64,000 bases of DNA, taken from Thermoanaerobaculia bacterium (GTDB lineage Bacteria; Acidobacteriota; Thermoanaerobaculia; Multivoradales; J023). The notes under the pieces are model-generated. The model was not told where the DNA came from, did no database searches, and saw only the letters and a list, made by a program, of their open reading frames with translations. Location of the stretch: assembly GCA_030431255.1 (NCBI GenBank), contig JAUIJL010000006.1:1-64000 (forward strand), read 5' to 3'. Below, one piece after another: positions 1-64,000 of the stretch (position 1 is its first letter; the number at the start of each line of letters is the position of its first letter). Position numbers and translations under genes: made by a program.

Positions 1-1780
1 CGTCGGCGATGCAGCCGCCGATCAAGGTGCTGGGACGCTTGAGCGCTAGGCGGAAACGGTAGACCTCTTGGTCGCTCAATCGAATCGTCGTGAGGTGGCT
101 TTTGGTCTCTTGGACCACCGAGCACGGCAGACCCCAGGGGCCCGAGGTCGCTGGGATTTGCCAGCCGTCGCCCGGCGGACGGTTGTTTTGGTAGAAGCCT
201 TGTCGGATGTCGAGGGTCCAGCCCACGCCGAAGTCGCCCAGTCGCCGGTCGCGGCTGTCGTAGGTGCGAAGAATACGAATGTCGAGGCCCGACAAGGGGA
301 TCTGCAGGTCCACAAAGCTGAGGGTGAAGTGGCCGATTTTCATCTGCCCATCGACGACGACGGAAATGCGGTCCTCGACGATGCGTCCCAGGCTGTCCGT
401 CGCTTCGAGCCTGAGCTCGTGCAGACCGTTGAGCAGCAGGGTCGGGTCGAAGCCGGCCAGCTTTTCGCCCGCCCGAGGCTGGGATCCGCGAGCCAGCTCC
501 TGCCAATCGGTTTGGCCGATCAGGCGATCGGTGGAACCGATCAGACGGCTCGACACGCGCCAGAAGTCGAGCATGGGGCTCGACACGTTGCCCAGTAGGT
601 CCGTGGGCTCGGTGACCTCGGCGAGGTCGAGCGGTGTGGTGAACGCGACCGTCGGGGCGTCGCCTTGGTTGGGGACCTCCAGGGTCACGTCCTCGGTCAC
701 GAGGATCCAATAGCCCTTGCCGACCTCAAACGTCTGGAGGTCGTTGGCCCAATCCGGCACGGTGACGTCGTGGATGGCCCAGGGGTCCTCGGCGTCGGAC
801 GGGTCGTAGCCGTAGACCATCCGATATTTGCCCTGGATGACTTGGAGGGCCGTTTTGATGTGACGGTTTTGACCTGCCGGAAAGCCGATCAGATTCCAGC
901 CCGTGCAGAGCTGCCATGAGCTGGTCGAGGGTAGCTCGTCGTTGGACGGCAGGACGCCGGCTGCGGTGGCGTGGAGCCAGAGTCCTTGGGTCGGGTCGAT
1001 GTTGGTGAGGGTGGACTCGGACGGATTGGCTGGGTCGTAGACTTTCCACTTGTCGCCCGAGGAATCGCAGGCGTCGTAGAACCAGACTTTCGAAGTGCTG
1101 CCGGCGATAGGTGCGAAGACGTCGGACGGGGTGCTCGGGGTCGGCGTTTCGGGGATGGAGATTAGATTCCACGACGGTAGGAACGGGATCGAATCCAGAT
1201 CGGCTTTGGCGAAGACCGTCGTTCCGGTTGGGGTGCGGCCGGCTGAGGTGCCAGGCGTCTCAGAGCCGGGCGTTTCGGAGACGCCGAAGCTCGGGGGTGA
1301 CGGTGGCGTCGGACGTTCCGTCGGTTCTTGGACGGCACCGAAAACGGTGGTCGCCAGGGCTGCCGAGATAAGTGCCAGGCGCTTCGCGGGAGCCTGGCGC
1401 TTCGCGGGAGCCTCTTTGGGCGGTGCCAGGCGTTTCGACGGGGCCTGGCGTTTCGACGGGGCCTGGCGTTTCGACGGGGCCTGGCGTTTCGACGGGGCCT
1501 CCGTTTTGGATATCACCACTGGTGCCGGGCGTTTCGTCGTCGACGGAAACAACCCTTGCAGATCGTCCAGGTGCTCGGCGAGCTTTCGTTCAATTCTTGC
1601 CTGCTCCCGGGCTTCTTCGTCGGCTTCGGCTTGAAGACGGGCCTCGGCCGCTTGGCGGTCGCCGGCGATTTCCTGAAGTGCGAAGATCGGCGGACCGTAG
1701 AGGATCATCCACAGGCAGAAGAGCTGCACGGCGAAGCGCTTCGTGGCAAGACCCACGGTCGATGCTCCGGATTCACTCAT
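1..1780 (-). CDS. YD/Rhs-type large surface protein, N-terminal part (runs off window)
   Basis: The minus frame is open from an ATG at 1780 to the window edge (at least 593 residues), so the C-terminus is missing. Visible in order: a hydrophobic signal or anchor (about residues 15-34, AVQLFCLWMILYG), a charged Glu/Arg-rich stretch, six 18-bp tandem repeats coding A-P-S/A-K-R-Q/L, a Pro/Thr-rich linker, two WNLI-type beta modules (SWNLISIP, GWNLIGFP, ending GKGYWILV), an Ig-like module and the block MKIGHFTLSF...RTYDSRDRRLGDFGVGW, which is typical of the region before YD repeats in Rhs/toxin-like shell proteins. The start overlaps the arginase stop as ATGA, indicating translational coupling. 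Family knowledge suggests a secreted or surface protein, possibly with a C-terminal toxin, but that end is not visible. The frame and family are secure; the role is not. Confidence 0.8.
   Translation of the reverse strand, partial: MSESGASTVGLATKRFAVQLFCLWMILYGPPIFALQEIAGDRQAAEARLQAEADEEAREQARIERKLAEHLDDLQGLFPSTTKRPAPVVISKTEAPSKRQAPSKRQAPSKRQAPSKRLAPPKEAPAKRQAPAKRLALISAALATTVFGAVQEPTERPTPPSPPSFGVSETPGSETPGTSAGRTPTGTTVFAKADLDSIPFLPSWNLISIPETPTPSTPSDVFAPIAGSTSKVWFYDACDSSGDKWKVYDPANPSESTLTNIDPTQGLWLHATAAGVLPSNDELPSTSSWQLCTGWNLIGFPAGQNRHIKTALQVIQGKYRMVYGYDPSDAEDPWAIHDVTVPDWANDLQTFEVGKGYWILVTEDVTLEVPNQGDAPTVAFTTPLDLAEVTEPTDLLGNVSSPMLDFWRVSSRLIGSTDRLIGQTDWQELARGSQPRAGEKLAGFDPTLLLNGLHELRLEATDSLGRIVEDRISVVVDGQMKIGHFTLSFVDLQIPLSGLDIRILRTYDSRDRRLGDFGVGWTLDIRQGFYQNNRPPGDGWQIPATSGPWGLPCSVVQETKSHLTTIRLSDQEVYRFRLALKRPSTLIGGCIAD
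1379..1496 (-). repeat. 18-bp tandem repeats inside the YD/Rhs gene
   Basis: Two copies with a gcgcttcgcgggagcctg period are followed after a short divergent spacer by four nearly perfect 18-bp copies (1425-1442, 1443-1460, 1461-1478, 1479-1496) of gcctggcgtttcgacggg. Read on the minus strand they encode a repeating A-P-S-K-R-Q motif, a basic and probably disordered linker. The 18-bp period preserves the frame, so copy number can change without breaking the protein. Confidence 0.9.
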
Positions 1781-2670
1781 GGCGTGCCCAACATCAGACC
1801 GACGATCTCCTTCATCAGCTTGCCGGCTACGGTTGCGGTAACACCGGGCTCGCCGTCTGGTCCGGCACCGGCGCCCACGTCTTGGGTGGGGTTGTATTCC
1901 ACCAAATCCGCGCCGACGAAATCGAGCTCGGGCCGGCCGAGCAGCTCGTGTAGATAGTCGATGGCCTGCCGGCTCGACAAACCTCCCGGCTCCCGATGGG
2001 AGATGCCGGGGGCAAAGGCTGGATCCAGGGCGTCGAGGTCGAAAGAGAGGTAGACCGGTCCTTGCAGATTCAGGGCGGTTGGGTCGAAAGACTTGAGGTC
2101 CGACATTTCCACGAGCTCGACGCCGAAGCGGTCCACTTGTTGTTGCTGGATCCGGTTGAGGGTGCGGATGCCGATTTGAATCAACCGCGTGGCGAGCCCT
2201 TCTTCCATGATGCGTGCAAAGGGACAAGCGTGGGATAGAAGGTCGCCCTCGAAGTCGGGGTAGAGATCACAATGGGCATCGAAATGCACGATCGTCAATC
2301 CGGGAAAGTGGGATCCATAGGCCCTCAGGATCGGATAGCTCACCGTGTGGTCGCCCCCCAACACGAAAGCTCGCTGCCCTTGGTCCAAGATCTTCTGAAT
2401 GGCGCCCTCGATCGCCTCGACGCCGTGGGGTCCCTTTCGGTTGTCGATCTCTAAATCCCCAGCGTCGATGAGGCGGCCCTGATCGGCTGCCGCGGCCAAG
2501 TCGACCTTTCTCTCGGTGGTGGAGTTGCCGGCGTCGGAATGAAAGGCGCGGCGGATGAGGGGCGGCGCCTGGGCAGGTCCACGCAGGTGGGTCGAGTGGG
2601 CGTCCCAAGGTAGACCGATCACGGCCACCGGCCCTCCGGCATGGCATTCTTCAGCTTTTTTTGAGCTCAT
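1777..2670 (-). CDS. Arginase/agmatinase/formiminoglutamase family hydrolase
   Basis: Predicted 297-residue binuclear manganese ureohydrolase that releases urea or formamide from a guanidino or formimino substrate. The metal-binding signatures are complete: GGDHTVSYP, IVHFDAHCDLYPDF and SFDLDALDPAFAPGISHREPGG. The late active-site Glu is in the EYNPTQD segment, which resembles agmatinases more than true arginases. The length is normal. ATG 2670 has no obvious ribosome-binding site. The stop codon overlaps the next start (ATGA at 1777-1780), so the downstream YD/Rhs gene is probably translated by re-initiation. It is divergent from the aminotransferase gene. The exact substrate cannot be told from the sequence. 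Confidence 0.88.
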   Translation of the reverse strand: MSSKKAEECHAGGPVAVIGLPWDAHSTHLRGPAQAPPLIRRAFHSDAGNSTTERKVDLAAAADQGRLIDAGDLEIDNRKGPHGVEAIEGAIQKILDQGQRAFVLGGDHTVSYPILRAYGSHFPGLTIVHFDAHCDLYPDFEGDLLSHACPFARIMEEGLATRLIQIGIRTLNRIQQQQVDRFGVELVEMSDLKSFDPTALNLQGPVYLSFDLDALDPAFAPGISHREPGGLSSRQAIDYLHELLGRPELDFVGADLVEYNPTQDVGAGAGPDGEPGVTATVAGKLMKEIVGLMLGTP

Positions 2671-2768
2671 GGCCGAAGCTTAGCAGCTCGCTGCCGCCCT
2701 ACGCGGGTCGCCGTAGGCGGCCTGTGCGAGTCGCCTATGACAAGATTCCCTCACCGGAGGACGACCAT

Positions 2769-3955
2769 ATGCGCCAGCCTTTTCTGACATCTCGCCTGCA
2801 GGGTTTCGGCACCACCATCTTCACCGAGATGACCCTGCACGCCCAAAAATACGACGCCCTGAACCTCGGGCAGGGATTCCCGAATTTCGACGGTCCCGAC
2901 GAGATCAAAGCCCTGGCCGCCGAGTCCGTGGGCCACGGCTACAATCAATACGGTCCCATGCCCGGCTTGCCCGATCTCCGCTTGGCGGTGGCGGAGCATC
3001 GCAAGCGGTTTTACGGCGTCGAATACGACCCTGACACCGAGATTACGATCACCCACGGTGCGACCGAGGGGATCCACGTGAGCCTTCAGGCCTTGTGTGA
3101 GGTGGGCGATGAGGTGGTGATTTTCGAGCCCTTTTACGACTCCTACCGGGCTTGCATTGCCATGGCGGGCGCGGTGGACAGACGGTACACCCTGGAAGCA
3201 CCGGATTTCGCCGTCGACGGAGATCGACTGGCGCGTCTGATCACGGACAAGACCCGGGCCATTCTGCTCAACACCCCCCACAACCCCACCGGCAAGGTAT
3301 TCCGCCGATCGGAGCTCGAGCTGATCGCCGACTTGGCGCGGCGCCATGATCTGATCGTCATTGCCGACGAGGTCTATGAGCATCTGGTCTATACGGACGG
3401 GTCAGACGGCTCGGACCGCGAAGCTCCCGCTCACATTCCCATCGCCTCTTTGCCGGGTATGCGGGAAAGAACCGTGACCTTGTCGTCGGCGGGCAAGACT
3501 TTCAGCTTCACCGGCTGGAAAGTAGGCTGGATGTGTGCGCCGCCCGAGCTGACCGCTGCCCTGCGCACGGCCCATCAATTCGTGACTTTTTCGTCGGGCA
3601 CCGCGTTTCAGACCGCCGTGGCCGCGGCCTTGCGCTTGGACGACGCATTTTTCACCCAGCTGGTCGACGACTACCGCCAACGGCGAGACTTCCTTTGCCG
3701 GGGACTGGAAAGCGTGGGTTTCGATGTCATCCGCCCGGACGGCACCTATTTCGTGCTCGCGGACATGCGTCCATTGGGTTTTGACGACGATGTCGAGCTA
3801 TGCCGCGTCATGCCGCAAAAGGTGCAAGTCGCGGCGATTCCCCCCACCGCCTTTTACGTCAACAAATCCGCGGGCCGCCATTTGGTGCGCTTTGCCTTCT
3901 GTAAGAGCATGGATCTGCTCGAAGAAGGGATCCGCCGACTTTCGGGACTGAGCCG

Positions 3956-3959
<4 letters not shown>
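2769..3959 (+). CDS. Class I/II PLP aminotransferase, methionine/glutamine (kynurenine) transaminase type
   Basis: 396 residues from ATG 2769. This start is preferred over an upstream in-frame start at 2661 because GGAGG lies 8 bases before it and the upstream stretch is low-complexity. The PLP Schiff-base lysine is K243 in SSAGKTFSFTGWKVGW; the N-terminal LNLGQGFPNF, the NTPHNPTGKVF asparagine loop and the C-terminal VRFAFCKS arginine region are all present. These are typical of the YbdL/glutamine transaminase K group, which converts 2-oxo-4-methylthiobutanoate or aromatic oxoacids to amino acids using glutamine. The stop overlaps the omega-amidase start as ATGA, which supports the glutamine-using assignment because omega-amidase removes the 2-oxoglutaramate by-product. 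Confidence 0.88.
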
Positions 3960-4720
<761 letters not shown>

Positions 4721-4913
4721 GTCCTCACCTAATCTCCTTCTGGGACGTGACCGCCCTTCACGACGTCGCCCGACAGGCAAAGAAACGACGTTGGACGCCG
4801 TGACCAAGGTCTCGGTACAATCCGAGCAGCGTCAGCTCCACAAATCGTCATCTCCAGCGGCTCGCCCTGCCCCGGCGAATCGTGCTGCCGAAATCTGCCT
4901 GAAGGAGAGAATC

Positions 4914-6257
4914 ATGAGATCTCGTGATCGCGTGTCCATCGTGCTCGCCCTTTTCGCTTGCTGCTTGCTGCTCTTTGCCGGATGTGCCGGCGAGGAAAAG
5001 GCCGAAACCGAGGAAGCTGTCGAAGCCGCCTCGGGAACCGAAACCTATGGAGGAGGCTCCGAGCCGTGCCTGGCGTCTCCCTCGTGGGTGACCGATCCGA
5101 ATCCGCCGGCCGAAATCGGCAACGGAGTGCCCGTGGGTGAGGAAACGAATTGCCAGTTCTACCAATTCGGCTGGCAGTGGTTCTTGAAGCTGGCCTCGCC
5201 CACCGGCGATTCGGGAGAGCGCGGTTTCGAGGCCTTGACCGTCTTTCTACCGAACGTCAAGGACCAGTGTTTGAAAGACGCCCTCGCCACCGGCGTCGAG
5301 GCTATGAAGAACAGCCTTCACGTGCGCCTCTCCAAAGGCATGGAGCAGGATACGGCCCATGTTCAACCGGCGGAGCTGGCCCAGGCCACCGGTCAAGCCC
5401 TCTATGACCAGAACGGCAACGTCGTGCTCTACACCATCGGCTATAGCTCGAACGAATGCCAAGCTACGGCCGAGAACGGCTACCTGCCGAATACCATCGA
5501 AACCAAGCTTTCTTGGCGGGTTCTGCAGCCGGACGAGCCCGAGCTCGACACCTACTACCAAATGGCCGACGTGGTCGTGCCGGAATTCTCCGACGATCCG
5601 ATTACCCTCGGCTTGGTTGGCTTCCATTTGGTGATCAACACCAAGGATCACCCGGAATTTGTTTGGTTGACCTGGGAGCACAAATCGAACGCGCCGACTT
5701 GCACCGATCCGCAGCCGGTTCCTGCGGGCGGCTGGTCGTTCCTTTCCGAAACCTGCGCCGAGTGTTTGGCCAACCCCACGGACACCTGCAAAGCGACGTG
5801 TAATTTCAACACGGGTGTGAAGTGCGGCAGCGAGGGTGAGCCCCCATGCTCGGTCACCGGCGCCCCCAACGAGGTCTGCCAGGTTTATGCCTGGGGCACC
5901 GACCCGGGCAGTGAGACCAACGGCAACGACAACGACACCAACCGCAAAAACATCATAGAGCTGAACGATCAGCTGGTGGGTTCGGACGGATTCGTGAAAG
6001 CGGATCCGAACATGGCGATTTGGCAGTATTACCAGCTGGTCGGCGGTTTGTGGACCAACGGCGGAGTCGCCTCGGGCGGCACGGACGTGCAGCGCGGGTC
6101 CCTAGAGCTGGCGAATACCACCATGGAAACGTTCTTCCAGCAGTCGCCCAAGAACTGCTTCACTTGCCACAACTACAAACCGGAGACCCCGCTCACCGTC
6201 AGCCACATCATCGACGATCTCTTGCCGTCGACCACCAGTGGTGAAACCGGCGAATAG
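4914..6257 (+). CDS. Large Cys-rich lipoprotein with one C-terminal CXXCH haem motif
   Basis: 447 residues from ATG 4914, preceded by GAAGGAGAGA. An upstream in-frame start at 4791 would place 41 extra residues before a perfect lipoprotein signal (LALFACCLLLFAGC), so it is rejected. The mature protein is predicted to be acylated at the Cys of FAGC. The centre is Cys-rich (CAECLANPTDTCKATC and further Cys) and may be disulfide-bonded. Near the C-terminus NCFTCHNY provides a CXXCH haem c attachment site, followed by VSHIIDDL. I do not recognise the large central domain; it may be a periplasmic redox or binding protein. A TACAAT hexamer at 4816-4821 could be a -10 element, but the nearest TTGGAC is 19 bases away. 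Confidence 0.75.
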   Translation: MRSRDRVSIVLALFACCLLLFAGCAGEEKAETEEAVEAASGTETYGGGSEPCLASPSWVTDPNPPAEIGNGVPVGEETNCQFYQFGWQWFLKLASPTGDSGERGFEALTVFLPNVKDQCLKDALATGVEAMKNSLHVRLSKGMEQDTAHVQPAELAQATGQALYDQNGNVVLYTIGYSSNECQATAENGYLPNTIETKLSWRVLQPDEPELDTYYQMADVVVPEFSDDPITLGLVGFHLVINTKDHPEFVWLTWEHKSNAPTCTDPQPVPAGGWSFLSETCAECLANPTDTCKATCNFNTGVKCGSEGEPPCSVTGAPNEVCQVYAWGTDPGSETNGNDNDTNRKNIIELNDQLVGSDGFVKADPNMAIWQYYQLVGGLWTNGGVASGGTDVQRGSLELANTTMETFFQQSPKNCFTCHNYKPETPLTVSHIIDDLLPSTTSGETGE

Positions 6258-6295
6258 CAGCGGTCCGCACACCTTCGGACCTTGATTCGATCATC

Positions 6296-6325
6296 GACCC
6301 CTCGGCGCTCCCGTGCCGAGGGGTC
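6296..6325. terminator. Bidirectional rho-independent-type terminator between convergent genes
   Basis: Perfect 11-bp stem gacccctcggc / gccgaggggtc with an 8-base loop, between the plus-strand lipoprotein gene and the minus-strand GT4 gene whose stop codon abuts it at 6326. It is followed on the plus strand by ttatctattt. It probably serves both convergent units. Confidence 0.75.
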
Positions 6326-7447
6326 TTATCTATTTGCCGCTGTTTCGAAGCACATCTGCCTGAAGGCTTCGATCTGGTCTCGGAGACGAAAGTCTCGCTC
6401 CACCCGCAGGCGCCCCGCTCGACCCATCTTACGGCCGGCTTCCGGGTCGCCTGCGATGGTTTGGATTGCATCGGCCATCGCCGAAGGGTATCGGGTCGGC
6501 ACCAACAGCCCCTCCACACCGTGGTCGATAGCTTCCGCCATGCCCCCGCAAAGGGTGGAAACCACCGGCAGCCCGCACGCCATGGCTTCGAGCACGGCAT
6601 TGGAAATGCCCTCGCAAACACTCGACAGGAGAAAGACGTCCGCACGGTGAAGCATCGCTTGGACGCCATCGGCATCGAGGGCTCCGTGGAGCACCACCCG
6701 GTCTTGGAGGTCGAGATCTTGAATCGTGAACAGCAGACGCTGGCGGTCCGGCCCGTCGCCCACGAGATGATAGCGAACGTCGACACCCCGATCCCGCAGC
6801 AAACCCATCGCTACCAAAGCGTCTTCGAAGCCCTTACGCCAGATCAACGATCCAACACCGACTACTTCCAACGGCTCCCCTGGGATCTTTTCGCTCGAGC
6901 TCGCCGGTCGCAACCGATCCACATCCACCGCCGGGGTGATCACCCGCGTCTTGGCCGGATCCAAACCGAGCTCTACCGATGCGTCCAGGATGTCTTGGGA
7001 CACGCAATGCACGGCGGTCGCCAGCTCAAACATTTCCGGATATCGATCCGTCAAGGCTCCTCGACCGGGAACATGGGGAGCGATCAAGATTTGCGAGCCT
7101 CGGCAGCTGACGATCGAAGGAATACCCTTGCGCATCAACGGCAGGTAGTGCACAGCCGCAGAATTCCAGGGAAAGTAGAGAAGGTCCCAAGGTTGGGTGA
7201 GGAAGGGTCGCAGGCTCGGCTTTGCAGATCCCCACCGACGACGCCAGAGCTCGGCCACCCCGCCCTCCCGGGGCAGCGGTAAGCGGTGGATGTGGTCGGC
7301 ATTCGGCTCGACCGAATCCTTGAGCGCCATCCAGATCTGGAAGGACTCGTCGGCCAAGCCGCGGAATAGGCGCTCCAAGAAGGACTCCGGGGGCCAACGG
7401 CTCCCGAGCACCAACATCCGCAGCTTGGTCGTCGTGCCCTGGTGCAT
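6326..7447 (-). CDS. Family 4 glycosyltransferase
   Basis: 373 residues from ATG 7447. A TTG six bases further upstream is possible, but AAGGA sits at the right distance for the ATG. GT-B fold features: N-terminal LVLGSRWPPESF, the linker GVGSLIWRKGFEDAL, the donor-binding LVGDGPDR, and the EX7E motif in CEGISNAVLEAMACGLPVV. These are retaining GT4 (glycosyl transferases group 1) hallmarks. It transfers a sugar from a nucleotide donor to a growing glycan at the inner face of the membrane. It is the last gene of a minus-strand island with an amidotransferase, a GT2 enzyme and an MFS exporter. The donor sugar is unknown. Confidence 0.85.
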   Translation of the reverse strand: MHQGTTTKLRMLVLGSRWPPESFLERLFRGLADESFQIWMALKDSVEPNADHIHRLPLPREGGVAELWRRRWGSAKPSLRPFLTQPWDLLYFPWNSAAVHYLPLMRKGIPSIVSCRGSQILIAPHVPGRGALTDRYPEMFELATAVHCVSQDILDASVELGLDPAKTRVITPAVDVDRLRPASSSEKIPGEPLEVVGVGSLIWRKGFEDALVAMGLLRDRGVDVRYHLVGDGPDRQRLLFTIQDLDLQDRVVLHGALDADGVQAMLHRADVFLLSSVCEGISNAVLEAMACGLPVVSTLCGGMAEAIDHGVEGLLVPTRYPSAMADAIQTIAGDPEAGRKMGRAGRLRVERDFRLRDQIEAFRQMCFETAANR

Positions 7448-7457
7448 TTCCAATTCC

Positions 7458-9293
7458 TTATTGGCGTTGCAGCCACATGGAGAAGGTCAACAGCATCGAG
7501 ACCGTATAACCCGTGGCGGGCAGCGGCTCGGCGTGGAAAGCATCCAGAAGACCGCGGATCGCCGCCGGCTCGACCCAGTCGTGAACAGGAAGGCCCGGTT
7601 GGGTCAGGTGGCGCTCGAGCGCAGCTCGGCCTTCATCGTGCAGGAATTGCACCTCCCAATTGCGCTCCAAGACCCGCTCCCGTCGGAGGACTCGCCAGGC
7701 CTTCTTCAACGCTCGCTTCGGCAGTAGCCAGGTGTTGAAATGCTGCCAAGTGTAGAGCGACGCATCGTAGACCTGCCAAGGCACCCGGGCGAGATGCGGT
7801 GCCAGGCATTTAATGGCATCGATTTCCAATCGCCGATTCGCCACGAATTCCGTCGGCACCTCGGTAAAAAAATCCACCAAGCGAGGATCGTAGAAGGGCA
7901 GACGCGGCTTGGACCCGAGCTGATAGGCCCGCAGGCCGGCGACGGTCCAGCGAAACGACCAATGGTCGGTTTTGAAGGCCTTGATCCGGAAGTCCGGGTC
8001 TTGGATCGACCCATATCGCGACAGCTCTCCCCCGACCCAATTGGCGAGCGCTTCAGACGGCTCCTCTCCTAGCCGGGATTTACAGATGTGGTCCACCAGC
8101 CAGCGACTGCCTCGCTTTTGCAGGCGGGAAAGGGTATGCCGAGTCACCTCTTCCTCGATGTCTTGGCCACCTCGCCATCCCATGTCGTCCAGCCAGACAT
8201 CCCCCCAATGGGCTGCCACCACAGAGCCCCCGTGCCGTCTCAAGAGAGGCGAAATCTGGGATTGTCGGGTCTGGGTGACATCCTGGAATCCCTCGACGGC
8301 GGCCATCACCTCATGGTGTCGACGAAAAAGATAGGGCTCGATCTCTATCGATTCAAAGGGCATGCTTCGACGATCCGCCAAGCGTCGGGCGATTCGGGTC
8401 TCCACCGAGCGGGGGCCGTAACCGTAGGAGTAGCACCACCTTCCTTCGCGCTGCCCGTCGAGGGCCGCTAGGGTCAACCGGGAGTCCAGCCCGCCGGAAA
8501 GGGGGATGGCCAAGGTGTCATCACATTGATCGATCTCGCTCATGATCTGCCGAATGAGCGCGCAGAAGGCTTCTAGGGTGTCGTCGTAGGAGCGCCCGGA
8601 CCGAGGCTGGTGGGACCAATCCCAATAACGCCTCTGGCGCCACGCCCGCGAGTCGAGCTCATAGACGTATCTTCTCGCCGGCTGAAAGATCCTCACATCT
8701 TCATATGGGGTGTGGTCCCCGGGAAAGAACCCGAAGCTGAAGAATCCCGCCAAACCGAAGAGATCAAGGTGTCGACGGGAGCCGACCGATACACCGGCCA
8801 TGCAGCTGCCGAAGCCCGCGGGACCGTAGTAAGCGTGCATCGCCCCTAAACGATCGGTGAGCACTTCGATTTGCCCGTTCTCGCTTCGGCGGATCAGGAT
8901 AAAGCGCTCGCCGAGGACCGCGGGATCCGCGTCCGACCAAGCGACCTTCTCGATCTCCTCGCGAGTCGCCCGGATCTCGCCAAAGAGCCAAACCCGACCA
9001 CGAGCCCCTTCAAGCTGGTGCCAGGCACTTCCGACCCAGTGCCAGGCATCTCCACCTGCGTTTCCGTCTTCGCCGTCTGGATCTAATGGGGTTCCCTTCC
9101 GGATGCCGTCGATCGGGCGCTCGCTCGAGCCCGAGCAAGCTTGGGTAAAGAGCGCGTGATCCTCGCTGCGGAAGACCTCGGTCCACGGCAGACTTGTGCG
9201 GCCGGCGGCCGGCGGCCGGCCGTCCAAGGCGAAATACCAATCCCCGACCTCGACTTGAGCCACCTCTCCTCCGCCGGCTCTGCGCTTATCCAC
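7458..9293 (-). CDS. Asparagine-synthase-like amidotransferase of a glycan cluster
   Basis: 611 residues if begun at GTG 9293, which overlaps the end of the upstream GT2 gene by 8 bases; a second GTG at 9263 follows GGAGGAGAG and is a good alternative. The ATP-pyrophosphatase signature is clear: LAIPLSGGLDSRLTLAAL, then a typical C-terminal helical domain. The N-terminal half resembles the Ntn glutaminase fold (LTDRLGAMHAYYGP) but does not begin with Met-Cys, so the nucleophilic cysteine of glutamine-dependent enzymes is absent. This suggests use of free ammonia, or a non-amidotransferase ligase such as a cyclase. Neighbouring glycosyltransferases suggest amidation of a sugar acid or glycan-linked amino acid. 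Three copies of a TGCCTGGCAC element lie within the gene. Confidence 0.78.
   Translation of the reverse strand: MDKRRAGGGEVAQVEVGDWYFALDGRPPAAGRTSLPWTEVFRSEDHALFTQACSGSSERPIDGIRKGTPLDPDGEDGNAGGDAWHWVGSAWHQLEGARGRVWLFGEIRATREEIEKVAWSDADPAVLGERFILIRRSENGQIEVLTDRLGAMHAYYGPAGFGSCMAGVSVGSRRHLDLFGLAGFFSFGFFPGDHTPYEDVRIFQPARRYVYELDSRAWRQRRYWDWSHQPRSGRSYDDTLEAFCALIRQIMSEIDQCDDTLAIPLSGGLDSRLTLAALDGQREGRWCYSYGYGPRSVETRIARRLADRRSMPFESIEIEPYLFRRHHEVMAAVEGFQDVTQTRQSQISPLLRRHGGSVVAAHWGDVWLDDMGWRGGQDIEEEVTRHTLSRLQKRGSRWLVDHICKSRLGEEPSEALANWVGGELSRYGSIQDPDFRIKAFKTDHWSFRWTVAGLRAYQLGSKPRLPFYDPRLVDFFTEVPTEFVANRRLEIDAIKCLAPHLARVPWQVYDASLYTWQHFNTWLLPKRALKKAWRVLRRERVLERNWEVQFLHDEGRAALERHLTQPGLPVHDWVEPAAIRGLLDAFHAEPLPATGYTVSMLLTFSMWLQRQ
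9018..9058. repeat. Pair of GTGCCTGGCAC-type palindromes inside a gene
   Basis: Two copies of the short palindrome (gtgccaggcac and gtgccaggcat) occur about 30 bases apart and encode DAWHWVGSAWHQ in the N-terminal part of the asparagine-synthase-like protein. A third related copy lies at 7800-7810 in the same gene, and related tgccaggc/tgcctggc sequences occur in the YD/Rhs gene and near 5070. They look like a dispersed short repeat tolerated in coding frames. Confidence 0.6.
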
Positions 9294-10227
9294 GAAGGGT
9301 CCGCGCAACCTTCTTGCCGCCCCGCGCCAACAGGTGCTGCAACTGGGCCCAAGCCGCCGGGTTCGAGGGTTGGTAGGCGAGGGCGCTGCCGGCGAGCCGG
9401 AGACCTTCTCGCCCCCCGAAGAATCGAGCTTCCCGGACCCTCTGGTTGGACTCGGCGCGTCGATGCAGAGCCCTATGCTCCTTGAGGCCTTGAGCTTCCA
9501 GCCAAGCTGCGATCTTCGCCAACACCTTGCGCTGGTCTCGGAAGGCATGGGCTTTCTCGGCCATCAGGCTCGGATGATCGCCCGCCCGAAGCTGCAACAC
9601 CAACGGCTCGGCGATGCATCGGAAACGGGCGCCGGAGGCCGCCATTTGCATGAACGCAAACCAATCTTCGCCAACCCTCAGATCTTCCGGGTAGGGGAGG
9701 CGGCGCAGCCACTCGGTTTTCACCATCAGGGTGGTATTCGGAATTTTGTTGCTTTCCAGGTAGAGCAGACGAAACACGTCCTGGGGATCGTCGGGAAGCT
9801 CTCCACGCGACAGCACCCCCGGCCAAATCGCCAGCCGCTCCCCAAATCCGTCCACCCACTGGACCGGAGAGCAGACCAAATCCACTTCCGGATCGCTGTT
9901 GAAAACGGCCACCTGCCGCTCCAACCGGTGGGGCAGGCATAGGTCGTCATCGTCGAGGATGGCGCAGAGATCGGCGCGGGCTTCGGCTACCGCTTTATTG
10001 CGGGCTCCGGCCGGACCTTGGTTTTGCTCACACCGCAGACCACGAACGCGTTCATCCGATGCCATCAGCATGGAAATCAGCCTGCCGGTTTCCGGACCTG
10101 AGGCATCGTCGACAATCAGCAGCTCAAAGTCGGCAAAGCTCTGTGACAAAAGCGAGGCCACTGCCCGCTCCAGCAGTCGGGGACGATGATGGGTCGCCAC
10201 AATCACGGAAACGCGCGGTGCTGACAT
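9286..10227 (-). CDS. Family 2 glycosyltransferase
   Basis: 313 residues from ATG 10227, which lies 5 bases past the stop of the upstream MFS gene. An in-frame start at 10257 would overlap that gene and add ten unconserved residues. GT-A features are present: RVSVIVATHHRPRLLERAV at the N-terminus, LLIVDDASG for nucleotide binding, the NQGPAGARNKAV block and the metal-binding ILDDDDLCLP. The later GEDWFAFMQMA segment matches the acceptor/catalytic base region (ED) of inverting GT2 enzymes. Cytosolic or membrane-associated, acting in the same glycan pathway as the adjacent GT4 and amidotransferase genes. Donor and acceptor are not predictable. Confidence 0.87.
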   Translation of the reverse strand: MSAPRVSVIVATHHRPRLLERAVASLLSQSFADFELLIVDDASGPETGRLISMLMASDERVRGLRCEQNQGPAGARNKAVAEARADLCAILDDDDLCLPHRLERQVAVFNSDPEVDLVCSPVQWVDGFGERLAIWPGVLSRGELPDDPQDVFRLLYLESNKIPNTTLMVKTEWLRRLPYPEDLRVGEDWFAFMQMAASGARFRCIAEPLVLQLRAGDHPSLMAEKAHAFRDQRKVLAKIAAWLEAQGLKEHRALHRRAESNQRVREARFFGGREGLRLAGSALAYQPSNPAAWAQLQHLLARGGKKVARTLRG

Positions 10228-10232
10228 GGTCC

Positions 10233-11450
10233 CTAAGCTCGCTCTTGGGACGCCCACCGCAGGATCAGAGCGCCGGCCACCAACACCAATAGGATTTCTA
10301 TGGCCCCACTGACCACGAAGGCGACCCCGAAGCCAGCCTGCTCAAACACCCACACACCTACCAACGGCCCGATGGCAAAACCCAGCGATCCGGCGAGGTT
10401 GAAGCCCCCCATGGCGCTGCCACGGGTTTCGGAATCACTGAGCTGACCGGTCAGCAGAATCGCGGGCGGAAACATGACCGAAGCGAGCACACCCAAAGCC
10501 GCCATGACCCACCAGAGCTCGTAAAGGTCCGAATATCCGACCCAACACAGCACGATGCCGTAAACGAGGGAGCCGATCAGCAAAGGTTTGTAGGGTCCTA
10601 CCCTTTCAGCCAAACGTCCGGTGAAGTATTGAAGGAAGGCGAAGGGCAAGAGAAAGAAGGCCAGGTACTGACCCCGAGTCGCGGGATCGTCGACTCCCAG
10701 AGAGGCCAAGTACTGGGGAAAGAGAATGACGAAGAAACCCACCGTGTAGCGATCTGCAAACTGAAACGCAAAGGGAAACAGCAGCCTGGGGCTGTCGATG
10801 AGGGTCCGGAATATGGATCTCAATCCGACTTGCTTGCGCAGCGAGCCGCTTCGCGGCAGCAAGAACGTGCCGGCTGCCAAAAGCAGAAACAACCATCCAG
10901 CGACCTGGAGAGGCGCGCGTATGCCCAGCTCTCGAGTAATCAGACCGCCGAACGGAGCACCCATGGAAATGCCGAAGATGAGACCGGCTCCCATGATGCC
11001 CATATATCGGCCCCGACGCTGATCGTCCGGCTGGTCCAACACCATGGCCATCAGCGTCGACCAGCCCATCACGGAGAAAGCGCCCTGAACAAAGCGGATC
11101 GTCAGCAGCATGCTCACGGACTGCACGTGTAGATAGCTGAGATAAAGCACGCCACTGGCTAAGAAACCGATGAAAATCAACGGTCGACGCTTGGCCCAAC
11201 GATCACTGAGCACACCCCAAAGGGGGGCGAAAAGGATGTAGGACACCATCTCGAGCGAGAAAAAAAGGCTGGTGTCGGATGTCGTCCCGCCCAAATCGTC
11301 GACGATCAGCTCTTTGAGGCCGGCGACGATCAGAGTCAGATTGAACATCGCCACCATCAAGAATAGGGACGGCAGCACCACGGTCCGCCAAGGGCCGATC
11401 ATGTGCGGGTCCTGTTCCGCGTCGGACAACGATGTCTGGCTTATTTCCAT
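10233..11450 (-). CDS. Major facilitator superfamily transporter
   Basis: 405 residues from ATG 11450 (AGAGGAGAGC immediately upstream); a TTG at 11465 would add five residues. About twelve hydrophobic segments are visible, with the MFS loop 2-3 motif GVLSDRWAKRRP and a related motif in the second half (GRLAERVGPYKP). The protein is an inner-membrane drug/H+ antiporter-like carrier. It is the first gene of the glycan island and is separated by only 5 bases from the GT2 gene, so co-transcription is likely. The substrate is unknown; export of a precursor or an unrelated efflux function are both possible. Confidence 0.87.
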   Translation of the reverse strand: MEISQTSLSDAEQDPHMIGPWRTVVLPSLFLMVAMFNLTLIVAGLKELIVDDLGGTTSDTSLFFSLEMVSYILFAPLWGVLSDRWAKRRPLIFIGFLASGVLYLSYLHVQSVSMLLTIRFVQGAFSVMGWSTLMAMVLDQPDDQRRGRYMGIMGAGLIFGISMGAPFGGLITRELGIRAPLQVAGWLFLLLAAGTFLLPRSGSLRKQVGLRSIFRTLIDSPRLLFPFAFQFADRYTVGFFVILFPQYLASLGVDDPATRGQYLAFFLLPFAFLQYFTGRLAERVGPYKPLLIGSLVYGIVLCWVGYSDLYELWWVMAALGVLASVMFPPAILLTGQLSDSETRGSAMGGFNLAGSLGFAIGPLVGVWVFEQAGFGVAFVVSGAIEILLVLVAGALILRWASQERA

Positions 11451-11529
11451 GCTCTCCTCTGCCAAAGAGGGCTAATGGTGGCAGAGCAGCCCGAGCTGAG
11501 CAAGGTCCGGGACAAGAATTCGGCAGGTC

Positions 11530-11563
11530 ATGAAAAATGGGAGCCGCAGCTCCCATTTTTCAT
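11530..11563. terminator. Strong symmetrical terminator downstream of the subtilase gene
   Basis: Perfect 15-bp inverted repeat (arm atgaaaaatgggagc, loop cgca, arm gctcccatttttcat) with A/T-rich outer ends, so it can form an intrinsic terminator in both directions. It sits 30 bases past the subtilase stop and before the MFS gene, separating two minus-strand units. Confidence 0.85.
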
Positions 11564-11593
11564 TGACGTCGAGGCGACGAGGTCGGCGGCGGA

Positions 11594-13039
11594 TCAGAGG
11601 TATCCCAAGGAGTACAGCACCGCACCAAAAGCGTTCAGCCGTCCTCCGGAATAGATCCAATCCCACAGATATGGCCGGTAGATCGTGCCGTAGAGCAAAT
11701 CCAGCCGAGTGTTCTTGTGGCTGAATTTGTTGCTGCCGGCGTGCATGTCGCGGATCAGAGCCACGGTTCCGGCCACCAGGGGAGTGGAGAACGACGTACC
11801 CCAGCCCACGGCATAGGCGCCACCCGGGTAGAGCGTGACCAACTCTTTTCCGGGAGCCGTCAAATCTCCGGTGGGCACCCCGTAATTGGTGAAGTCGGTG
11901 AGGTAATCCGCCCAATTCGTCGACGCGACGCCCACCGCAGCGGTGAAAGACGCGGGAAATGCGTAGGTGTGCAAGCCGTTGTTGCCGGTGGCAGCCACCG
12001 GAATCACCCCGTTTTCACGGGCGTACTCGAGGGCCAAACCCAGCTCCAGGGAGTATTCCTCCATGCTGAAGCTCATGTTGATCACGTCGGCACCGTTGTT
12101 CACGGCGTAGTAGATCGCGCTGATGATGTCGTAGGAGTTGCCGGTGCCATGGGCATCGAAGGCCACCAACGGCATGATCTGAGCCGCCGGGGCGACCATG
12201 CGAATCAAACCCGCGGTCATCGTGCCATGACCGAAGTAGGGCAGCATTTCTTGCAGATCGGCTTCGGCTTCAACGTCTTCTTGGCCGAGAACCACCACAC
12301 CCGTGGTCAGGCCGACCGGATGTCGGTTGCCGTTGAGCACCGCCGTGCCGGCCAGCTCCATGATGTTGAGGGTCCGTGTGCTCAAGTCGGCTGTGGGCAT
12401 GCCGGAGCCGATGGTGTAGATGCTCTGGTCCACGAAATTGTAGCCGGGAACGATTGCGTCCCGAAGATGGGGGTGCTCGGTGTCGATTTCGGTATCGATC
12501 ACCGCCACCACGATGCCTTCACCGCAGCCGCCGTAGGTTTGTGCCTCGAGCAGCTGGATCATCTGGGTCGCCGCTTGGCCGGTGAAACCGCTCCAGGCCC
12601 CCGGCATGTAGGCATTGAGACAGGGAGTATCGAGGGTGCCCGAGAAGTCCAGCTCTTCGTCGAGCTCGCCGGCTTCATTACCGCTCAGGGTCGACGCGGG
12701 CAGGCTGGCGAGCACCGCGGCTTCGGCGTCTTTGGCCGCGCCGTCGAGCATCATCTGTTGGAGGAGGGCGGAGCTGGACATCTTCTGGGAGGCTCCGAGC
12801 TCGACCAGGAAGACATCTCCGGACGGAGAGGAGAGTTTTTCAACCACCTGAACGCCGTATCGGGCCGTAAGCCGGTCGATATCGGCGGTACGCAGAAGCA
12901 GCTGCTCTTTGCCGGCGACCTTGTCGTTGCCGAGCTTGTCGGCACCGGTGCGCTCACCGAGATCTCTGGCGAAGCCGGTAGCCGCCGACATCAACAAGGC
13001 GGCGATTATGATTCCTTGGCTGATCTTCAGGCGTGTCAT
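11594..13039 (-). CDS. Secreted S8 family serine peptidase (subtilase)
   Basis: 481 residues with an N-terminal signal peptide (ISQGIIIAALLMSAATGFA), a propeptide-like region to about residue 150 and a subtilisin domain to about 460. The catalytic triad is complete: D182 in VAVIDTEID, H271 in YFGHGTMTAGL and S416 in GTSFSTPLVAG, with the oxyanion Asn at 353 in ATGNNG. The residue after the catalytic Asp-Thr is Glu instead of the common Gly. GAGGAG lies 9 bases before the ATG. It follows the degenerate anti-sigma-like gene by 40 bases and ends at a strong terminator, so those two genes form a unit beside the sigma/CHAT operon. It probably acts outside the cytoplasm; its target is unknown. Confidence 0.9.
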   Translation of the reverse strand: MTRLKISQGIIIAALLMSAATGFARDLGERTGADKLGNDKVAGKEQLLLRTADIDRLTARYGVQVVEKLSSPSGDVFLVELGASQKMSSSALLQQMMLDGAAKDAEAAVLASLPASTLSGNEAGELDEELDFSGTLDTPCLNAYMPGAWSGFTGQAATQMIQLLEAQTYGGCGEGIVVAVIDTEIDTEHPHLRDAIVPGYNFVDQSIYTIGSGMPTADLSTRTLNIMELAGTAVLNGNRHPVGLTTGVVVLGQEDVEAEADLQEMLPYFGHGTMTAGLIRMVAPAAQIMPLVAFDAHGTGNSYDIISAIYYAVNNGADVINMSFSMEEYSLELGLALEYARENGVIPVAATGNNGLHTYAFPASFTAAVGVASTNWADYLTDFTNYGVPTGDLTAPGKELVTLYPGGAYAVGWGTSFSTPLVAGTVALIRDMHAGSNKFSHKNTRLDLLYGTIYRPYLWDWIYSGGRLNAFGAVLYSLGYL

Positions 13040-13079
13040 GGGGCTCTCTCCTCTCTTGTTTCGCTAAGCCCTCTGGGGT

Positions 13080-13700
13080 TCAGTTGATCTCCCCGAGCGA
13101 AACCTCAAGGCATTTTTCATCATCGACCAAAAAGAGGAGGGCAATCGATTCAGCGCTGAGTCCTTCGGCCTGGAACTCGCCGAGCTCACCTGTCTTCGAC
13201 CGGGCAATAATCTCTTCTTCCGCCATGGCCAAGATCGGTACATCAGCGACTGGCTGAACGTCTTTGCCGTCCTTTATCAGCTGACCGACAACCACCGAGC
13301 CCTTTTTGTCCGTTTCAAGACGCAGGTCGATTTGAAACCCTTGGCTTTGGAAGACCATCTGGCGATCCGAAGAGCGCAAGTCGCGGGTTCCGGCGAAGGC
13401 CGGAGCCATGCGGCTGTCGAAGGTGAGCGCCATCGTGAGACGCTCAAGCAGGGAGGATTCTCGGGTTTCTTGCCTGCGCACACTTCCCAGAGCTTTGGCG
13501 CAGCGCACTGCGTAGCCGGGCACTTGGAGGTTGCGGTCGATCTCAGCTAAACGAGCAACTCGGCGTAAGGCGGAGACCTCTTTTTGGGTGGACGACGATG
13601 CTCCTGGGCCCTGCAGATATTCTTCCATCTGCCGCGCCGCCTCGGGTTCCATCAGCCCCCGGACAAAATCGGCCACTTGGGTGATGTCTTGTTTGGTCAT
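13080..13700 (-). CDS. Degenerate anti-sigma-like protein with C-terminal beta domain
   Basis: 206 residues from ATG 13700 (CAGGAG 9 bases upstream; a start at 13727 would add nine poor residues). The N-terminal helices ADFVRGLMEPEAARQMEEYL and the following ALRRVARLA read like a zf-HC2/ZAS anti-sigma domain, but the expected His-x3-Cys-x2-Cys zinc ligands are replaced by YLQGPGASSST. No membrane segment is present. The C-terminal half (FQIDLRLE, VVVGQLI, VPILAMAEEE, TGELGEFQAEG) resembles a carboxypeptidase-regulatory-like beta fold. It lies between the CHAT gene and the subtilase gene. I infer a partner or substrate of the sigma/CHAT module; this is not shown by the sequence. Confidence 0.7.
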   Translation of the reverse strand: MTKQDITQVADFVRGLMEPEAARQMEEYLQGPGASSSTQKEVSALRRVARLAEIDRNLQVPGYAVRCAKALGSVRRQETRESSLLERLTMALTFDSRMAPAFAGTRDLRSSDRQMVFQSQGFQIDLRLETDKKGSVVVGQLIKDGKDVQPVADVPILAMAEEEIIARSKTGELGEFQAEGLSAESIALLFLVDDEKCLEVSLGEIN

Positions 13701-13999
13701 CGCACCGGACTCCTGAGAACAGATCATGGTTTATTCATCGCATTTATAGGGTGGTCTGCGATGAAAAAAAATATACCCTCGCGAAAAATTTCTCGGATTT
13801 TTGGCCTTTGTTTGCGTCTTCCACGGTAGGCCGACGGCAGAATCGACCTTCATCATTTACCATTTTAGCCCCGCCACCTTACGTTTTACCTTAACTCAAG
13901 CTCCAACAGACGGCTCGTCTTTAAACAGCTCACCTGAAAACACTGTCAGGCCCGCAGATGGGCGGATCTTCCGAGCACAGCGCCCAGCCGGCGGCAGGC
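13701..13999. promoter_or_regulatory. AT-rich intergenic region, probable promoter of the anti-sigma-like/subtilase unit
   Basis: About 300 bases without a credible gene, markedly richer in A/T than the neighbours. On the minus strand a TATAAA hexamer at about 13744-13749 has a T-run 17 bases upstream, a weak sigma-70-like pair that would drive the 13700 gene. No conserved ECF promoter could be identified by eye. Confidence 0.4.
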
Positions 14000-16870
14000 T
14001 CAGCCCGGGTCTCCGATCATCACGAATGGGGCCCAGAAGTAGGGCTGAGGGTACTCAGCGCGATGCTCCAGCATGGTCTGCTGCAGCGCTTTCGCCCGAG
14101 GCACGCCGGCCACGAGATGCCGATAGAAACGGCGCATGAAGGCGGCGGTGCTCGCATCGTGCACGTCCCACAAGGTGACGAGCACGGATTTCGCTCCGGC
14201 GTACAGTGCTCCGCGGGTCAAACCCAAGAGCTCGTCAGCGCCCAGAACCGCATTGAGACCTGTTCCACAACCCGACAGTACCACCATCTCAGTGGAAAGA
14301 CGCAAATTGTAGAGATCAAATAGACTCAACCTGCTTGTGCCCAGCTGAATTGCAGAAAACATGGGATTGTCCCGCCGAAACAGACCGTGGGTGGCGATGT
14401 GCAAATAGCGGCAGCCGTTACCCAGCTCACGAAGGGCATCCTCACTAGCAGACTCGCCTTCGAGCAATTGGGCTCCGGGAAGCACCTCGGCGACGGCTCG
14501 CACCTCGTCGAGGATATGTGGCGCAAGCTCGTCCGCTACGCCCATGACCAAGGACCTGTTTTCCAGATCCTCATGCTTGATGGCACAGAGATGAAAGACA
14601 CTTCCACTCGGCGTGTAGGAGATGGAATAGCGCTCGACTAGGGAGGTCCCGTCGGCGTCGACCAAGGCGTGAAACGGCACATAGTGGAGAAAGCCGTGCG
14701 GAGCGATGATCAAGTGTCCGCGTCGCAGCAGATGCTCGATCGGAGCCACCAGGTGTCGATAGAGCGCCCGTAAATGGGCCGTGGTCGATCGTTGAATAAG
14801 CGCGGCAACCCCGGGCGAGCTTCGGTCGTGGACGCCGCGGGAGAGCTGGAATTGCAGCAGGCGGTGCTTCTCCCTGGCGGCGCTCTCCGAGCCCAAGTCC
14901 ATCAATCGCGAACCGGTGCCATCGATCACCGCGACTAGAAGGCGGCCTCGGGCGATGAAATACTCGATCAGCTGAGCGTCTTCGGGGATCGAGGCCCTTA
15001 CGACGTCCGGATCGAGCATCGCAGCCGACTGAATGGAACCGAGCTCGAGATCGCTCGCCGTCAGCTCTCTTTGAGCCTGCAAGAGGGCATCCTCTTTCTC
15101 CCGCACGGCCGCTTGTAAGCGCTGAATGGTCGCCTGCACCTCCGGGCCTTCGCGCATGGCTTGAACGTCCAACTGGCGATAGAACCAATTCAGCTCCTCG
15201 CGCAACCCCCGCGTGAGATCCGCCAGCTCGTTGGCCTCGGCACTCTTAGCCGGTAGGGCGTGAGATCCAAACGCGAGCAGATCGGCCAGGCTTCGGGACT
15301 TCGACTTCTCGATATAGCGCAGACAGACTTCTTCCTTCCCGCCGCCGACACCCCTGGCGAAGTTCAGGAAAACCAAGCTCTCGTAGAGAGTTTGTTTGGC
15401 GCCGAAGAAAGAGATCTTGAGGTCCTCCCCTTGCAGCCGTCCATGCATTTGCTCCAGCCATCGGTCGCATCTCTCGTAGGCCTCGAGAGCTTTCCCGATC
15501 GAGCCCAGCTCCTCTTCCACCCGGCCGAGAACCTGGAAGACCTGGAAGTCCAAGGCTGGGAGCTCCAGGCCTTTGAGGCGGTCGAGGGCGGCGAGACAAA
15601 CTTCCCGAGCCGCGGGCACTGAGCCAGAACGGAGAAGTATCGTGGCCAACAGCACCTCGCACATGGTCGCTCTGGAATCGAGGCCCGAGGTGTCCATGGA
15701 TTGGAGGGCTGTGCGGGAGTAGGTTTCGGCTTCCGACAAACGGCCGGCCTGGGCCAGAACGACCGCACGGTAGAAGTCGATCAACGCCGGCCAGAGCCGG
15801 TTCTGCTCCGAGACGAAGCTCCGCCGAGCCCGACGCAACATCACCAAAGCTTGCTCCACATCCCCGAGGCGGCTAGCCGCGAGCGCGTTGTTGGTCAGAG
15901 AAATCGCCGCCTCATAGGGCATCTTGAGCCGGTCGAAGCCATCGAACGACGACTTCGCCAGCCGCTCCGCATCCTCGATGAGGTTGAGCTCGAGATAGAT
16001 CTCAGACAAGCCCAGCTCGCAGAGCGCATGCTGATGTTTATCGTTGAAGCTGTCCGCGGAGCGGCGCGCGGTTTGGTAAAGCTTGATCGCGCGGTTGTAT
16101 TCGGTCCGCAGGTAGTAAATCAGCGCCAGGTGGTAATCGACCACCATTTCGAGATGGGGCAACCCCTGCTCCACACAATAGGCCTTGCTTTGGCTGTAGC
16201 TCTGGAGCGCTTGATCCGGGAGATGGAGATCGAGATAGCAAGTCGCCACGTTGTTCAGACAGAGGATGGCGTCCTCCGGGCGCTCCAAACCCACGAACAC
16301 CTCATAAGCTGCGTAGTAGTGCTCCTGGGCTTCCTGCCATCGGTCTTGTCGCTGTAATACGTTGGCGTAGTTGTTGTCGAGGATGGCCAGCCGCAAGCGA
16401 TCGTCCATTTTCTCGAAGGCTTCCCGGGCCCGAGACTCCCAGCGGAAGGCCTTCTCGTACTCACCCAGATAGGCGAGGTTCTGCAACGCGCTGGAACGGG
16501 TAATGGCCGCCGACAAAGGATCTTCCAGCTCGGCGAAGGCCGCCAAGGCCTCCTCATATCTCTCTTGGGCTCGGTCGTAGTCGCCCAGGCAATGCAAGGC
16601 ATTGGCCGAGGCTCGGGCCGCCAGCGCTCGACAGGAGGGGGCGTCGAGCCGGGCAGCGAGAAACCGAGCCGTATTGGCCAGCTCGAAGGCTCTTTCACTA
16701 TCGGCGCGGGCCTGACGGGCAACCTCGACACAAAGAATTCGGACCTGGTCCTCATTCACCAGGTCCGGTCTCCGATCGAAGTATTGACGGCGCTCGACCT
16801 CACCGACCAGATGAGCCATCTGGTCCAATAGCTCTTCGGGATCGGTGGTGGGTATTTCGATCGCCTTCAT
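14000..16870 (-). CDS. TPR-CHAT protease (caspase-like)
   Basis: 956 residues. Residues about 50-480 are tandem TPR helices (ALNCLGDYDRAQERYEEAL-type units), about 540-620 a charged coiled coil (AVREKEDALLQAQRELTA), and about 640-956 a CHAT domain. The caspase-type dyad is intact: H828 in HIATHG and C868 in VLSGCGTG, with the downstream GLTRGALYAGAKSVL and FWAPFVMIGD segments typical of CHAT. No signal peptide or membrane segment, so cytosolic. Its ATG overlaps the ECF sigma stop (ATGA at 16867-16870), indicating coupled translation. Family knowledge: CHAT domains are cysteine endopeptidases, and a TPR-CHAT enzyme in type III-E CRISPR systems controls a sigma-factor inhibitor. The target here is unknown. 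Confidence 0.9.
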   Translation of the reverse strand: MKAIEIPTTDPEELLDQMAHLVGEVERRQYFDRRPDLVNEDQVRILCVEVARQARADSERAFELANTARFLAARLDAPSCRALAARASANALHCLGDYDRAQERYEEALAAFAELEDPLSAAITRSSALQNLAYLGEYEKAFRWESRAREAFEKMDDRLRLAILDNNYANVLQRQDRWQEAQEHYYAAYEVFVGLERPEDAILCLNNVATCYLDLHLPDQALQSYSQSKAYCVEQGLPHLEMVVDYHLALIYYLRTEYNRAIKLYQTARRSADSFNDKHQHALCELGLSEIYLELNLIEDAERLAKSSFDGFDRLKMPYEAAISLTNNALAASRLGDVEQALVMLRRARRSFVSEQNRLWPALIDFYRAVVLAQAGRLSEAETYSRTALQSMDTSGLDSRATMCEVLLATILLRSGSVPAAREVCLAALDRLKGLELPALDFQVFQVLGRVEEELGSIGKALEAYERCDRWLEQMHGRLQGEDLKISFFGAKQTLYESLVFLNFARGVGGGKEEVCLRYIEKSKSRSLADLLAFGSHALPAKSAEANELADLTRGLREELNWFYRQLDVQAMREGPEVQATIQRLQAAVREKEDALLQAQRELTASDLELGSIQSAAMLDPDVVRASIPEDAQLIEYFIARGRLLVAVIDGTGSRLMDLGSESAAREKHRLLQFQLSRGVHDRSSPGVAALIQRSTTAHLRALYRHLVAPIEHLLRRGHLIIAPHGFLHYVPFHALVDADGTSLVERYSISYTPSGSVFHLCAIKHEDLENRSLVMGVADELAPHILDEVRAVAEVLPGAQLLEGESASEDALRELGNGCRYLHIATHGLFRRDNPMFSAIQLGTSRLSLFDLYNLRLSTEMVVLSGCGTGLNAVLGADELLGLTRGALYAGAKSVLVTLWDVHDASTAAFMRRFYRHLVAGVPRAKALQQTMLEHRAEYPQPYFWAPFVMIGDPG

Positions 16871-17451
16871 TCGAGACCGAGCTCCTCCAACTGTTTCTGA
16901 AGCTTCTTCAGGCAGCGCCCGCGGATGAATCCGATCGAGCCCACGGCGATGCCCAATCGTTCGGCCACCTCTTTGTAGGGCAGCGGTGGCTGATGAAAGA
17001 AGAGCAAGTGCACCATCTCACGACATCGCTCCGGCAAGCCGTAAATGGCCTCTCGAATCAGCTGATCCTGCTCTAAGTCCTCGCTGAACGTAGGGTCGTA
17101 GCCCGTTTTTTCCTCCAGCGTTTCGGGTTCCTCGCCCGTCAGCTCCCTATCCGCGATCTTCCGCTTCTTATTTTGCCAGTGGTAGCAGGTGTTTCGCACT
17201 ACCGAAATCAGCCAGGGTTTGACCGCGCTCTGGTTTCGCAGCTTCTCCAGATCGTTGTGAACCTCGAGCCAGACGGATTGAAAAAGATCGGCACCGTCGT
17301 CCTGGGATACGCCGTATCTCATGATGACGGTGTAGACCAGATTCTTATATTTGTCGACCAGGGCTCCCCACGCCGCCTCGGAGCCCTGAAGGCAGAGCGT
17401 CACCAAGCGTTGATCTTCCCACCCGGGATTCGGGGAACTACTATCGGACAT
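16867..17451 (-). CDS. ECF-type RNA polymerase sigma factor
   Basis: 194 residues with the two-domain ECF layout. Sigma-2 is at about 25-95 (AWGALVDKYKNLVYTVIMRY, DADDLFQ-like GADLFQSVWLEV, KPWLISVVRNTCYHW), a short acidic linker follows, and sigma-4 is at about 130-190 (LPERCREMVHLLFFHQ, YKEVAERLGIAVGSIGFIRGRCLKKLQ). It begins 17 bases after the peptide-binding protein gene and overlaps the CHAT gene by four bases, so it is probably part of the importer operon. No conventional anti-sigma gene is adjacent; the degenerate one at 13080 is the only candidate. Presumably directs a regulon triggered by peptide uptake or CHAT activity, which is inference. Confidence 0.92.
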   Translation of the reverse strand: MSDSSSPNPGWEDQRLVTLCLQGSEAAWGALVDKYKNLVYTVIMRYGVSQDDGADLFQSVWLEVHNDLEKLRNQSAVKPWLISVVRNTCYHWQNKKRKIADRELTGEEPETLEEKTGYDPTFSEDLEQDQLIREAIYGLPERCREMVHLLFFHQPPLPYKEVAERLGIAVGSIGFIRGRCLKKLQKQLEELGLE

Positions 17452-17468
17452 GCGCCTTTACCGCAGCC

Positions 17469-19289
17469 CTAGGGCCGATCGGATCGCCGATAGAGGCGTT
17501 CAACATTCCAAAGGATCGTCGGCTCGAAGATAGTCGGCGAGAAATTTCCTATGCGCTTATTTGCCCCAACCAACACATTGGGCGCCACCAGCGTCACCAC
17601 CGGCTGATTCTCGAAAACCAAGCGTTGCACCTCCCCATACAGCTCTTTTCTTTTGGCGAAATCCAACTCCGACTTCTGCAGCTCCATCAGCTCGTCGATT
17701 CGCCGCTCCCATTCCGTGGTCGGACAATCCACTCCTAGATGCCAGAGATGATTGCTGCCCGACGAATGCCAAACATTGAGATCCGAGCTCGGGTCGACTC
17801 CTCCCCGCCCTAAACCCAATAAGGCGATTTCATAGTCAAAGCTGTTTGTCACGCGGTCCAGGAGCGCACCGAACTCAAGCGATACCACTTGCACCTCCAT
17901 CCCCAGCTTGCTGAGATCTTCTTGAATCAAAGTCGCGGTCTGCACCCGCCTGGGGTTGGAAGAGTTGGTCGCGATCGACAGCTTCACCTCGGCGCCGCCG
18001 GAATCCAAGAGGCGCCCCTTTTCACTCCAGCGAAAGCCCGCTCTAGCGAGGTGCTCCTTTGCCTGAGTCAAGGATGTCTCGGGCGGCTCGATGTCCACAA
18101 ACCAGCGGCTCTTTCCCGGCGAAACATGGGTTCCCAGGGAGGTCGCCTTGCCGTTGTAAACGAGATCGACAATGCCTTGACGATCCACCGCGTGGCTAAT
18201 GGCTTTGCGGAAACCGAGGCTGCGAAACCAACTTTGTTTGGCGATTAGCTCTGAACGGGATTCTGTGCCGAGATCATTAAGATTGAAAAAGAGAAACTCG
18301 TAGGCTGCCCCGGCACCGAGATCGCGCATTTGCAAACCACGTTCTTCGGCCACGACCTGGAGGCGCTGAAAACCATCTACCGGCACATTGGAAAGCACAT
18401 CGACCTCCCCCGCTTCGAAACGCAACAAGCTCGACTGCATATCCGTCAGCAAGAGCACAACAATCTCGTCCAGATAGGGGAGAGCCCTATCCTGGTCATC
18501 GCGTTGAAAGTAATGGGGGTTGCGTTCGAGAACGATCCGCTCACCCGGACGGTAGGAGGCCAAACGGAAAGGTCCCAACCCGGCCAGCTCTGACGGCGAC
18601 GTTTCGGTTCCCCAAGCGGAGGCTAGCTCGCCCCGCTCGAAATCGTCTCTCAACAAGTGCTCGGGCAGGATGTATAGGCTCTCAAACAACATTCCCGGAT
18701 CGGCGACCGGAGAGGGTAGGCGGACCTGCACAGTGTGGCTGTCGATGGCGGTGACGGAAATCGGCTCATCGTCGACCATCAGCGTTTGAAGCTGGGGGGA
18801 GCCCACCCGCTCGTCGAGAATGGCCTCGATCGTGAAAAGCACGTCATCGGCATCGAAGGGCTCGCCGTCCGAGAACTTGAGGTCGCGGGGAAGATCGATC
18901 CGGTACAGCGGAAAATCCTCGCCATCGGTCGGGACTGCGGTCCAGGACACCGCCAATGACGGACGGATCTCTTGGCTCATCGGGTCGAGCGCCATCAAAC
19001 CGCGATGCGTCAGACTCAGTAATATGAGAGTGGCTTGAGAGACCCCGGTCGCTGGGTTAAAAGTCCTCGGCTCAGAGGTCAGCGCCACCACCAGACGTCC
19101 TCCGACCTCTGGTTCCTCATATGTCTCGGTAGCGCCGGGCGACGAAGAAGCGGCAGCTACCTTGGAGTCGGCCGACGGCGCTTCCGGTGAAGGGGAGCAG
19201 CCGAACAAACAGATCCACGCGACCGAGAGCAAGCAGCCAACCCGAGCCGACCGAGCAGCCATCCGAAAGCAGTTGTCGGAGTCCTTCAT
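17469..19289 (-). CDS. Peptide ABC transporter substrate-binding lipoprotein
   Basis: 606 residues from ATG 19289 (AAAGG 7 bases upstream). A start at 19361 would add a 24-residue leader before the signal and overlap the permease gene. Lipobox SVAWICLFGC, then a Ser/Pro/Ala-rich linker and a family 5 solute-binding domain: GRLVVALTSEPRTFNPATG, YRIDLPRDLKFSDGEPFDADD, FRKAISHAVDRQGIVDLVYNG and a C-terminal EVQRLVFENQPVVTLVA. Located at the outer face of the inner membrane, or the periplasm, where it captures oligopeptides or similar ligands for the adjacent permeases. It sits 17 bases before the ECF sigma gene in the same direction. Confidence 0.9.
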   Translation of the reverse strand: MKDSDNCFRMAARSARVGCLLSVAWICLFGCSPSPEAPSADSKVAAASSSPGATETYEEPEVGGRLVVALTSEPRTFNPATGVSQATLILLSLTHRGLMALDPMSQEIRPSLAVSWTAVPTDGEDFPLYRIDLPRDLKFSDGEPFDADDVLFTIEAILDERVGSPQLQTLMVDDEPISVTAIDSHTVQVRLPSPVADPGMLFESLYILPEHLLRDDFERGELASAWGTETSPSELAGLGPFRLASYRPGERIVLERNPHYFQRDDQDRALPYLDEIVVLLLTDMQSSLLRFEAGEVDVLSNVPVDGFQRLQVVAEERGLQMRDLGAGAAYEFLFFNLNDLGTESRSELIAKQSWFRSLGFRKAISHAVDRQGIVDLVYNGKATSLGTHVSPGKSRWFVDIEPPETSLTQAKEHLARAGFRWSEKGRLLDSGGAEVKLSIATNSSNPRRVQTATLIQEDLSKLGMEVQVVSLEFGALLDRVTNSFDYEIALLGLGRGGVDPSSDLNVWHSSGSNHLWHLGVDCPTTEWERRIDELMELQKSELDFAKRKELYGEVQRLVFENQPVVTLVAPNVLVGANKRIGNFSPTIFEPTILWNVERLYRRSDRP

Positions 19290-19357
19290 CTTTGGACCTT
19301 TAAAATGGCCGACGCCCCAAGGGTGAAGGCCCTCGGGTGTAGGCATAAGACGAGTGA

Positions 19358-20374
19358 TCAAACATCACGGTGCTGCTGCAAGGCTTCCGCCAACAGATGA
19401 TAGCTTAGGATCGCAAGACCCAAGGCAACCGCCGGCCAGAACATCCAAACCCTGGTCATCGCCCCATGGGCCTCCGTCAGCACCGAAATCAAGCTGCCCA
19501 AGCTGGGAAACGGCTCCTGCACCCCCAAACCGAAGAACGACAGCGTCACCTCGGCCATCACGCATTTAGGAACGAGAAGCGCCCATTGGGTCAACAGAGT
19601 ATCCCGAGTCTGGGGCAGCAGGTGCTTGAAAAGCAAGTGAGCTTCCGATGCCCCGAAGCCCCGAGCGGCTTGAACGTAGTCTTGCTCTCGAGCTGTTTTC
19701 AGAACGCCTCGTACCAATCTTGCCGGAACCGCCCAGCCGAGCGTGCCGACCAACGCGATCGTTAGCACGAACACAGGCACCGGGTCCATACTTAGAGGCA
19801 AAAAGGCCCTTACGCCGATCAACAAATAGAGCCACGGCAGGGAAATCGTCAATTCCACCATGCGCATCAAAAACGCGTCGACCCAGCCACCCCAGGTCAC
19901 GCACAGGGTGCCTGCGATCAAACCCAGCACAACGGCCAGAGTGCCCGCCAGAGCACCTGCGAAGAGTGACAATCGCGCTCCGTAGAGGATTCTGGAAAAC
20001 ATATCGCGACCGTAGCGGTCCGTACCCAGCAAATGGATGCCGGTGGGAGAGCTGGTTCCGAACAACCGATATTTGAGAACCATTGGACCCATTTGTCTCG
20101 GTTCCGAGGGCACCCAAAAACGGATGGGATGCCGCTCGTTCGTAGTGTCGATGAATTCTCTCGGGTTGCGCGGATCCCGCTGAAGGGCATACACGAATGG
20201 ACGCCAATGGAAACGCCCTTCGGCATCGATCCATCGAGGTGGAGTGGGCGGCGCAAACGAAAGGGTACGCACCTGCCGAGCGAAATCATGGGGAGCCACC
20301 AGCTCGGCGGCGAGCACCACGAGGTGGATCGCCAGAATCCACCAGAGCCATTTCCGGGCCACCTTAGTCCCCAA
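19358..20374 (-). CDS. Oligopeptide ABC transporter permease, DppC/OppC type
   Basis: 338 residues with an N-terminal membrane segment (WLWWILAIHLVVLAAEL), a periplasmic loop ending GTDRYGRDMFSRILYGARLSL (characteristic of OppC-type permeases), then five hydrophobic segments and the EAA loop QAARGFGASEAHLLFKHLLP that contacts the ATPase. The start is TTG 20374, three bases past the stop of the partner permease gene, with GGAG 8 bases upstream; GTG 20362 is an alternative. The periplasmic loop between residues about 30 and 115 is longer than usual. Confidence 0.88.
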   Translation of the reverse strand: MGTKVARKWLWWILAIHLVVLAAELVAPHDFARQVRTLSFAPPTPPRWIDAEGRFHWRPFVYALQRDPRNPREFIDTTNERHPIRFWVPSEPRQMGPMVLKYRLFGTSSPTGIHLLGTDRYGRDMFSRILYGARLSLFAGALAGTLAVVLGLIAGTLCVTWGGWVDAFLMRMVELTISLPWLYLLIGVRAFLPLSMDPVPVFVLTIALVGTLGWAVPARLVRGVLKTAREQDYVQAARGFGASEAHLLFKHLLPQTRDTLLTQWALLVPKCVMAEVTLSFFGLGVQEPFPSLGSLISVLTEAHGAMTRVWMFWPAVALGLAILSYHLLAEALQQHRDV

Positions 20375-20377
20375 ACC

Positions 20378-21334
20378 TCAGTCTCCAGACCTCGGATCGA
20401 TCAGCACCAGGAGCCCATCGGCGATCAGATTGCCCACCCATAGAAATGCACAAACCCCGAGGATGCCTGCCAGCAGCACGTGAAGGTCTTGATTGGTCAT
20501 TGATTCGAGCACCAGGGGGCCGAGCCCTGGCCATCCCATGGCTCCTTCGATGACCAGGGAGCCGGAGAGCAAGCCGCCGAAGCTGATTCCAAAGAGGGTG
20601 ATCAATGGGTTCGCGGCGGCCGGCAAAACATAGGCGAGCATCAAGCGCCGGCCGGAGATTCCATGGCCGCGAGCCGCACGCACGAACGGCGCATCCAGAG
20701 CTTCGAGCACCGAGGTCCGAACGTGGCGCACCAAAACCGGAAGGCTCGTGAGCGCCAGCACCGTTACCGGAATCACCAGATGCTCGATGCGATCGATGAG
20801 TCGCGCCCCCAATGATAGGGATGCGTAATCCAGGGAAGTGGCTCCGCCTAGGGGTAACCGAGTGTTGACAGCCACCAGGATGCCGAGCAACGCCAGCAGA
20901 AGCTCCGGAATTGCCAACAGCGCCGCCACCGCGATCAAGGTGGATCGATCCAGCCACCCGCCGGCCCGATACGCGCCGGCGATGCCGAGGACGAGGGCAA
21001 TGATCCAAGCCAACAACATAGAGGCTCCGGCCAGCATCAAGGTGTGGGCGGCTCGCGGCAGAAAAAGGTCCACGACCGGTCGACGATAGGCGATAGAGAA
21101 ACCGCCTTCTCCTCGCGCGACGGAGCTCGCCCACCGGAGATATCGAATATGTAGGGGTTGCTCCAGCCCATATTGAAGCCGGAGGGTTTCGATCAGCTCC
21201 TCGCTCATTCGCGGGTCGAGGACCGCGCCGGTGAAGAAATCCCCCGGGGCGAGCTCGGCGAAAACGAACACCAGCATCGACAACACCACCAACAACAGCG
21301 CACCCTGGGCCAGCCGGCCCACCAGCCGACTCAT
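20378..21334 (-). CDS. Oligopeptide ABC transporter permease, DppB/OppB type
   Basis: 318 residues. The N-terminal helix (GALLLVVLSMLVFVFAELAPGDF) and the following LRLQYGLEQPLHIRYLRWASS are typical of OppB permeases. Further hydrophobic segments and the EAA loop VRAARGHGISGRRLMLAYVLPAA follow. Its ATG overlaps the stop of the upstream ATPase gene (ATGA at 21331-21334). A long alternative frame across the same region (20364-21356) lacks membrane character and is a shadow. Confidence 0.9.
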   Translation of the reverse strand: MSRLVGRLAQGALLLVVLSMLVFVFAELAPGDFFTGAVLDPRMSEELIETLRLQYGLEQPLHIRYLRWASSVARGEGGFSIAYRRPVVDLFLPRAAHTLMLAGASMLLAWIIALVLGIAGAYRAGGWLDRSTLIAVAALLAIPELLLALLGILVAVNTRLPLGGATSLDYASLSLGARLIDRIEHLVIPVTVLALTSLPVLVRHVRTSVLEALDAPFVRAARGHGISGRRLMLAYVLPAAANPLITLFGISFGGLLSGSLVIEGAMGWPGLGPLVLESMTNQDLHVLLAGILGVCAFLWVGNLIADGLLVLIDPRSGD

Positions 21335-22089
21335 GAGGTGCCGCCGGTGGATGCATCCGGAGCGCTTCTCTCGTCGACCACTCGACCTTGGGACAACACC
21401 AAGCTTCGATCGGCCAGCTGCTCGGCCAGGGCAGAGTTGTGGGTGATCAGCACACAGGTCAGCCCACGGCTTTCCACCAAGCCCAACACCAGGTTGGCCA
21501 GCTTCGCTTGCAGGCTCAGGTCAAGGCCGGAGAAAGTTTCATCGAGCAACAACGCGTCCGGCTCGGTGACCAGCGCCCGCGCCAAGACCAGCCGTTGTAA
21601 TTGTCCGCCGGACAAGCTTCGTGCCCGCATGGGCAAGACCTTGGGGTCCAGCTCCACCTCCGCCAACAGCTGAGCCCAATCTAGAGCGCGTTGCGGGGAA
21701 GCGCGTTGCTGCCAGGCCTGCTGCGGCTCCCTCAAGACTTGCTCGGTGGTGAAGCGAGGGCTCACCGCCCGGGCCGGATCTTGGAACACCAGCTGCACCC
21801 GGCGCCGCAGCCCACGCATCGCCAAGACGTCCTCCCAAGGTACCGCCTCGCCCTGGAAGCCCACCTCACCGGAATCGGGCCTTTCCAAAAACGCCAAGCA
21901 GCGGGCGAGGGTGGACTTGCCGCTGCCCGAGGGGCCGACCAACGCCAGAATCTCCCCGGATCGCACTTCCAGACTCATGCCGTCGAGGGCTTGTATTTGC
22001 TCACTTCCGCTGAGTTTTCCGCCCCGACGGTAGCGCATGGAAATATTCGCCGCCGACAAGACCGCGCGATCCGCCGGCCCACCGCTCAT
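21331..22089 (-). CDS. Peptide ABC transporter ATPase, DppF/OppF type
   Basis: 252 residues from ATG 22089, which overlaps the preceding ATPase stop as ATGA; a start at 22128 would overlap by 43 bases. Walker A GPSGSGKST, Q-loop VFQDPARAVSPRF, signature LSGGQLQR, Walker B ALLLDET (Thr in place of the usual Pro after DE) and H-loop ITHNSALA are present. The C-terminal oligopeptide-family extension is short. It forms the ATPase heterodimer with the product of the preceding gene. Confidence 0.9.
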   Translation of the reverse strand: MSGGPADRAVLSAANISMRYRRGGKLSGSEQIQALDGMSLEVRSGEILALVGPSGSGKSTLARCLAFLERPDSGEVGFQGEAVPWEDVLAMRGLRRRVQLVFQDPARAVSPRFTTEQVLREPQQAWQQRASPQRALDWAQLLAEVELDPKVLPMRARSLSGGQLQRLVLARALVTEPDALLLDETFSGLDLSLQAKLANLVLGLVESRGLTCVLITHNSALAEQLADRSLVLSQGRVVDERSAPDASTGGTS

Positions 22090-23117
22090 GGGCCACTCCC
22101 TAAGCGCGTCGAGCCGGCACGAACACACCAGGTGCGACCCTGGCCCATTGGAACCGGCGACGGTTTCTCACCGCAAGATTCCGTGACGACAGGGCATCTG
22201 TCGACAAAACGGCAGCCGCTCGGCAGCTCGCTCGCCGGCGGCGCCATACCCGGGATCACCGTTAGGCGCCTTCGGTCCAGGGGCTCCGAACGCAAAGCTT
22301 TGCGCCTCGGAAGGCAATCCAACAACAACTTGGTGTAAGGGTGATTGGGCTCTGCCAACAAAGATTCGGTGGGCCCTTCTTCCATCCAACGGCCCGCGTA
22401 CATGACATAGATCCGATCGGTGATCTCCGCCAATACCCCCGGATCGTGGCTGATCCACAACAGGGCCATCTGCCGTTCACGGCTCAAGCGCCTCACCAGC
22501 TCCAACACCTGAATCTCTGTTTTGCGGTCCAACGCGGTGGTCGGCTCGTCCGCAACGAGCAGCGACGGCTCACAGGCTAGGGCCTGAGCCAACACGATGC
22601 GCTGACGCTGGCCGCCGCTCAGCTGGTGGGGAAAGGCCTGGAAGATATCCGACTCGAGATCGAGCTCGTCCAGAAGCTCCATCACCTTACGTCGACACGA
22701 ACGAGCGCTCCAAGGACGATGGCTCAGCAGCACGTCGGCGACCTGCAAACCGACTCTGCGCATAGGGTGCAACGCCAGGGATGGCTGTTGGAACACCATG
22801 CCGATGGTGTCGCCCCGAAGGCGCCGCCAAAAACGCTCGTCAGCGGCGGCAGGAACCGGTCGCCCGAGGATTTCGAGCTCCATGGAGCAGCGGGCTTCCG
22901 ACGGCAAGAGGCCAGTGACCGCTAAAGCCAGGCTGGTTTTGCCGCTACCCGACTCCCCGAGAACGCCGACCGCTTGCCCCCGGGCGATTTCACAACCCAG
23001 CCCATCGACCACAACGGCGTCGGATTCAGCCGTTCTACTCGGATATCTGACCTCCAGTCGATCAAGCCTCAGGACCGGAGATTTGGGATCGGGATTTGAA
23101 TCGATGGGTTTGGTCAA
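22086..23117 (-). CDS. Peptide ABC transporter ATPase, DppD/OppD type
   Basis: 343 residues from a probable TTG start at 23117 with GGAAGAGG upstream; no ATG is available before the Walker A motif. Walker A GESGSGKTS, Q-loop FQQPSLALHP, signature LSGGQRQR, Walker B LLVADEPT, H-loop ISHDP, then the oligo/HPY extension (NHPYTKLLLDCLPR) and a Cys cluster (GCRFVDRCPVVTESC) typical of DppD and its iron-sulfur-associated relatives. First gene of the importer-sigma-CHAT run. The ferredoxin reductase gene ends only 61 bases upstream, so the transcript could begin further upstream. Confidence 0.9.
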   Translation of the reverse strand: MTKPIDSNPDPKSPVLRLDRLEVRYPSRTAESDAVVVDGLGCEIARGQAVGVLGESGSGKTSLALAVTGLLPSEARCSMELEILGRPVPAAADERFWRRLRGDTIGMVFQQPSLALHPMRRVGLQVADVLLSHRPWSARSCRRKVMELLDELDLESDIFQAFPHQLSGGQRQRIVLAQALACEPSLLVADEPTTALDRKTEIQVLELVRRLSRERQMALLWISHDPGVLAEITDRIYVMYAGRWMEEGPTESLLAEPNHPYTKLLLDCLPRRKALRSEPLDRRRLTVIPGMAPPASELPSGCRFVDRCPVVTESCGEKPSPVPMGQGRTWCVRAGSTRLGSGP

Positions 23118-23178
23118 CTTGGGGCCTCTTCCAAAGCCCCATTCTACCCCGATTGGTCACGGCGTCACCGCGCCGGTG

Positions 23179-24306
23179 TCAGCCGGTGGTGTGCCGCTTG
23201 TCGACGAATTTGTCGAAGAAAATCTTGTTGGGATCGACACCGAAGCCGACCAAAATATCGAATGCCGAGTCGATCATGCCCGGTGGGCCACAGAGATAGG
23301 CTTCATGGTCGGAGAGTTTCTTGCCCTTGGCCCGCATCACTTGCATTTCGCCTTCGTCCCGGATCAGCTGGGTCACAAAACCTCGATTGCCCTGCCATTC
23401 CGTTCCCATCGGCTCTTCGGACAAGACCGGCTCGAAACGGAATTTCACCGGCCAATCCGCCGCCAAGCGCTCCATGGCCTCGATGGCATACAGATCGCGT
23501 TGTTGTCGACAGCCGAAGAAGTAGGTGACCTCCCGCTGGACGCCGTCGAGCAACGCTTGCTCGAGCACCGACAGAATCGGTGCCATGCCGGTCCCACCGG
23601 CCACGCAGAGGATTGGGCTGGTGGAGCTGCGTAGCGCAAATTGGCCGTGGGGGCCGGTCACCCTCAGCTTGGCGCCGACTCGATTCTCATTGTGCAGCCA
23701 ACCGCTGAAAGCGCCGCCTGGGACGTGGCGAATGTGGAAGACCAGCAGATTGCGCTCACCTTTCGCCGGCGCCGCGGCAAAGGAGTAATTCCGCCCTTCT
23801 TCCAGCACCCCCGGAATCGCCAGCTCGGCGTATTGGCCGGCGGTATAGGCCATGGGTGTATCGAGCTCCACCTGGATCTCGAGGATGTCGTGGGTCAGAT
23901 GCTCCGCCGCGACGATGGTGCCTTCGGTTTTCAGGGTCGGATGATTTTCGATCGCGCCATCGGCACCCGGCAGCTCGACCGTGACGTCGGACCGGGCTCG
24001 AGTTTGGCACGCCAGCAGGAATCCCGCCTGTCGCTGGGCAGGGCTGATCACGGCGGAAGCATTGAGCTCTTCCACCTCACCGGAGATCAGGCGACAAATG
24101 CAGGAACCGCAATCACCGACATTGCAGCTGAACGGAATCGGCACGCCCGCGTCGAGAGCGGCATCGAGCAACGTCGAGCGCTCCGACGCCTCAATGGTAC
24201 GCCCGAGGGGTCGCACCGTCAGTTTGTGCGATTGTGTCGGTAATCCAGAAAATCGCTTCCACATACAGATACCGAACGCGTCGGAAACAAGGACGAGCCG
24301 GTCCAT
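23179..24306 (-). CDS. 2Fe-2S / FAD / NAD(P)H oxidoreductase (oxygenase-reductase type)
   Basis: 375 residues. An N-terminal plant-type ferredoxin domain has the Cys set C-x4-C-x2-C (FSCNVGDCGSC) and the distant fourth Cys (LLACQTRA). A flavin domain with RNYSFAAAP follows, then an NAD(P) domain with VAGGTGMAPILS and C-terminal YLCGPPGMID. This order (2Fe-2S first) matches reductases of phenol hydroxylase or toluene monooxygenase type and CDP-glucoseen reductases. The reaction is electron transfer from NAD(P)H to an iron protein partner. No oxygenase is encoded nearby, so the partner is unknown. The start is uncertain: ATG 24306 and ATG 24264 both lack a good ribosome-binding site. Confidence 0.85.
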   Translation of the reverse strand: MDRLVLVSDAFGICMWKRFSGLPTQSHKLTVRPLGRTIEASERSTLLDAALDAGVPIPFSCNVGDCGSCICRLISGEVEELNASAVISPAQRQAGFLLACQTRARSDVTVELPGADGAIENHPTLKTEGTIVAAEHLTHDILEIQVELDTPMAYTAGQYAELAIPGVLEEGRNYSFAAAPAKGERNLLVFHIRHVPGGAFSGWLHNENRVGAKLRVTGPHGQFALRSSTSPILCVAGGTGMAPILSVLEQALLDGVQREVTYFFGCRQQRDLYAIEAMERLAADWPVKFRFEPVLSEEPMGTEWQGNRGFVTQLIRDEGEMQVMRAKGKKLSDHEAYLCGPPGMIDSAFDILVGFGVDPNKIFFDKFVDKRHTTG

Positions 24307-24722
24307 CCCATTTTTCTACCGACGGCAGAGAGCGTTTTCCGGCTGACGAATTCGCTAGAGCGAACCCGAGGGGATGAGGCTATCGACCGTTTGGTCGAAC
24401 GTCAACCAAAAAGCAAATGGAAAACGCCGGTGCCGTCGCGGCAAGCGACCCAGCCCTCTATTTTCAAGGTTGCCCGGCAAAATGTGGCACACCTGAGGCG
24501 ACCTGCCCGTAAGCTTGCACGCTATCGCCACACCCTTCGAATACGCTTCTCGTGCCCACACCACGGCGCCTTCTACAGTGCCCGGGTCGGGTGGCCGGCG
24601 TCGAGGCGGCCGATCCGCGGAAGATCCGCAGCCGGCGAATCCCGTGAGCGAGAAGATTTCCGTCCCGCGGTTTCTCCGCCCACGACGGGATGTGGTAAGA
24701 CTCCAACCCTTGGGGGACGAAT
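24307..24722. other. Divergent intergenic region upstream of murA
   Basis: About 415 bases between a minus-strand reductase and plus-strand murA. No credible gene. It contains a perfect inverted repeat TTCGCT-AG-AGCGAA at 24351-24364 and a TTGGT...ACCAA pair near 24391-24410. These are possible operator or hairpin sites near the reductase start, unproven. Confidence 0.4.
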
Positions 24723-25982
24723 ATGGAAAAGCTTCGAATTGAAGGACCGAGCCGCCTAGAGGGCATCATCCGCGCCAGTGGCGCCAAAAACGCCGCCCTG
24801 CCGATTCTGGCGGCTTCTTTGCTCACCGACGACCCGCTGACCTTGAAGAATCTGCCCGCGGTGCGTGACATCCGCACCATGATTCGCCTGTTGGAGCATC
24901 TCGGGGTCGGGCACACGGAGAGCGACGATGCGATCACGTTTTTGGTCGGTGGCAACGGCAAAGCCGACGATGCCCCCTACGATCTGGTCAAGACCATGCG
25001 CGCCAGCGTGTTGGTGCTCGGCCCCCTCTTGGCCCGACGAGGCCATGCCCGAGTCTCGCTTCCGGGGGGGTGCGCGATCGGAGTCCGGCCGGTGGACCTA
25101 CATCTATCCGGGCTCGAGGCCCTCGGTGCCGAGGTTCGGCTGGAGAAGGGCTATATCGACGCGCGCTGCGACCAGCTCAGAGGCGCCCGCTTTCGATTCG
25201 CCCATCGGACGGTGGGCGGCACCGAGAACTTGCTCATGGCCGCATCCCTAGCCAAAGGGACCACGGTGCTCGAAAACTGCGCCTGTGAGCCGGAAATCGA
25301 GGATCTAGCGGCCCTGCTCAATGCCATGGGGGCGCAGATTCGCGGCGCGGGCACCGAAAGCATCGAAATCCAAGGCGTGGGCTCACTGCATGGGACGGAG
25401 CATTCCGTGATCGCCGATCGGATCGAAGCCGGCACCTATTTGATCGGCGCGGCCATGACCCGAGGAGACGTCACCGTGCGAGGGCTAAGGCCGAAAGATC
25501 TCAAACCATTGACGACGAAGCTCATAGACGTCGGGGCCGAGGTCACCACCGGTGACGGCTCGATCCGGGTTCGATGCTCCGAAACCTTGCAGCCCAGCAG
25601 CATCGTGACCGAGCCTCATCCGGGTTTTCCCACAGATCTACAAGCCCAATACACGGCGATGATGACCCAGGCCTCAGGACGCTCGTCGGTCTCTGAAACC
25701 GTCTTCGAGAATCGTTTTCAGCACGTTCCCGAGCTCGCCCGCATGGGTGCCGATATCCGGGTGGAGCGGGGCACCTACGCCAAGGTGAAAGGGGTCACGC
25801 CGCTCTCGGGCGCCCGTGTCATGGCCACGGACCTCCGGGCTTCCGCATGTTTGGTGCTCGCCGGTTTGGTGGCGGACGGTGAAACCATTGTCGATCGCAT
25901 CTATCACCTCGACCGTGGATACGAGAAAATAGAAAGCAAGCTCCGCACTCTCGGGGCTCGGGTCGAGCGAATCTCCGATTGA
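24723..25982 (+). CDS. murA: UDP-N-acetylglucosamine 1-carboxyvinyltransferase
   Basis: 419 residues, normal length. First committed step of peptidoglycan synthesis: transfer of enolpyruvate from PEP to UDP-GlcNAc in the cytosol. K22 in SGAKNAALPI and the PEP-adduct cysteine C117 in LPGGCAIGVRPVDLHL are both present, so the enzyme should be sensitive to fosfomycin. Further family blocks include GGTENLLMAA and VTEPHPGFPTDLQAQ. ATG 24723 follows GGGGGACGAAT. The lytic transglycosylase gene begins about 60 bases downstream on the same strand, forming a small cell-wall unit of synthesis and turnover. Confidence 0.96.
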   Translation: MEKLRIEGPSRLEGIIRASGAKNAALPILAASLLTDDPLTLKNLPAVRDIRTMIRLLEHLGVGHTESDDAITFLVGGNGKADDAPYDLVKTMRASVLVLGPLLARRGHARVSLPGGCAIGVRPVDLHLSGLEALGAEVRLEKGYIDARCDQLRGARFRFAHRTVGGTENLLMAASLAKGTTVLENCACEPEIEDLAALLNAMGAQIRGAGTESIEIQGVGSLHGTEHSVIADRIEAGTYLIGAAMTRGDVTVRGLRPKDLKPLTTKLIDVGAEVTTGDGSIRVRCSETLQPSSIVTEPHPGFPTDLQAQYTAMMTQASGRSSVSETVFENRFQHVPELARMGADIRVERGTYAKVKGVTPLSGARVMATDLRASACLVLAGLVADGETIVDRIYHLDRGYEKIESKLRTLGARVERISD

Positions 25983-26042
25983 TTCACGTCGAGTGGATCT
26001 CCACCACCCAACCGAGCCCTCCAATCTCCGCGTGGCCAAACG

Positions 26043-28403
26043 GTGAGCAGAATTGTTCTACAAGGTTCCTTAGCCATTCTTTTCGGCCTGTTGACGGCCG
26101 CACCGCTCGCGGATCCCCGAATCGAGATCGTTCGGCTGCAGCTCGAGCTCGAGCCGGCCAAGGCCCTGCAACGGGTAGAAGGCAACCTAGGGTCCCAGCG
26201 AGCCAAAACCCTTGGGTTTCCCTATCTCAAGGGAAGGTTGTTGCTCGAGGAAGGCCGGCGCGCTGAAGCGGCCGACGCCTTCGCTGACGCGCTCTCGGAT
26301 TCTCCCAAGCTTCGCCCATGGGCAAGCTTTCATCTGGCAAAGATTCGCGAGGCCGAAGGGCGCTACGAGATCGCCGCCGGCCTGGCGGCAACCTTGCTCG
26401 GCTCCAAGCCCCCCACCACGTTGATCGGCCCCACCGTCGATCTTTTGCAACGGAGCCTGGCGGTGGCGGGAGACTGTCGGGTGCTCAAGGGCCTCGGCGG
26501 CCTTCGGCTCGAGGACGCGGATCGGCGGCGGCTACGGCTCGCCCAGGCGTCCTGCGCTCGACGGTCCGAGGACCTGCAAGAAGAACAAGTCCTGCTCGCG
26601 GAGCTGCTCAGGGAAAATCCAAGAGATGATCCGGCCATTGTGGCCGCAGAGCGTTTGTCCGAGCTTGTCGACCCGGAGGAAGCGGAAACTCGATGGTTGT
26701 TGGACATAGGCTCCGCCTACTACCACCACCGGGACTTCGAGAAGGCCGTGGCTCTGCTCGAACGGGCCCTGGCGCGGCCGGACATTCTCGCCGCCGGCAC
26801 CCCGGAGGGCCGACGATCTCGCAGGGCCGAGCACCCGATCCTGGACCACCGCTACGACCTCGGCCGTAGTTATTTTTGGCTCCGCCAGTACCGCAAAGCC
26901 GCGGCCGTCTTCGGCGGGCTGGCCGAGCAAGCCACTACCGACAGCTTCAAAGCCAAGGCCCTTTTTCAACAAGCTCGCTGCTTCGAGCTGGCCGGCTCCC
27001 TATTTGAGCCGAATTCAGAAACTGAGTTGGACGAGGCGACTCTTCGAGACTGGACCTCAGCTGCGGAGAGCTTCGCCGCGGTCACCCGCGCCAACCCAGA
27101 CAGCGGCTGGTCATCCGCCGCCTTGGTGGGCCGCTTGCGCTTGAGCTTCCTACTCGGCAAGACCACCGACGCCAACGCCGCTTTGGGGACGCTGAAACGA
27201 AGCGGTAGGGCCGAGAATTACAGTCGAGCCTTGATTTTCCTGGCCGCCTCGGATCTGGTCCGGGGGCGACACCAAAGCTCCAAGACCCATTTACAAGCCG
27301 TGCAGCGGGCCGGCCGAATTCCGGACCAGGAGCTGACCTATTGGCTCGGCCGCTCCGCCGAGCTCGACGGGCGACCCAAGGACGCCGTGGACGCCTACCT
27401 GGAAGTGGTGGCGAAGAACCCGTATCACCCCTTCGGCGAGGCCGCCCGAGCGCGTCTCGAGCTCGAGTCCCTACGTTCCCATGCCATCGAAGCCGGAGAG
27501 TGGCTTGCCGCCGGACCGGATCCCGCATCGCTCTACAAAGCGTGGCTGGTCTTCGGCCCGCGCGACCCTCGGGGCGAGACCGCCCATCGGGTGCTCATCG
27601 AAAAGCTGACGGCGGACGCCGAGACCAAGCCGTATATGACCATGTCCAGAGTACCGGTAGCGGACTGGCCCCTCTGGCAGCGTCCTTTGCTCCAGCCCGA
27701 AGAGCTCTTCCTCGGGCTCGGCTTGTTCCACGAGCCAGCGACTCCGGTGCTCCGACATTTTCCGATTGGGGAGCCGTCCCTCGCATTCACCGGCAGCTCG
27801 GTCTTGGCCGCCCGAGGGGCCACCCAACGCTCCCTCTACATCGCCGAAATCTTGCGCAAACGCATGCCCGACGAGCTTCCCGAGGAGCTTCTGCCCACTG
27901 CCTACCGCGAGCAGCTGTACCCCTTCCGCTACAGCTACTTGATCCTGCGCGAGGCCAGCAAGCAACAGGTCGACCCCTATTTGCTGGCCGGGCTGATCCG
28001 AGAAGAAAGCCGCTTCGACGCCGACGCGTTCTCCGGCGCCTCGGCGCGAGGCCTAACCCAATTTATCTTCCCCACGGCCCGGGAGATCGCCGAAAGGTTG
28101 GACATGAAACCCATCTCCCCGCGCGATATCCATCGACCTGAAGTGGCCGTTGCCCTGGGCGCGGGTTATCTTCGGCAGCTGGCCGAGGAGCTCGACGGCG
28201 ACTTATCCACCATGATCGCGGCCTACAACGCCGGGGAGCCCCAGGCGAATTTGTGGAAACGGTATTGCTATTCTGACGAGCCCGCCGAGTATTGGTCCAA
28301 GGTCGCCTTCCGGGAAACCCGAAACTACGTCCGCAAAGTGCTCACCAGCCGAGCCCACTACCGGCAGCTCTACGGCAAACCGGAGCCGGAGGATTCTCGG
28401 TAG
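26043..28403 (+). CDS. Soluble lytic murein transglycosylase
   Basis: 786 residues from GTG 26043. A signal peptide (GSLAILFGLLTAAPLA) is followed by a long alpha-helical superhelix with TPR-like units and a C-terminal SLT domain. The catalytic Glu is E655 in GLIREESRFDADA, followed by GLTQF, MIAAYNAGE and FRETRNYVRKV, the full goose-lysozyme-like Slt motif set. The length and architecture match the Slt70 group but with a longer helical arm. It acts in the periplasm, cleaving the MurNAc-GlcNAc bond with 1,6-anhydro product. Located just after murA. Confidence 0.92.
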   Translation: MSRIVLQGSLAILFGLLTAAPLADPRIEIVRLQLELEPAKALQRVEGNLGSQRAKTLGFPYLKGRLLLEEGRRAEAADAFADALSDSPKLRPWASFHLAKIREAEGRYEIAAGLAATLLGSKPPTTLIGPTVDLLQRSLAVAGDCRVLKGLGGLRLEDADRRRLRLAQASCARRSEDLQEEQVLLAELLRENPRDDPAIVAAERLSELVDPEEAETRWLLDIGSAYYHHRDFEKAVALLERALARPDILAAGTPEGRRSRRAEHPILDHRYDLGRSYFWLRQYRKAAAVFGGLAEQATTDSFKAKALFQQARCFELAGSLFEPNSETELDEATLRDWTSAAESFAAVTRANPDSGWSSAALVGRLRLSFLLGKTTDANAALGTLKRSGRAENYSRALIFLAASDLVRGRHQSSKTHLQAVQRAGRIPDQELTYWLGRSAELDGRPKDAVDAYLEVVAKNPYHPFGEAARARLELESLRSHAIEAGEWLAAGPDPASLYKAWLVFGPRDPRGETAHRVLIEKLTADAETKPYMTMSRVPVADWPLWQRPLLQPEELFLGLGLFHEPATPVLRHFPIGEPSLAFTGSSVLAARGATQRSLYIAEILRKRMPDELPEELLPTAYREQLYPFRYSYLILREASKQQVDPYLLAGLIREESRFDADAFSGASARGLTQFIFPTAREIAERLDMKPISPRDIHRPEVAVALGAGYLRQLAEELDGDLSTMIAAYNAGEPQANLWKRYCYSDEPAEYWSKVAFRETRNYVRKVLTSRAHYRQLYGKPEPEDSR

Positions 28404-28490
28404 CTAGGTCCCGAGCATAGGGACGATCCCTGTGATCGCCCATACCCGGGAAGCAGCGGCACGGAAAGAAAGCGGAGACTGTTGGGCGCC

Positions 28491-31400
28491 CTATTCCACA
28501 GCCCGTAGCTTGCGGCGTTTCGGGCGACGGCGGCGGGGTTTGGCCAGGGCTTTCCAAGGTGGGTCCGGAGATCTCAAATAAACTTCCAGCTCGTCGGAGG
28601 CAAGGGGCGCGCTGACCACATATCCCTGCGCGCGCCGGCAGCCTTCATTGCGCAATACCTCCAGCTGCTCCTCGGTCTCGACCCCTTCCGCGACCACATC
28701 GAGCCCCAGACCCCCGGCCATGGCCAGAATGGTCTTCGGCACCGTCGCCTGATCTTCGGAGATCGCACGCACGAACGAGCCGTCGATCTTGAGCTCGTCG
28801 ATGGGCATGTCGCGAAGCCGCCCCAACGAGGAATAACCCGTCCCGAAATCGTCGAGGGAAAGGCGCACGTCCAGCGCCTTCAAATCGGCAAGCTTTTGCT
28901 GCCGTTCCTCGGAATCGTCCATCACGATCTCTTCGGTCAGCTCCAAGGTCAGGCGGGACGGCTGGATACCTGTATCGGCGAGTATTTGCTTGAGAACCTG
29001 CACAAAGTCCTCCTGGAAGAGCAGGGTCGGCGAAATATTCACCGACATCTCCAAGTCGAGATCCGTCTCCACCCACTGCACGCATTGCTCACAGGCTCGG
29101 CGCACGACCCACAGCCCGATCGGAAGGATCAAACCGGTCTCCTCGGCCACGGTCAAGAAATCCCCGGGCGTCAACACTTGGCCGTCAGCCTGAGGCCAGC
29201 GCACCATGGCTTCCACGCCGCTGACCATCCCCGTGTCGAGATCGAGCTTGGGCTGAAAATAGAGGGTCAGCTCTTCGTTCTGATGGGCACGGCGAAGGCG
29301 GTTGTCCAAGCTCATCCGCGCCAGAGCGCGAGCGCTCATCTCTTGATCGTAGAAGCTGTAGCGGTTACGACCGGCCGCCTTGGCCTCGTACATGGCCGTG
29401 TCGGCGTGTTTCAGCAAGGTCTGAGCGTCGAGGCCGTCGCCCGGGAAGACGCTGATTCCCAGACTGGTGGACACCGTCAGATCTTGGCCCTCGAGGTGGA
29501 ACGGAGGGTGGAAGGCATCCAGAATACGTTCCGCCACAGCGACCACCGAGTCGATGTGGTCCACTCCCTCGAGCAATACGATCAGCTCGTCGCCCCCGAG
29601 GCGAGCCACCAGGTCGTTTTGACGCACCGAGCTGAGCAAGCGCTGGGCGGCTTCCTGCAACAGGAGGTCGCCGACCCCATGTCCCAGGGTATCGTTGACC
29701 TGCTTGAATTGGTCCAAGTCGCCGAAAATCAGCGCCAGCTTGCTCTCTTGTTTCTCCGCGCTTTCAAGCGCCGCTTCAAGCTTCTGTTGGAAGAAGCTGC
29801 GGTTGGGCAAATCCGTCAGCACATCGTAGTTGGCCAGATAGAGCAGCTCTTCCTCAGCCGCCTTACGGTGGGTGATGTCAGTGGCCACGAGCACGAAATG
29901 ACTCACCCGACGGCGGCTGTCGAGCATCGACTTGAAGCTCATCCATACGATCAGCTCATCGGCGTCCAGCTCGTCGGCTTCCACACGCCGGAACCGAATT
30001 TCGCCTTCCCACGAGCCGCGGGTGGCCATCGCGTGGCGAATTCGACGATTTTGGCTCGCGTTTTCCTCCGGCTCCAGATGAGCGATGGGTCGACCGACCA
30101 GATCCTCTTTGGAGCGACCGGTCATCCGGCAGAAGGCCGGGTTCACCACCTTGATCGAGCCTTCGGGGTCCAGCACCACCACACCTTCGTCCACAGACTC
30201 AAAGACCGTCGACCACAAACGAAGCTCACTCTCCAGCTGCTTCTGGGCGGTCATATCCTTGAAGGTTCCCGCCAACCGAACCGCATGGCCTTCTTCGTCG
30301 CGCTCGACCGCATTGCCCCGATCCAAGATCCAACGCCACTTGCCGGCTCGATCTCGCATGCGGTACTCGAGCTCGAAACGATCTCCGCCGCGACCCCTGA
30401 GCTGGGCATCCATGGTGCGCTCCACCCGGGAAAGGTCGTCCGGGTGCACGATCATCTCCAAGAGGTCTTTGCCCACCGGCAGGTCTTGGGTGTCGTAGCC
30501 CAGCATTTCCGCCAAGTGGCTGCGGTAGATCTCGCCGCTGGCGATATCCCAATCCCAGACCCCGTCACCACTTCCCAATAGGGCCAGATTCATCCGACGC
30601 TCGCTGTCCCGAATGCGTTGGTTGACCTGCTCCCGCTCCTCCGCGCGGCGACGGCGGTAACGCAACACACCGGAAAGCAGCATTACCGCCAACACCGCGT
30701 AGGAAAACCGCGCGCCCGGGCTCAGCCAGGGCGGCGATTGCACCGTGAAGGCAACGGACTGCCCTTCCTCGTTCCAGATGCCGTCACCGTTGGACCCGCG
30801 GATGTGCAACACATAGTCGCCCGGGTCTAGGTGGGACAGGGTCAACGAGCTCTTCGTCCCCATATCCCGCCATTGGTCGTCGACACCTTCGAGCCGATAG
30901 GCATATCGATTCGATGGGCTGTGGGTGAAATCCAAGGCCGCGAAATCGAAAGAGATGAACGGCTCGCCGTAGGGGACCGTGACCTCTCGCGCCCGCCAGA
31001 CCGGCCCTTCGTGCTCCACCGGCCCCGCCAAGGTGGCGATGCGGGTGAAGACCACCGGCGGCTTGAACGGATTTTGGCGGATCTCCTCGGGCAAAAAGAC
31101 GTTGTATCCCCGAACCCCACCGAAGTAGAGCCGACCGTCGGCGGCTCTCAAGGCGGCGGCACCGTTGAATTCCAGATCTTGCAAACCGTCGTGCAGGTCG
31201 AAGTTGGCGAATTCTCGGGTCGCTGGATCAAAGCGGCTCAGGCCCCGGTTGGTGGACAGCCACAAACGCCCTTCGCGGTCTTCCAAGATGGCGTAAACCG
31301 TGTTGTTGGGCAGGCCGTCGGCCTCGGTGAAGTGGGTGAAGCCACGATTGTTGGTGCTGGTCACCGGCGGTGCCAACACCCGATCCGCCGGCAGACGATT

Positions 31401-33197
31401 GAGCCCCGCATCGGTCCCGACCCACAAATTGCCGAGCCGGTCCTGGTAGATGTGGCGGACGATGTCGCCGAGCAAGCTGGTGCGGTCGGTGGGGTCGTGG
31501 CGGTAGGTGTGGAAACGCCCGTCGGCCGTACGCCTCGAAAGACCGTCGGCGGTGCCGATCCACAGCTGGCTGCGCTGATCCTTGAACAGAAATAGCGTCA
31601 GATCACTGACCAAATTGAACGGATGGTCGGGATCGTGACGAAAGTGCTCGAAACGCGACTCGCCCCGGGATTGTCTCGACAAACCGCCACCGAAGTGGGC
31701 GATCCAAACCCTTCCGGCTTCGTCCTGGATCATGCTGCGAATGCTGCCCGGCCCCAAGCTTTGGGGTTCTCCCGGTTGGTGGCGAAATACCTCCACGTCG
31801 GCCTCGGCGGTAGCGGTCCACCGATAGAGCGCCTCATCTCCACCGATCCACAAACGATCGTCCCGATCCTCGAACATCGACCAAACCCGCGCTTCGGGCA
31901 ATGGGCCGCCGCCCCCGAGACCCGCATCTCGGAACGCTTTCGGCGCTTCGAATCGATCTGAGCCGAGCGATTTCTTCACCACACCGCCACCGTCGGTGGC
32001 GATCCACAGCTCCCCACGCTGGTCCTGGTGGAACGCTCGCACCACATTGCTCGGCAGCGAATTCTCGACTACCTGGCCCGAGCCGTCGAACCGGCTGCGC
32101 ACAGTGATAAAGCGCGAGCGCGTGTTGATGATCGTGATCCCACCAATGGCCGAGCCGACCCAAATCAAACCGCTGTGGTCTTCCATCAACGCCCGAACAT
32201 GGTTGTTGGCCAGGCTGTTGGGATCCTCGACCCGATGCTTGAAGTGCACGAAACCCTCGGACTCTTCTTGCCACAGATCCAAGCCGGACCGGGTCCCAAC
32301 CCACAGACGGTCGGAGCTGTCGACCAGCAAGGTCTCCACCTGATCATGGGTCAGGCTGCTCGGATCCGATGGATCGTGGCGATGGAAGATCGGGCTTTGT
32401 CCCGGAGCATCGACCCGGGCCAAGCCGGCCCCTTCCAAACCCACCCACAGGCGTCCCGAGCCATCGGTGGTGATCGAGCGAACGGAACGTGCCTGGGGTG
32501 AGCTGCCCAAGGGAATGGGCTCGAGCCGGCCTTCGGGGCTCATCCGAGCCAAACCGGCATCCTTGAAGCCGATCCACAAAGCACCGCTTCGGTCCAGGTG
32601 AAGGGCTTGGATCTGATTGCTGGGCAGGGCGGGACGGCTGCGAGTATCGAAAACCGTTGGGGTTTGTCGGTCGGGGGGCAGCTTGATCAGACCCGCGCCC
32701 AAGGTGCCGGCCCAAACAAAACCGCGCTCGTCTTCCGCCAGAGCGGTGAGATTCCAACGATCTCCAGAGGGCGGACCATGGCCGATGAGCTCTCCCGACT
32801 CCGCGTCGAGCTGGTCCAAACCGCCGAAGGTACCCACCCACAGATCGCCGGCAGCATCTTCGAGCAGAGCCTGCACCATGCCGTGGGAAAGACTTTCCGT
32901 GCTGGAGGGATCAGGACGGTAAGACTCGAATCGATACCCGTCGTATCGTTGAAGACCGTCTTGACAGCCCAACCAAACAAAACCTTGGCGGTCTTGCAGC
33001 AAGGCATACACCGAGCTCTGGGCGAGACCGTCCGAGGCCGAGATGCGTTGGGTTCGATAGCGGCTTGTTTCGGTCGGCGTCGGATCGAACGCCTTGGCCC
33101 CGGGGTCGGGAACCGTGGCCGGCGAGCCGGTGGCCGTCAGCAGCGCGCAGAGGATGAAGGTAAGGGGAGTGGAGGCTTTCAACAGAAGTGGATCCAA
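28491..33197 (-). CDS. Double-propeller sensor with PAS, GGDEF and EAL domains
   Basis: 1568 residues from TTG 33197 (no ATG; an in-frame stop lies just upstream). Signal peptide, then about 13 LWVGT/LWIGT-type blades forming two probable seven-bladed propellers (to about residue 720), a Y_Y_Y domain (NRYAYRLEGVDDQWRDMG), one membrane helix (about 830-850) with an RYRRRRAEE stop-transfer, two PAS domains, GGDEF and EAL. The GGDEF core reads RLGGDELIVLL, with Leu in place of Phe. The EAL motif reads VEAMVRW, but the other metal ligands (VNIS, LELTEE, LDDFGTGYSSL, IDELKID, VAEGVE) are intact. It probably couples an extracytoplasmic ligand to c-di-GMP hydrolysis, possibly with a regulatory GGDEF. 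Confidence 0.9.
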   Translation of the reverse strand: MDPLLLKASTPLTFILCALLTATGSPATVPDPGAKAFDPTPTETSRYRTQRISASDGLAQSSVYALLQDRQGFVWLGCQDGLQRYDGYRFESYRPDPSSTESLSHGMVQALLEDAAGDLWVGTFGGLDQLDAESGELIGHGPPSGDRWNLTALAEDERGFVWAGTLGAGLIKLPPDRQTPTVFDTRSRPALPSNQIQALHLDRSGALWIGFKDAGLARMSPEGRLEPIPLGSSPQARSVRSITTDGSGRLWVGLEGAGLARVDAPGQSPIFHRHDPSDPSSLTHDQVETLLVDSSDRLWVGTRSGLDLWQEESEGFVHFKHRVEDPNSLANNHVRALMEDHSGLIWVGSAIGGITIINTRSRFITVRSRFDGSGQVVENSLPSNVVRAFHQDQRGELWIATDGGGVVKKSLGSDRFEAPKAFRDAGLGGGGPLPEARVWSMFEDRDDRLWIGGDEALYRWTATAEADVEVFRHQPGEPQSLGPGSIRSMIQDEAGRVWIAHFGGGLSRQSRGESRFEHFRHDPDHPFNLVSDLTLFLFKDQRSQLWIGTADGLSRRTADGRFHTYRHDPTDRTSLLGDIVRHIYQDRLGNLWVGTDAGLNRLPADRVLAPPVTSTNNRGFTHFTEADGLPNNTVYAILEDREGRLWLSTNRGLSRFDPATREFANFDLHDGLQDLEFNGAAALRAADGRLYFGGVRGYNVFLPEEIRQNPFKPPVVFTRIATLAGPVEHEGPVWRAREVTVPYGEPFISFDFAALDFTHSPSNRYAYRLEGVDDQWRDMGTKSSLTLSHLDPGDYVLHIRGSNGDGIWNEEGQSVAFTVQSPPWLSPGARFSYAVLAVMLLSGVLRYRRRRAEEREQVNQRIRDSERRMNLALLGSGDGVWDWDIASGEIYRSHLAEMLGYDTQDLPVGKDLLEMIVHPDDLSRVERTMDAQLRGRGGDRFELEYRMRDRAGKWRWILDRGNAVERDEEGHAVRLAGTFKDMTAQKQLESELRLWSTVFESVDEGVVVLDPEGSIKVVNPAFCRMTGRSKEDLVGRPIAHLEPEENASQNRRIRHAMATRGSWEGEIRFRRVEADELDADELIVWMSFKSMLDSRRRVSHFVLVATDITHRKAAEEELLYLANYDVLTDLPNRSFFQQKLEAALESAEKQESKLALIFGDLDQFKQVNDTLGHGVGDLLLQEAAQRLLSSVRQNDLVARLGGDELIVLLEGVDHIDSVVAVAERILDAFHPPFHLEGQDLTVSTSLGISVFPGDGLDAQTLLKHADTAMYEAKAAGRNRYSFYDQEMSARALARMSLDNRLRRAHQNEELTLYFQPKLDLDTGMVSGVEAMVRWPQADGQVLTPGDFLTVAEETGLILPIGLWVVRRACEQCVQWVETDLDLEMSVNISPTLLFQEDFVQVLKQILADTGIQPSRLTLELTEEIVMDDSEERQQKLADLKALDVRLSLDDFGTGYSSLGRLRDMPIDELKIDGSFVRAISEDQATVPKTILAMAGGLGLDVVAEGVETEEQLEVLRNEGCRRAQGYVVSAPLASDELEVYLRSPDPPWKALAKPRRRRPKRRKLRAVE

Positions 33198-33385
33198 ACG
33201 GGTATTTTCGCCTATTCAACGGCCGCCGAGCCTCCCAAAATGGGCCTGTCGTTCAAAGAGACCTATGGGCTCCGGGTCCCACGAGACGCTCAGCTCAGGC
33301 AGAAAAGAATCGAAGGGATCAACTATTATGTCACTTCTCCCTAGAAGCCAGTAACGGGAATGGCATCCCTTCCTCTGCGCAAATC

Positions 33386-33410
33386 GGCCCTTGCCACTTC
33401 CACAAGGGCC
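33386..33410. repeat. Hairpin in the phosphorylase-sensor intergenic region
   Basis: Perfect 8-bp arms ggcccttg / caagggcc with a 9-base loop. No T-run on either side, so an intrinsic terminator is not certain. It could stabilise the 3' end of the glucan phosphorylase transcript. Confidence 0.4.
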
Positions 33411-33433
33411 CAATTCGCACAATTGCCTCCAAG

Positions 33434-33468
33434 TTGATCACCCCTCTGCAGCTTTTTGATCACCCCTC
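33434..33468. repeat. 13-bp direct repeat at the end of the phosphorylase gene
   Basis: ttgatcacccctc occurs at 33434-33446 and 33456-33468. The second copy spans the phosphorylase stop codon. A partial duplication is the simplest explanation. Confidence 0.6.
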
Positions 33469-35628
33469 GCCGCGGTCGGCAGCGGGCAAATAGGCCAGCT
33501 CGACATAGTCCCGAACCATTCGAGTCGCCGAAAAATCCGAGGTCAACGTCGCCATCGAGCTTTTCATCCGCTGGATCCACTCCACGGGCAAATTCTTGTC
33601 GTCGCGATCGTAGAACATCGGAATGATTTCCTTCTCCAAGATGTCGTAGAGGGATTCCACATCTTCCTGATCCTGAATCCCCTCGTCGTCGTATTTCTTG
33701 TCGGAACCGATCACCCAGCCGTTCTTTCCGTCGAAGCCTTCCGGCCACCAGCCATCGGAAATGCTGAAGTTGAGCCCTCCGTTCATCGCCACTTTCTGGC
33801 CGCTGGTACCGCTGGCCTCCATCGGGCGGCGCGGGGTGTTCAGCCAAACGTCGGAACCCTGGGTCAGCATGCGACCCATGCGCATGTCGTAATTTTCCAG
33901 CAGGATCACCCGTCCGCGGAACGGATCGCTTTTCGACAGCTCGAAGATCTTCTTGATCAGGTCCTGTCCCGGTCGATCGGCGGGGTGGGCCTTGCCGGCG
34001 AACACCAGCTGCACCGGCCGATCGGCATTGCAGAGCAAGGCCTGGAGACGCTCGATATTGGAGAAGATCAAGCTGGCCCGTTTGTAGGTGGCGAATCGGC
34101 GGGCGAAACCCAGGGTCAAGGCGTGGTCGTCGAAAATACCGTTCACCGCTCGCAGCTCGTCGGGCGACGCGCCGTGGCGGGCGTATTGCTCCCGCAGCCG
34201 GGATCGAATAAAACGCCCGAGACGCTTCTTCTGCGCCACGTGGGTCTGCCAGATGTCGTGATCGGAGATGCCGTGGATCGCCTCCCAGCCCTCGGAAGAC
34301 AACAGCCGAGCCTCCCAATGCTCGTCGAGCTTGCGACGCAACAGCTTTTGGGTCTCACGGCCCAGCCAGGTCCGAGCGTGCACGCCGTTGGTCAAACCCA
34401 CGATCGGTTGATCACCGGCGTCCGGCGGAAAGAGGTGGCGCCACATGTCGCTGGCCACCTCGCCGTTGAGCTTGCTCACCCCGTTCCACCAGCTGGAGGT
34501 GCGGATGGCCAGCGCGGTGAGATTGAATTGACCGTCGTCGGCGTGGGCCTTGCCCAAGGCGATCAGCTCGTCTTGGGTGACGCCGGTCTCGCCGCACCAG
34601 GCGGAGAAATATTTGGTTACCAAAGCCGGATCGAATTGCTCGTTGCCTGCGGGCACCGGCGTGTGGGTGGTGAAGACCGCATTACGCTTGAGATCCTCGA
34701 GGGCCTTATAGGGGCTCATTCCGCGATCCCGGATCCGCCGTCGCAGCCTCTCGAGCTGCGAGAACACGCTGTGCCCTTCGTTGAGATGCCAGGCCGACGG
34801 CTTCACACCGATTGCGTCGATGGCCTTCGCCCCTCCGATCCCCAGCACGACCTCTTGGATCAACCGCATCTCCCGGCCGCGGACGTAGAGCTGGTTGGTG
34901 ATCGGCCGGTCCGAGGGGTCGTTGTCGAGCAAGTCGGTGTCGAGCAGGATCAGGGGAATCCGACCCACTTGCGCCAGCCACAGCTTGACCTTGAGGGTGC
35001 GTCCCGGCAGCGGCACCTCGACAAAGACCTCGCGCCCCGCCGGCGTGGCCACCGGACGGACCGGCAAACGGGTGAAATCGAATTCCGGATAGTTGTGCTG
35101 TTGGAATCCCTCGGCGTCGATCGCCTGGGTGAAATAACCCCGTCGATAGAGCAAACCGACGGCGACGAACGGCAGGCCGAGGTCGCTTGCGCTCTTGCAA
35201 TGGTCGCCGGAAAGCACGCCGAGGCCCCCGGAATAGATCGCCAGGGTTTGGTGCAGCCCATATTCCATGGACAAATAGGCCACTGGCGCGCTCAGCTTGC
35301 CGCCGTGGCTTTGGTCGAACCAGGTGCCGTTTCGCTCCAACATATAGTCTTCGTAGCGCTCCACCAGCTCGTGGTAGCGGGTCTGAAAGGACTCGTCTTC
35401 GAGCAGCGGATACCAATGGCGCGGATCGACGTTGATCAACAGCTCCACCGGGTTGCGGTAGTGGCTCCACTTGGCGGAATCGACGGCGGCAAATAGATCT
35501 CGTGCTTCCGGAGTCCACGACCACCACAAGTTGTAGGCAATCTCATAGAGCCGCTCGAATTCCCTGGGCAGCTCGAGCTCGCTGACCGGCAAAGTAGGGA
35601 TTTTCGGCATTGGGCACGAATTCGTCAT
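33460..35628 (-). CDS. glgP: Alpha-glucan (glycogen/maltodextrin) phosphorylase
   Basis: 722 residues from ATG 35628 (GGAGG 6 bases upstream). The open frame extends 85 codons further, but that stretch has low-quality composition and overlaps the divergent promoter region. It is a GT35 enzyme of the shorter Thermotoga/archaeal type with an N-terminal DUF3417-like part (YNLWWSWTPEARDLF). The PLP-binding lysine lies in EASGTSGQKVAMNGGLNFSISDGW, and phosphate/glucan contacts are visible in GLGVLSGDHCKSASDLG, WHLNEGHSVF and FARRFATYKRASL. Releases glucose-1-phosphate from storage glucan in the cytosol. Divergent from the aldehyde dehydrogenase gene. Confidence 0.93.
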   Translation of the reverse strand: MTNSCPMPKIPTLPVSELELPREFERLYEIAYNLWWSWTPEARDLFAAVDSAKWSHYRNPVELLINVDPRHWYPLLEDESFQTRYHELVERYEDYMLERNGTWFDQSHGGKLSAPVAYLSMEYGLHQTLAIYSGGLGVLSGDHCKSASDLGLPFVAVGLLYRRGYFTQAIDAEGFQQHNYPEFDFTRLPVRPVATPAGREVFVEVPLPGRTLKVKLWLAQVGRIPLILLDTDLLDNDPSDRPITNQLYVRGREMRLIQEVVLGIGGAKAIDAIGVKPSAWHLNEGHSVFSQLERLRRRIRDRGMSPYKALEDLKRNAVFTTHTPVPAGNEQFDPALVTKYFSAWCGETGVTQDELIALGKAHADDGQFNLTALAIRTSSWWNGVSKLNGEVASDMWRHLFPPDAGDQPIVGLTNGVHARTWLGRETQKLLRRKLDEHWEARLLSSEGWEAIHGISDHDIWQTHVAQKKRLGRFIRSRLREQYARHGASPDELRAVNGIFDDHALTLGFARRFATYKRASLIFSNIERLQALLCNADRPVQLVFAGKAHPADRPGQDLIKKIFELSKSDPFRGRVILLENYDMRMGRMLTQGSDVWLNTPRRPMEASGTSGQKVAMNGGLNFSISDGWWPEGFDGKNGWVIGSDKKYDDEGIQDQEDVESLYDILEKEIIPMFYDRDDKNLPVEWIQRMKSSMATLTSDFSATRMVRDYVELAYLPAADRGEG

Positions 35629-35923
35629 CGGGGAGCCTCCAGAAAGACCCTGCGGTGATGTAGAGGGCGGTGCAGAGCGCAGGGTCGAGCACGATAGATC
35701 GAGATCCGGTGTTTTACCACAAGCGACCATGGATTTGGAGGTATGCCGGCAGGAAAGCTGGACACGTCCAACTCTTGTCCAAGTACCATTCCGTCCACGG
35801 CACACGGCATCCTCTGAGCAACCAGCCTGCCGCGGCGCGGCATTTGTGGTAGCTTTCCACCATAGATACTCAGACCGCGACACTCGCTCGAGCCCGTCTC
35901 ACCGCCGAATTCAGGAGAGCCCT

Positions 35924-37696
35924 ATGACCGCCGCGGCCATATCAAGCAGCCGTTTCGAGCCTTCTCCCGCCCTCGTCAGGGATCGCGTGCCCCCAGACTC
36001 GACCGCCCCCCAGATCGACCGGGCGTTGGCCGAGCTACGCCTCCAGGCGAGGGCATGGGTCGAGGTTTCGGTCGCCGATCGGCGGGCCATCCTCAAGGAG
36101 CTGATTCGAGACTTTCACGGCGTATCCGACCAATGGATGGACATCTGTCGACAGGCTGAGGGAATTCCCGCCGACCAACCCCAGGCTGGGGAGGAGTGGC
36201 TGGCAGGTCCTTACGTGGTGCTGCGCAACTTGCGGTTGTTGGAGGAGTCTTTGGCGGACATCCAACGCTTCGGGCATCCGCGAATCCCGGGGCCGGTCCG
36301 GACGCGAGCGGACGGCCGGGTGACCGCGGAGGTCTTCCCCGCCTCAATTTACGACCGTGTTTTTTACTCGGGGGTTCAAGCCGAGGTGTGGATGCAGCGG
36401 GGGGTGACCGCCGACACCCTGACCGACACCATGGCGGAAGCCTACCGACCTCCCTCGGGCGCCGATGCCGACGTTGAAGGCCAAATTTGTCTGGTGCTGG
36501 GGGCGGGCAACGTGTCTTCCATCGGGCCGATGGATTTCCTCTACAAGCTTTTCGTGGAGAATCGGGTCGTGGTGTGCAAGATGCACCCGGTCAACGCCTA
36601 TTTAGGCCCGCTGATCGAAAAAGGATTCCGGGCGCTCCTCGATTGGGGCGTGCTGCGCATCGTTTACGGCGGGGTGGACATCGGCGACTTGCTCTGCCGC
36701 CACGACGAGGTGGACGAAATTCACATCACCGGATCCGACAAAACCGTGGAGGCGATCGTTTTCGGTCCCGGAGAAGAGGGCCGGAAGCGCAAACAAGACA
36801 AGAATCCACGCAACACACGCCCCATTTCGAGCGAGCTGGGCAACGTTTCGCCGGTCATCGTGGTGCCCGGTCCGTGGTCGAAAGCGGATCTGGCCTACCA
36901 GGGAGAGAACATCGCCTCCATGCTCGCCAACAACGCGGGATTCAACTGCAATGCGGCGCGGGTTCTGATTCAGCACGAATCCTGGCAGCACCGCCAGAGC
37001 TTGCTCAACGAGGTACGGCAGTCTTTCGAGCGCATCCCCACCCGCCACGCCTACTACCCGGGCGCCGCCGAGCGCTTTCAGAGCTTTGTCGAAGCCCACC
37101 CCGAAGCCGAGCGCATCGGCCACCCTTCCGAGGGAGAGCTGCCCTGGACGCTGATCCCCGACGTCCAGGCGACGTCCGACGAGATGGCCCTACGCAACGA
37201 GGCCTTCTGCTCGGTGATGGCGGAAACCGCCCTCGACGCCGAGTCACCGGCGAGCTTCATCGACCAAGCGGTGGAGCTGTGCAACGAAACCATTTGGGGC
37301 ACGCTCAACGCGACCCTGATCGTTCACCCCGCGAGCCTGGTGGACCGGGACACCCGCGCCGCGTTCGATCGTGCGTTGGCGGACCTGCGTTATGGGACGA
37401 TTGCCATCAACTGCTGGGCGGCCGTCGGTTACGGTTTGGTGACCACACCGTGGGGCGCCTACCCGGGCCACGACCTCTACGACATCCAAAGCGGCACGGA
37501 CGTGGTCCACAACACCTTGATGTTCGGTAAGGTGGAAAAGACGGTGGTGAGGGTACCGTTTCGGATGGTGCCCAAACCCGCCTGGTTCGCCACCCACAAA
37601 ACCTGCACCGCCATGGGCAAAAGAATTACCGACTTCGAAGCCCAACCTTCCATCACCAAGCTGCCGGGCATCTTCTGGCAGGCATTGAGAGGCTGA
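35924..37696 (+). CDS. Aldehyde dehydrogenase family protein, long form
   Basis: 590 residues from ATG 35924 (CAGGAGAG upstream); the frame extends to 35729 but without a ribosome-binding site. It has the ALDH catalytic pair: nucleophile C342 in NNAGFNCNAARVL and general base E304 in SSELGNVSP. NAD-site features are seen in LVLGAGNVSSIGPMDFLYK and ITGSDKTVEAIVFG. It is about 90 residues longer than standard ALDHs, with an N-terminal helical extension and a C-terminal tail. I cannot name the substrate. It is followed 8 bases later by an aldo-keto reductase gene, suggesting joint handling of an aldehyde. Confidence 0.85.
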   Translation: MTAAAISSSRFEPSPALVRDRVPPDSTAPQIDRALAELRLQARAWVEVSVADRRAILKELIRDFHGVSDQWMDICRQAEGIPADQPQAGEEWLAGPYVVLRNLRLLEESLADIQRFGHPRIPGPVRTRADGRVTAEVFPASIYDRVFYSGVQAEVWMQRGVTADTLTDTMAEAYRPPSGADADVEGQICLVLGAGNVSSIGPMDFLYKLFVENRVVVCKMHPVNAYLGPLIEKGFRALLDWGVLRIVYGGVDIGDLLCRHDEVDEIHITGSDKTVEAIVFGPGEEGRKRKQDKNPRNTRPISSELGNVSPVIVVPGPWSKADLAYQGENIASMLANNAGFNCNAARVLIQHESWQHRQSLLNEVRQSFERIPTRHAYYPGAAERFQSFVEAHPEAERIGHPSEGELPWTLIPDVQATSDEMALRNEAFCSVMAETALDAESPASFIDQAVELCNETIWGTLNATLIVHPASLVDRDTRAAFDRALADLRYGTIAINCWAAVGYGLVTTPWGAYPGHDLYDIQSGTDVVHNTLMFGKVEKTVVRVPFRMVPKPAWFATHKTCTAMGKRITDFEAQPSITKLPGIFWQALRG

Positions 37697-37704
37697 AGAC
37701 ATCC

Positions 37705-38709
37705 ATGGAATATCGTCGCTTAGGATCCGCCGGCATCAAGGTTTCCGCTCTTTCGTTCGGATCGTGGGTCACGTTCGGCAGCCAGCTCGACGAGGACAAG
37801 GCTTTCGAATGCATGACCACCGCCTATGAGGCAGGGGTCAACTTCTTCGACAACGCCGAGGCCTACGCCTCCGGGCGCGCGGAAGTCTTGATGGGCAAAG
37901 CCATTAAGCGGGCGGGTTGGAAGCGGTCCGACCTGGTGATCTCCACCAAGCTCTTTTGGGGCGGAGACGGGCCCAACGACACGGGCTTGTCGCGCAAGCA
38001 TATTCTCGAAGGCACGGACGCCTCCCTCAAACGCATGGGGTTGGATTACGTGGACCTGCTCTTCGCCCACCGCCCGGATCCGGACACACCCATGGAGGAA
38101 ACCGTACGGGCGATGAATCACGTGCTCAACCAGGGCAAGGCCATCTATTGGGGCACCAGCGAATGGAGCGCGGAGCAGCTGCGAGAGGCCTACGAGGTGG
38201 CCGATCGACTAGGACTGATGGGCCCTCAGATGGAACAGCCCCAATACAATATGTTCCACCGCCGCATCGAAGAGGAGCTCAAACCGCTCTACGAGGAGAG
38301 GGGTCTCGGCACCACCATTTGGAGCCCGCTCGCCGGCGGGATTCTGACCGGCAAATACTCCGGCGGCACCTTGCCCGAGGGCAGCCGATACACGGTCGAA
38401 GCCTACGCTTGGATGAAAAAACGTCATCTCGACTCCAAGCTCGGCCAAGCGCGTATCCGGCGAGCCGACGTCCTGGCCAAAGTCGCCAAAGACCTGGGCT
38501 GCACCTTGGCCCAGCTCGCCATCGCCTGGACCCTGCGCGACCCCTGGATCTCGACCACCATCACCGGCGCTTCCAGCGCATCGCAGGTGAGCGAAAACAT
38601 GAAGGCCCTCAAGGTGCTCGAGCAGCTCGACGACGAGGTCGTCCAACGGATTGAGGGCATCCTCGACGGATCGACCGTGAAGGCCGAAATGGCCGAGAGC
38701 GACGGCTGA
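37705..38709 (+). CDS. Aldo/keto reductase, Kv-beta-like (AKR6/YghZ) subgroup
   Basis: 334 residues with a TIM-barrel AKR pattern. The tetrad is visible: Asp in FFDNAEAY, the Tyr four residues later, Lys in VISTKLFWGG and His in LFAHRPD. The NADPH-binding C-terminal part is WSPLAGGILTGKYSGG and ITGASSASQVSEN. Best resembles the potassium-channel beta-subunit-like bacterial enzymes that reduce aldehydes such as methylglyoxal. Cytosolic. It lies 8 bases after the aldehyde dehydrogenase and 2 bases before the deacetylase gene, so these genes are probably co-transcribed. Confidence 0.9.
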   Translation: MEYRRLGSAGIKVSALSFGSWVTFGSQLDEDKAFECMTTAYEAGVNFFDNAEAYASGRAEVLMGKAIKRAGWKRSDLVISTKLFWGGDGPNDTGLSRKHILEGTDASLKRMGLDYVDLLFAHRPDPDTPMEETVRAMNHVLNQGKAIYWGTSEWSAEQLREAYEVADRLGLMGPQMEQPQYNMFHRRIEEELKPLYEERGLGTTIWSPLAGGILTGKYSGGTLPEGSRYTVEAYAWMKKRHLDSKLGQARIRRADVLAKVAKDLGCTLAQLAIAWTLRDPWISTTITGASSASQVSENMKALKVLEQLDDEVVQRIEGILDGSTVKAEMAESDG

Positions 38710-38711
38710 GC

Positions 38712-40082
38712 ATGGGAATTGGGGTCGACAGGGGAGTCGAGGTGCATTTCGCTCGACGAGCCCGAACTGCTTGGATCGGCACCTTCTTCGTGTGCGTGCT
38801 GTGCTCGTATTTCCCGTGTGCCGTCTCCACCCGAGCCCAGGAAGCTCCAGCGGAAGAGGTCCGAAGCGACCGGCGACCAGTGCTGATCACCGTCGACGAC
38901 CTGCCGATCGCGGGGGGCTTGCACCGCGAGCCGGAAGAACGCGCCCGAATCACCGACGCCATGCTCGAGGTCCTCGCTCGCCACAACATTCGCGCGGTGG
39001 GCCTGGTCACCTGGGGCAACGTCAACGGCCCCGCCGATATCGCCCTATTGAAGAAATGGCTCGCCGCGGGTCACGAGCTGGGCAATCACTCCCATCGCCA
39101 CCTCAGTTACACGGACACCGACGTCGAGACCTACCTCACCGATATCGAGCACGCTCGGGGCAAGATCGCCGATTTGCTGAGCGAACACCAGCAGACGCTT
39201 CGATTCTTTCGTTTCCCCATGTTGCGGGAAGGATCCACCACCGCCAAGCTGGACGCCATGCGCGAGTACCTGAGGGAATCGGGCCAGCGCAACCTACCGG
39301 TGACGCTGGACAACCAGGACTGGAGCTTCGAGCGCCCCTGGGCCCGGGCGGTCGCCGCCGGCGACGAGCAGGCCATCGAGCAAGTGGCGGAGGCCTACCA
39401 CGAGTCCCTCCACCTCTCGATTCGACACCACGAGCGAACCGGGGATCAGATCTTCGAACGGGCCGTGCCGCAGATCCTGCTGCTGCACGCCGGATCCGTG
39501 GGCGCCGCCCAATGGGATCGACTCTTCAAGTGGCTGGCGGATCGCGGTTATCGATTCGCCGACGCCGACGAGGTGCTCGCCGATCCCGCCTTTGCCGAGC
39601 CCCACGCCTACGTCGGACGACGAGGCCCTGGGCTGTGGGATCGCATCCTCACCCAGCGACGGCACCAACAGGCCCGCCAAGAGATCGAGACGCTGATCGA
39701 GCGCCAAGTCGGAGCATGGAATCGCGGGGACCTGGAAGGCTTTTGCGCGGACTACACCGAGGACACGATCTTCATCTCCCCCTCGGGTCGCAGCCAAGGC
39801 CGCGAGCAGGTGCTCGAGCGGTACCGCAAACGGTACCCCGACCGAAGCGCCCAGGGCACCCTGAGCATCGACGTGCTCGACTTCAAGGGTCATGACGGCA
39901 CCGAGGTCTCCATGCTCGGCGACGCCCGCCCGAGCCGTATCCACAGCGTGTCGGTGGTCGGTCGCTGGACCCTCGAACACCCGGACGACACCTCCCGAGA
40001 AACCGCTACGGGCCTGACGCTCCTGGTCTTCGAACGGACACAAGACGGCAGCTGGAAGATCGTCCGTGACGCGTCCATGTGA
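38712..40082 (+). CDS. Polysaccharide deacetylase (NodB-like) fused to a SnoaL-like domain
   Basis: 456 residues. An N-terminal hydrophobic signal (TAWIGTFFVCVLCSYFPCAV) directs export. Residues about 55-300 are a NodB/CE4 domain with the metal-binding Asp pair in ITVDDLPI and the H-x3-H motif in GNHSHRHLSY. Residues about 325-456 resemble a SnoaL/DUF4440 cone-shaped domain (IERQVGAWNRGDLEGFCADY, EDTIFISPSG). The combination is unusual: CE4 enzymes are normally single or carry carbohydrate-binding modules. It probably removes acetyl groups from an extracellular glycan; the C-terminal part may bind a small ligand or mediate dimerisation. It starts 2 bases after the aldo-keto reductase stop. 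Confidence 0.87.
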   Translation: MGIGVDRGVEVHFARRARTAWIGTFFVCVLCSYFPCAVSTRAQEAPAEEVRSDRRPVLITVDDLPIAGGLHREPEERARITDAMLEVLARHNIRAVGLVTWGNVNGPADIALLKKWLAAGHELGNHSHRHLSYTDTDVETYLTDIEHARGKIADLLSEHQQTLRFFRFPMLREGSTTAKLDAMREYLRESGQRNLPVTLDNQDWSFERPWARAVAAGDEQAIEQVAEAYHESLHLSIRHHERTGDQIFERAVPQILLLHAGSVGAAQWDRLFKWLADRGYRFADADEVLADPAFAEPHAYVGRRGPGLWDRILTQRRHQQARQEIETLIERQVGAWNRGDLEGFCADYTEDTIFISPSGRSQGREQVLERYRKRYPDRSAQGTLSIDVLDFKGHDGTEVSMLGDARPSRIHSVSVVGRWTLEHPDDTSRETATGLTLLVFERTQDGSWKIVRDASM

Positions 40083-40122
40083 TGGAAGCCGATAAAAAGC
40101 CCGATCTAAGAAAGAGCAAGGC

Positions 40123-41052
40123 ATGACCGTTCACATCATCACCCACGAGGATTGCATCGCCCACGAGGGTGGGCCCGGACACCCCGAGCGCCCCGATCGG
40201 CTGCGCACCGTGGATCAATTGCTCGGCGACACGGAGCTCTCGGCGCGGATCGTACGGCACGAGGCGCCCGAGGCGCGGCGGGACCAGCTCGAGCGCCTTC
40301 ATCCTGCCGCCCACATCGGCCGTGTGCGCGACCTCTCCTTGGCTGGAGGTGGGGCCCTCGACCCGGACACCTCCGTCAACGGGAAATCCTGGGACGCCGC
40401 CTTGCGCGCCGTAGGTGCGGGAACCCAGGCCGTTCACTTGGCGGCGCAAACCGGCGAAAACGTTTTCGCGCCGGTGCGGCCGCCCGGGCATCACGCGGAG
40501 ATCGGCCGGGCCATGGGCTTCTGCCTTTTCGGCAACATCGCCCTGGCGGCCGCCGAAGCCCGCGCCGAGGGCCTGGCCGAAGAAATCCTGATCATCGACT
40601 GGGACGTGCACCACGGCAACGGCACTCAAAATTTGGTGGAAAACGAGCCCGCCATTCGATTCGTCTCCCTGCACCAATGGCCCCTCTACCCGGGCACGGG
40701 GCGCGAAACCGAGCGCGGGGTCGGCAATATTTGGAACGTTCCGCGACCCGGGGGCAGACCGCCGGAAGAATACGTGTCGGCCCTCAAAACCGGCATCGAT
40801 GCCGCGCTCGAAGGTTTTGAGCCCCAAATGGTGCTGATCTCCGCCGGCTACGACGCCATGCTCGGCGACCCCTTGGCCGGGTTTACCCTAGAGGCCGAGC
40901 ACTACGGCGACCTTCTGCGTCACATCCGGGGACAGGCGCCACAGGGCCCGATCGTCGCCATGCTCGAAGGCGGATACCACCTGGGAAACCTACGAAGGGG
41001 AGTCCAAGTGACCCTCGAAGCCCTCGACTCTCCGCCCGACACCCCGAGCTGA
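40123..41052 (+). CDS. Histone-deacetylase-family (acetylpolyamine) amidohydrolase
   Basis: 309 residues. The class II HDAC zinc site is complete: catalytic His pair H123-H124 in RPPGHHAE, ligands D161 and H163 in IIDWDVHHGNGTQ, and the late Asp in SAGYDAMLGDPLAG; the Tyr of EGGYHLGNL is also present. Bacterial members act on acetylpolyamines, acetoin-type or other small N-acetyl compounds in the cytosol. No signal peptide. It lies between an exported deacetylase and a penicillin acylase, so three unrelated amide-cleaving enzymes follow one another. Confidence 0.92.
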   Translation: MTVHIITHEDCIAHEGGPGHPERPDRLRTVDQLLGDTELSARIVRHEAPEARRDQLERLHPAAHIGRVRDLSLAGGGALDPDTSVNGKSWDAALRAVGAGTQAVHLAAQTGENVFAPVRPPGHHAEIGRAMGFCLFGNIALAAAEARAEGLAEEILIIDWDVHHGNGTQNLVENEPAIRFVSLHQWPLYPGTGRETERGVGNIWNVPRPGGRPPEEYVSALKTGIDAALEGFEPQMVLISAGYDAMLGDPLAGFTLEAEHYGDLLRHIRGQAPQGPIVAMLEGGYHLGNLRRGVQVTLEALDSPPDTPS

Positions 41053-41130
41053 ACCCGGCCCATTGCGCGGCGGCGGCCGGATCCGACATGAAAGCGGGCC
41101 GGAGATGGAACCGAGGGCTACAATGCACCT

Positions 41131-43659
41131 ATGAAAAAGCCGTCTGCCCGTCTGCTCATCATCCTCGTGCTGCTGGTCGCCGCTCTGGTGGTCGGCTCCG
41201 GCATCGCTTTGAAGCGCTCCAACAGCTTTCAAACCCAAGGAGAGCTGGTTTTGGCCGGACTGGCCGCGCCGGTGGAGGTCCGGCGTGACGAAAAGGGCAT
41301 GGCCTATGCTCACGCCCAGTCCCTCGAAGACGTTCTCTTCGCCCAGGGTTTCCTCACCGCCCAAGATCGTTTCTTCAATATGCACTTGGTGCGGCTGATG
41401 ATCCAAGGGCGTCTTACGGAGCTGGCCGGAGATGTCGCGCGAGACCTGGACGTCCAAAATCGGACCCTCGGCTTCTACCGCATCGCGCGGGGGCACGCGG
41501 AGATCCTCGACCCACGGACCCGGGCGCTTTTCCAGCATTATGTGGACGGGGTCAACGCCTTTCTCGAATGCTGCCCGAACGACCTGCATCTCGAATTTCG
41601 CCTCGCGGGCTTAGAGCCGGAGCCGTGGACCCTGGAAGACTCCATGGCTCTTCTCTACTTGATGGCCTGGAATAGCTCCGCCAATCTCAAGCACGAAATC
41701 ACCACCGCCCAGCTACAAGCAGAGGTGGGCGAAGAGCGAGCCGGCACCCTGAAGCCGCTCAACATCAACCCGGACGAGATCGAAGGGTCCGAGGTCGAGG
41801 GTCAGGGGAGCACCGCCGAGGATTCGGCCGAAGATCAAATCGCCCGGGCCGACTGGCTCGGCGACCCTTCCCTTCGCTCCCTGATGGAAGACGGCGCCTT
41901 GCAGGTGGGCAGCAACAATTGGGTCGCCTCCCCGCAGCTCACCGCCGGAGGCAAGGCTCTATTGGCCGGCGACCCCCACCTCGACCCGCGCATGCTGCCC
42001 GGGATTTGGCATCCCATCGGTTTGGTTTGGCCGGGCAATCGGGCGGTCGGAGCCACGGTCGCCGGCCTGCCGGGCATCGGCCTGGGTCGCACCGACTTCA
42101 TCGCGTTATCGATGACCAACGCCTACGGCGATGCCCAGGACCTCTACGTGGAGACCCTCGACCCGGAGAATCCCGATCGCTACCTGCAATCCGGCCAATC
42201 CCTGCCTTTCGAAATCCTGCACGAAACCCTGCGCATTCGAGATAAGGACAGCGAGGGTGGATTTCGAGAAGATCCCCTAGAGATCCGGTCGACCCGCCGA
42301 GGACCGGTGGTCTCCGGTCGCCTGCCCGGCTTGAAGGATGAGGACGGGAGCGGGCTCCTCGGAGACGAGAAGCGGGTGAGCCTGCGCTGGGCGGCGGCGG
42401 ACCCGGCCACCTGGACCCCCAAAATCGGATTCTTCGAGATCCTGGAAGCGCGCGACATCCAAGATGTCAACCGCTCGATCGACCACCTCCCCATGATCGG
42501 TTTGAACTTCGTCTTCGCGGACACCGATGGGGCCATCGGCTGGCGGGTCTCCGGTCGCCTGCCGACCCGTCTTCCCGGCGCCGGCCGACAGCCGTGGATC
42601 GTGTGCATCGAGGCGTGTGAAGAAACCGATCCGTGGACCGGCTGGATTCCGTTGAAGGAGATGCCCCAGGACCTCACCGGCTCCAAGAGCTGGCTGGGCA
42701 CCGCCAACCATCTCACCGTCGACCGCGACTATCCCCACTACTACTCCAATCGGGCGGCCGCTTCCTATCGATACGCTCGCTTGAAGGAGCTCTTCTCCCA
42801 GCAGATCGAGAGCGGTGAGCCCATGACCGACGACATCTTCTGGCAATGGCAGCGGGATCTCGTCAATCCCATGGCCCGGGAGCTGTCGCCGATCTTCGCG
42901 CGAGCCTTGGTGCAACAGCCTCAAACCCAAAGCCTCGGTCGCGTTCTCGAGGACTGGAATCACGAGGACAGCCCCGACGCTCCCGGTCCCCTGGTGTTCC
43001 AGGAGATGATCCGTCAAGTGGCCTTCGCCACCTTTACCGACCAGCTCGGCGAGAGCACCACCTCCACCATGTTGGGCAACCTCTATTTTTGGCAGGAGCG
43101 CCTGCAACGCATGCTGGTGACCAACGATCCGGTCGCCGCGTCTTGGTTCGACGACACCTCCACCGAAGCCGTCGAGTCCCGGGACGACATCATCGTTCGA
43201 GCCGGGCTCGCCGCTCTGGATCGCCTGGGCCCTTGGGAAGGCTCCGCCCCCGCTAGCTGGCGCTGGGGAAATCCCCACTATTTGAAGCTTTACCACCCCC
43301 TCCGCCGAACCGGCTTCGGCAGCGATTGGCTCGGCAGCGGCCCCATGCCCATGGGCGGATCCGCGGAAACCCTTTACCGCGGCTGGTACAGCTTCAACGA
43401 GCCCTACGCAGCCACCTTTACCGCGTCCCTGCGCATGGTGGTGGACTTCGCCGACCCCGACAAAATCCGTGCGGTGCTGCCGGGTGGGGCCGTAGGCAGA
43501 GCGTTCCACCCCCACCAGCAGGATCAAACCGAGGCCTTCATGACCGGCACCCCCCTCTGGTGGTGGTTCTCCGATCAAGCCATCGAGGAAAACGCCCAAA
43601 GCCATTTGTGGCTACAACCCGACAACGTCGCGGAGCCCACGGGAAATCCGCCCCACTGA
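41131..43659 (+). CDS. Penicillin acylase family (Ntn) amidohydrolase
   Basis: 842 residues. An N-terminal membrane segment (LLIILVLLVAALVVGSGIAL) may be a signal peptide or anchor. It is followed by an A-chain (VRRDEKGMAYAHAQSLEDVLFAQGFLTAQDR) and a B-chain that begins with the nucleophile S261 in QVGSNNWVASP after an acidic spacer removed by self-cleavage. Later blocks such as AGDPHLDPRMLPGIWHPI and GRLPTRLPG fit the family. The substrate may be N-acyl homoserine lactones, acyl-peptides or beta-lactams and cannot be decided here. A TACAAT hexamer lies 6 bases before the ATG, so the transcript might be nearly leaderless. Confidence 0.92.
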   Translation: MKKPSARLLIILVLLVAALVVGSGIALKRSNSFQTQGELVLAGLAAPVEVRRDEKGMAYAHAQSLEDVLFAQGFLTAQDRFFNMHLVRLMIQGRLTELAGDVARDLDVQNRTLGFYRIARGHAEILDPRTRALFQHYVDGVNAFLECCPNDLHLEFRLAGLEPEPWTLEDSMALLYLMAWNSSANLKHEITTAQLQAEVGEERAGTLKPLNINPDEIEGSEVEGQGSTAEDSAEDQIARADWLGDPSLRSLMEDGALQVGSNNWVASPQLTAGGKALLAGDPHLDPRMLPGIWHPIGLVWPGNRAVGATVAGLPGIGLGRTDFIALSMTNAYGDAQDLYVETLDPENPDRYLQSGQSLPFEILHETLRIRDKDSEGGFREDPLEIRSTRRGPVVSGRLPGLKDEDGSGLLGDEKRVSLRWAAADPATWTPKIGFFEILEARDIQDVNRSIDHLPMIGLNFVFADTDGAIGWRVSGRLPTRLPGAGRQPWIVCIEACEETDPWTGWIPLKEMPQDLTGSKSWLGTANHLTVDRDYPHYYSNRAAASYRYARLKELFSQQIESGEPMTDDIFWQWQRDLVNPMARELSPIFARALVQQPQTQSLGRVLEDWNHEDSPDAPGPLVFQEMIRQVAFATFTDQLGESTTSTMLGNLYFWQERLQRMLVTNDPVAASWFDDTSTEAVESRDDIIVRAGLAALDRLGPWEGSAPASWRWGNPHYLKLYHPLRRTGFGSDWLGSGPMPMGGSAETLYRGWYSFNEPYAATFTASLRMVVDFADPDKIRAVLPGGAVGRAFHPHQQDQTEAFMTGTPLWWWFSDQAIEENAQSHLWLQPDNVAEPTGNPPH

Positions 43660-43774
43660 ACTGCCCGGACAGGGCAATAGCGATTCCCGACCCGCCTACC
43701 AGTCGGTTATAGTTGGGGCGTGAGTCCCTGCCCACGAAAGCTCTGATTTTCTAGAAAACCGGCGTCCGGCAAAA

Positions 43775-44767
43775 ATGATCGACAAGACCGTAAACAGTTA
43801 TCGAATTTTGGAGCAGTTGGGTGAAGGTGCGACTGGATGGGTCTATCGCGCGGAGGACACCCGCGACGGTCGGCACGTGGCTCTCAAATTCCTTCCCTAC
43901 GAGCTGAAAGAGGATCCAGAAGCCCTTCAACGGTTCATGGAAGAGGCGCAGGCCGCCTCCAACCTCGAGCATCCGAATATCGGCACCATCTTCGAGATCA
44001 GTGAGTCCGAAGACGGTCGTATGTTTTTGGCCCGTGCTTTCTACCAAGGCGAGTCCTTGGACCGAAAGATCGCCCGTGGACCGATGCCGCTCGAAGAAGC
44101 GGTGGCCATTGCCAAACAGCTGGCGAGCGGGCTGAGCGAAGCCCACGGACACGGCATCATCCACCGGGATTTGATCCCCGCCAATATCCTGGTGACCCAG
44201 ACGGGAGGGGTCAAAATCCTCGATTTCGGCCTGGCGAAAATGGTCAGCGGCGGTGGGCTGACCCAGGTGGGCTGGTCCCTGGGCACTCCCGAATACATGT
44301 CTCCCGAGCAAATTCGGGGCAACGACAGCGAGCCGACCACGGATTTGTGGACCCTGGGCGTGGTCTTCTACGAAATGCTCACCGCCAAGCAGCCGTTTGC
44401 CGGCTCCAATCTGGCGCAGGTGCTCACCGCGGTGCAAACCCTACAACCGGCACCGATTGGCGATCACCGCGACGATGATCCGCCGGCGGCTTTGGACAAA
44501 ATCCTCAGTCGACTGCTGGCCAAGGACGCCGACCAGCGCTACGGCTCTTGCTCCGAGCTGATTCAGGACCTGGAAGGCTGGGAGACCGGGAACATCGCGG
44601 GTACGCCGGCCGCGCCGCCGCCTTCCTCGCCGCAGCGCCCCATGGGAGTCGGCTCTACGGAGCCCGCATCCGACGCCACCCCTCAAGACACCATCAGAGC
44701 CATCTGGGTCACCCTGCTGATCACCTTAGGCGCCCTGGCGATCATGGCCTTCATCTTTCTGGTTTAG
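43775..44767 (+). CDS. Membrane-tailed Ser/Thr protein kinase with altered catalytic loop
   Basis: 330 residues. A Hanks-type kinase domain covers residues 8-270: glycine loop GEGATGWVY, K38 in VALKFLP, Glu in FMEEAQAASNLEHPN, catalytic D132 in HRDLIPAN, metal N137, D150FG, then SLGTPEYMSPEQ and TDLWTLGVVFYEML. The catalytic-loop Lys two residues after HRD-Asp is Ile134 (codon atc), which is unusual for an active Ser/Thr kinase. A Pro/Ser linker leads to a single C-terminal helix (IWVTLLITLGALAIMAFIFLV), so the kinase is cytoplasmic and tail-anchored. No sensor domain. It may be weakly active or a scaffold. Confidence 0.9.
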   Translation: MIDKTVNSYRILEQLGEGATGWVYRAEDTRDGRHVALKFLPYELKEDPEALQRFMEEAQAASNLEHPNIGTIFEISESEDGRMFLARAFYQGESLDRKIARGPMPLEEAVAIAKQLASGLSEAHGHGIIHRDLIPANILVTQTGGVKILDFGLAKMVSGGGLTQVGWSLGTPEYMSPEQIRGNDSEPTTDLWTLGVVFYEMLTAKQPFAGSNLAQVLTAVQTLQPAPIGDHRDDDPPAALDKILSRLLAKDADQRYGSCSELIQDLEGWETGNIAGTPAAPPPSSPQRPMGVGSTEPASDATPQDTIRAIWVTLLITLGALAIMAFIFLV

Positions 44768-44780
44768 ATCCCGTCGACGA

Positions 44781-45431
44781 TCACGGTTCCTCGGGGGCCA
44801 CGTCCTCGGGGGCCACGTCCTCGGGGGCCACGTCCTCGGGGGCCACATCCCCTGCAGGCTGTGAGCTTTTTCTTCCTTGCGCCTTGCCGGCCGCCAGGGG
44901 GTTGCGGGGATCCCTCGGATCCACCAGATAAGGGCCGGGAACACCTTGCGGGAATGCGTCCGGATCGATCAGCTGAGGCATCTCCTCAGCCTCCGGAATC
45001 ACGATCGCCTGCGAAATGTAGTGTAATCCGATCCGTGGCAGCCAAACGGCCGTCACGATCAGCAACGCGGCCAGAGTCAAGCCGATCAAGGCGCGCCCCT
45101 TGGCGGCGTCACCGAATCGGACCTTGGTATCCCTCACCACCCGGGCACCGGGCAGGGGATGTTGCTCGGCCAGCACGATTCGAATGCCCTGGACGATCAA
45201 ATAGAGGGCGATCAAACCCAGCACCGCCGAGGTGCCGAGCAGGAAATTCCGGCTGACTTGAATCGTCAGCTCCGCGGCTCGGCTCGGATTGAGCACCGCG
45301 ACCTGCGCGATGTCCCCTAGGGTACGATCGAGCTCATGGATGAATCGAACGCCCAGGGCAGCGCCCAAGGTGGCGATCAAAAGAACCCAACGCTGTCGCC
45401 TCGGATCGGCTTTCAACACGGTTTCACTCAT
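44781..45431 (-). CDS. Membrane protein with tandem-repeat acidic tail
   Basis: 216 residues, function not recognised. Three hydrophobic segments are visible (about 16-32, 60-85 and 112-135) separated by short loops. A soluble segment VIPEAEEMPQLIDPDAFPQG follows, then a C-terminal tail of four D-V-A-P-E repeats. It is convergent with the kinase and divergent from the beta-propeller gene. The composition suggests an inner-membrane protein with the tail exposed to one side. No catalytic motif could be identified. Confidence 0.65.
   Translation of the reverse strand: MSETVLKADPRRQRWVLLIATLGAALGVRFIHELDRTLGDIAQVAVLNPSRAAELTIQVSRNFLLGTSAVLGLIALYLIVQGIRIVLAEQHPLPGARVVRDTKVRFGDAAKGRALIGLTLAALLIVTAVWLPRIGLHYISQAIVIPEAEEMPQLIDPDAFPQGVPGPYLVDPRDPRNPLAAGKAQGRKSSQPAGDVAPEDVAPEDVAPEDVAPEEP
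44791..44850 (-). repeat. Four 15-bp tandem repeats at a gene 3' end
   Basis: Unit tcgggggccacgtcc repeated four times with one base change in the last copy. On the minus strand it codes the DVAPE repeats that end the membrane protein. The 15-bp period keeps the reading frame. Confidence 0.92.
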
Positions 45432-45527
45432 CGATGAAATTCTATCCGATCCACCGAGCTCCGAGTCGCCGGCTTCGCCGAGGGAGCGACCCGCTCGAAG
45501 CGCACGATTCTTGCATCAGGAAACGAG

Positions 45528-46946
45528 ATGAGAACCACGAATCCCTACCTTCCCAGCCCGACCGTCTCCCAGGGCCTTGATACCGAATCGGCCACGCAAA
45601 GTCGCATCCTTCCATCTCGCTGGGTTCTTCTCGGGCTGTGCTTGCTGATCGCCTGGCTGGGGACCTCCGGGGCGAGCCTCGCCCAAGAGCAAAAGGAACC
45701 GGAGCCTGCGGAGCCGGCCGACAGAGCTTCTAGATCCGAGCCCACCTCGGTGATGCCGCCGGAGGGCAAGGGCGACGGAGACACCTGGGGTTACACCCGG
45801 GACGGCGAGACCGAGGACGCCTCGGACACGGCGGGCCAGGAGCGCGAAACCACCGGCAACGAGGCGCGGGCCGAGGTAGTCAAAGCACGGCTGATCCAGC
45901 CTTCCGGACATCGCTACGTGAAGGAGGTCGCCCGGGTCCACAAGGGTGTCGGACGTCCGGAGTGGTCTCGCCAAGGGGATTGGGTGGCATTCGACAAGGA
46001 CACCGAGCGTGGTTTTCGTGGATTGCACGTGGGAACCCTCACCGGCGGTCTGGACCAATGCTTGACCTGCGACTCTTGGGATTTGCGCCACAGCCATGTT
46101 CTGGCGCCCACCTGGCATCCATCGGGCAAGGTGCTGGTGGCGATGGTCCAAGGACCGGCCAAACGGCTCGATCTCGACACTTGGAAATTGGCGGGGCCGG
46201 ATCGTGCATTGCACTCGGAGCTTTGGGCCTTCACCCGCGACGGCCGCGACGCCTGGCAAATGACTCAAGTAGTGGGCCAGGGCGGAGCGGTCCTCGATCC
46301 GCATTTTTCCCACGAGGGGAATCGGCTGGCTTGGGCCCAGCGGGTGGACACCACCACCGGCGGACGGTGGGGCTCTTGGCAGGTGCGTGTCGCCGAATTC
46401 AAAATCAAACGAGGTTTGCCCCGTTTGGGCAAGGTCCAAACCTTGGACGCCTTGCCTTGGCCCGGTTTCCTTTCCGTGCACGGCTTCACGGACGACGACA
46501 AAGGGCTCTGGCTGACCGTTACCCCGGCTCCGGGCCGCAACAGAGAAGAAGGTCGGCGGGGCTTCTCGATCGGTCGCTTCGATCTTGAAACCCGCACTTT
46601 CGAGCCGTTGGCGACCACGGGCAGCTGGGATTCTTCTCCCTCCGGCATTCCCCGCAGCCAACGCCGGGTCTGGGTTTCGGACCGAGGCATCGAGCGGCCT
46701 CGCAGCCCCCAGCTGCCTTGGCGAGGCGACCTTTGGCTAGCGTCGGAAAGTGGACGGCGTCAGGAGAGGCTGACCTACTTCAACGACCCGAAGAGCGACC
46801 ACTATTTGGGCGAAGCCTGGATCGCCGACACCAGCTGGAGCCCCGACGGCACGGAAATTCTGCTGCATGTGCTGTCCCCGGACGCTTCGGGCACGATCGG
46901 CGAATTCCTCTATCGGGTAGCTCTCGACCCGGCGATCGCGCGATAA
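45528..46946 (+). CDS. Secreted TolB/PD40-like beta-propeller protein
   Basis: 472 residues. A signal segment (WVLLGLCLLIAWLGTSGASLA) is followed by a long Glu/Pro-rich disordered linker (about 60-115) and a propeller domain. The blades carry the motifs WSRQGDWVAFD, PTWHPSGKVLVAMV, PHFSHEGNRLAWAQ and TSWSPDGTEILLHV, typical of PD40/TolB repeats. Two Cys in DQCLTCDSW may form a disulfide. It probably binds a periplasmic or surface partner; no enzymatic residues are visible. An antisense frame of similar length over the same region is a composition shadow. Confidence 0.78.
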   Translation: MRTTNPYLPSPTVSQGLDTESATQSRILPSRWVLLGLCLLIAWLGTSGASLAQEQKEPEPAEPADRASRSEPTSVMPPEGKGDGDTWGYTRDGETEDASDTAGQERETTGNEARAEVVKARLIQPSGHRYVKEVARVHKGVGRPEWSRQGDWVAFDKDTERGFRGLHVGTLTGGLDQCLTCDSWDLRHSHVLAPTWHPSGKVLVAMVQGPAKRLDLDTWKLAGPDRALHSELWAFTRDGRDAWQMTQVVGQGGAVLDPHFSHEGNRLAWAQRVDTTTGGRWGSWQVRVAEFKIKRGLPRLGKVQTLDALPWPGFLSVHGFTDDDKGLWLTVTPAPGRNREEGRRGFSIGRFDLETRTFEPLATTGSWDSSPSGIPRSQRRVWVSDRGIERPRSPQLPWRGDLWLASESGRRQERLTYFNDPKSDHYLGEAWIADTSWSPDGTEILLHVLSPDASGTIGEFLYRVALDPAIAR

Positions 46947-47004
46947 GCTCCCGGAGCTTCCCGATGCGCGGGAAGATCGCACGAATAGGTGATTCGGTGG
47001 TTCC

Positions 47005-48186
47005 ATGAATAGGTTCGACGTCATCGTGATCGGCGGCGGCATCATCGGCGCGTCCACGGCCTGCGCTTTGGCCCGGGGCAATGCGGATCTTTCCCGACCC
47101 GCCCTAAGAGTGGCGCTGGTGGAAGCTTTAGCGCCCGGTCACAAGCGGGGCAGCTCTCACGGAGACGGCCGAATCATGCGCTTCACCTATCCGGAACGGG
47201 AATATTTGGAGCTGGTTCGCAGCTCAATTCCCGCTTGGCGACAGATTGAGCACCAGGGTGACGTGCGATTGATCGAGCGCACCGGCAATTGGGAATGTGG
47301 ACGGCCCGGCAGCGCGATCATGGCCCAGCTCGATGCGACCTTGTCCGCGGCCGGCGTGCCGTTCGAGCGTCTCACCGCCGCCGAGAGTCGGCGACGCTTT
47401 CCTCAAATCCAGGTGGAGGAAGACACCGAGGTGCTCTACGAGCCCAGCGGCACGATCCTACGGGCCGACTTGGCCCTGCGCACCCTCTGGCGGCTCGGCC
47501 GAGAGAGCGGGGTCGAGCATTTCACCCACCGACGGGTCGAGCGTCTGGAGGTGACGGACGAGTCCGTCCGCGTCCAGGGGGATGGGCTCAACTTGGTAGC
47601 CGGATCCCTGGTCGTCACCGCCGGGTCTTGGTCACGGGGCCTCCTGATGGACCTGGGGCTCGACCTTCCCCTCACAGCTCACCGGGAGGCATTGGCCTAC
47701 TTCCCACCGCGTGCCGACTCGGGTCACAGTCATCGCTTCGACCACATGCCGGTGCTGATCGATTACGACGATCAGGACATTTTCTTTGCCTTGCCGCAGA
47801 TCGACATTCCCGGCGTCAAGGTGGGGCGCCACCGATCCGGCCCCCTGACCGATCCCGATCTCGACCCACCTGCCGACCCCCTCTTGATCCAACGGCTGGT
47901 GGAATACGTCACACGCCGATTCCCGTCCCTGCACCCACGACCGAGCCAAACCCTCACCTGCCTCTACACCAACACCCCGGATTTCCACTTCGTGCTCGAC
48001 CGTCACCCCGAGCTACCCCAGGTGACGATCGGCACCGGGTTTTCGGGTCATGGGTTCAAATTTGGTCCGGTTTTGGGTGAGGCCCTAGCCCAATTGGCCA
48101 CCCATCGATCATGCCCCATGGATCTCTCGGCGTTCGGCATCCGTCGGTTTTCGGGACCCGCCTTGCGACCCAGGCTGGGTGCCTGA
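47005..48186 (+). CDS. FAD-dependent oxidase, monomeric sarcosine / N-methyltryptophan oxidase family
   Basis: 393 residues. Rossmann motif DVIVIGGGIIGASTACALA at the N-terminus and the family blocks HGDGRIMRFTYPE and YEPSGTILRAD. C319 in TCLYTNTPDFHFVLDRHP is the position of the covalent FAD-linking cysteine in monomeric sarcosine oxidase. The C-terminal TGFSGHGFKFGPVLGE completes the flavin site. It should oxidise an N-methyl or cyclic secondary amine with release of hydrogen peroxide. The precise amine (sarcosine, pipecolate, N-methyltryptophan) is not decidable. Cytosolic. Confidence 0.9.
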   Translation: MNRFDVIVIGGGIIGASTACALARGNADLSRPALRVALVEALAPGHKRGSSHGDGRIMRFTYPEREYLELVRSSIPAWRQIEHQGDVRLIERTGNWECGRPGSAIMAQLDATLSAAGVPFERLTAAESRRRFPQIQVEEDTEVLYEPSGTILRADLALRTLWRLGRESGVEHFTHRRVERLEVTDESVRVQGDGLNLVAGSLVVTAGSWSRGLLMDLGLDLPLTAHREALAYFPPRADSGHSHRFDHMPVLIDYDDQDIFFALPQIDIPGVKVGRHRSGPLTDPDLDPPADPLLIQRLVEYVTRRFPSLHPRPSQTLTCLYTNTPDFHFVLDRHPELPQVTIGTGFSGHGFKFGPVLGEALAQLATHRSCPMDLSAFGIRRFSGPALRPRLGA

Positions 48187-48336
48187 GAGCCTGAGGCGAC
48201 GTCCGGCCACCCGAGAGGTCGACCCCGTCCTGTCGAGGTGACGAATACCGCGCGAGACCACGGTCCCACGTAAGGAATGCCGGTGCGATTGGATGGGATA
48301 TCCTTGCGCTCCGAAGCAACTTTGGAGGATTAAGCG

Positions 48337-48873
48337 ATGACGAGCACCGCGACGACCTTGGATACTCCCACTCTCGATATCGATCAGGCGCGATTGGCAA
48401 AAATTCAGAAGAAGCTCACCAACCCGCTTCTGATGCCGCTCTTCCTATTCGCCAAGCTGCCCCTGGGGTTCATGGCCGGTTTGAGGGTCAAAACCATCGA
48501 CACCTCCCGCTGCCAGACCACTGTGCCCTACGGCTGGCGGACTCAGAACCCGTTTCGCTCCACCTACTTTGCGGCCCAAAGCATGGCCGCCGAGCTGTCC
48601 ACCGGCGCTCTCGCCATGGTCGCGGTGGAGCTGGCTCCCGCATCGGTGGCGATGCTGATCACCGATTTGGACGCCCAATTCGGCAAGAAAGCCACGGACA
48701 TCTCCACCTTCACCTGCGAGGCCGGCGACGAGATCTTTGCGGCAGTGGCCGAGACCTGCCAAACCGGTGAGCCGGCTACCGTCAAAGTGCTCACCGTGGG
48801 CCATATGCCCGACGGCACCGAGGTCTCTCGATTCCACTTCACGTGGTCCTTCAAAAAGCGCTCACGCCAGTAG
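48337..48873 (+). CDS. DUF4442 hotdog-fold protein
   Basis: 178 residues from ATG 48337 (GGAGGATTAAGCG upstream). The segment VPYGWRTQNPFRSTYFAAQSMAAELSTG and the C-terminal DGTEVSRFHFTWSFKKR match DUF4442, a hotdog-fold family related to acyl-CoA thioesterases (PaaI/YiiD C-terminal type). The role is probably in acyl-thioester metabolism, by family analogy only. It converges on the SprT-like gene with 6 bases between the stops. Confidence 0.8.
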   Translation: MTSTATTLDTPTLDIDQARLAKIQKKLTNPLLMPLFLFAKLPLGFMAGLRVKTIDTSRCQTTVPYGWRTQNPFRSTYFAAQSMAAELSTGALAMVAVELAPASVAMLITDLDAQFGKKATDISTFTCEAGDEIFAAVAETCQTGEPATVKVLTVGHMPDGTEVSRFHFTWSFKKRSRQ

Positions 48874-48879
48874 TTAGAG

Positions 48880-49770
48880 CTACCGCAGCCGCGCCAAACG
48901 CTCGACGTTGGCGTCCAACCAGGCTTCGGCCTGCTCAAAATGCTCGTATTGACGCTCCATTCGACGGAATTCCGGCGGATGGACGCTCCTCCGTCGAGCC
49001 CCTCGCTTCGGGGGGATCACGGCGTGCAGCATCTCGTGATAAACGATCGACTCCACCACGATTTCAGGCACCTCCGGACGATCGAGCACCGGATGAATCC
49101 GCACCAGGCTCAGCCGTTCGTCATAACTGCCGAGCCGGATGGAGAATGACCCCTTTCGGCGCCTCCTGCCCCTTGCCGAGGCCCGTCCCTTGGCGCCCTT
49201 CCCCCAGGTGATGTCCACCTGGAGCTCGCCGCCGAAATAGCGCCGATTCACCCGCTCCTTGAGCACCGAGAGGTCGAAGACCTCGCCTTCCGGCTTGAGA
49301 AGTGGTGGGCGCCGAGTATCTTCTTGGCCGTGCAGACGGAAATGCTCCCGGATGACCGCCAAGCCCCGTTGGCGCGACGCCGCGGTCCGCGCCTCCAAAA
49401 AATCCACCAACGCCTGCACCACCCGGTCGTCCGCCTGGGCAAAACAACGGTGGACGCGAATGTCGAGCCCGGCAGACCGGCCGTCGCCCGGGCGCCGGGG
49501 TTTGGCGGAGACAATGCGCGTCCGATTGCGGGTCAGGGTCAGTGAGCACACCGAGGTGGACAAACCCTCGGAAAGCCTACGGATCAAAGGGGCGGCCTCT
49601 GTCTCCCGCTCCGTCGAGCTCGACCGTGGAGCCGAGCTCCCACGAGCCGACGTGGAGCGGACGGCACGTGGGGCCGGGGCCAATGCCGTGGCCACCGGAC
49701 CTCTTTCTTGCTCTTGCTCGGGTCCGAATAGAAGCAGCTGACCTTTGTTCGTGTTGCGATGACGGGACAA
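48880..49770 (-). CDS. SprT-like zinc metalloprotein
   Basis: 296 residues. The N-terminal third is disordered and rich in Ser, Arg and Ala. The C-terminal domain carries the zinc-protease motif in VYHEMLHAVIPP with a third ligand expected in SVHPPEFRRMERQY, and an upstream VNRRYFGGELQVDITWG typical of SprT-like folds. Proteins of this type include the DNA-protein crosslink protease SPRTN; most bacterial members are uncharacterised. Basic composition would suit nucleic-acid contact. Cytosolic. It lies downstream of PhoX in the same direction with a 29-base gap. Confidence 0.8.
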   Translation of the reverse strand: MSRHRNTNKGQLLLFGPEQEQERGPVATALAPAPRAVRSTSARGSSAPRSSSTERETEAAPLIRRLSEGLSTSVCSLTLTRNRTRIVSAKPRRPGDGRSAGLDIRVHRCFAQADDRVVQALVDFLEARTAASRQRGLAVIREHFRLHGQEDTRRPPLLKPEGEVFDLSVLKERVNRRYFGGELQVDITWGKGAKGRASARGRRRRKGSFSIRLGSYDERLSLVRIHPVLDRPEVPEIVVESIVYHEMLHAVIPPKRGARRRSVHPPEFRRMERQYEHFEQAEAWLDANVERLARLR

Positions 49771-49799
49771 ACGACTCTCCAGGGAACCCTACCGACGCA

Positions 49800-52226
49800 T
49801 CACCCGCGGGTGATGCACACCACGCAGGGGCGGGGAGCCTTGCCCTCCTCGCCGTGGGGAAAATTCGAGCCGATCGGAACTGATCTTTGCTGCTCGAAGG
49901 GTTTGTTCTGCCGATCGTGCACGATATGAGCCTGCTGCTCTGCGGCGCCGTTCTTTCGTGCCCCATCCAGCTCACCCGGATGCTGAATCGACAGAATCAA
50001 GGTTTCGCCGTCCTCGGTAAAGGTCGGGCCACAGAATTCCGCCTCCATCGGTGCGATCGCAAAGAGCTGCGGCGTACCGGCCCGCTCCCCGGAGGTGGGG
50101 AACATGAACATGGCATTATTGCCGAAAACTCCCGGAAAGTTCTTTCCACCGGGGTGGGTCCCGTCGATCTGCTCCCGTGACGTAGGGAAGTTCAACGCTG
50201 AAGTGGAGATGTCCGTCACCATCCACAGATTGTCGGATGGATCGAAGACCATGTTGTCGGCGCAGGCGAACCCACCCCCCTGCTCGGCGATCTCACCCGA
50301 GCTGACGAATTTCCCCCAGCTGAACTCGGTGGCACCGGGGTCCGAATCCGCGGACTCGTCACCGCCTTCCATGATCCGGTAGATCGCACCGTATTGACGC
50401 GACGTCTCCATCGCCGAGTCCGGAAAGATGCGTCGATCCGGCGAGCCGTCGCTGGAATCCGTGGCGTCGGTAAAAGCGATGTAGACACTGCGATCTCCGG
50501 GGTGCACCTCTAGGTCTTCCGGCCGCGCCGACGGCGTCCCGCCGACCGCGTTGCCCATCAAGAATGCATCCATGGTCAAGATGCCCTTCTTCTTCTGCTC
50601 GATCACCGACTGTTCCTCGCCCTCCGTCTGCGGGTCGACCCGGACGAGATCCCCGAGGGTGCATCTATCAAAGGGTTTCTCGGCAAAATCAGCGATGATA
50701 TCCATCCAATCCTCGACCTCGATCTCCGGCTGATCCCGGTCGGTATTGCCGACTTTGACCGCACCGCCCACGAAACGGGACGGCACTTGGATGTGCTGGG
50801 AAAAGCAGAGCTCGGGCTCTGGCCGACGCAAGGGAGTGCCCACTTCCAAGGGCACCCACTCACCGCTGAAGTCTTCGTGGAAACGGGCCACGTAAAGGGT
50901 GCCCTCTTCCAGCAGCTTGCTGTTCGCCGGATCCTTAGGATCCTTGACGACGCCCTTCGAGACGAATTTCCAGATATGACCGCCCCGACGATCGTCACCC
51001 ATGTAGGCGGCCAGGGGTTTGCCCGCGTCCGCCCTCAGGGCCACATTCTCATGTCGAAAGCGACCCAGGGCCGTATGCTTCGCCATATGGCCGGTCTCCG
51101 GCTCGACCTCGCAGACCCAGCCGAATTGACGACCGTCCAGGGGCTCCTCGAGCAGATGACCGTTGCCGTTGATCGAATACGGTCGGCCGTCGTCGAATTC
51201 GTAGAAATCACCGACCTTGAGCGCCCTGCACCCGTAGGATTTGCGCCAGCCGTCCAACTCTCGGCCGGCCGGAGAAATATCGTCGCTCGTATCGTTGTGA
51301 AAATTCTCTTCGCAGGTCAGAAACGTGCCCCACGGGGTGGTACCGCCCGAGCAATTGGACATCGTGCCCTGGGGAGGAGTCTCGAACAGCCAGGCCGAGG
51401 GTCCGGTAAAACGGGAGTGTTGCTCGGCGGGACCGGGAATATTCTGCCGATCGAAGGCGGTGATCCGCCGGTGATCGTCGGCGTCCGCCACGACCTCGAA
51501 TCGCCCGTCGGCCAGGCGTCGTACCCGCAGCACGGAGACCCCCATCTCACGAAGGATCTTTTTCGCCACGGATTTCATCTTTTCCAAGGTGGCCGGCGGC
51601 ACCGCGGCCACCGCCTCCGCGTCAGCGGCGTCGAAGCTGGTGCCTTCGGGAAAGGTGTAGCCGTCGAAAGTAAAGATGCCGTATTTGGACAGCATGGGAA
51701 CCCGGGTATCCGCCACCAAGCTGACTTCCGGGGGCTGCTCGCCGAACATCTCCCCATACGCTTCCAGCCACGGACGAATGGAGACGTACTCATGATTGAC
51801 GAACAACCAATATTGATCTTGGGTGCCCTCGATCCTCAACAAACCAGTGTAGTCGTTGCCGTATCCGAATCGGATCTGATGCGTGTCCGAGCCGAAGATC
51901 TGCCCCCACTCGGCCACGATATCGAATCGATAACCTTCCGGCAGCACCAGCTCGTCTCGCACCTCATAGTCGGCAAAGAGCTCGGCATCCGGCTTGCTCC
52001 CCATGCTGCCGGGCAAGGGCACCGGATAAGCGGGCTGACGCCAATTGCCGGTGCCGTCGGCTAGGACCCAGCTGCCGACCTTGGACGAGCCGGGGGCGCA
52101 GCCCAGCTGAAGCAATGAGCTACCGGCCGTGGTCCCGAAAATCGCCCCTGCCCCAGCACCGATATATTTCAGGAATTTTCTGCGGTCCACTGAAGATCTT
52201 TTTGGAAGCTGATCGTCGGCAGTCAT
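49800..52226 (-). CDS. PhoX-type alkaline phosphatase (DUF839)
   Basis: 808 residues. A twin-arginine signal (DRRKFLKYIGAGAGAIFG) followed by LLQLGC marks a Tat-exported, possibly lipidated protein. The DUF839/PhoX blocks are clear: NHEYVSIRP, MSNCSGGTTPWGTFLTCEEN, FGWVCEVEPETG, KHTALGRFRHENVAL, GGHIWKFVS and the late NLWMVTDIS. PhoX enzymes are calcium/iron phosphomonoesterases in the periplasm used under phosphate limitation. ATG 52226 follows GAGG at 5 bases. The neighbours (EEP phosphodiesterase, phytase-like esterase) fit phosphate scavenging. No clear Pho box was found by eye. Confidence 0.92.
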   Translation of the reverse strand: MTADDQLPKRSSVDRRKFLKYIGAGAGAIFGTTAGSSLLQLGCAPGSSKVGSWVLADGTGNWRQPAYPVPLPGSMGSKPDAELFADYEVRDELVLPEGYRFDIVAEWGQIFGSDTHQIRFGYGNDYTGLLRIEGTQDQYWLFVNHEYVSIRPWLEAYGEMFGEQPPEVSLVADTRVPMLSKYGIFTFDGYTFPEGTSFDAADAEAVAAVPPATLEKMKSVAKKILREMGVSVLRVRRLADGRFEVVADADDHRRITAFDRQNIPGPAEQHSRFTGPSAWLFETPPQGTMSNCSGGTTPWGTFLTCEENFHNDTSDDISPAGRELDGWRKSYGCRALKVGDFYEFDDGRPYSINGNGHLLEEPLDGRQFGWVCEVEPETGHMAKHTALGRFRHENVALRADAGKPLAAYMGDDRRGGHIWKFVSKGVVKDPKDPANSKLLEEGTLYVARFHEDFSGEWVPLEVGTPLRRPEPELCFSQHIQVPSRFVGGAVKVGNTDRDQPEIEVEDWMDIIADFAEKPFDRCTLGDLVRVDPQTEGEEQSVIEQKKKGILTMDAFLMGNAVGGTPSARPEDLEVHPGDRSVYIAFTDATDSSDGSPDRRIFPDSAMETSRQYGAIYRIMEGGDESADSDPGATEFSWGKFVSSGEIAEQGGGFACADNMVFDPSDNLWMVTDISTSALNFPTSREQIDGTHPGGKNFPGVFGNNAMFMFPTSGERAGTPQLFAIAPMEAEFCGPTFTEDGETLILSIQHPGELDGARKNGAAEQQAHIVHDRQNKPFEQQRSVPIGSNFPHGEEGKAPRPCVVCITRG

Positions 52227-52331
52227 GTTGACCTCGTAGGGAGAAGAGAATAGGCGATGACATGAAGAGTGATGTCTACCCTTCCGACGGAAAGAGCCGC
52301 GGAAGAAACGATAAAGATGCGTCGGCAGGCC

Positions 52332-52384
52332 GGCTTCGCGAGACTGGCTACGCGAGACCGGCTACGGAAAACCGGCTCAGCGAG
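52332..52384. repeat. Imperfect 14-bp tandem repeats overlapping the cytochrome gene end
   Basis: Units ggcttcgcgagact, ggctacgcgagacc and ggctacggaaaacc followed by a partial copy. They begin in the intergenic space and cross the cytochrome stop codon at 52377. Confidence 0.7.
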
Positions 52385-52898
52385 TGCCGAATTGTTGCCC
52401 GGGTGGAACCTCGCCCGTGACCGGCACCACCACCACGTACTCCCGGCGGGTTGCCGCGTGGCAGCTGTTACACGCCAAGGTCATGCCCCGATAGGTTTCG
52501 CCGGCGGCGGTCCAATCTCCATTCTCCACACTGCTGCGAAGGGCTTGAAGACTACCGCTCATGGTGGCTTTGGCCATGCTCCCGATGGGTATGCCTTCCC
52601 ATCGATCGACCCCGACCAGCTCGGTCATGACCTGACCGACCTTATCGAGGTAAAACGTGGCTAGGGGGCCGTTTTCCGCTTGGGCCGCCCAACCGATTTT
52701 GTGGGTATAAGTCGCCAGATGTCCCATCAGAAACGTTACCTGAAGCTCCGAGTCGGCCGCCGCGCCGCCGTCGGCCGCTTGGCTAGGCTCGGCCCCGGAC
52801 TGGGAACCGGAGCAACCGAGCATCAAAGCAGACGCAAGCAGACCTAGGCAGATAAGACTTCCCCAACGGAAGCCGAGATGTTGAAGAGCAGGCCTCAT
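52377..52898 (-). CDS. Cytochrome-c'-like lipoprotein
   Basis: 173 residues from ATG 52898, which overlaps the upstream EEP gene stop as ATGA. Lipobox LLASALMLGC, a short Ala/Gly linker, then a four-helix-bundle-like region (FLMGHLATYTHKIGWAA, FYLDKVGQVMTELVG, AATMSGSLQALRSS) and a C-terminal haem site TLACNSCHAATRREY. CXXCH close to the C-terminus after amphipathic helices is the layout of cytochrome c' and c556. An outer- or inner-membrane-tethered periplasmic haem protein. Why it is coupled to a phosphodiesterase gene is unclear. Confidence 0.82.
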   Translation of the reverse strand: MRPALQHLGFRWGSLICLGLLASALMLGCSGSQSGAEPSQAADGGAAADSELQVTFLMGHLATYTHKIGWAAQAENGPLATFYLDKVGQVMTELVGVDRWEGIPIGSMAKATMSGSLQALRSSVENGDWTAAGETYRGMTLACNSCHAATRREYVVVVPVTGEVPPGQQFGTR

Positions 52899-54112
52899 GG
52901 CAATCCTTTCAATGATAAATCCAGCCAAACCAAAAGATGATCACTCGCCCGGCCGTCACCCTCGACGAGCCTTCGATCCGGGCTGTCGGCGCTCGGCGCG
53001 TAAACCCCCGAGTCGGCTATGTTCAAATCACGGCTCGGCAGAAGGTAATCGAGGCGGCCATAGGCGCTCGTTCGCTGCCGAGTTTCCCCAGGATACGGGG
53101 ACTCGCGGCGGTTGGGCAACGCTCCTTCGGAAGATGGTCGCGTATCGCTAACCCGTGGGTGTTGAAGCAACAGCTCGATCGATGGCGGCCCGAGGGGGCC
53201 GTCGCGATGGGGATCGGCATTTAGATCCCCTGCGATGACAAAGGATCGATCGGCACCCAAGCCGCCACGGCGACCTCGATCATCCACCAAATAGGTGGTC
53301 GGGTCGTCCGCGTCCACGGAAATATAGTCCGCCCACAAGCGAATCTCGTCGTGATTTCGGCGGCCGTTTCGATCTTCGATGCTGTCGAATACCGGCGGGG
53401 TAGGGTGGCTCACCAAGACGTGTATCACCCGATCTCGAATTTCGATCGGCACATCCCAATGGCTCTTGCTCGACAGCCGAAGCACCGCCGCCTCGTCCGC
53501 GGAATACCAGGCGGGACGTCCGTCTCGACCGTCGGGCATCAGATGACCGGGCATGGTAATCCAACGCAACCCACGGAAGGTGCGCAGCGATTCTTCTTGA
53601 ACCGGGAAACGGGAGAGCACAGCCATGCCGTATTGGCCGGGATAGCGTCCAAAACCCCAGGCGTCCTCGGGGCTGTCCGTTCGGCCGTCGTTGTCGAGGT
53701 CCAATCCGGACGGCAAGCCGGTATTGACGGGTAGGTAGACGAGGTGCGGAAACGGCAACGGCGCTTCATCCGCGCGCTCCAACATCGGATCCAGGTATCT
53801 CTCCAAGAAGAGACGCGGCAGATTTCGACCCGGGTGATAATCGATTTCCTTGAGCACCAAGACGTCGGGACGCAATCGGGCAATGACCTCAGCCGCGCTG
53901 ATCAGCTGGGGCAAGACACCTCGGCCTTGGTCGTCGACCTGGTCGACTTTCTCCGCGCTGAGCTCCCAGATATTAAAAACCGCAAGCCGCGCACGGTCCT
54001 CGGGAGTCTCTGCCCAGGCGCTGACCGGATCGAAGAAGAAGATCCAGGAGAGCACCAAAATCCCAAAAACCGTTCGATGACCGGCTCGATGACAGACGGA
54101 TGAGCATCGCAA
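52895..54112 (-). CDS. Exported endonuclease/exonuclease/phosphatase-family protein
   Basis: 405 residues. Signal peptide FGILVLSWIFFFDPVSAWA, then the EEP fold: Asn in LAVFNIWEL, Glu in LVLKEIDYH, the His in LVSHPTPP, the Asp/Asn pair in VIAGDLNADPH and the terminal SDHLLVWLDL. All metal and catalytic positions are present. A calcium-like DLDNDGRTDSPEDAW loop is inserted. Probably a periplasmic phosphodiesterase acting on nucleic acid or phospholipid head groups. It is translationally coupled to the cytochrome gene and lies upstream of PhoX in the same direction. Confidence 0.88.
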   Translation of the reverse strand: MRCSSVCHRAGHRTVFGILVLSWIFFFDPVSAWAETPEDRARLAVFNIWELSAEKVDQVDDQGRGVLPQLISAAEVIARLRPDVLVLKEIDYHPGRNLPRLFLERYLDPMLERADEAPLPFPHLVYLPVNTGLPSGLDLDNDGRTDSPEDAWGFGRYPGQYGMAVLSRFPVQEESLRTFRGLRWITMPGHLMPDGRDGRPAWYSADEAAVLRLSSKSHWDVPIEIRDRVIHVLVSHPTPPVFDSIEDRNGRRNHDEIRLWADYISVDADDPTTYLVDDRGRRGGLGADRSFVIAGDLNADPHRDGPLGPPSIELLLQHPRVSDTRPSSEGALPNRRESPYPGETRQRTSAYGRLDYLLPSRDLNIADSGVYAPSADSPDRRLVEGDGRASDHLLVWLDLSLKGLP

Positions 54113-54128
54113 ATTCTCGACCTCGCTG

Positions 54129-55355
54129 GTGACGAAAGGGTTGGCGCTAAGCCATACTCAGGGTTCCTCGCCGGGTTATGCTACCCTGCAACCTGACTTT
54201 TTGAATCCTTCTCTCCAGACCCATCAGCCTGCCGTTCTCAAACGGCGAGATAAACGATTTGGTCCGACACCCTTGAGCTTCGCCCGCACGACTCCGTTTT
54301 TCCTTTGGCTCTGCCTCAGCCCCCTCTGCGGGTGCGATTTGGGGCCCAAAGATACCGGCGACGCTCGCCCTTTCGTGGTTCGCGCTCGACCCGTGCCTTC
54401 ACCGCTGGTGGACAGCTCGATGTTCAAAGCCGGTTTCGAGCTCTCGACCCGCCACCTTCCCTTTGGTGGGTTCTCCGGTTTGACGATCGACGGCAATCGG
54501 CTCATCTCCGTTTCTGATTCGGGTCTTGTATGGCAAAGCTATCTCGCTTTGGATTCCGAGGGAGTGCTGCTCGGATTCACCGACTCCAAGCTCAGCGCGC
54601 TCCACGACACATTAGGCCAAAGCGCGCACTCCAAAGAAGAGCGTTTCGATGCTGAGGAGCTCAGCCCTTGGCCGGGAGGCTGGCTCGTTTCCTTTGAGCA
54701 GGAACACAAGATTCTTTGGTACCGGTCCACCGAGGGCCCAGCTCTGTCGGACAAGGCACCCCTCGCGGTCGAGCTGCCTGCACGGGTCTCCGAGCTGAAA
54801 GCCAATAGTGGTCTCGAAGCCATGACACGGCTTGCCGACGGTCGACTGCTGCTGATCGCCGAGGATGCTCCCACCGGCAACGGCGATGGCTCCGAGCCCA
54901 CAACCACGAGCACTGCCGCTCTGCCGGTCTGGGTCGGCCACTTGTTGCAGCACGTCGAGGGTCAGAGCGAGCAAATCCCCTGCGCTTGGACTGAGCTGAG
55001 TCTCGAAAGAAACGGCGGGTTTCACCCGACCGGGGCCGCGCTGCTGGCATCCGGGAATGTGTTGCTTCTCGAGCGAAGCTGGAACGAAGTCGACGGCGTA
55101 AGAGCGGCGTTGTCGGTGCTGACGCACTCGGACCTCCAAGCCGAAAACCCGATCAGGCGACATCAAGTGCTCTATTTGGACGATCCGAGCACGATCGACA
55201 ATTTCGAGGCCATCGCCACGGCGCCCGGTCCGCAGGGCTCGACCTGGGTCTACCTTTTGTCGGACGACAACTTCAGCGAAAACCAAAGAACCCTGCTGCT
55301 TCAATTTCTACTGCCCGCCTCCGAGACGTCCCCAAACGTCCCCAGCGCGCAATAA
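54129..55355 (+). CDS. Lipoprotein with phytase-like esterase domain
   Basis: Up to 408 residues from GTG 54129. The lipobox (WLCLSPLCGC) lies about 68 residues in and only 16 bases separate this GTG from the divergent gene, so the true start is likely internal; TTG 54273 would give a normal signal peptide. The mature part matches the esterase-like activity of phytase family: FGGFSGLTIDGNRLISVSDSG, ELSPWPGGWLVSFEQEHKI, NSGLEAMTRLADGRLLLIAED and STIDNFEAIATA. These form a propeller-like fold. A role in hydrolysing phosphate esters is suggested by family name and by neighbouring PhoX and EEP genes. Confidence 0.75.
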   Translation: MTKGLALSHTQGSSPGYATLQPDFLNPSLQTHQPAVLKRRDKRFGPTPLSFARTTPFFLWLCLSPLCGCDLGPKDTGDARPFVVRARPVPSPLVDSSMFKAGFELSTRHLPFGGFSGLTIDGNRLISVSDSGLVWQSYLALDSEGVLLGFTDSKLSALHDTLGQSAHSKEERFDAEELSPWPGGWLVSFEQEHKILWYRSTEGPALSDKAPLAVELPARVSELKANSGLEAMTRLADGRLLLIAEDAPTGNGDGSEPTTTSTAALPVWVGHLLQHVEGQSEQIPCAWTELSLERNGGFHPTGAALLASGNVLLLERSWNEVDGVRAALSVLTHSDLQAENPIRRHQVLYLDDPSTIDNFEAIATAPGPQGSTWVYLLSDDNFSENQRTLLLQFLLPASETSPNVPSAQ

Positions 55356-55422
55356 GCAGACCGCGCGGCTCACACCCCAGAAAGCTCAAGGCAAGGTTCA
55401 GCCGCGCCGCGAGGGGCGAGCC

Positions 55423-55470
55423 TCGTCGGCATCAACTGACGGCAATTCGTCGGCATCAACTGACGGCAAT
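55423..55470. repeat. Perfect 24-bp tandem duplication
   Basis: The unit tcgtcggcatcaactgacggcaat is present twice head-to-tail between two convergent genes. No protein is encoded. It may be a slippage product or a protein-binding pair. Confidence 0.92.
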
Positions 55471-55520
55471 ACAGTCGAGTCATTTGTCGGACGCCACTCT
55501 CGGCAGCGCCCGGTTGGGTC

Positions 55521-56090
55521 TCAGGCCAGTGGACGGCGACCCGGAGGATAAATTTCCAACAATCGTTGGATGAGCACCGCTGCCTCGTCGTCCTTCAAAG
55601 CCCCGGACATCGCCCGACGCCAATATTCCTCGGTCTGAGGAGAATCGACCGCTTGTTGAATGCGCGGGCGATCCGCAAGACGCTTGCGGGCGTCGCGGCG
55701 GAAGGTGGTCGGCCGCTGGTCAGCCCAGCGGTAGAAGGAGCGGCTGAAGACCTGAATGCTCGAGAAGCCGAGCAAATCACTGATCTTCCAAATCGGAAGG
55801 TCCGTGTCTCGCAACAAGCGGGCAGCGGTTTCGAGCCGGCAATGAGAGATATAGGCATGTGGCGGCTTGCCCACGGCGGCGTGGAAATGAATCGCCACCG
55901 AGTTGTCGCGAATGCCGCAGGCATCCTTTAGGCGATTGACATTCAATTTGGGATCGAAGAGGTGACTCTCGATATAGGCCAGCATCGGCTTCAGCCGCGG
56001 CGGCACTTGATCTTGATCGTTTCTTATTCGATCCAATGTTTCCAGAGCCGCGGTTTGCAGCAGGTCTTTAGACGTCGTGTCGAGTTGCAT
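55521..56090 (-). CDS. AraC-family helix-turn-helix regulator
   Basis: 189 residues from ATG 56090 (GAGGAA 6 bases upstream); ATG 56108 is possible. Two HTH motifs are visible: LNVNRLKDACGIRDNSVAIHFHAAVG and the second, LPIWKISDLLGFSSIQVFSRSFYRWADQRPTTFRRD, the standard AraC signature. The HTH domain is preceded by only about 50 residues, so no large effector-binding domain exists. A C-terminal tail of about 60 residues is unassigned. It probably responds through protein contacts or is constitutively DNA-binding. The long AT-rich space upstream would hold its promoter. Confidence 0.88.
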   Translation of the reverse strand: MQLDTTSKDLLQTAALETLDRIRNDQDQVPPRLKPMLAYIESHLFDPKLNVNRLKDACGIRDNSVAIHFHAAVGKPPHAYISHCRLETAARLLRDTDLPIWKISDLLGFSSIQVFSRSFYRWADQRPTTFRRDARKRLADRPRIQQAVDSPQTEEYWRRAMSGALKDDEAAVLIQRLLEIYPPGRRPLA

Positions 56091-56626
56091 GGGGGTTCCT
56101 CGCATCATGTCTCTTTATTTCATATCAACCGACACTTTGTCGGCAGGCTAATTCTAGACTGGCCCGTCGAATGGGGTGTAACCGAGTATGTGTTTATTCT
56201 GTGCCTATCGACTGGACATTTCCTATTATAGGTGAATTCGCGTTCCTGTATCTACGCTGGACGCTAATTTTTTGACCCAAATCCATCTCAATGCTCGTTT
56301 TCCGAAAATTCTCTGAGCGCGCAGCCCGAAGAGTAGAGACGGGCCCTGAAAAATTAGCCTATTTTAAAGGACTTTACATCTTCTCAAAGGCTACAGTCTG
56401 AAAGGTCAAAGCCTTCCTAAAAAGACGCGCTCTATGCCGAGTGAATCCGCAACCTTTATCTCAAAGCCGGATATCTTTCTAACCCGACCGAGCAGCCCTC
56501 CGGACGAACCCGTCGTCCCTGCCGGTGATCACCCGTCAACAAGCCGGCTGATTGCGGACCTTGTTTCCGCTGAAGGATGAGCGCAGTCGGCCGCTCAAAA
56601 ACGTCGACCGGGCTCGATCGAACAGC
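56091..56626. other. AT-rich intergenic region of about 535 bases
   Basis: No credible gene. A short plus-strand frame at 56434-56580 (48 codons) has no ribosome-binding site and no recognisable features. The region is noticeably lower in GC than its surroundings and lies upstream of the AraC gene. No repeat or RNA was recognised in it. Confidence 0.5.
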
Positions 56627-57628
56627 CTAACGCAGGCTTAGATCCGCAACCACACCGAGATGGTCGGAAAGGGGGGTCTTCAGGGTGTGGTAGTCGCTGA
56701 AATCCAGCTCATCCGACACGAGGATCCAATCCAAGCGTCGCCGTGGACGATTAGACGGGAACGTGGGAACAGCTCTCTCTGGACGGAACGCCCGGAGCCC
56801 CAACATGTCGTTGAATAGCCTCAAGGAGCTGGGCTCCTGCTGCCAACAGCAGTTGAGATCACCGAGCATGACCATCGGCCGGCGGCGATGAATCAGCGCG
56901 TTGACCATCTGAAGGATTTGTTTCTTGCGCAGGCTCGGCCTTAGGAAGTCCAGGTGAACGGACACCACGTCGAGCTCCATCCCCTGCCACTCCGGCACCT
57001 TGACCGAGGCGACCACAAACCCCTTGGTGTCGCGCCAGGTGGTGCCGAAACGCTGGGAGATCGGATCGTTGAGGCGCCAGGTGGACAAGATTGCCGTGCC
57101 CGAGGACAGCGGATAACGCTCAGACCCGAAGTGATTGTGATCTCCCCGGTAGTGGTCCGTGAGCTCGGCATGATCCGCGAGGGTGGCCACATGGTCAAAG
57201 TTGCCGCTCCAAGCCGATGGCCCGTCGGCCTCTTGTAGGGCGACCAGATCCGGACCCACGTGTCGCAAGACCTTGGCGATTTCGGAAACGTTGTTGCGAG
57301 CGGTCGACTCCCGCAACAATGCTTGATGGGTTGCGGTGCGGCGTCCGTGTGCCACGTTCAAAGAAAAGAGCCGCACCGCAGACGCCCTTTTGTCCGGAAC
57401 CTGAGTTGAGCACAACAGGTCGGGATGATCGGGTCCGTTGCCGGGCTCCCTCTTGATCCCAAATCGACGCAACAAGCTTTCTCTCAAGGCCCCCTTGGGA
57501 AGGATTTTTTGGGGGCCGATATCTTTGGAAGTAGCTCCTTCGGGAACGATTTCCCGGCGCTCGAAGCCTTTGCGAAAAAGCAACTTGCGAAAGGCGCTGT
57601 ATGTGGGCGATGAAGAGTCTTGGGCCAT
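56627..57628 (-). CDS. Endonuclease/exonuclease/phosphatase-family protein (cytosolic)
   Basis: 333 residues from ATG 57628. The frame extends to 57703 but crosses three 14-bp repeats whose period would break any coding function, so the internal start is preferred. The EEP fold is complete: RLFSLNVAHG, VALQEADGP, VVSVHLDF, VMLGDLNCCWQ, RRLDWILVSDEL and TPLSDHLGVVADL. The first 100 residues are basic and unassigned. No signal peptide. It probably cleaves phosphodiester bonds; unlike the exported paralogue at 52895 it appears to be cytosolic. Confidence 0.85.
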   Translation of the reverse strand: MAQDSSSPTYSAFRKLLFRKGFERREIVPEGATSKDIGPQKILPKGALRESLLRRFGIKREPGNGPDHPDLLCSTQVPDKRASAVRLFSLNVAHGRRTATHQALLRESTARNNVSEIAKVLRHVGPDLVALQEADGPSAWSGNFDHVATLADHAELTDHYRGDHNHFGSERYPLSSGTAILSTWRLNDPISQRFGTTWRDTKGFVVASVKVPEWQGMELDVVSVHLDFLRPSLRKKQILQMVNALIHRRRPMVMLGDLNCCWQQEPSSLRLFNDMLGLRAFRPERAVPTFPSNRPRRRLDWILVSDELDFSDYHTLKTPLSDHLGVVADLSLR

Positions 57629-57651
57629 CTTGAGCTTGGGATCTTGAGGGT

Positions 57652-57693
57652 CGGTCGGCCGGAAGCGGTCGGCCGGAAGCGGTCGGCCGGAAG
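57652..57693. repeat. Three perfect 14-bp tandem repeats
   Basis: Unit cggtcggccggaag repeated three times with no mismatch just upstream of the EEP gene start on the minus strand. A 14-bp period is not a multiple of three, arguing that the stretch is leader or promoter DNA, not coding. Confidence 0.92.
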
Positions 57694-57891
57694 CGGAGCA
57701 CATTGGTCATCTTATCCCAAGTGAGCTGCCGCCGACGGGAGCACCCTGAAATTTCACGGAATCCTCAGCTGGGCTCCACAGAGCCCGTCTCCGACGAGGA
57801 TTCGGCTCGGCGCCTGCTAAAGTCACCCGAGCACTAAAGCACACGTCTCAGTGAACAGGTTGAGCTGTTACGCCTTCCGGAAGGAGGCCCT

Positions 57892-59856
57892 ATGTCCCCA
57901 GTCCCTGTCGGCGACATCGCCGTCAACGCAGCCCATCGCCGGACGAAAGCCGTTTCACCCGGAGCCCGCACCCTGGGTGAGGTGCTGCTGAATCGCGCCT
58001 CGTCGACCCCCGACTCACCCGCGGCCTTCCAGAAAGTCGACGGGGCTTGGCATCTGTGGACTTGGCAGGACTTTGCCCAACGGAGCCTGCGAATCGCGCA
58101 GGGACTGTTGAGCGCCGGCTGCCGACCCGGCGACCGAATCGGCATTCTGGGGCCCACCTGGTTCGATTGGGGCGTCTGCGATTTTGCCGGACAGCTGGCC
58201 GGCATGGTGACGTTCGGAATCTACCCGAAGCAATCCGTGGATCAAGTGCGTTACCTGCTGAAGCACAGTGAGTGCAAAGTGCTGTTCACTGCCGATGAAG
58301 AAGACATGGAGACCGCCATTCAAGCCGCGACCGAAGTCGAGGAGCTGGTGGCCATCGTGGCCTGGGATTCGGCCCTGGCGGAGCGGTGGCAGGAGCGGGA
58401 TGCACGGGTCACCTCGATAGATGCGTTCAGCGACCAGGTGATGGACGCGGAGCAGGCCCGGCAAATACAACAAGACCTGGACCCCGAAAGCACCGCCATC
58501 CTGATCTACACCTCAGGCACCACGGGACCGCCTAAAGGCGCGATGATCAGCCATCGCAACATTCTGACCTTGCTGCGGCACCACACCTCCATGATCGAAT
58601 TCTATGAAGACGACATGCTGCTCGGCTTCCTGCCCATGGCCCATGCCTCCGAGCGCATCCTCGGATTCTTCGTGCGGGTGGATGCGGGAGTCCCGGTTGC
58701 CTACGCCACATCCATCGGCTCCGTGCTGCAAGAAATTTCCGAGATTCGCCCTACGATTTTTGGGTCCGTGCCGAGACTCTTCGAGAAAATGTACGACCGA
58801 ATCCAGGGAGAGGTCGCCAAGGGATCAGCGATCAAAAGAGCCGTCTTTCGGTCCGTCGATCGTGCCGCCAGGCAGCGCTTGGCGCTTGTCCTCGAAGGTC
58901 GACCGGTGCCCGGGTGGCTGCGGATCCGCCACGCAATCGGCGACCGCTTGATTTTTTCCAAGATCCGCCGAGCTTTGGGCGGCAGGATTCGATTTTGCAT
59001 CGCCGGCGCCGCGCCGATTTCTTACGAAATCCTCGAAATGTTTTGGGCCGCCGGGCTGCCCATTTATGAAGCCTACGGCATGACCGAAGCTACCGTCGTC
59101 ACCCACATGAACCGGGTGGGCGACGCGCGCCTCGGAACGGTCGGCCGTCCAGTGCCCGATGTAGAGTGCAAAATCGCCGAGGACGGGGAGGTTTTGGTGC
59201 GCGGCAAGATGGTCTTCAAGGGCTACTTCAAAAATCCCGAGGCGACCGCTCAAACCGTGGTCGACGGGTGGCTCCACACCGGAGATATCGGTGAAATAGA
59301 CGACCAGGGCTTCCTGCGCATCACCGATCGAAAGAAACATCTGATCATCACCGCCGGGGGCAAGAACGTCGCGCCCGCCAATATCGAGCGTGCAATCAAG
59401 AATCAACATCCGCTGATCAGCCAGGTCCACGCCCACGGTGATCGTCGCCCGTACATCAGCGCCCTGATCGCGCCCAGCCCGATCGAAACCATCGATTGGG
59501 GGCTCGAGCACGGACTGCTCGAGAAGGCCGAAGCCGTCGCCCGCAAGACCGAGCTGCTGGCGGATCCGTCCTCGCGGACCGACGCCCTTTCCGAATCGAT
59601 GGCCAAGGTGGCCGCCGATCCTCGCTTTCAGGCGATCTTCAAAGAACCCATCCAGGCGGGGAATCGCGAGCTGTCCAGGGTCGAGAGGGTCAAGCGCTAT
59701 TTTGTCCTTGGCCGCGACCTGAGCCGCGAGCAAGGAGAGATGACACCGACCATGAAGATGAAGCGCAAAGCCATCGAGGAGCTGCACTCGGAGGCCTTTG
59801 ACCGACTCTACGAGGATCCGACCTTCGGCTTCGACGCGGATACCGAGAACATCTGA
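57892..59856 (+). CDS. Long-chain acyl-CoA synthetase (AMP-binding)
   Basis: 654 residues from ATG 57892, preceded by GGAAGGAGG. ANL-superfamily motifs in order: A3 ILIYTSGTTGPPKGAMISHRN, A5 YGMTEATVVTHMN, the hinge GDIGEIDDQGFLRITDRKKHLI and a C-terminal lysine in KRYFVLGRDLS or the following region. The insert FGSVPRLFEKMYDRIQGE is typical of long-chain (FadD15/FACS) members. It activates fatty acids to acyl-CoA at the cytosolic face. No operon partner is close on this strand; a 35-base gap and then a non-coding region follow. Confidence 0.93.
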   Translation: MSPVPVGDIAVNAAHRRTKAVSPGARTLGEVLLNRASSTPDSPAAFQKVDGAWHLWTWQDFAQRSLRIAQGLLSAGCRPGDRIGILGPTWFDWGVCDFAGQLAGMVTFGIYPKQSVDQVRYLLKHSECKVLFTADEEDMETAIQAATEVEELVAIVAWDSALAERWQERDARVTSIDAFSDQVMDAEQARQIQQDLDPESTAILIYTSGTTGPPKGAMISHRNILTLLRHHTSMIEFYEDDMLLGFLPMAHASERILGFFVRVDAGVPVAYATSIGSVLQEISEIRPTIFGSVPRLFEKMYDRIQGEVAKGSAIKRAVFRSVDRAARQRLALVLEGRPVPGWLRIRHAIGDRLIFSKIRRALGGRIRFCIAGAAPISYEILEMFWAAGLPIYEAYGMTEATVVTHMNRVGDARLGTVGRPVPDVECKIAEDGEVLVRGKMVFKGYFKNPEATAQTVVDGWLHTGDIGEIDDQGFLRITDRKKHLIITAGGKNVAPANIERAIKNQHPLISQVHAHGDRRPYISALIAPSPIETIDWGLEHGLLEKAEAVARKTELLADPSSRTDALSESMAKVAADPRFQAIFKEPIQAGNRELSRVERVKRYFVLGRDLSREQGEMTPTMKMKRKAIEELHSEAFDRLYEDPTFGFDADTENI

Positions 59857-59892
59857 GCTGATCTCTGAGCAATCACCACCGAGCAAAGGGGG

Positions 59893-60202
59893 TAAAAATA
59901 AAAACGCCCGACTGCCGAGGTGGCAAGCGGGCGAACAATGCCTCTGACGAGGCGAGACTCTGCTGGCGCTCTCCGGCCCGATCTCGCGTCAGATATCGCG
60001 GGCGAGCGCGATATGGCACCGTAGCGAGGGGCTGAAAAGGAGTCGCGCCATCGTTGGATTCAGATCAGAAAACCCTCGATTTCATGTGTAGATGGCGTGG
60101 CGTAGTGGGTCGCAAGACCCGGTGCAGTCAAAAACCAGGAGCACGGTTTCGTCGCAATTTCCCCAGTGCGACGAAGCCGCCAGTTGAGATACCAGGCTTG
60201 AG
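59893..60202 (-). ncRNA. Possible small structured RNA ending at the terminator
   Basis: On the minus strand two perfect short hairpins (60014-59993 and 59953-59940) precede the terminator. The stretch has no ribosome-binding site and no open frame of quality. It could be an independent small RNA or the 3' untranslated region of the small ORF at 60203. No known RNA family was recognised; the 5' end is unknown and the limits given are outer bounds. Confidence 0.3.
59905..59933 (-). terminator. Intrinsic terminator for minus-strand transcription
   Basis: Stem cgcccg...cgggcg with a longer imperfect inner stem. On the minus strand it is followed by TTTTTATTTTT, a strong U-tract. No annotated minus-strand gene ends here, implying an upstream minus-strand RNA or small gene. 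Confidence 0.8.
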
Positions 60203-60319
60203 CTACGAAGCTTCGTCGCGATCGGGTACGGCCCAACCCTCGACGAACATGTGATCTGATCCAAAGCCGTTCAGGTCCGAAAAGAGATGGAGGCATCGGG
60301 TCAGCATCAGACGGGCCAT
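60203..60319 (-). CDS. Possible 38-residue small protein
   Basis: An ATG at 60319 has AGAGGAG 7 bases upstream, a better ribosome-binding site than most genes here. The frame gives 38 residues beginning MARLMLTRCLHLFSDL and ending PDRDEAS before TAG at 60203. No signal peptide or known motif was seen. Support comes from the ribosome-binding site and the otherwise unexplained minus-strand terminator downstream. Two other minus frames over the same DNA are larger but lack a ribosome-binding site. Confidence 0.35.
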   Translation of the reverse strand: MARLMLTRCLHLFSDLNGFGSDHMFVEGWAVPDRDEAS

Positions 60320-60462
60320 TTGGGTCTCCTCTGATTCTCGGTCCAGGACATTTGGAACGCCCCAAACCTCATCATCCGGTCATCACTTGGAGCTCGTTGC
60401 TCAACGGAAAAAAGAATACCTTCTAGTGGGTAGGTGCTCCATCCGTCGACAACCTATTCTCA

Positions 60463-60481
60463 TGTAGGACAATTTCCTACA
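60463..60481. promoter_or_regulatory. Operator-like inverted repeat
   Basis: Perfect arms tgtagga / tcctaca with a 5-base spacer. The size and symmetry fit a dimeric helix-turn-helix regulator site (NarL/LuxR response-regulator-like in appearance). It lies about 145 bases upstream of the small ORF and downstream of the PEGA gene. The cognate regulator is unknown. Confidence 0.45.
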
Positions 60482-60586
60482 AATCAGAGCCCTGGGCTCA
60501 GCGCCCCGCTGTCCGCCTCAAGGGCAGGCTAAATGCAGCAGACAAAATACTTAAGAAAGGGGGTCAAGAAGGAGGCAGCGACAGGC

Positions 60587-61051
60587 TTAAGGCAGGGCTT
60601 CGAGCCGGGCGTTGATTTCCAGGGTGCCTCCAACTCGGCAGAGCGGATTTCGAACCCAAGGTCGAAAACCTTTCAATGACACTTCGAAGATCACTTCTTG
60701 CTCATTGCGGCATTGCACGTTGCCGATAAAGGGAGTGTGTCCCTTCGACTTTCCTTGGATCTTGACCTCGGCTCCCGACGGCTCCGACAGGATCCTGACG
60801 TGGAAGCCCTGGTTGCGAGCACCGCCGCCGAGGCGGGCGGGCAGGTCCTTCAGCACGGTCTCTTCCAATGGGGTCCCTTCCAATGGGGTTCCTTCCAATA
60901 GGGTTCCTTCCAATAGGGCCACCTCGCCGGACCCCAGCACGCCGTATAAAGGACCGAAGAAGATCGACAACGCGACTCCCAAACCACACGCGGCGGCCAT
61001 CAAACGCCAGCGGTCGCCCGCACGAGAGGAAGAGGAGCGCCGCCGGGTCAT
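60587..61051 (-). CDS. Small membrane-anchored PEGA-domain protein
   Basis: 154 residues. A basic N-terminus and one hydrophobic segment (MAAACGLGVALSIFFGPLYGV) are followed by a repeat linker (L-E-G-T-P units) and a PEGA-like beta domain: VRILSEPSGAEVKIQGKSKGHTP, EVIFEVSLKGFRPW. PEGA domains are typical of surface-associated proteins. The ATG overlaps the stop of the GspE-like gene as ATGA, so the two are co-translated, suggesting that this protein is a periplasmic partner of the ATPase system. Confidence 0.75.
   Translation of the reverse strand: MTRRRSSSSRAGDRWRLMAAACGLGVALSIFFGPLYGVLGSGEVALLEGTLLEGTPLEGTPLEETVLKDLPARLGGGARNQGFHVRILSEPSGAEVKIQGKSKGHTPFIGNVQCRNEQEVIFEVSLKGFRPWVRNPLCRVGGTLEINARLEALP
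60863..60922 (-). repeat. Four 15-bp tandem repeats in the PEGA gene
   Basis: Units ttccaatggggtccc with small changes repeated four times. On the minus strand they code the L-E-G-T-P linker between the membrane helix and the PEGA domain. The period preserves the frame. Confidence 0.88.
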
Positions 61052-62631
61052 GGCGCCCCCGCCAGCCGGAGCAGGTCATCGAGACTCACCTCGCCGCGGA
61101 TGGCGGCGGGCAAGCCGGATTGAAAAAGAGTCTTTGCCCCGGACTCCACGAACGCGCGCTGAAGCTCGTCCACGGGGCTTCGACCCGCCACCCGTTGACG
61201 AAGCTCGGAGTCCAGCGCCAAGACCTCGAAGATCGCCCGACGGCCGACAAAGCCCGACCGACCACAGCGGGCACAACCCGCGGCGGTATAGAACCGAGCC
61301 TGCGGGTCTGCGCCCAGCTCCACCAGACGAGCTCGCTGTTTTTTGTCCGGGGCCTGGGGATGACGGCAGGATCCGCACAAGCGACCCACCAAACGTTGAG
61401 ACACGCAGCCGACCACGGAGGATCCGGCGAGAAACGGCTCGACCCCCAAATCGATCAACCGAGGAAACACTCCGGCCGCGGATTCCGCGTGCATCGTGGT
61501 CAGAATCAGATGCCCCGACAACCCCGCCTGAACCGCCACCTTGGCGGTTTCCGCATCTCGGATCTCGCCGACCATCAAGACGTCCGGATCCTGGCGCAGG
61601 AGCGCTCTCAAGGCCTCGGGAAAACCGATTTTGCGCGAGCGATCGATAGCGACCTGCTGCACGAACGGCAGCTCCACCTCCACCGGATCCTCAATCGACG
61701 CCAAGTGGGTGGTGGCACCTCGCTGGCCGTGGATGTACCCCAAAGAGCTGTAGAGAGTCGTAGTCTTGCCACAGCCGGTGGGGCCGGTCAGCACCAGAAG
61801 CCCTTGGGGCTCACGCAGCAACGCGGTAAAGCGGTCCAGATCCGGCACCTCAAAGCCGAGCGACGTCGGCTCCATGGCGGTGGCTCGTCCCGCCAAGCGC
61901 AGGGCGATCGCTTCCCCATGGCTGGACGGCACCGTGGACACACGCACGTGGGTCGGGCCGCCGGGGGTCTCGAAGCGGAAGCTGCCGTCCTGGGCTTGGT
62001 CGCCGGCATAGGACGAGAGCCCCGCCAACACCTTGACCCGCCTCACCACATCGCCGTGTAACCCGGCCGGATATTGGGCGATCTCCTGCCGAGCGCCTCG
62101 CACCCTGAGGGTGACCCGCGAAGGGCCTTCGTGGGGCTGGAGATGTACGTCACTCGCTCCGGCCTCCGAAGCTTCGATCAGCAGGGCATCCACGAACGCG
62201 GTCACGTCCGGCTTTCTCCCTTTGAGCAAGGCAGCCAGCCGTAAGCGGCGGGTCTTCTCGTCGCGCCGACTGCGATCGCTGCCCGTGGCCAGGATCGGCT
62301 CTTGACGTCCGCTCCCGCCGGCCGATGCTCCGGCGCTCGGCATGCTCGACCCCGATCCCTCAAGGGGCATGGGCTGGTGGGGGTGATTGGAGTCGGAGCG
62401 GTAGGTGGTGCTCTGCGCCTCGAAGTCCAACACTTTCGCCCGGCGGCCGGCGAATAGCCATCCGACCAGGGCAAGCCAAAACCATGGCGCCGACGCGACC
62501 TCGACGCCGAGACGGATCAAAGGCCCCGCCCAGCCTTCGTCCTGAACGTTTTCAAGGGACCACCAAGCCCAGGCGCCCAGGACGACCACACCCAGCGTGA
62601 GCCAACGAATGAGCAGAACAGCAATTTGCAC
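61048..62631 (-). CDS. GspE/PilB-type secretion ATPase with N-terminal membrane anchor
   Basis: 527 residues from GTG 62631. The usual N-terminal GspE domain is absent; instead residues 1-60 carry two hydrophobic segments (AVLLIRWLTLGVVVLGAWAW and ASAPWFWLALVGWLFAG). The ATPase follows: EASDVHLQPHEG-like EAGASDVHL, Walker A GPTGCGKTTTLYS, Asp box ASIEDPVEV, Walker B DPDVLMVGEIRD, His box LTTMHAESA and a C-terminal zinc tetracysteine (CGSC and CARCG). A type II secretion or type IV pilus motor by family; no other pilin or secretin gene is in the window. It is coupled to a PEGA gene downstream. Confidence 0.9.
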   Translation of the reverse strand: MQIAVLLIRWLTLGVVVLGAWAWWSLENVQDEGWAGPLIRLGVEVASAPWFWLALVGWLFAGRRAKVLDFEAQSTTYRSDSNHPHQPMPLEGSGSSMPSAGASAGGSGRQEPILATGSDRSRRDEKTRRLRLAALLKGRKPDVTAFVDALLIEASEAGASDVHLQPHEGPSRVTLRVRGARQEIAQYPAGLHGDVVRRVKVLAGLSSYAGDQAQDGSFRFETPGGPTHVRVSTVPSSHGEAIALRLAGRATAMEPTSLGFEVPDLDRFTALLREPQGLLVLTGPTGCGKTTTLYSSLGYIHGQRGATTHLASIEDPVEVELPFVQQVAIDRSRKIGFPEALRALLRQDPDVLMVGEIRDAETAKVAVQAGLSGHLILTTMHAESAAGVFPRLIDLGVEPFLAGSSVVGCVSQRLVGRLCGSCRHPQAPDKKQRARLVELGADPQARFYTAAGCARCGRSGFVGRRAIFEVLALDSELRQRVAGRSPVDELQRAFVESGAKTLFQSGLPAAIRGEVSLDDLLRLAGAP

Positions 62632-62794
62632 GCGGCGAGTCTACCGGAACCGCCACCGACGTGCTCGATCTGGATCGAATCATCTAGCCGGAAACGCTCA
62701 CAGTGAAGGGGCCGTGAGCCACTGTTTTTCCCGCGATTTTCCACCTGGAGCCCCGCACAGAGAGAGCCTTGGAGATTTTCAAAAAGTCAACAAT

Positions 62795-62810
62795 TGTTTC
62801 ACGTGAAAAC
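62795..62810. other. parS-like ParB-binding site
   Basis: TGTTTCACGTGAAAAC matches 14 of 16 positions of the bacterial parS consensus TGTTTCACGTGAAACA and contains the perfect palindrome TTTCACGTGAAA (62797-62808). It lies in the non-coding gap between the histidine kinase and the GspE-like gene. parS sites usually cluster near the replication origin, so this may mark an origin-proximal region. No parA or parB gene is in the window. Confidence 0.65.
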
Positions 62811-62915
62811 TTGTGATATCCAGATCCGACAACTATATATTGAGGGGTCGTCCGAGCCGACCGCAACCGCTTGTACCCGCGAATTTCTTCTACTTGTCGA
62901 CTTTTGGCCGGTCCC

Positions 62916-64000
62916 TCAAACGTTTTGTAGCGGTTCCTGGCCTTCGAGCCCGCTTTCCGGCTGGATCGGCAGCTTGAGACGAAACGTCGATCCGCTCCCG
63001 GGGGTGCTTTCCACCGACACCTCTCCTTGCATCGACAAGGCGATGTGCTTGACGATAGCCAACCCCAGGCCAGTGCCCCCCAGCTCTCTCGAGCGGGCCT
63101 TGTCCACACGATAGAAGCGTTCGAAGAGTCGATCTCGATGCTCTGCCTCGATGCCGATTCCGTGGTCTTCGACCTCGATCCACGCTTCCTCTCCTTCGAC
63201 TCTCAGCCGCACCTCTACCCGTTTCCCCCGGGGGGAGAATTTGATCGCGTTGTTGAGCAGGTTGGCGATCGCTTGGTCAAAGAAATCTTCGTCTCCCATG
63301 GACCACACCGATTCCACGGGCAGATCCGTTTCGATTCGCACTTGCTTGGCCTCGCTCACCGGCTGAAGGGCGAGGATCGTTTGCTCGATGGAAGTTGCCA
63401 AATCCACGGGTTGGGGATCCGAGAAAGCCTCCGCGGACTCGAGGTGGGCGAGGGACAATAGATCGTTGACCAACGTGCCCATTCGCTGCGCCTGCAGGAG
63501 CACACGCTGAAGGAAGCGATCCCGCCGTGCCGAATCGATATCCGGGTCGTCGAGCAGGGTTTCGATCATGCCCCGGATGGCGGTGAGCGGCGTTTTCAGC
63601 TCGTGGGAGACGTTGGCGACGAAATCCTGCCGCATGGTTTCCAGGTGCCGCAAGCGGCTGACGTCTTGCAGAATGAGCACCGCGCCGGCAAGGCCGGTTC
63701 CCGCCCACAGCGGTGTTCCCCTCAGCTCTAGGACCCGTTCCGGAGAGCCGGGGAAATGCACCACCGTATTTTGATTCTCGGAGCTCTCCAGGACCGCGCT
63801 CAACACCTCCGAGACCTCGCGCAGCTTTGCGACCTCCCAAATGGGCCGGCCCACCACTTGGTCGGGCTCCACCTTGAGCAAATCCCCGGCGACCTCGTTG
63901 ATATGCACCACCCGTTCGTCTCGATCCACGGCTACCACTCCCTCTTCCATGCTCGAAAGAATGGCGGTGAGCTTGTTGCGATCCGTGCTCAGGGCAGCGA
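62916..64000 (-). CDS. PhoR-like PAS sensor histidine kinase (N-terminus off window)
   Basis: The frame is open to the right edge, so the N-terminus is missing (361 residues visible). It contains DRNKLTAILSSMEEGVVAVD, the PAS start typical of PhoR/WalK kinases, then a PAS domain to about residue 120. The phospho-acceptor His is in NVSHELKTPLTAIRG, the N-box in NLLNNAIKFSPRG, and the G-boxes in DHGIGIEAEH and GGTGLGLAIVKH. The response regulator would be expected beyond the edge or elsewhere. With PhoX nearby in the window a phosphate-sensing role is tempting but unproven. Confidence 0.88.
   Translation of the reverse strand, partial: AALSTDRNKLTAILSSMEEGVVAVDRDERVVHINEVAGDLLKVEPDQVVGRPIWEVAKLREVSEVLSAVLESSENQNTVVHFPGSPERVLELRGTPLWAGTGLAGAVLILQDVSRLRHLETMRQDFVANVSHELKTPLTAIRGMIETLLDDPDIDSARRDRFLQRVLLQAQRMGTLVNDLLSLAHLESAEAFSDPQPVDLATSIEQTILALQPVSEAKQVRIETDLPVESVWSMGDEDFFDQAIANLLNNAIKFSPRGKRVEVRLRVEGEEAWIEVEDHGIGIEAEHRDRLFERFYRVDKARSRELGGTGLGLAIVKHIALSMQGEVSVESTPGSGSTFRLKLPIQPESGLEGQEPLQNV

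Follow-up and report, generated by a model that had tools for sequence, protein, structure and literature searches.

A probable zinc-less, soluble class I anti-sigma factor encoded beside a TPR-CHAT protease and an ECF sigma factor in a Thermoanaerobaculia bacterium

The gene at positions 13080-13700 (minus strand) of contig JAUIJL010000006.1, from the Thermoanaerobaculia bacterium of assembly GCA_030431255.1, most likely encodes a soluble off-switch for a sigma factor. Its product is very probably an anti-sigma factor, which would bind the ECF sigma factor encoded two genes upstream, and it lacks the zinc ligands that most of its relatives keep. The kinds of domain in it are already known; their combination and the zinc-less form are new. 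All coordinates below refer to the window, the whole stretch of DNA that was analysed (64,000 nucleotides, positions 1 to 64,000 of the contig).

The gene and its neighbours

The gene lies between those of a TPR-CHAT protease and an S8 subtilase, in a module that is entirely on the minus strand:

11594-13039, minus: S8 subtilase (Peptidase_S8 9.3e-35), hydrophobic N-terminus, presumably secreted, likely output gene
13080-13700, minus: zinc-less class I anti-sigma-like protein, predicted soluble, 206 aa (ORF, start choice, fold models)
13746-13773, minus: bipartite promoter-like motif TATTTTT-N-CCCTWW before the anti-sigma gene (motif search)
14000-16870, minus: TPR-CHAT cysteine protease, 956 aa, H828 and C868 conserved (Pfam CHAT 2.2e-64)
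16867-17451, minus: ECF sigma factor (TIGR02937 1.1e-28, Sigma70_r2 and r4)
17469-19361, minus: ABC solute-binding protein, family 5, peptide/nickel type (SBP_bac_5 3.4e-70)
19358-23117, minus: two permeases and two ATPases of an oligopeptide/dipeptide-type ABC transporter (BPD_transp_1 twice, ABC_tran twice)

The sigma gene overlaps the start of the TPR-CHAT gene by 4 bp. The family 5 binding protein, whose N-terminus by eye resembles a lipobox, is a conserved upstream neighbour of the module, and one of the two ABC ATPases carries the oligopeptide/dipeptide C-terminal region (oligo_HPY 5.3e-17); 17469-23117 thus forms a complete oligopeptide/dipeptide-type ABC transporter that is co-directional with the sigma/CHAT module.

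The minus-strand open frame extends over 13080-13727. From the sequence, the start at 13700, which the initial annotation of this DNA had implied, seems preferable to 13727, because its ATG has AGGAG 9 nt upstream (by eye), because most homologs share it, and because the promoter-like site at 13746-13773 lies upstream of it; this choice gives the 206 aa ORF. The product has no TM-like segment (maximum KD19 1.0), and 116 of 118 homologs likewise stay below 1.6.

An anti-sigma-like N-terminal domain

The AlphaFold2 model of residues 1-206 (pLDDT 90.9) has helices at 6-14, 19-30, 36-57 and 62-78 followed by beta strands over 86-204, and divides the protein as follows:

13461-13700, minus: four-helix anti-sigma (class I / ZAS-like) domain, residues 1-80 (AlphaFold2, Foldseek, VIA)
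13383-13391, minus: G104-T105-R106 in predicted loop 96-111, candidate scissile site (model and alignment)
13083-13445, minus: beta-sandwich, carboxypeptidase-regulatory-like (AlphaFold2, Pfam on relatives, fold search)

The N-domain was also modelled separately (pLDDT 89.0, four helices), because the beta domain filled the fold searches of the whole model. In a Foldseek search of a PDB library with the N-domain, ranks 1-3 were taken by the anti-sigmas RskA (4nqw) and RslA (3hug) with weak E-values of 0.5-0.8, and ChrR (2q1z) came at rank 8; the anti-sigma E-values overall, 0.5 to 1.5, are weak. The top rows of the VIA re-alignment were RslA with Z 6.5 (rmsd 2.9, 55 aligned), RskA with Z 5.7 (rmsd 10.9, 71 aligned) and RsiW with Z 5.0 (rmsd 5.4, 70 aligned), all in the range that the tool calls common. 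Searches of Pfam, NCBIfam and PADLOC with the window protein alone returned no usable match. The family profile run against PDB sequences reached RslA (E 0.067) and RsiW (E 0.1), both weakly, and zf-HC2 was matched in 4 of 61 aligned family members (Pfam, E up to 0.1; best 0.0051). The window model shows the class I (ASDI/ZAS) architecture of a three-helix bundle plus helix 4, and its gene lies near an ECF sigma gene, as is expected of this class. Because sequence and fold searches, each modest, return the same kind of protein, we accept with high confidence that the window protein is an anti-sigma factor. The initial annotation had read the N-terminal helices as ZAS/zf-HC2-like, and the fold ranks, the profile matches and the zf-HC2 hits in relatives all agree with it; the nearest PDB folds of the N-domain are anti-sigmas, not unrelated structures.

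The four-helix class I fold is shared with ChrR and RslA, which bind zinc, and with RseA and RskA, which do not. Unlike these four, the window protein carries a carboxypeptidase-regulatory-like C-terminal domain, has a TPR-CHAT neighbour and is predicted to be soluble. Covariation was computed in 94 sigma/anti-sigma pairs, with contact positions taken from PMC7406223. Helix 4 plus linker against known sigma2 contacts scored above random sets (0.018), though no longer once ten tests are corrected for; the other nine of the ten tests, helix 1/sigma4 included, were null, and the pairs with the highest ranks fell outside the known contacts. The helix 4/sigma2 signal is a hint only.

Loss of the zinc ligands

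The window residues aligned to the zinc ligands are Y28, S35 and T38, so that the H-x3-C-x2-C pattern of zinc-binding ZAS/zf-HC2 domains is absent, as had been noticed at the outset. How common is this among relatives? In a set of 118 distinct homologs (E up to 1e-10, deduplicated on the last 80 matched residues) the N-domain is present in 113, and 101 of these have H-x3/4-C-x2-C. Two others (L137, L151) have H-x5-C-x2-C, L080 has the cysteines only, and the ligands are fully lost in nine: the window protein, L003, L016, L017, L018, L019, L021, L072:7690 and L073. All nine losses fall within the window's order. Within its family the ligands are gone from 7 of the 7 N-domain copies found (two each in G000 and G002, one each in G003, G004 and G006), and the remaining two zinc-less copies belong to genomes of the same order (G060, G063).

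Uniform loss throughout a family is what decay with loss of sigma binding would leave behind, but the open frame, the confident four-helix model, the motif and the operon are all kept; moreover, according to PMC7406223, RseA and RskA function without the zinc motif, which is absent in ~44% of class I anti-sigmas and ~28% of soluble ones. A zinc-less copy is for this reason not strange in itself, and we regard decay as very improbable.

The initial annotation had further argued that an anti-sigma without zinc would need a different switch, for example the neighbouring CHAT protease. That part of it is not borne out, although its two domains and the ligand loss are: among the 101 homologs that retain the zinc motif, 87 are encoded no more than 5 kb from a module sigma gene of the same strand, and a TPR-CHAT gene usually accompanies them. 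Since zinc-keeping relatives share these neighbours, the CHAT linkage does not depend on whether zinc has been lost. That the neighbours stay the same where zinc is gone also argues that in this family the metal is more likely structural than a sensor. Zinc is reported as structural in RsiW (PMC7406223).

The C-terminal beta domain and its loop

The fold search of the whole model places the beta part in the common Ig/carboxypeptidase-regulatory-like fold, and the family profile matches a beta-domain protein, 4v4c, among PDB sequences (E 0.0024). CarboxypepD_reg (PF13620; Pfam, E up to 0.1) is found in 18 of 61 aligned members (best 9.1e-5) and not in the window protein itself. Fold and relatives together support the carboxypeptidase-regulatory-like character first suggested for the C-terminal half. 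R106, in the loop that links the helices to the sandwich, is conserved in all but one of 117 homologs (116). It is possibly the site at which CHAT cuts, a suggestion made from the alignment, with Arg specificity of CHAT a guess; the Arg may instead be structural, because homologs that have no N-domain keep it too.

Conservation of the module

A contig scan with the single window protein found no relative. The family profile found matches in 10 of 72 genomes of the window's order and, at E up to 0.001, in 41 of the 396 genomes sampled from the phylum, the weakest being short beta-domain matches that may be unrelated; the whole-genome searches covered the window's phylum, Acidobacteriota. A contig scan with a TPR-CHAT alignment was also made and the best 80 of 179 relatives kept, 79 of these 80 carrying titles of what we take to be Acidobacteriota groups. 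One locus (L170), titled Betaproteobacteria, carries a typical Acidobacteriota module and probably comes from a mislabelled genome.

The recurrent cluster order is peptide-ABC binding protein, ECF sigma, TPR-CHAT, window-type protein, subtilase. From 120 distinct TPR-CHAT loci, 80 were assessed and 40 set aside for short flanks. The sigma gene is present in 75 of the 80, and sigma plus a full-length homolog was called in 70; L079, a sigma locus whose homolog lies behind a run of N, raises the number of sigma loci with a full-length homolog to 71 of 75, versus 2 of 5 loci without sigma (Fisher p 0.004, not corrected for relatedness). The remaining sigma loci are L130 and L178, in which the homolog is absent from the stretch, L188, whose sole homolog is ~6.5 kb away on the opposite strand, and L190, with a partial homolog. 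Among loci without sigma, L096 and L099 have a full-length homolog with no sigma detected, L023 has a homolog without N-domain, and L167 and L181 have neither gene. The TPR-CHAT of L167 (6944-9874) has its catalytic His replaced by Glu. An apparent protease/anti-sigma fusion in L079 was rejected, its junction being the run of N.

Counted over 127 TPR-CHAT genes (duplicates and cut loci included), a subtilase lies downstream in 95 and a binding protein upstream in 76. The CHAT dyad is nearly invariant in the alignment (His828 in 117 of 118, L167 being the exception, and Cys868 in 118 of 118); frequent loss of the Cys, the result of a regular expression, was discarded since the pattern was too narrow.

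Five homologs consist of the beta domain only (L022:8834-9274, L023:8987-9490, L024:8027-8449, L025:563-1051 and L163:903-1385). In L022, a cut locus that had been set aside, the binding-protein gene directly adjoins TPR-CHAT, no sigma gene separating the two; a sigma-like ORF (E 5e-5) is found 3.9 kb further on. The copies in L024 and L025 lie close to contig ends in stretches where no TPR-CHAT and no sigma was found, and unassigned ORFs of similar appearance come after them; the copy in L163 lies on the opposite strand beside a complete module. The co-occurrence of TPR-CHAT and beta domain in L022 and L023, with no adjacent sigma and no N-domain, ties the beta domain to CHAT.

These loci bear on whether the anti-sigma might instead be released by a ligand that binds the beta domain, CHAT having other targets and merely sharing the operon. 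Such a release would suit a common carboxypeptidase-regulatory/Ig-like fold, and class I anti-sigma domains are, according to PMC7406223, generally thought to be joined to stimulus-perceiving domains. Against it stand the constancy of TPR-CHAT as a partner and the conservation of its catalytic residues; moreover, L022 and L023 pair TPR-CHAT with the beta domain where the N-domain is missing and no sigma lies beside TPR-CHAT. We consider ligand release unlikely.

In 24 of 117 cases the sigma and homolog genes are no more than 400 bp apart with no TPR-CHAT between them, and close adjacency is usual for sigma/anti-sigma pairs. This direct neighbourhood, the zf-HC2/ZAS motif in relatives and the fact that the nearest solved folds of the N-domain are inhibitors all speak against CHAT degrading or processing the sigma itself with the small protein as an adaptor or chaperone, and we think this quite improbable, even though proteolytic control without an anti-sigma is proposed for ECF54 in a review (PMC8999054).

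A promoter-like motif before the anti-sigma gene

No site like that at 13746-13773 is expected by chance in the window. Of 75 gaps that precede the anti-sigma gene, 40 contain the core TTTT-N15-CCCT, and shuffled gaps gave no dyad above 5 (ten mononucleotide shuffles) and none above 6 (twenty dinucleotide shuffles). The sites read CTATATTTTT(T)-N-CCCTTAT or CCCTATA. The motif is absent, even in a loose form, from 35 of 77 upstream regions; it was found in 0 of 8 loci in which no module sigma was found, and many sigma-bearing loci likewise have none.

TATTTTT-N12/16-CCCTWW has 45 sites in the 1.99 Mb of locus sequence retrieved, a total that counts duplicates, versus 0 in one mononucleotide-shuffled copy. 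Of these, 41 lie before the anti-sigma gene (not a count of independent genomes, because some loci were fetched twice: L016/L112, L017/L114, L019/L113), one lies before a second subtilase gene (L153) and 3 are elsewhere. Two of the last 3 are one place fetched twice (L019, L113). At L019:2107-2134 (minus) the motif stands ~120 nt before a metalloprotease-like ORF with HEWGH, a possible further sigma target, and at L194:1501-1529 (G143:C9:71091-71119) it stands ~530 bp past the TPR-CHAT 3' end, pointing back, with no clear gene behind it.

When a related pattern was run on nine module-bearing genomes, 6 of the genomes contained it, at 7 distinct sites in all, and 6 of these sites precede the anti-sigma gene; the reversed control gave 3 sites. 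The pattern was absent from the other 3 genomes, and several of the tested loci had helped to define the motif. A second match to the strict pattern in the window's own genome (G000:C19:40407) was put down to chance, since an ORF contains it and the reversed pattern, run as a control, likewise gave 2. In a scan of 297 genomes of the phylum with TATATTTTT-N12/16-CCCTTA, 6 genomes matched versus 19 reversed-control matches, and module-bearing genomes (e.g. G000, G004, G143, G249, G271 and G314) were unmatched with this TATATTTTT spelling. Outside its source loci that spelling is background; the scan covered this one spelling, which differs from the window's own (CCCTAT).

Proposed mechanism and relation to known systems

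How might the parts of this module work together? The four-helix N-domain would clamp the ECF sigma encoded two genes upstream, and the beta domain would be the part that the neighbouring TPR-CHAT protease recognises. The TPR part would sense a signal, upon which CHAT would cut the anti-sigma, possibly after the near-invariant R106 of the interdomain loop, and the freed sigma would transcribe from the promoter-like site before the anti-sigma gene, with the subtilase as output and new anti-sigma as shut-off. The position of the motif implies that a sigma using it would make its own inhibitor as well as the subtilase. We think this model, in which a soluble anti-sigma is cut by CHAT and the sigma then turns on subtilase and anti-sigma, probable as a whole; that the CHAT neighbour is the switch seems, taken by itself, reasonably likely. 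The signal may be an imported peptide, which is proposed because a peptide-type ABC transporter and a protease are linked here; it is the least supported step, and we offer it tentatively. The cluster layout, recurring in soil bacteria, suggests that a caspase-like protease cuts the window protein and thereby turns on a secreted protein-degrading enzyme. Because the promoter-like motif, the output gene and a candidate site of cleavage have been named, the mechanism can be tested directly.

The closest parallel is in type III-E CRISPR systems, in which Csx30 binds an ECF sigma through its N-part and is cut by the TPR-CHAT protease Csx29 (PMC10028731). A TPR-CHAT protein, a two-part protein with a sigma-binding N-part (predicted here) and an ECF sigma in one locus are shared with Csx29/Csx30/CASP-sigma, and the window CHAT domain is related by sequence to that of Csx29: the NCBIfam Csx29 model matches the window TPR-CHAT in its CHAT part only, at 3.2e-17 and 62.7 bits, below the 300-bit cut-off. 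Among PDB sequences the family profile of the small protein gave no Csx30 match at E up to 10. Unlike type III-E loci, the window has a peptide-type ABC transporter and a subtilase as neighbours, and in its own genome the search for RAMP (Cas7-type) proteins found nothing and that for Cas1 a single weak match, on a different contig. The module would be a counterpart, outside CRISPR, to craspase signalling. A broader reading, somewhat speculative but conceivable, is an Acidobacteriota-wide, CRISPR-independent module in which a soluble, caspase-like TPR-CHAT protease cuts a ZAS-type anti-sigma to free an ECF sigma, with a secreted subtilase as output and an imported peptide as signal, and of which the Csx29-Csx30-sigma arm would be a recruited relative.

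The ECF54 group, whose model member is from Geodermatophilus, is listed in the review with CHAT, subtilase and carboxypeptidase neighbours and described there as lacking an anti-sigma (PMC8999054). The window sigma is likewise near CHAT and subtilase genes, but has a candidate anti-sigma; if it belongs to ECF54, the neighbour called a carboxypeptidase could be the missing one. The window protein in this way supplies a candidate for CHAT/subtilase-linked ECF sigmas, which the review describes as without one. Among the literature matches listed, titles and abstract openings name no anti-sigma for CHAT-linked ECF modules in Acidobacteriota.

A second copy and adjacent genes

The window's own genome holds a second, split copy of the system (L003, G000:C49:500000-519000), in which sigma and anti-sigma are together, TPR-CHAT and the binding protein are 5.5 kb away and the subtilase is convergent. 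Beside the module, on the same strand of the window, 7458-11465 encodes an asparagine-synthase-like ORF (2.9e-7), a family 2 glycosyltransferase and an MFS transporter, which are possibly a small biosynthetic cluster.
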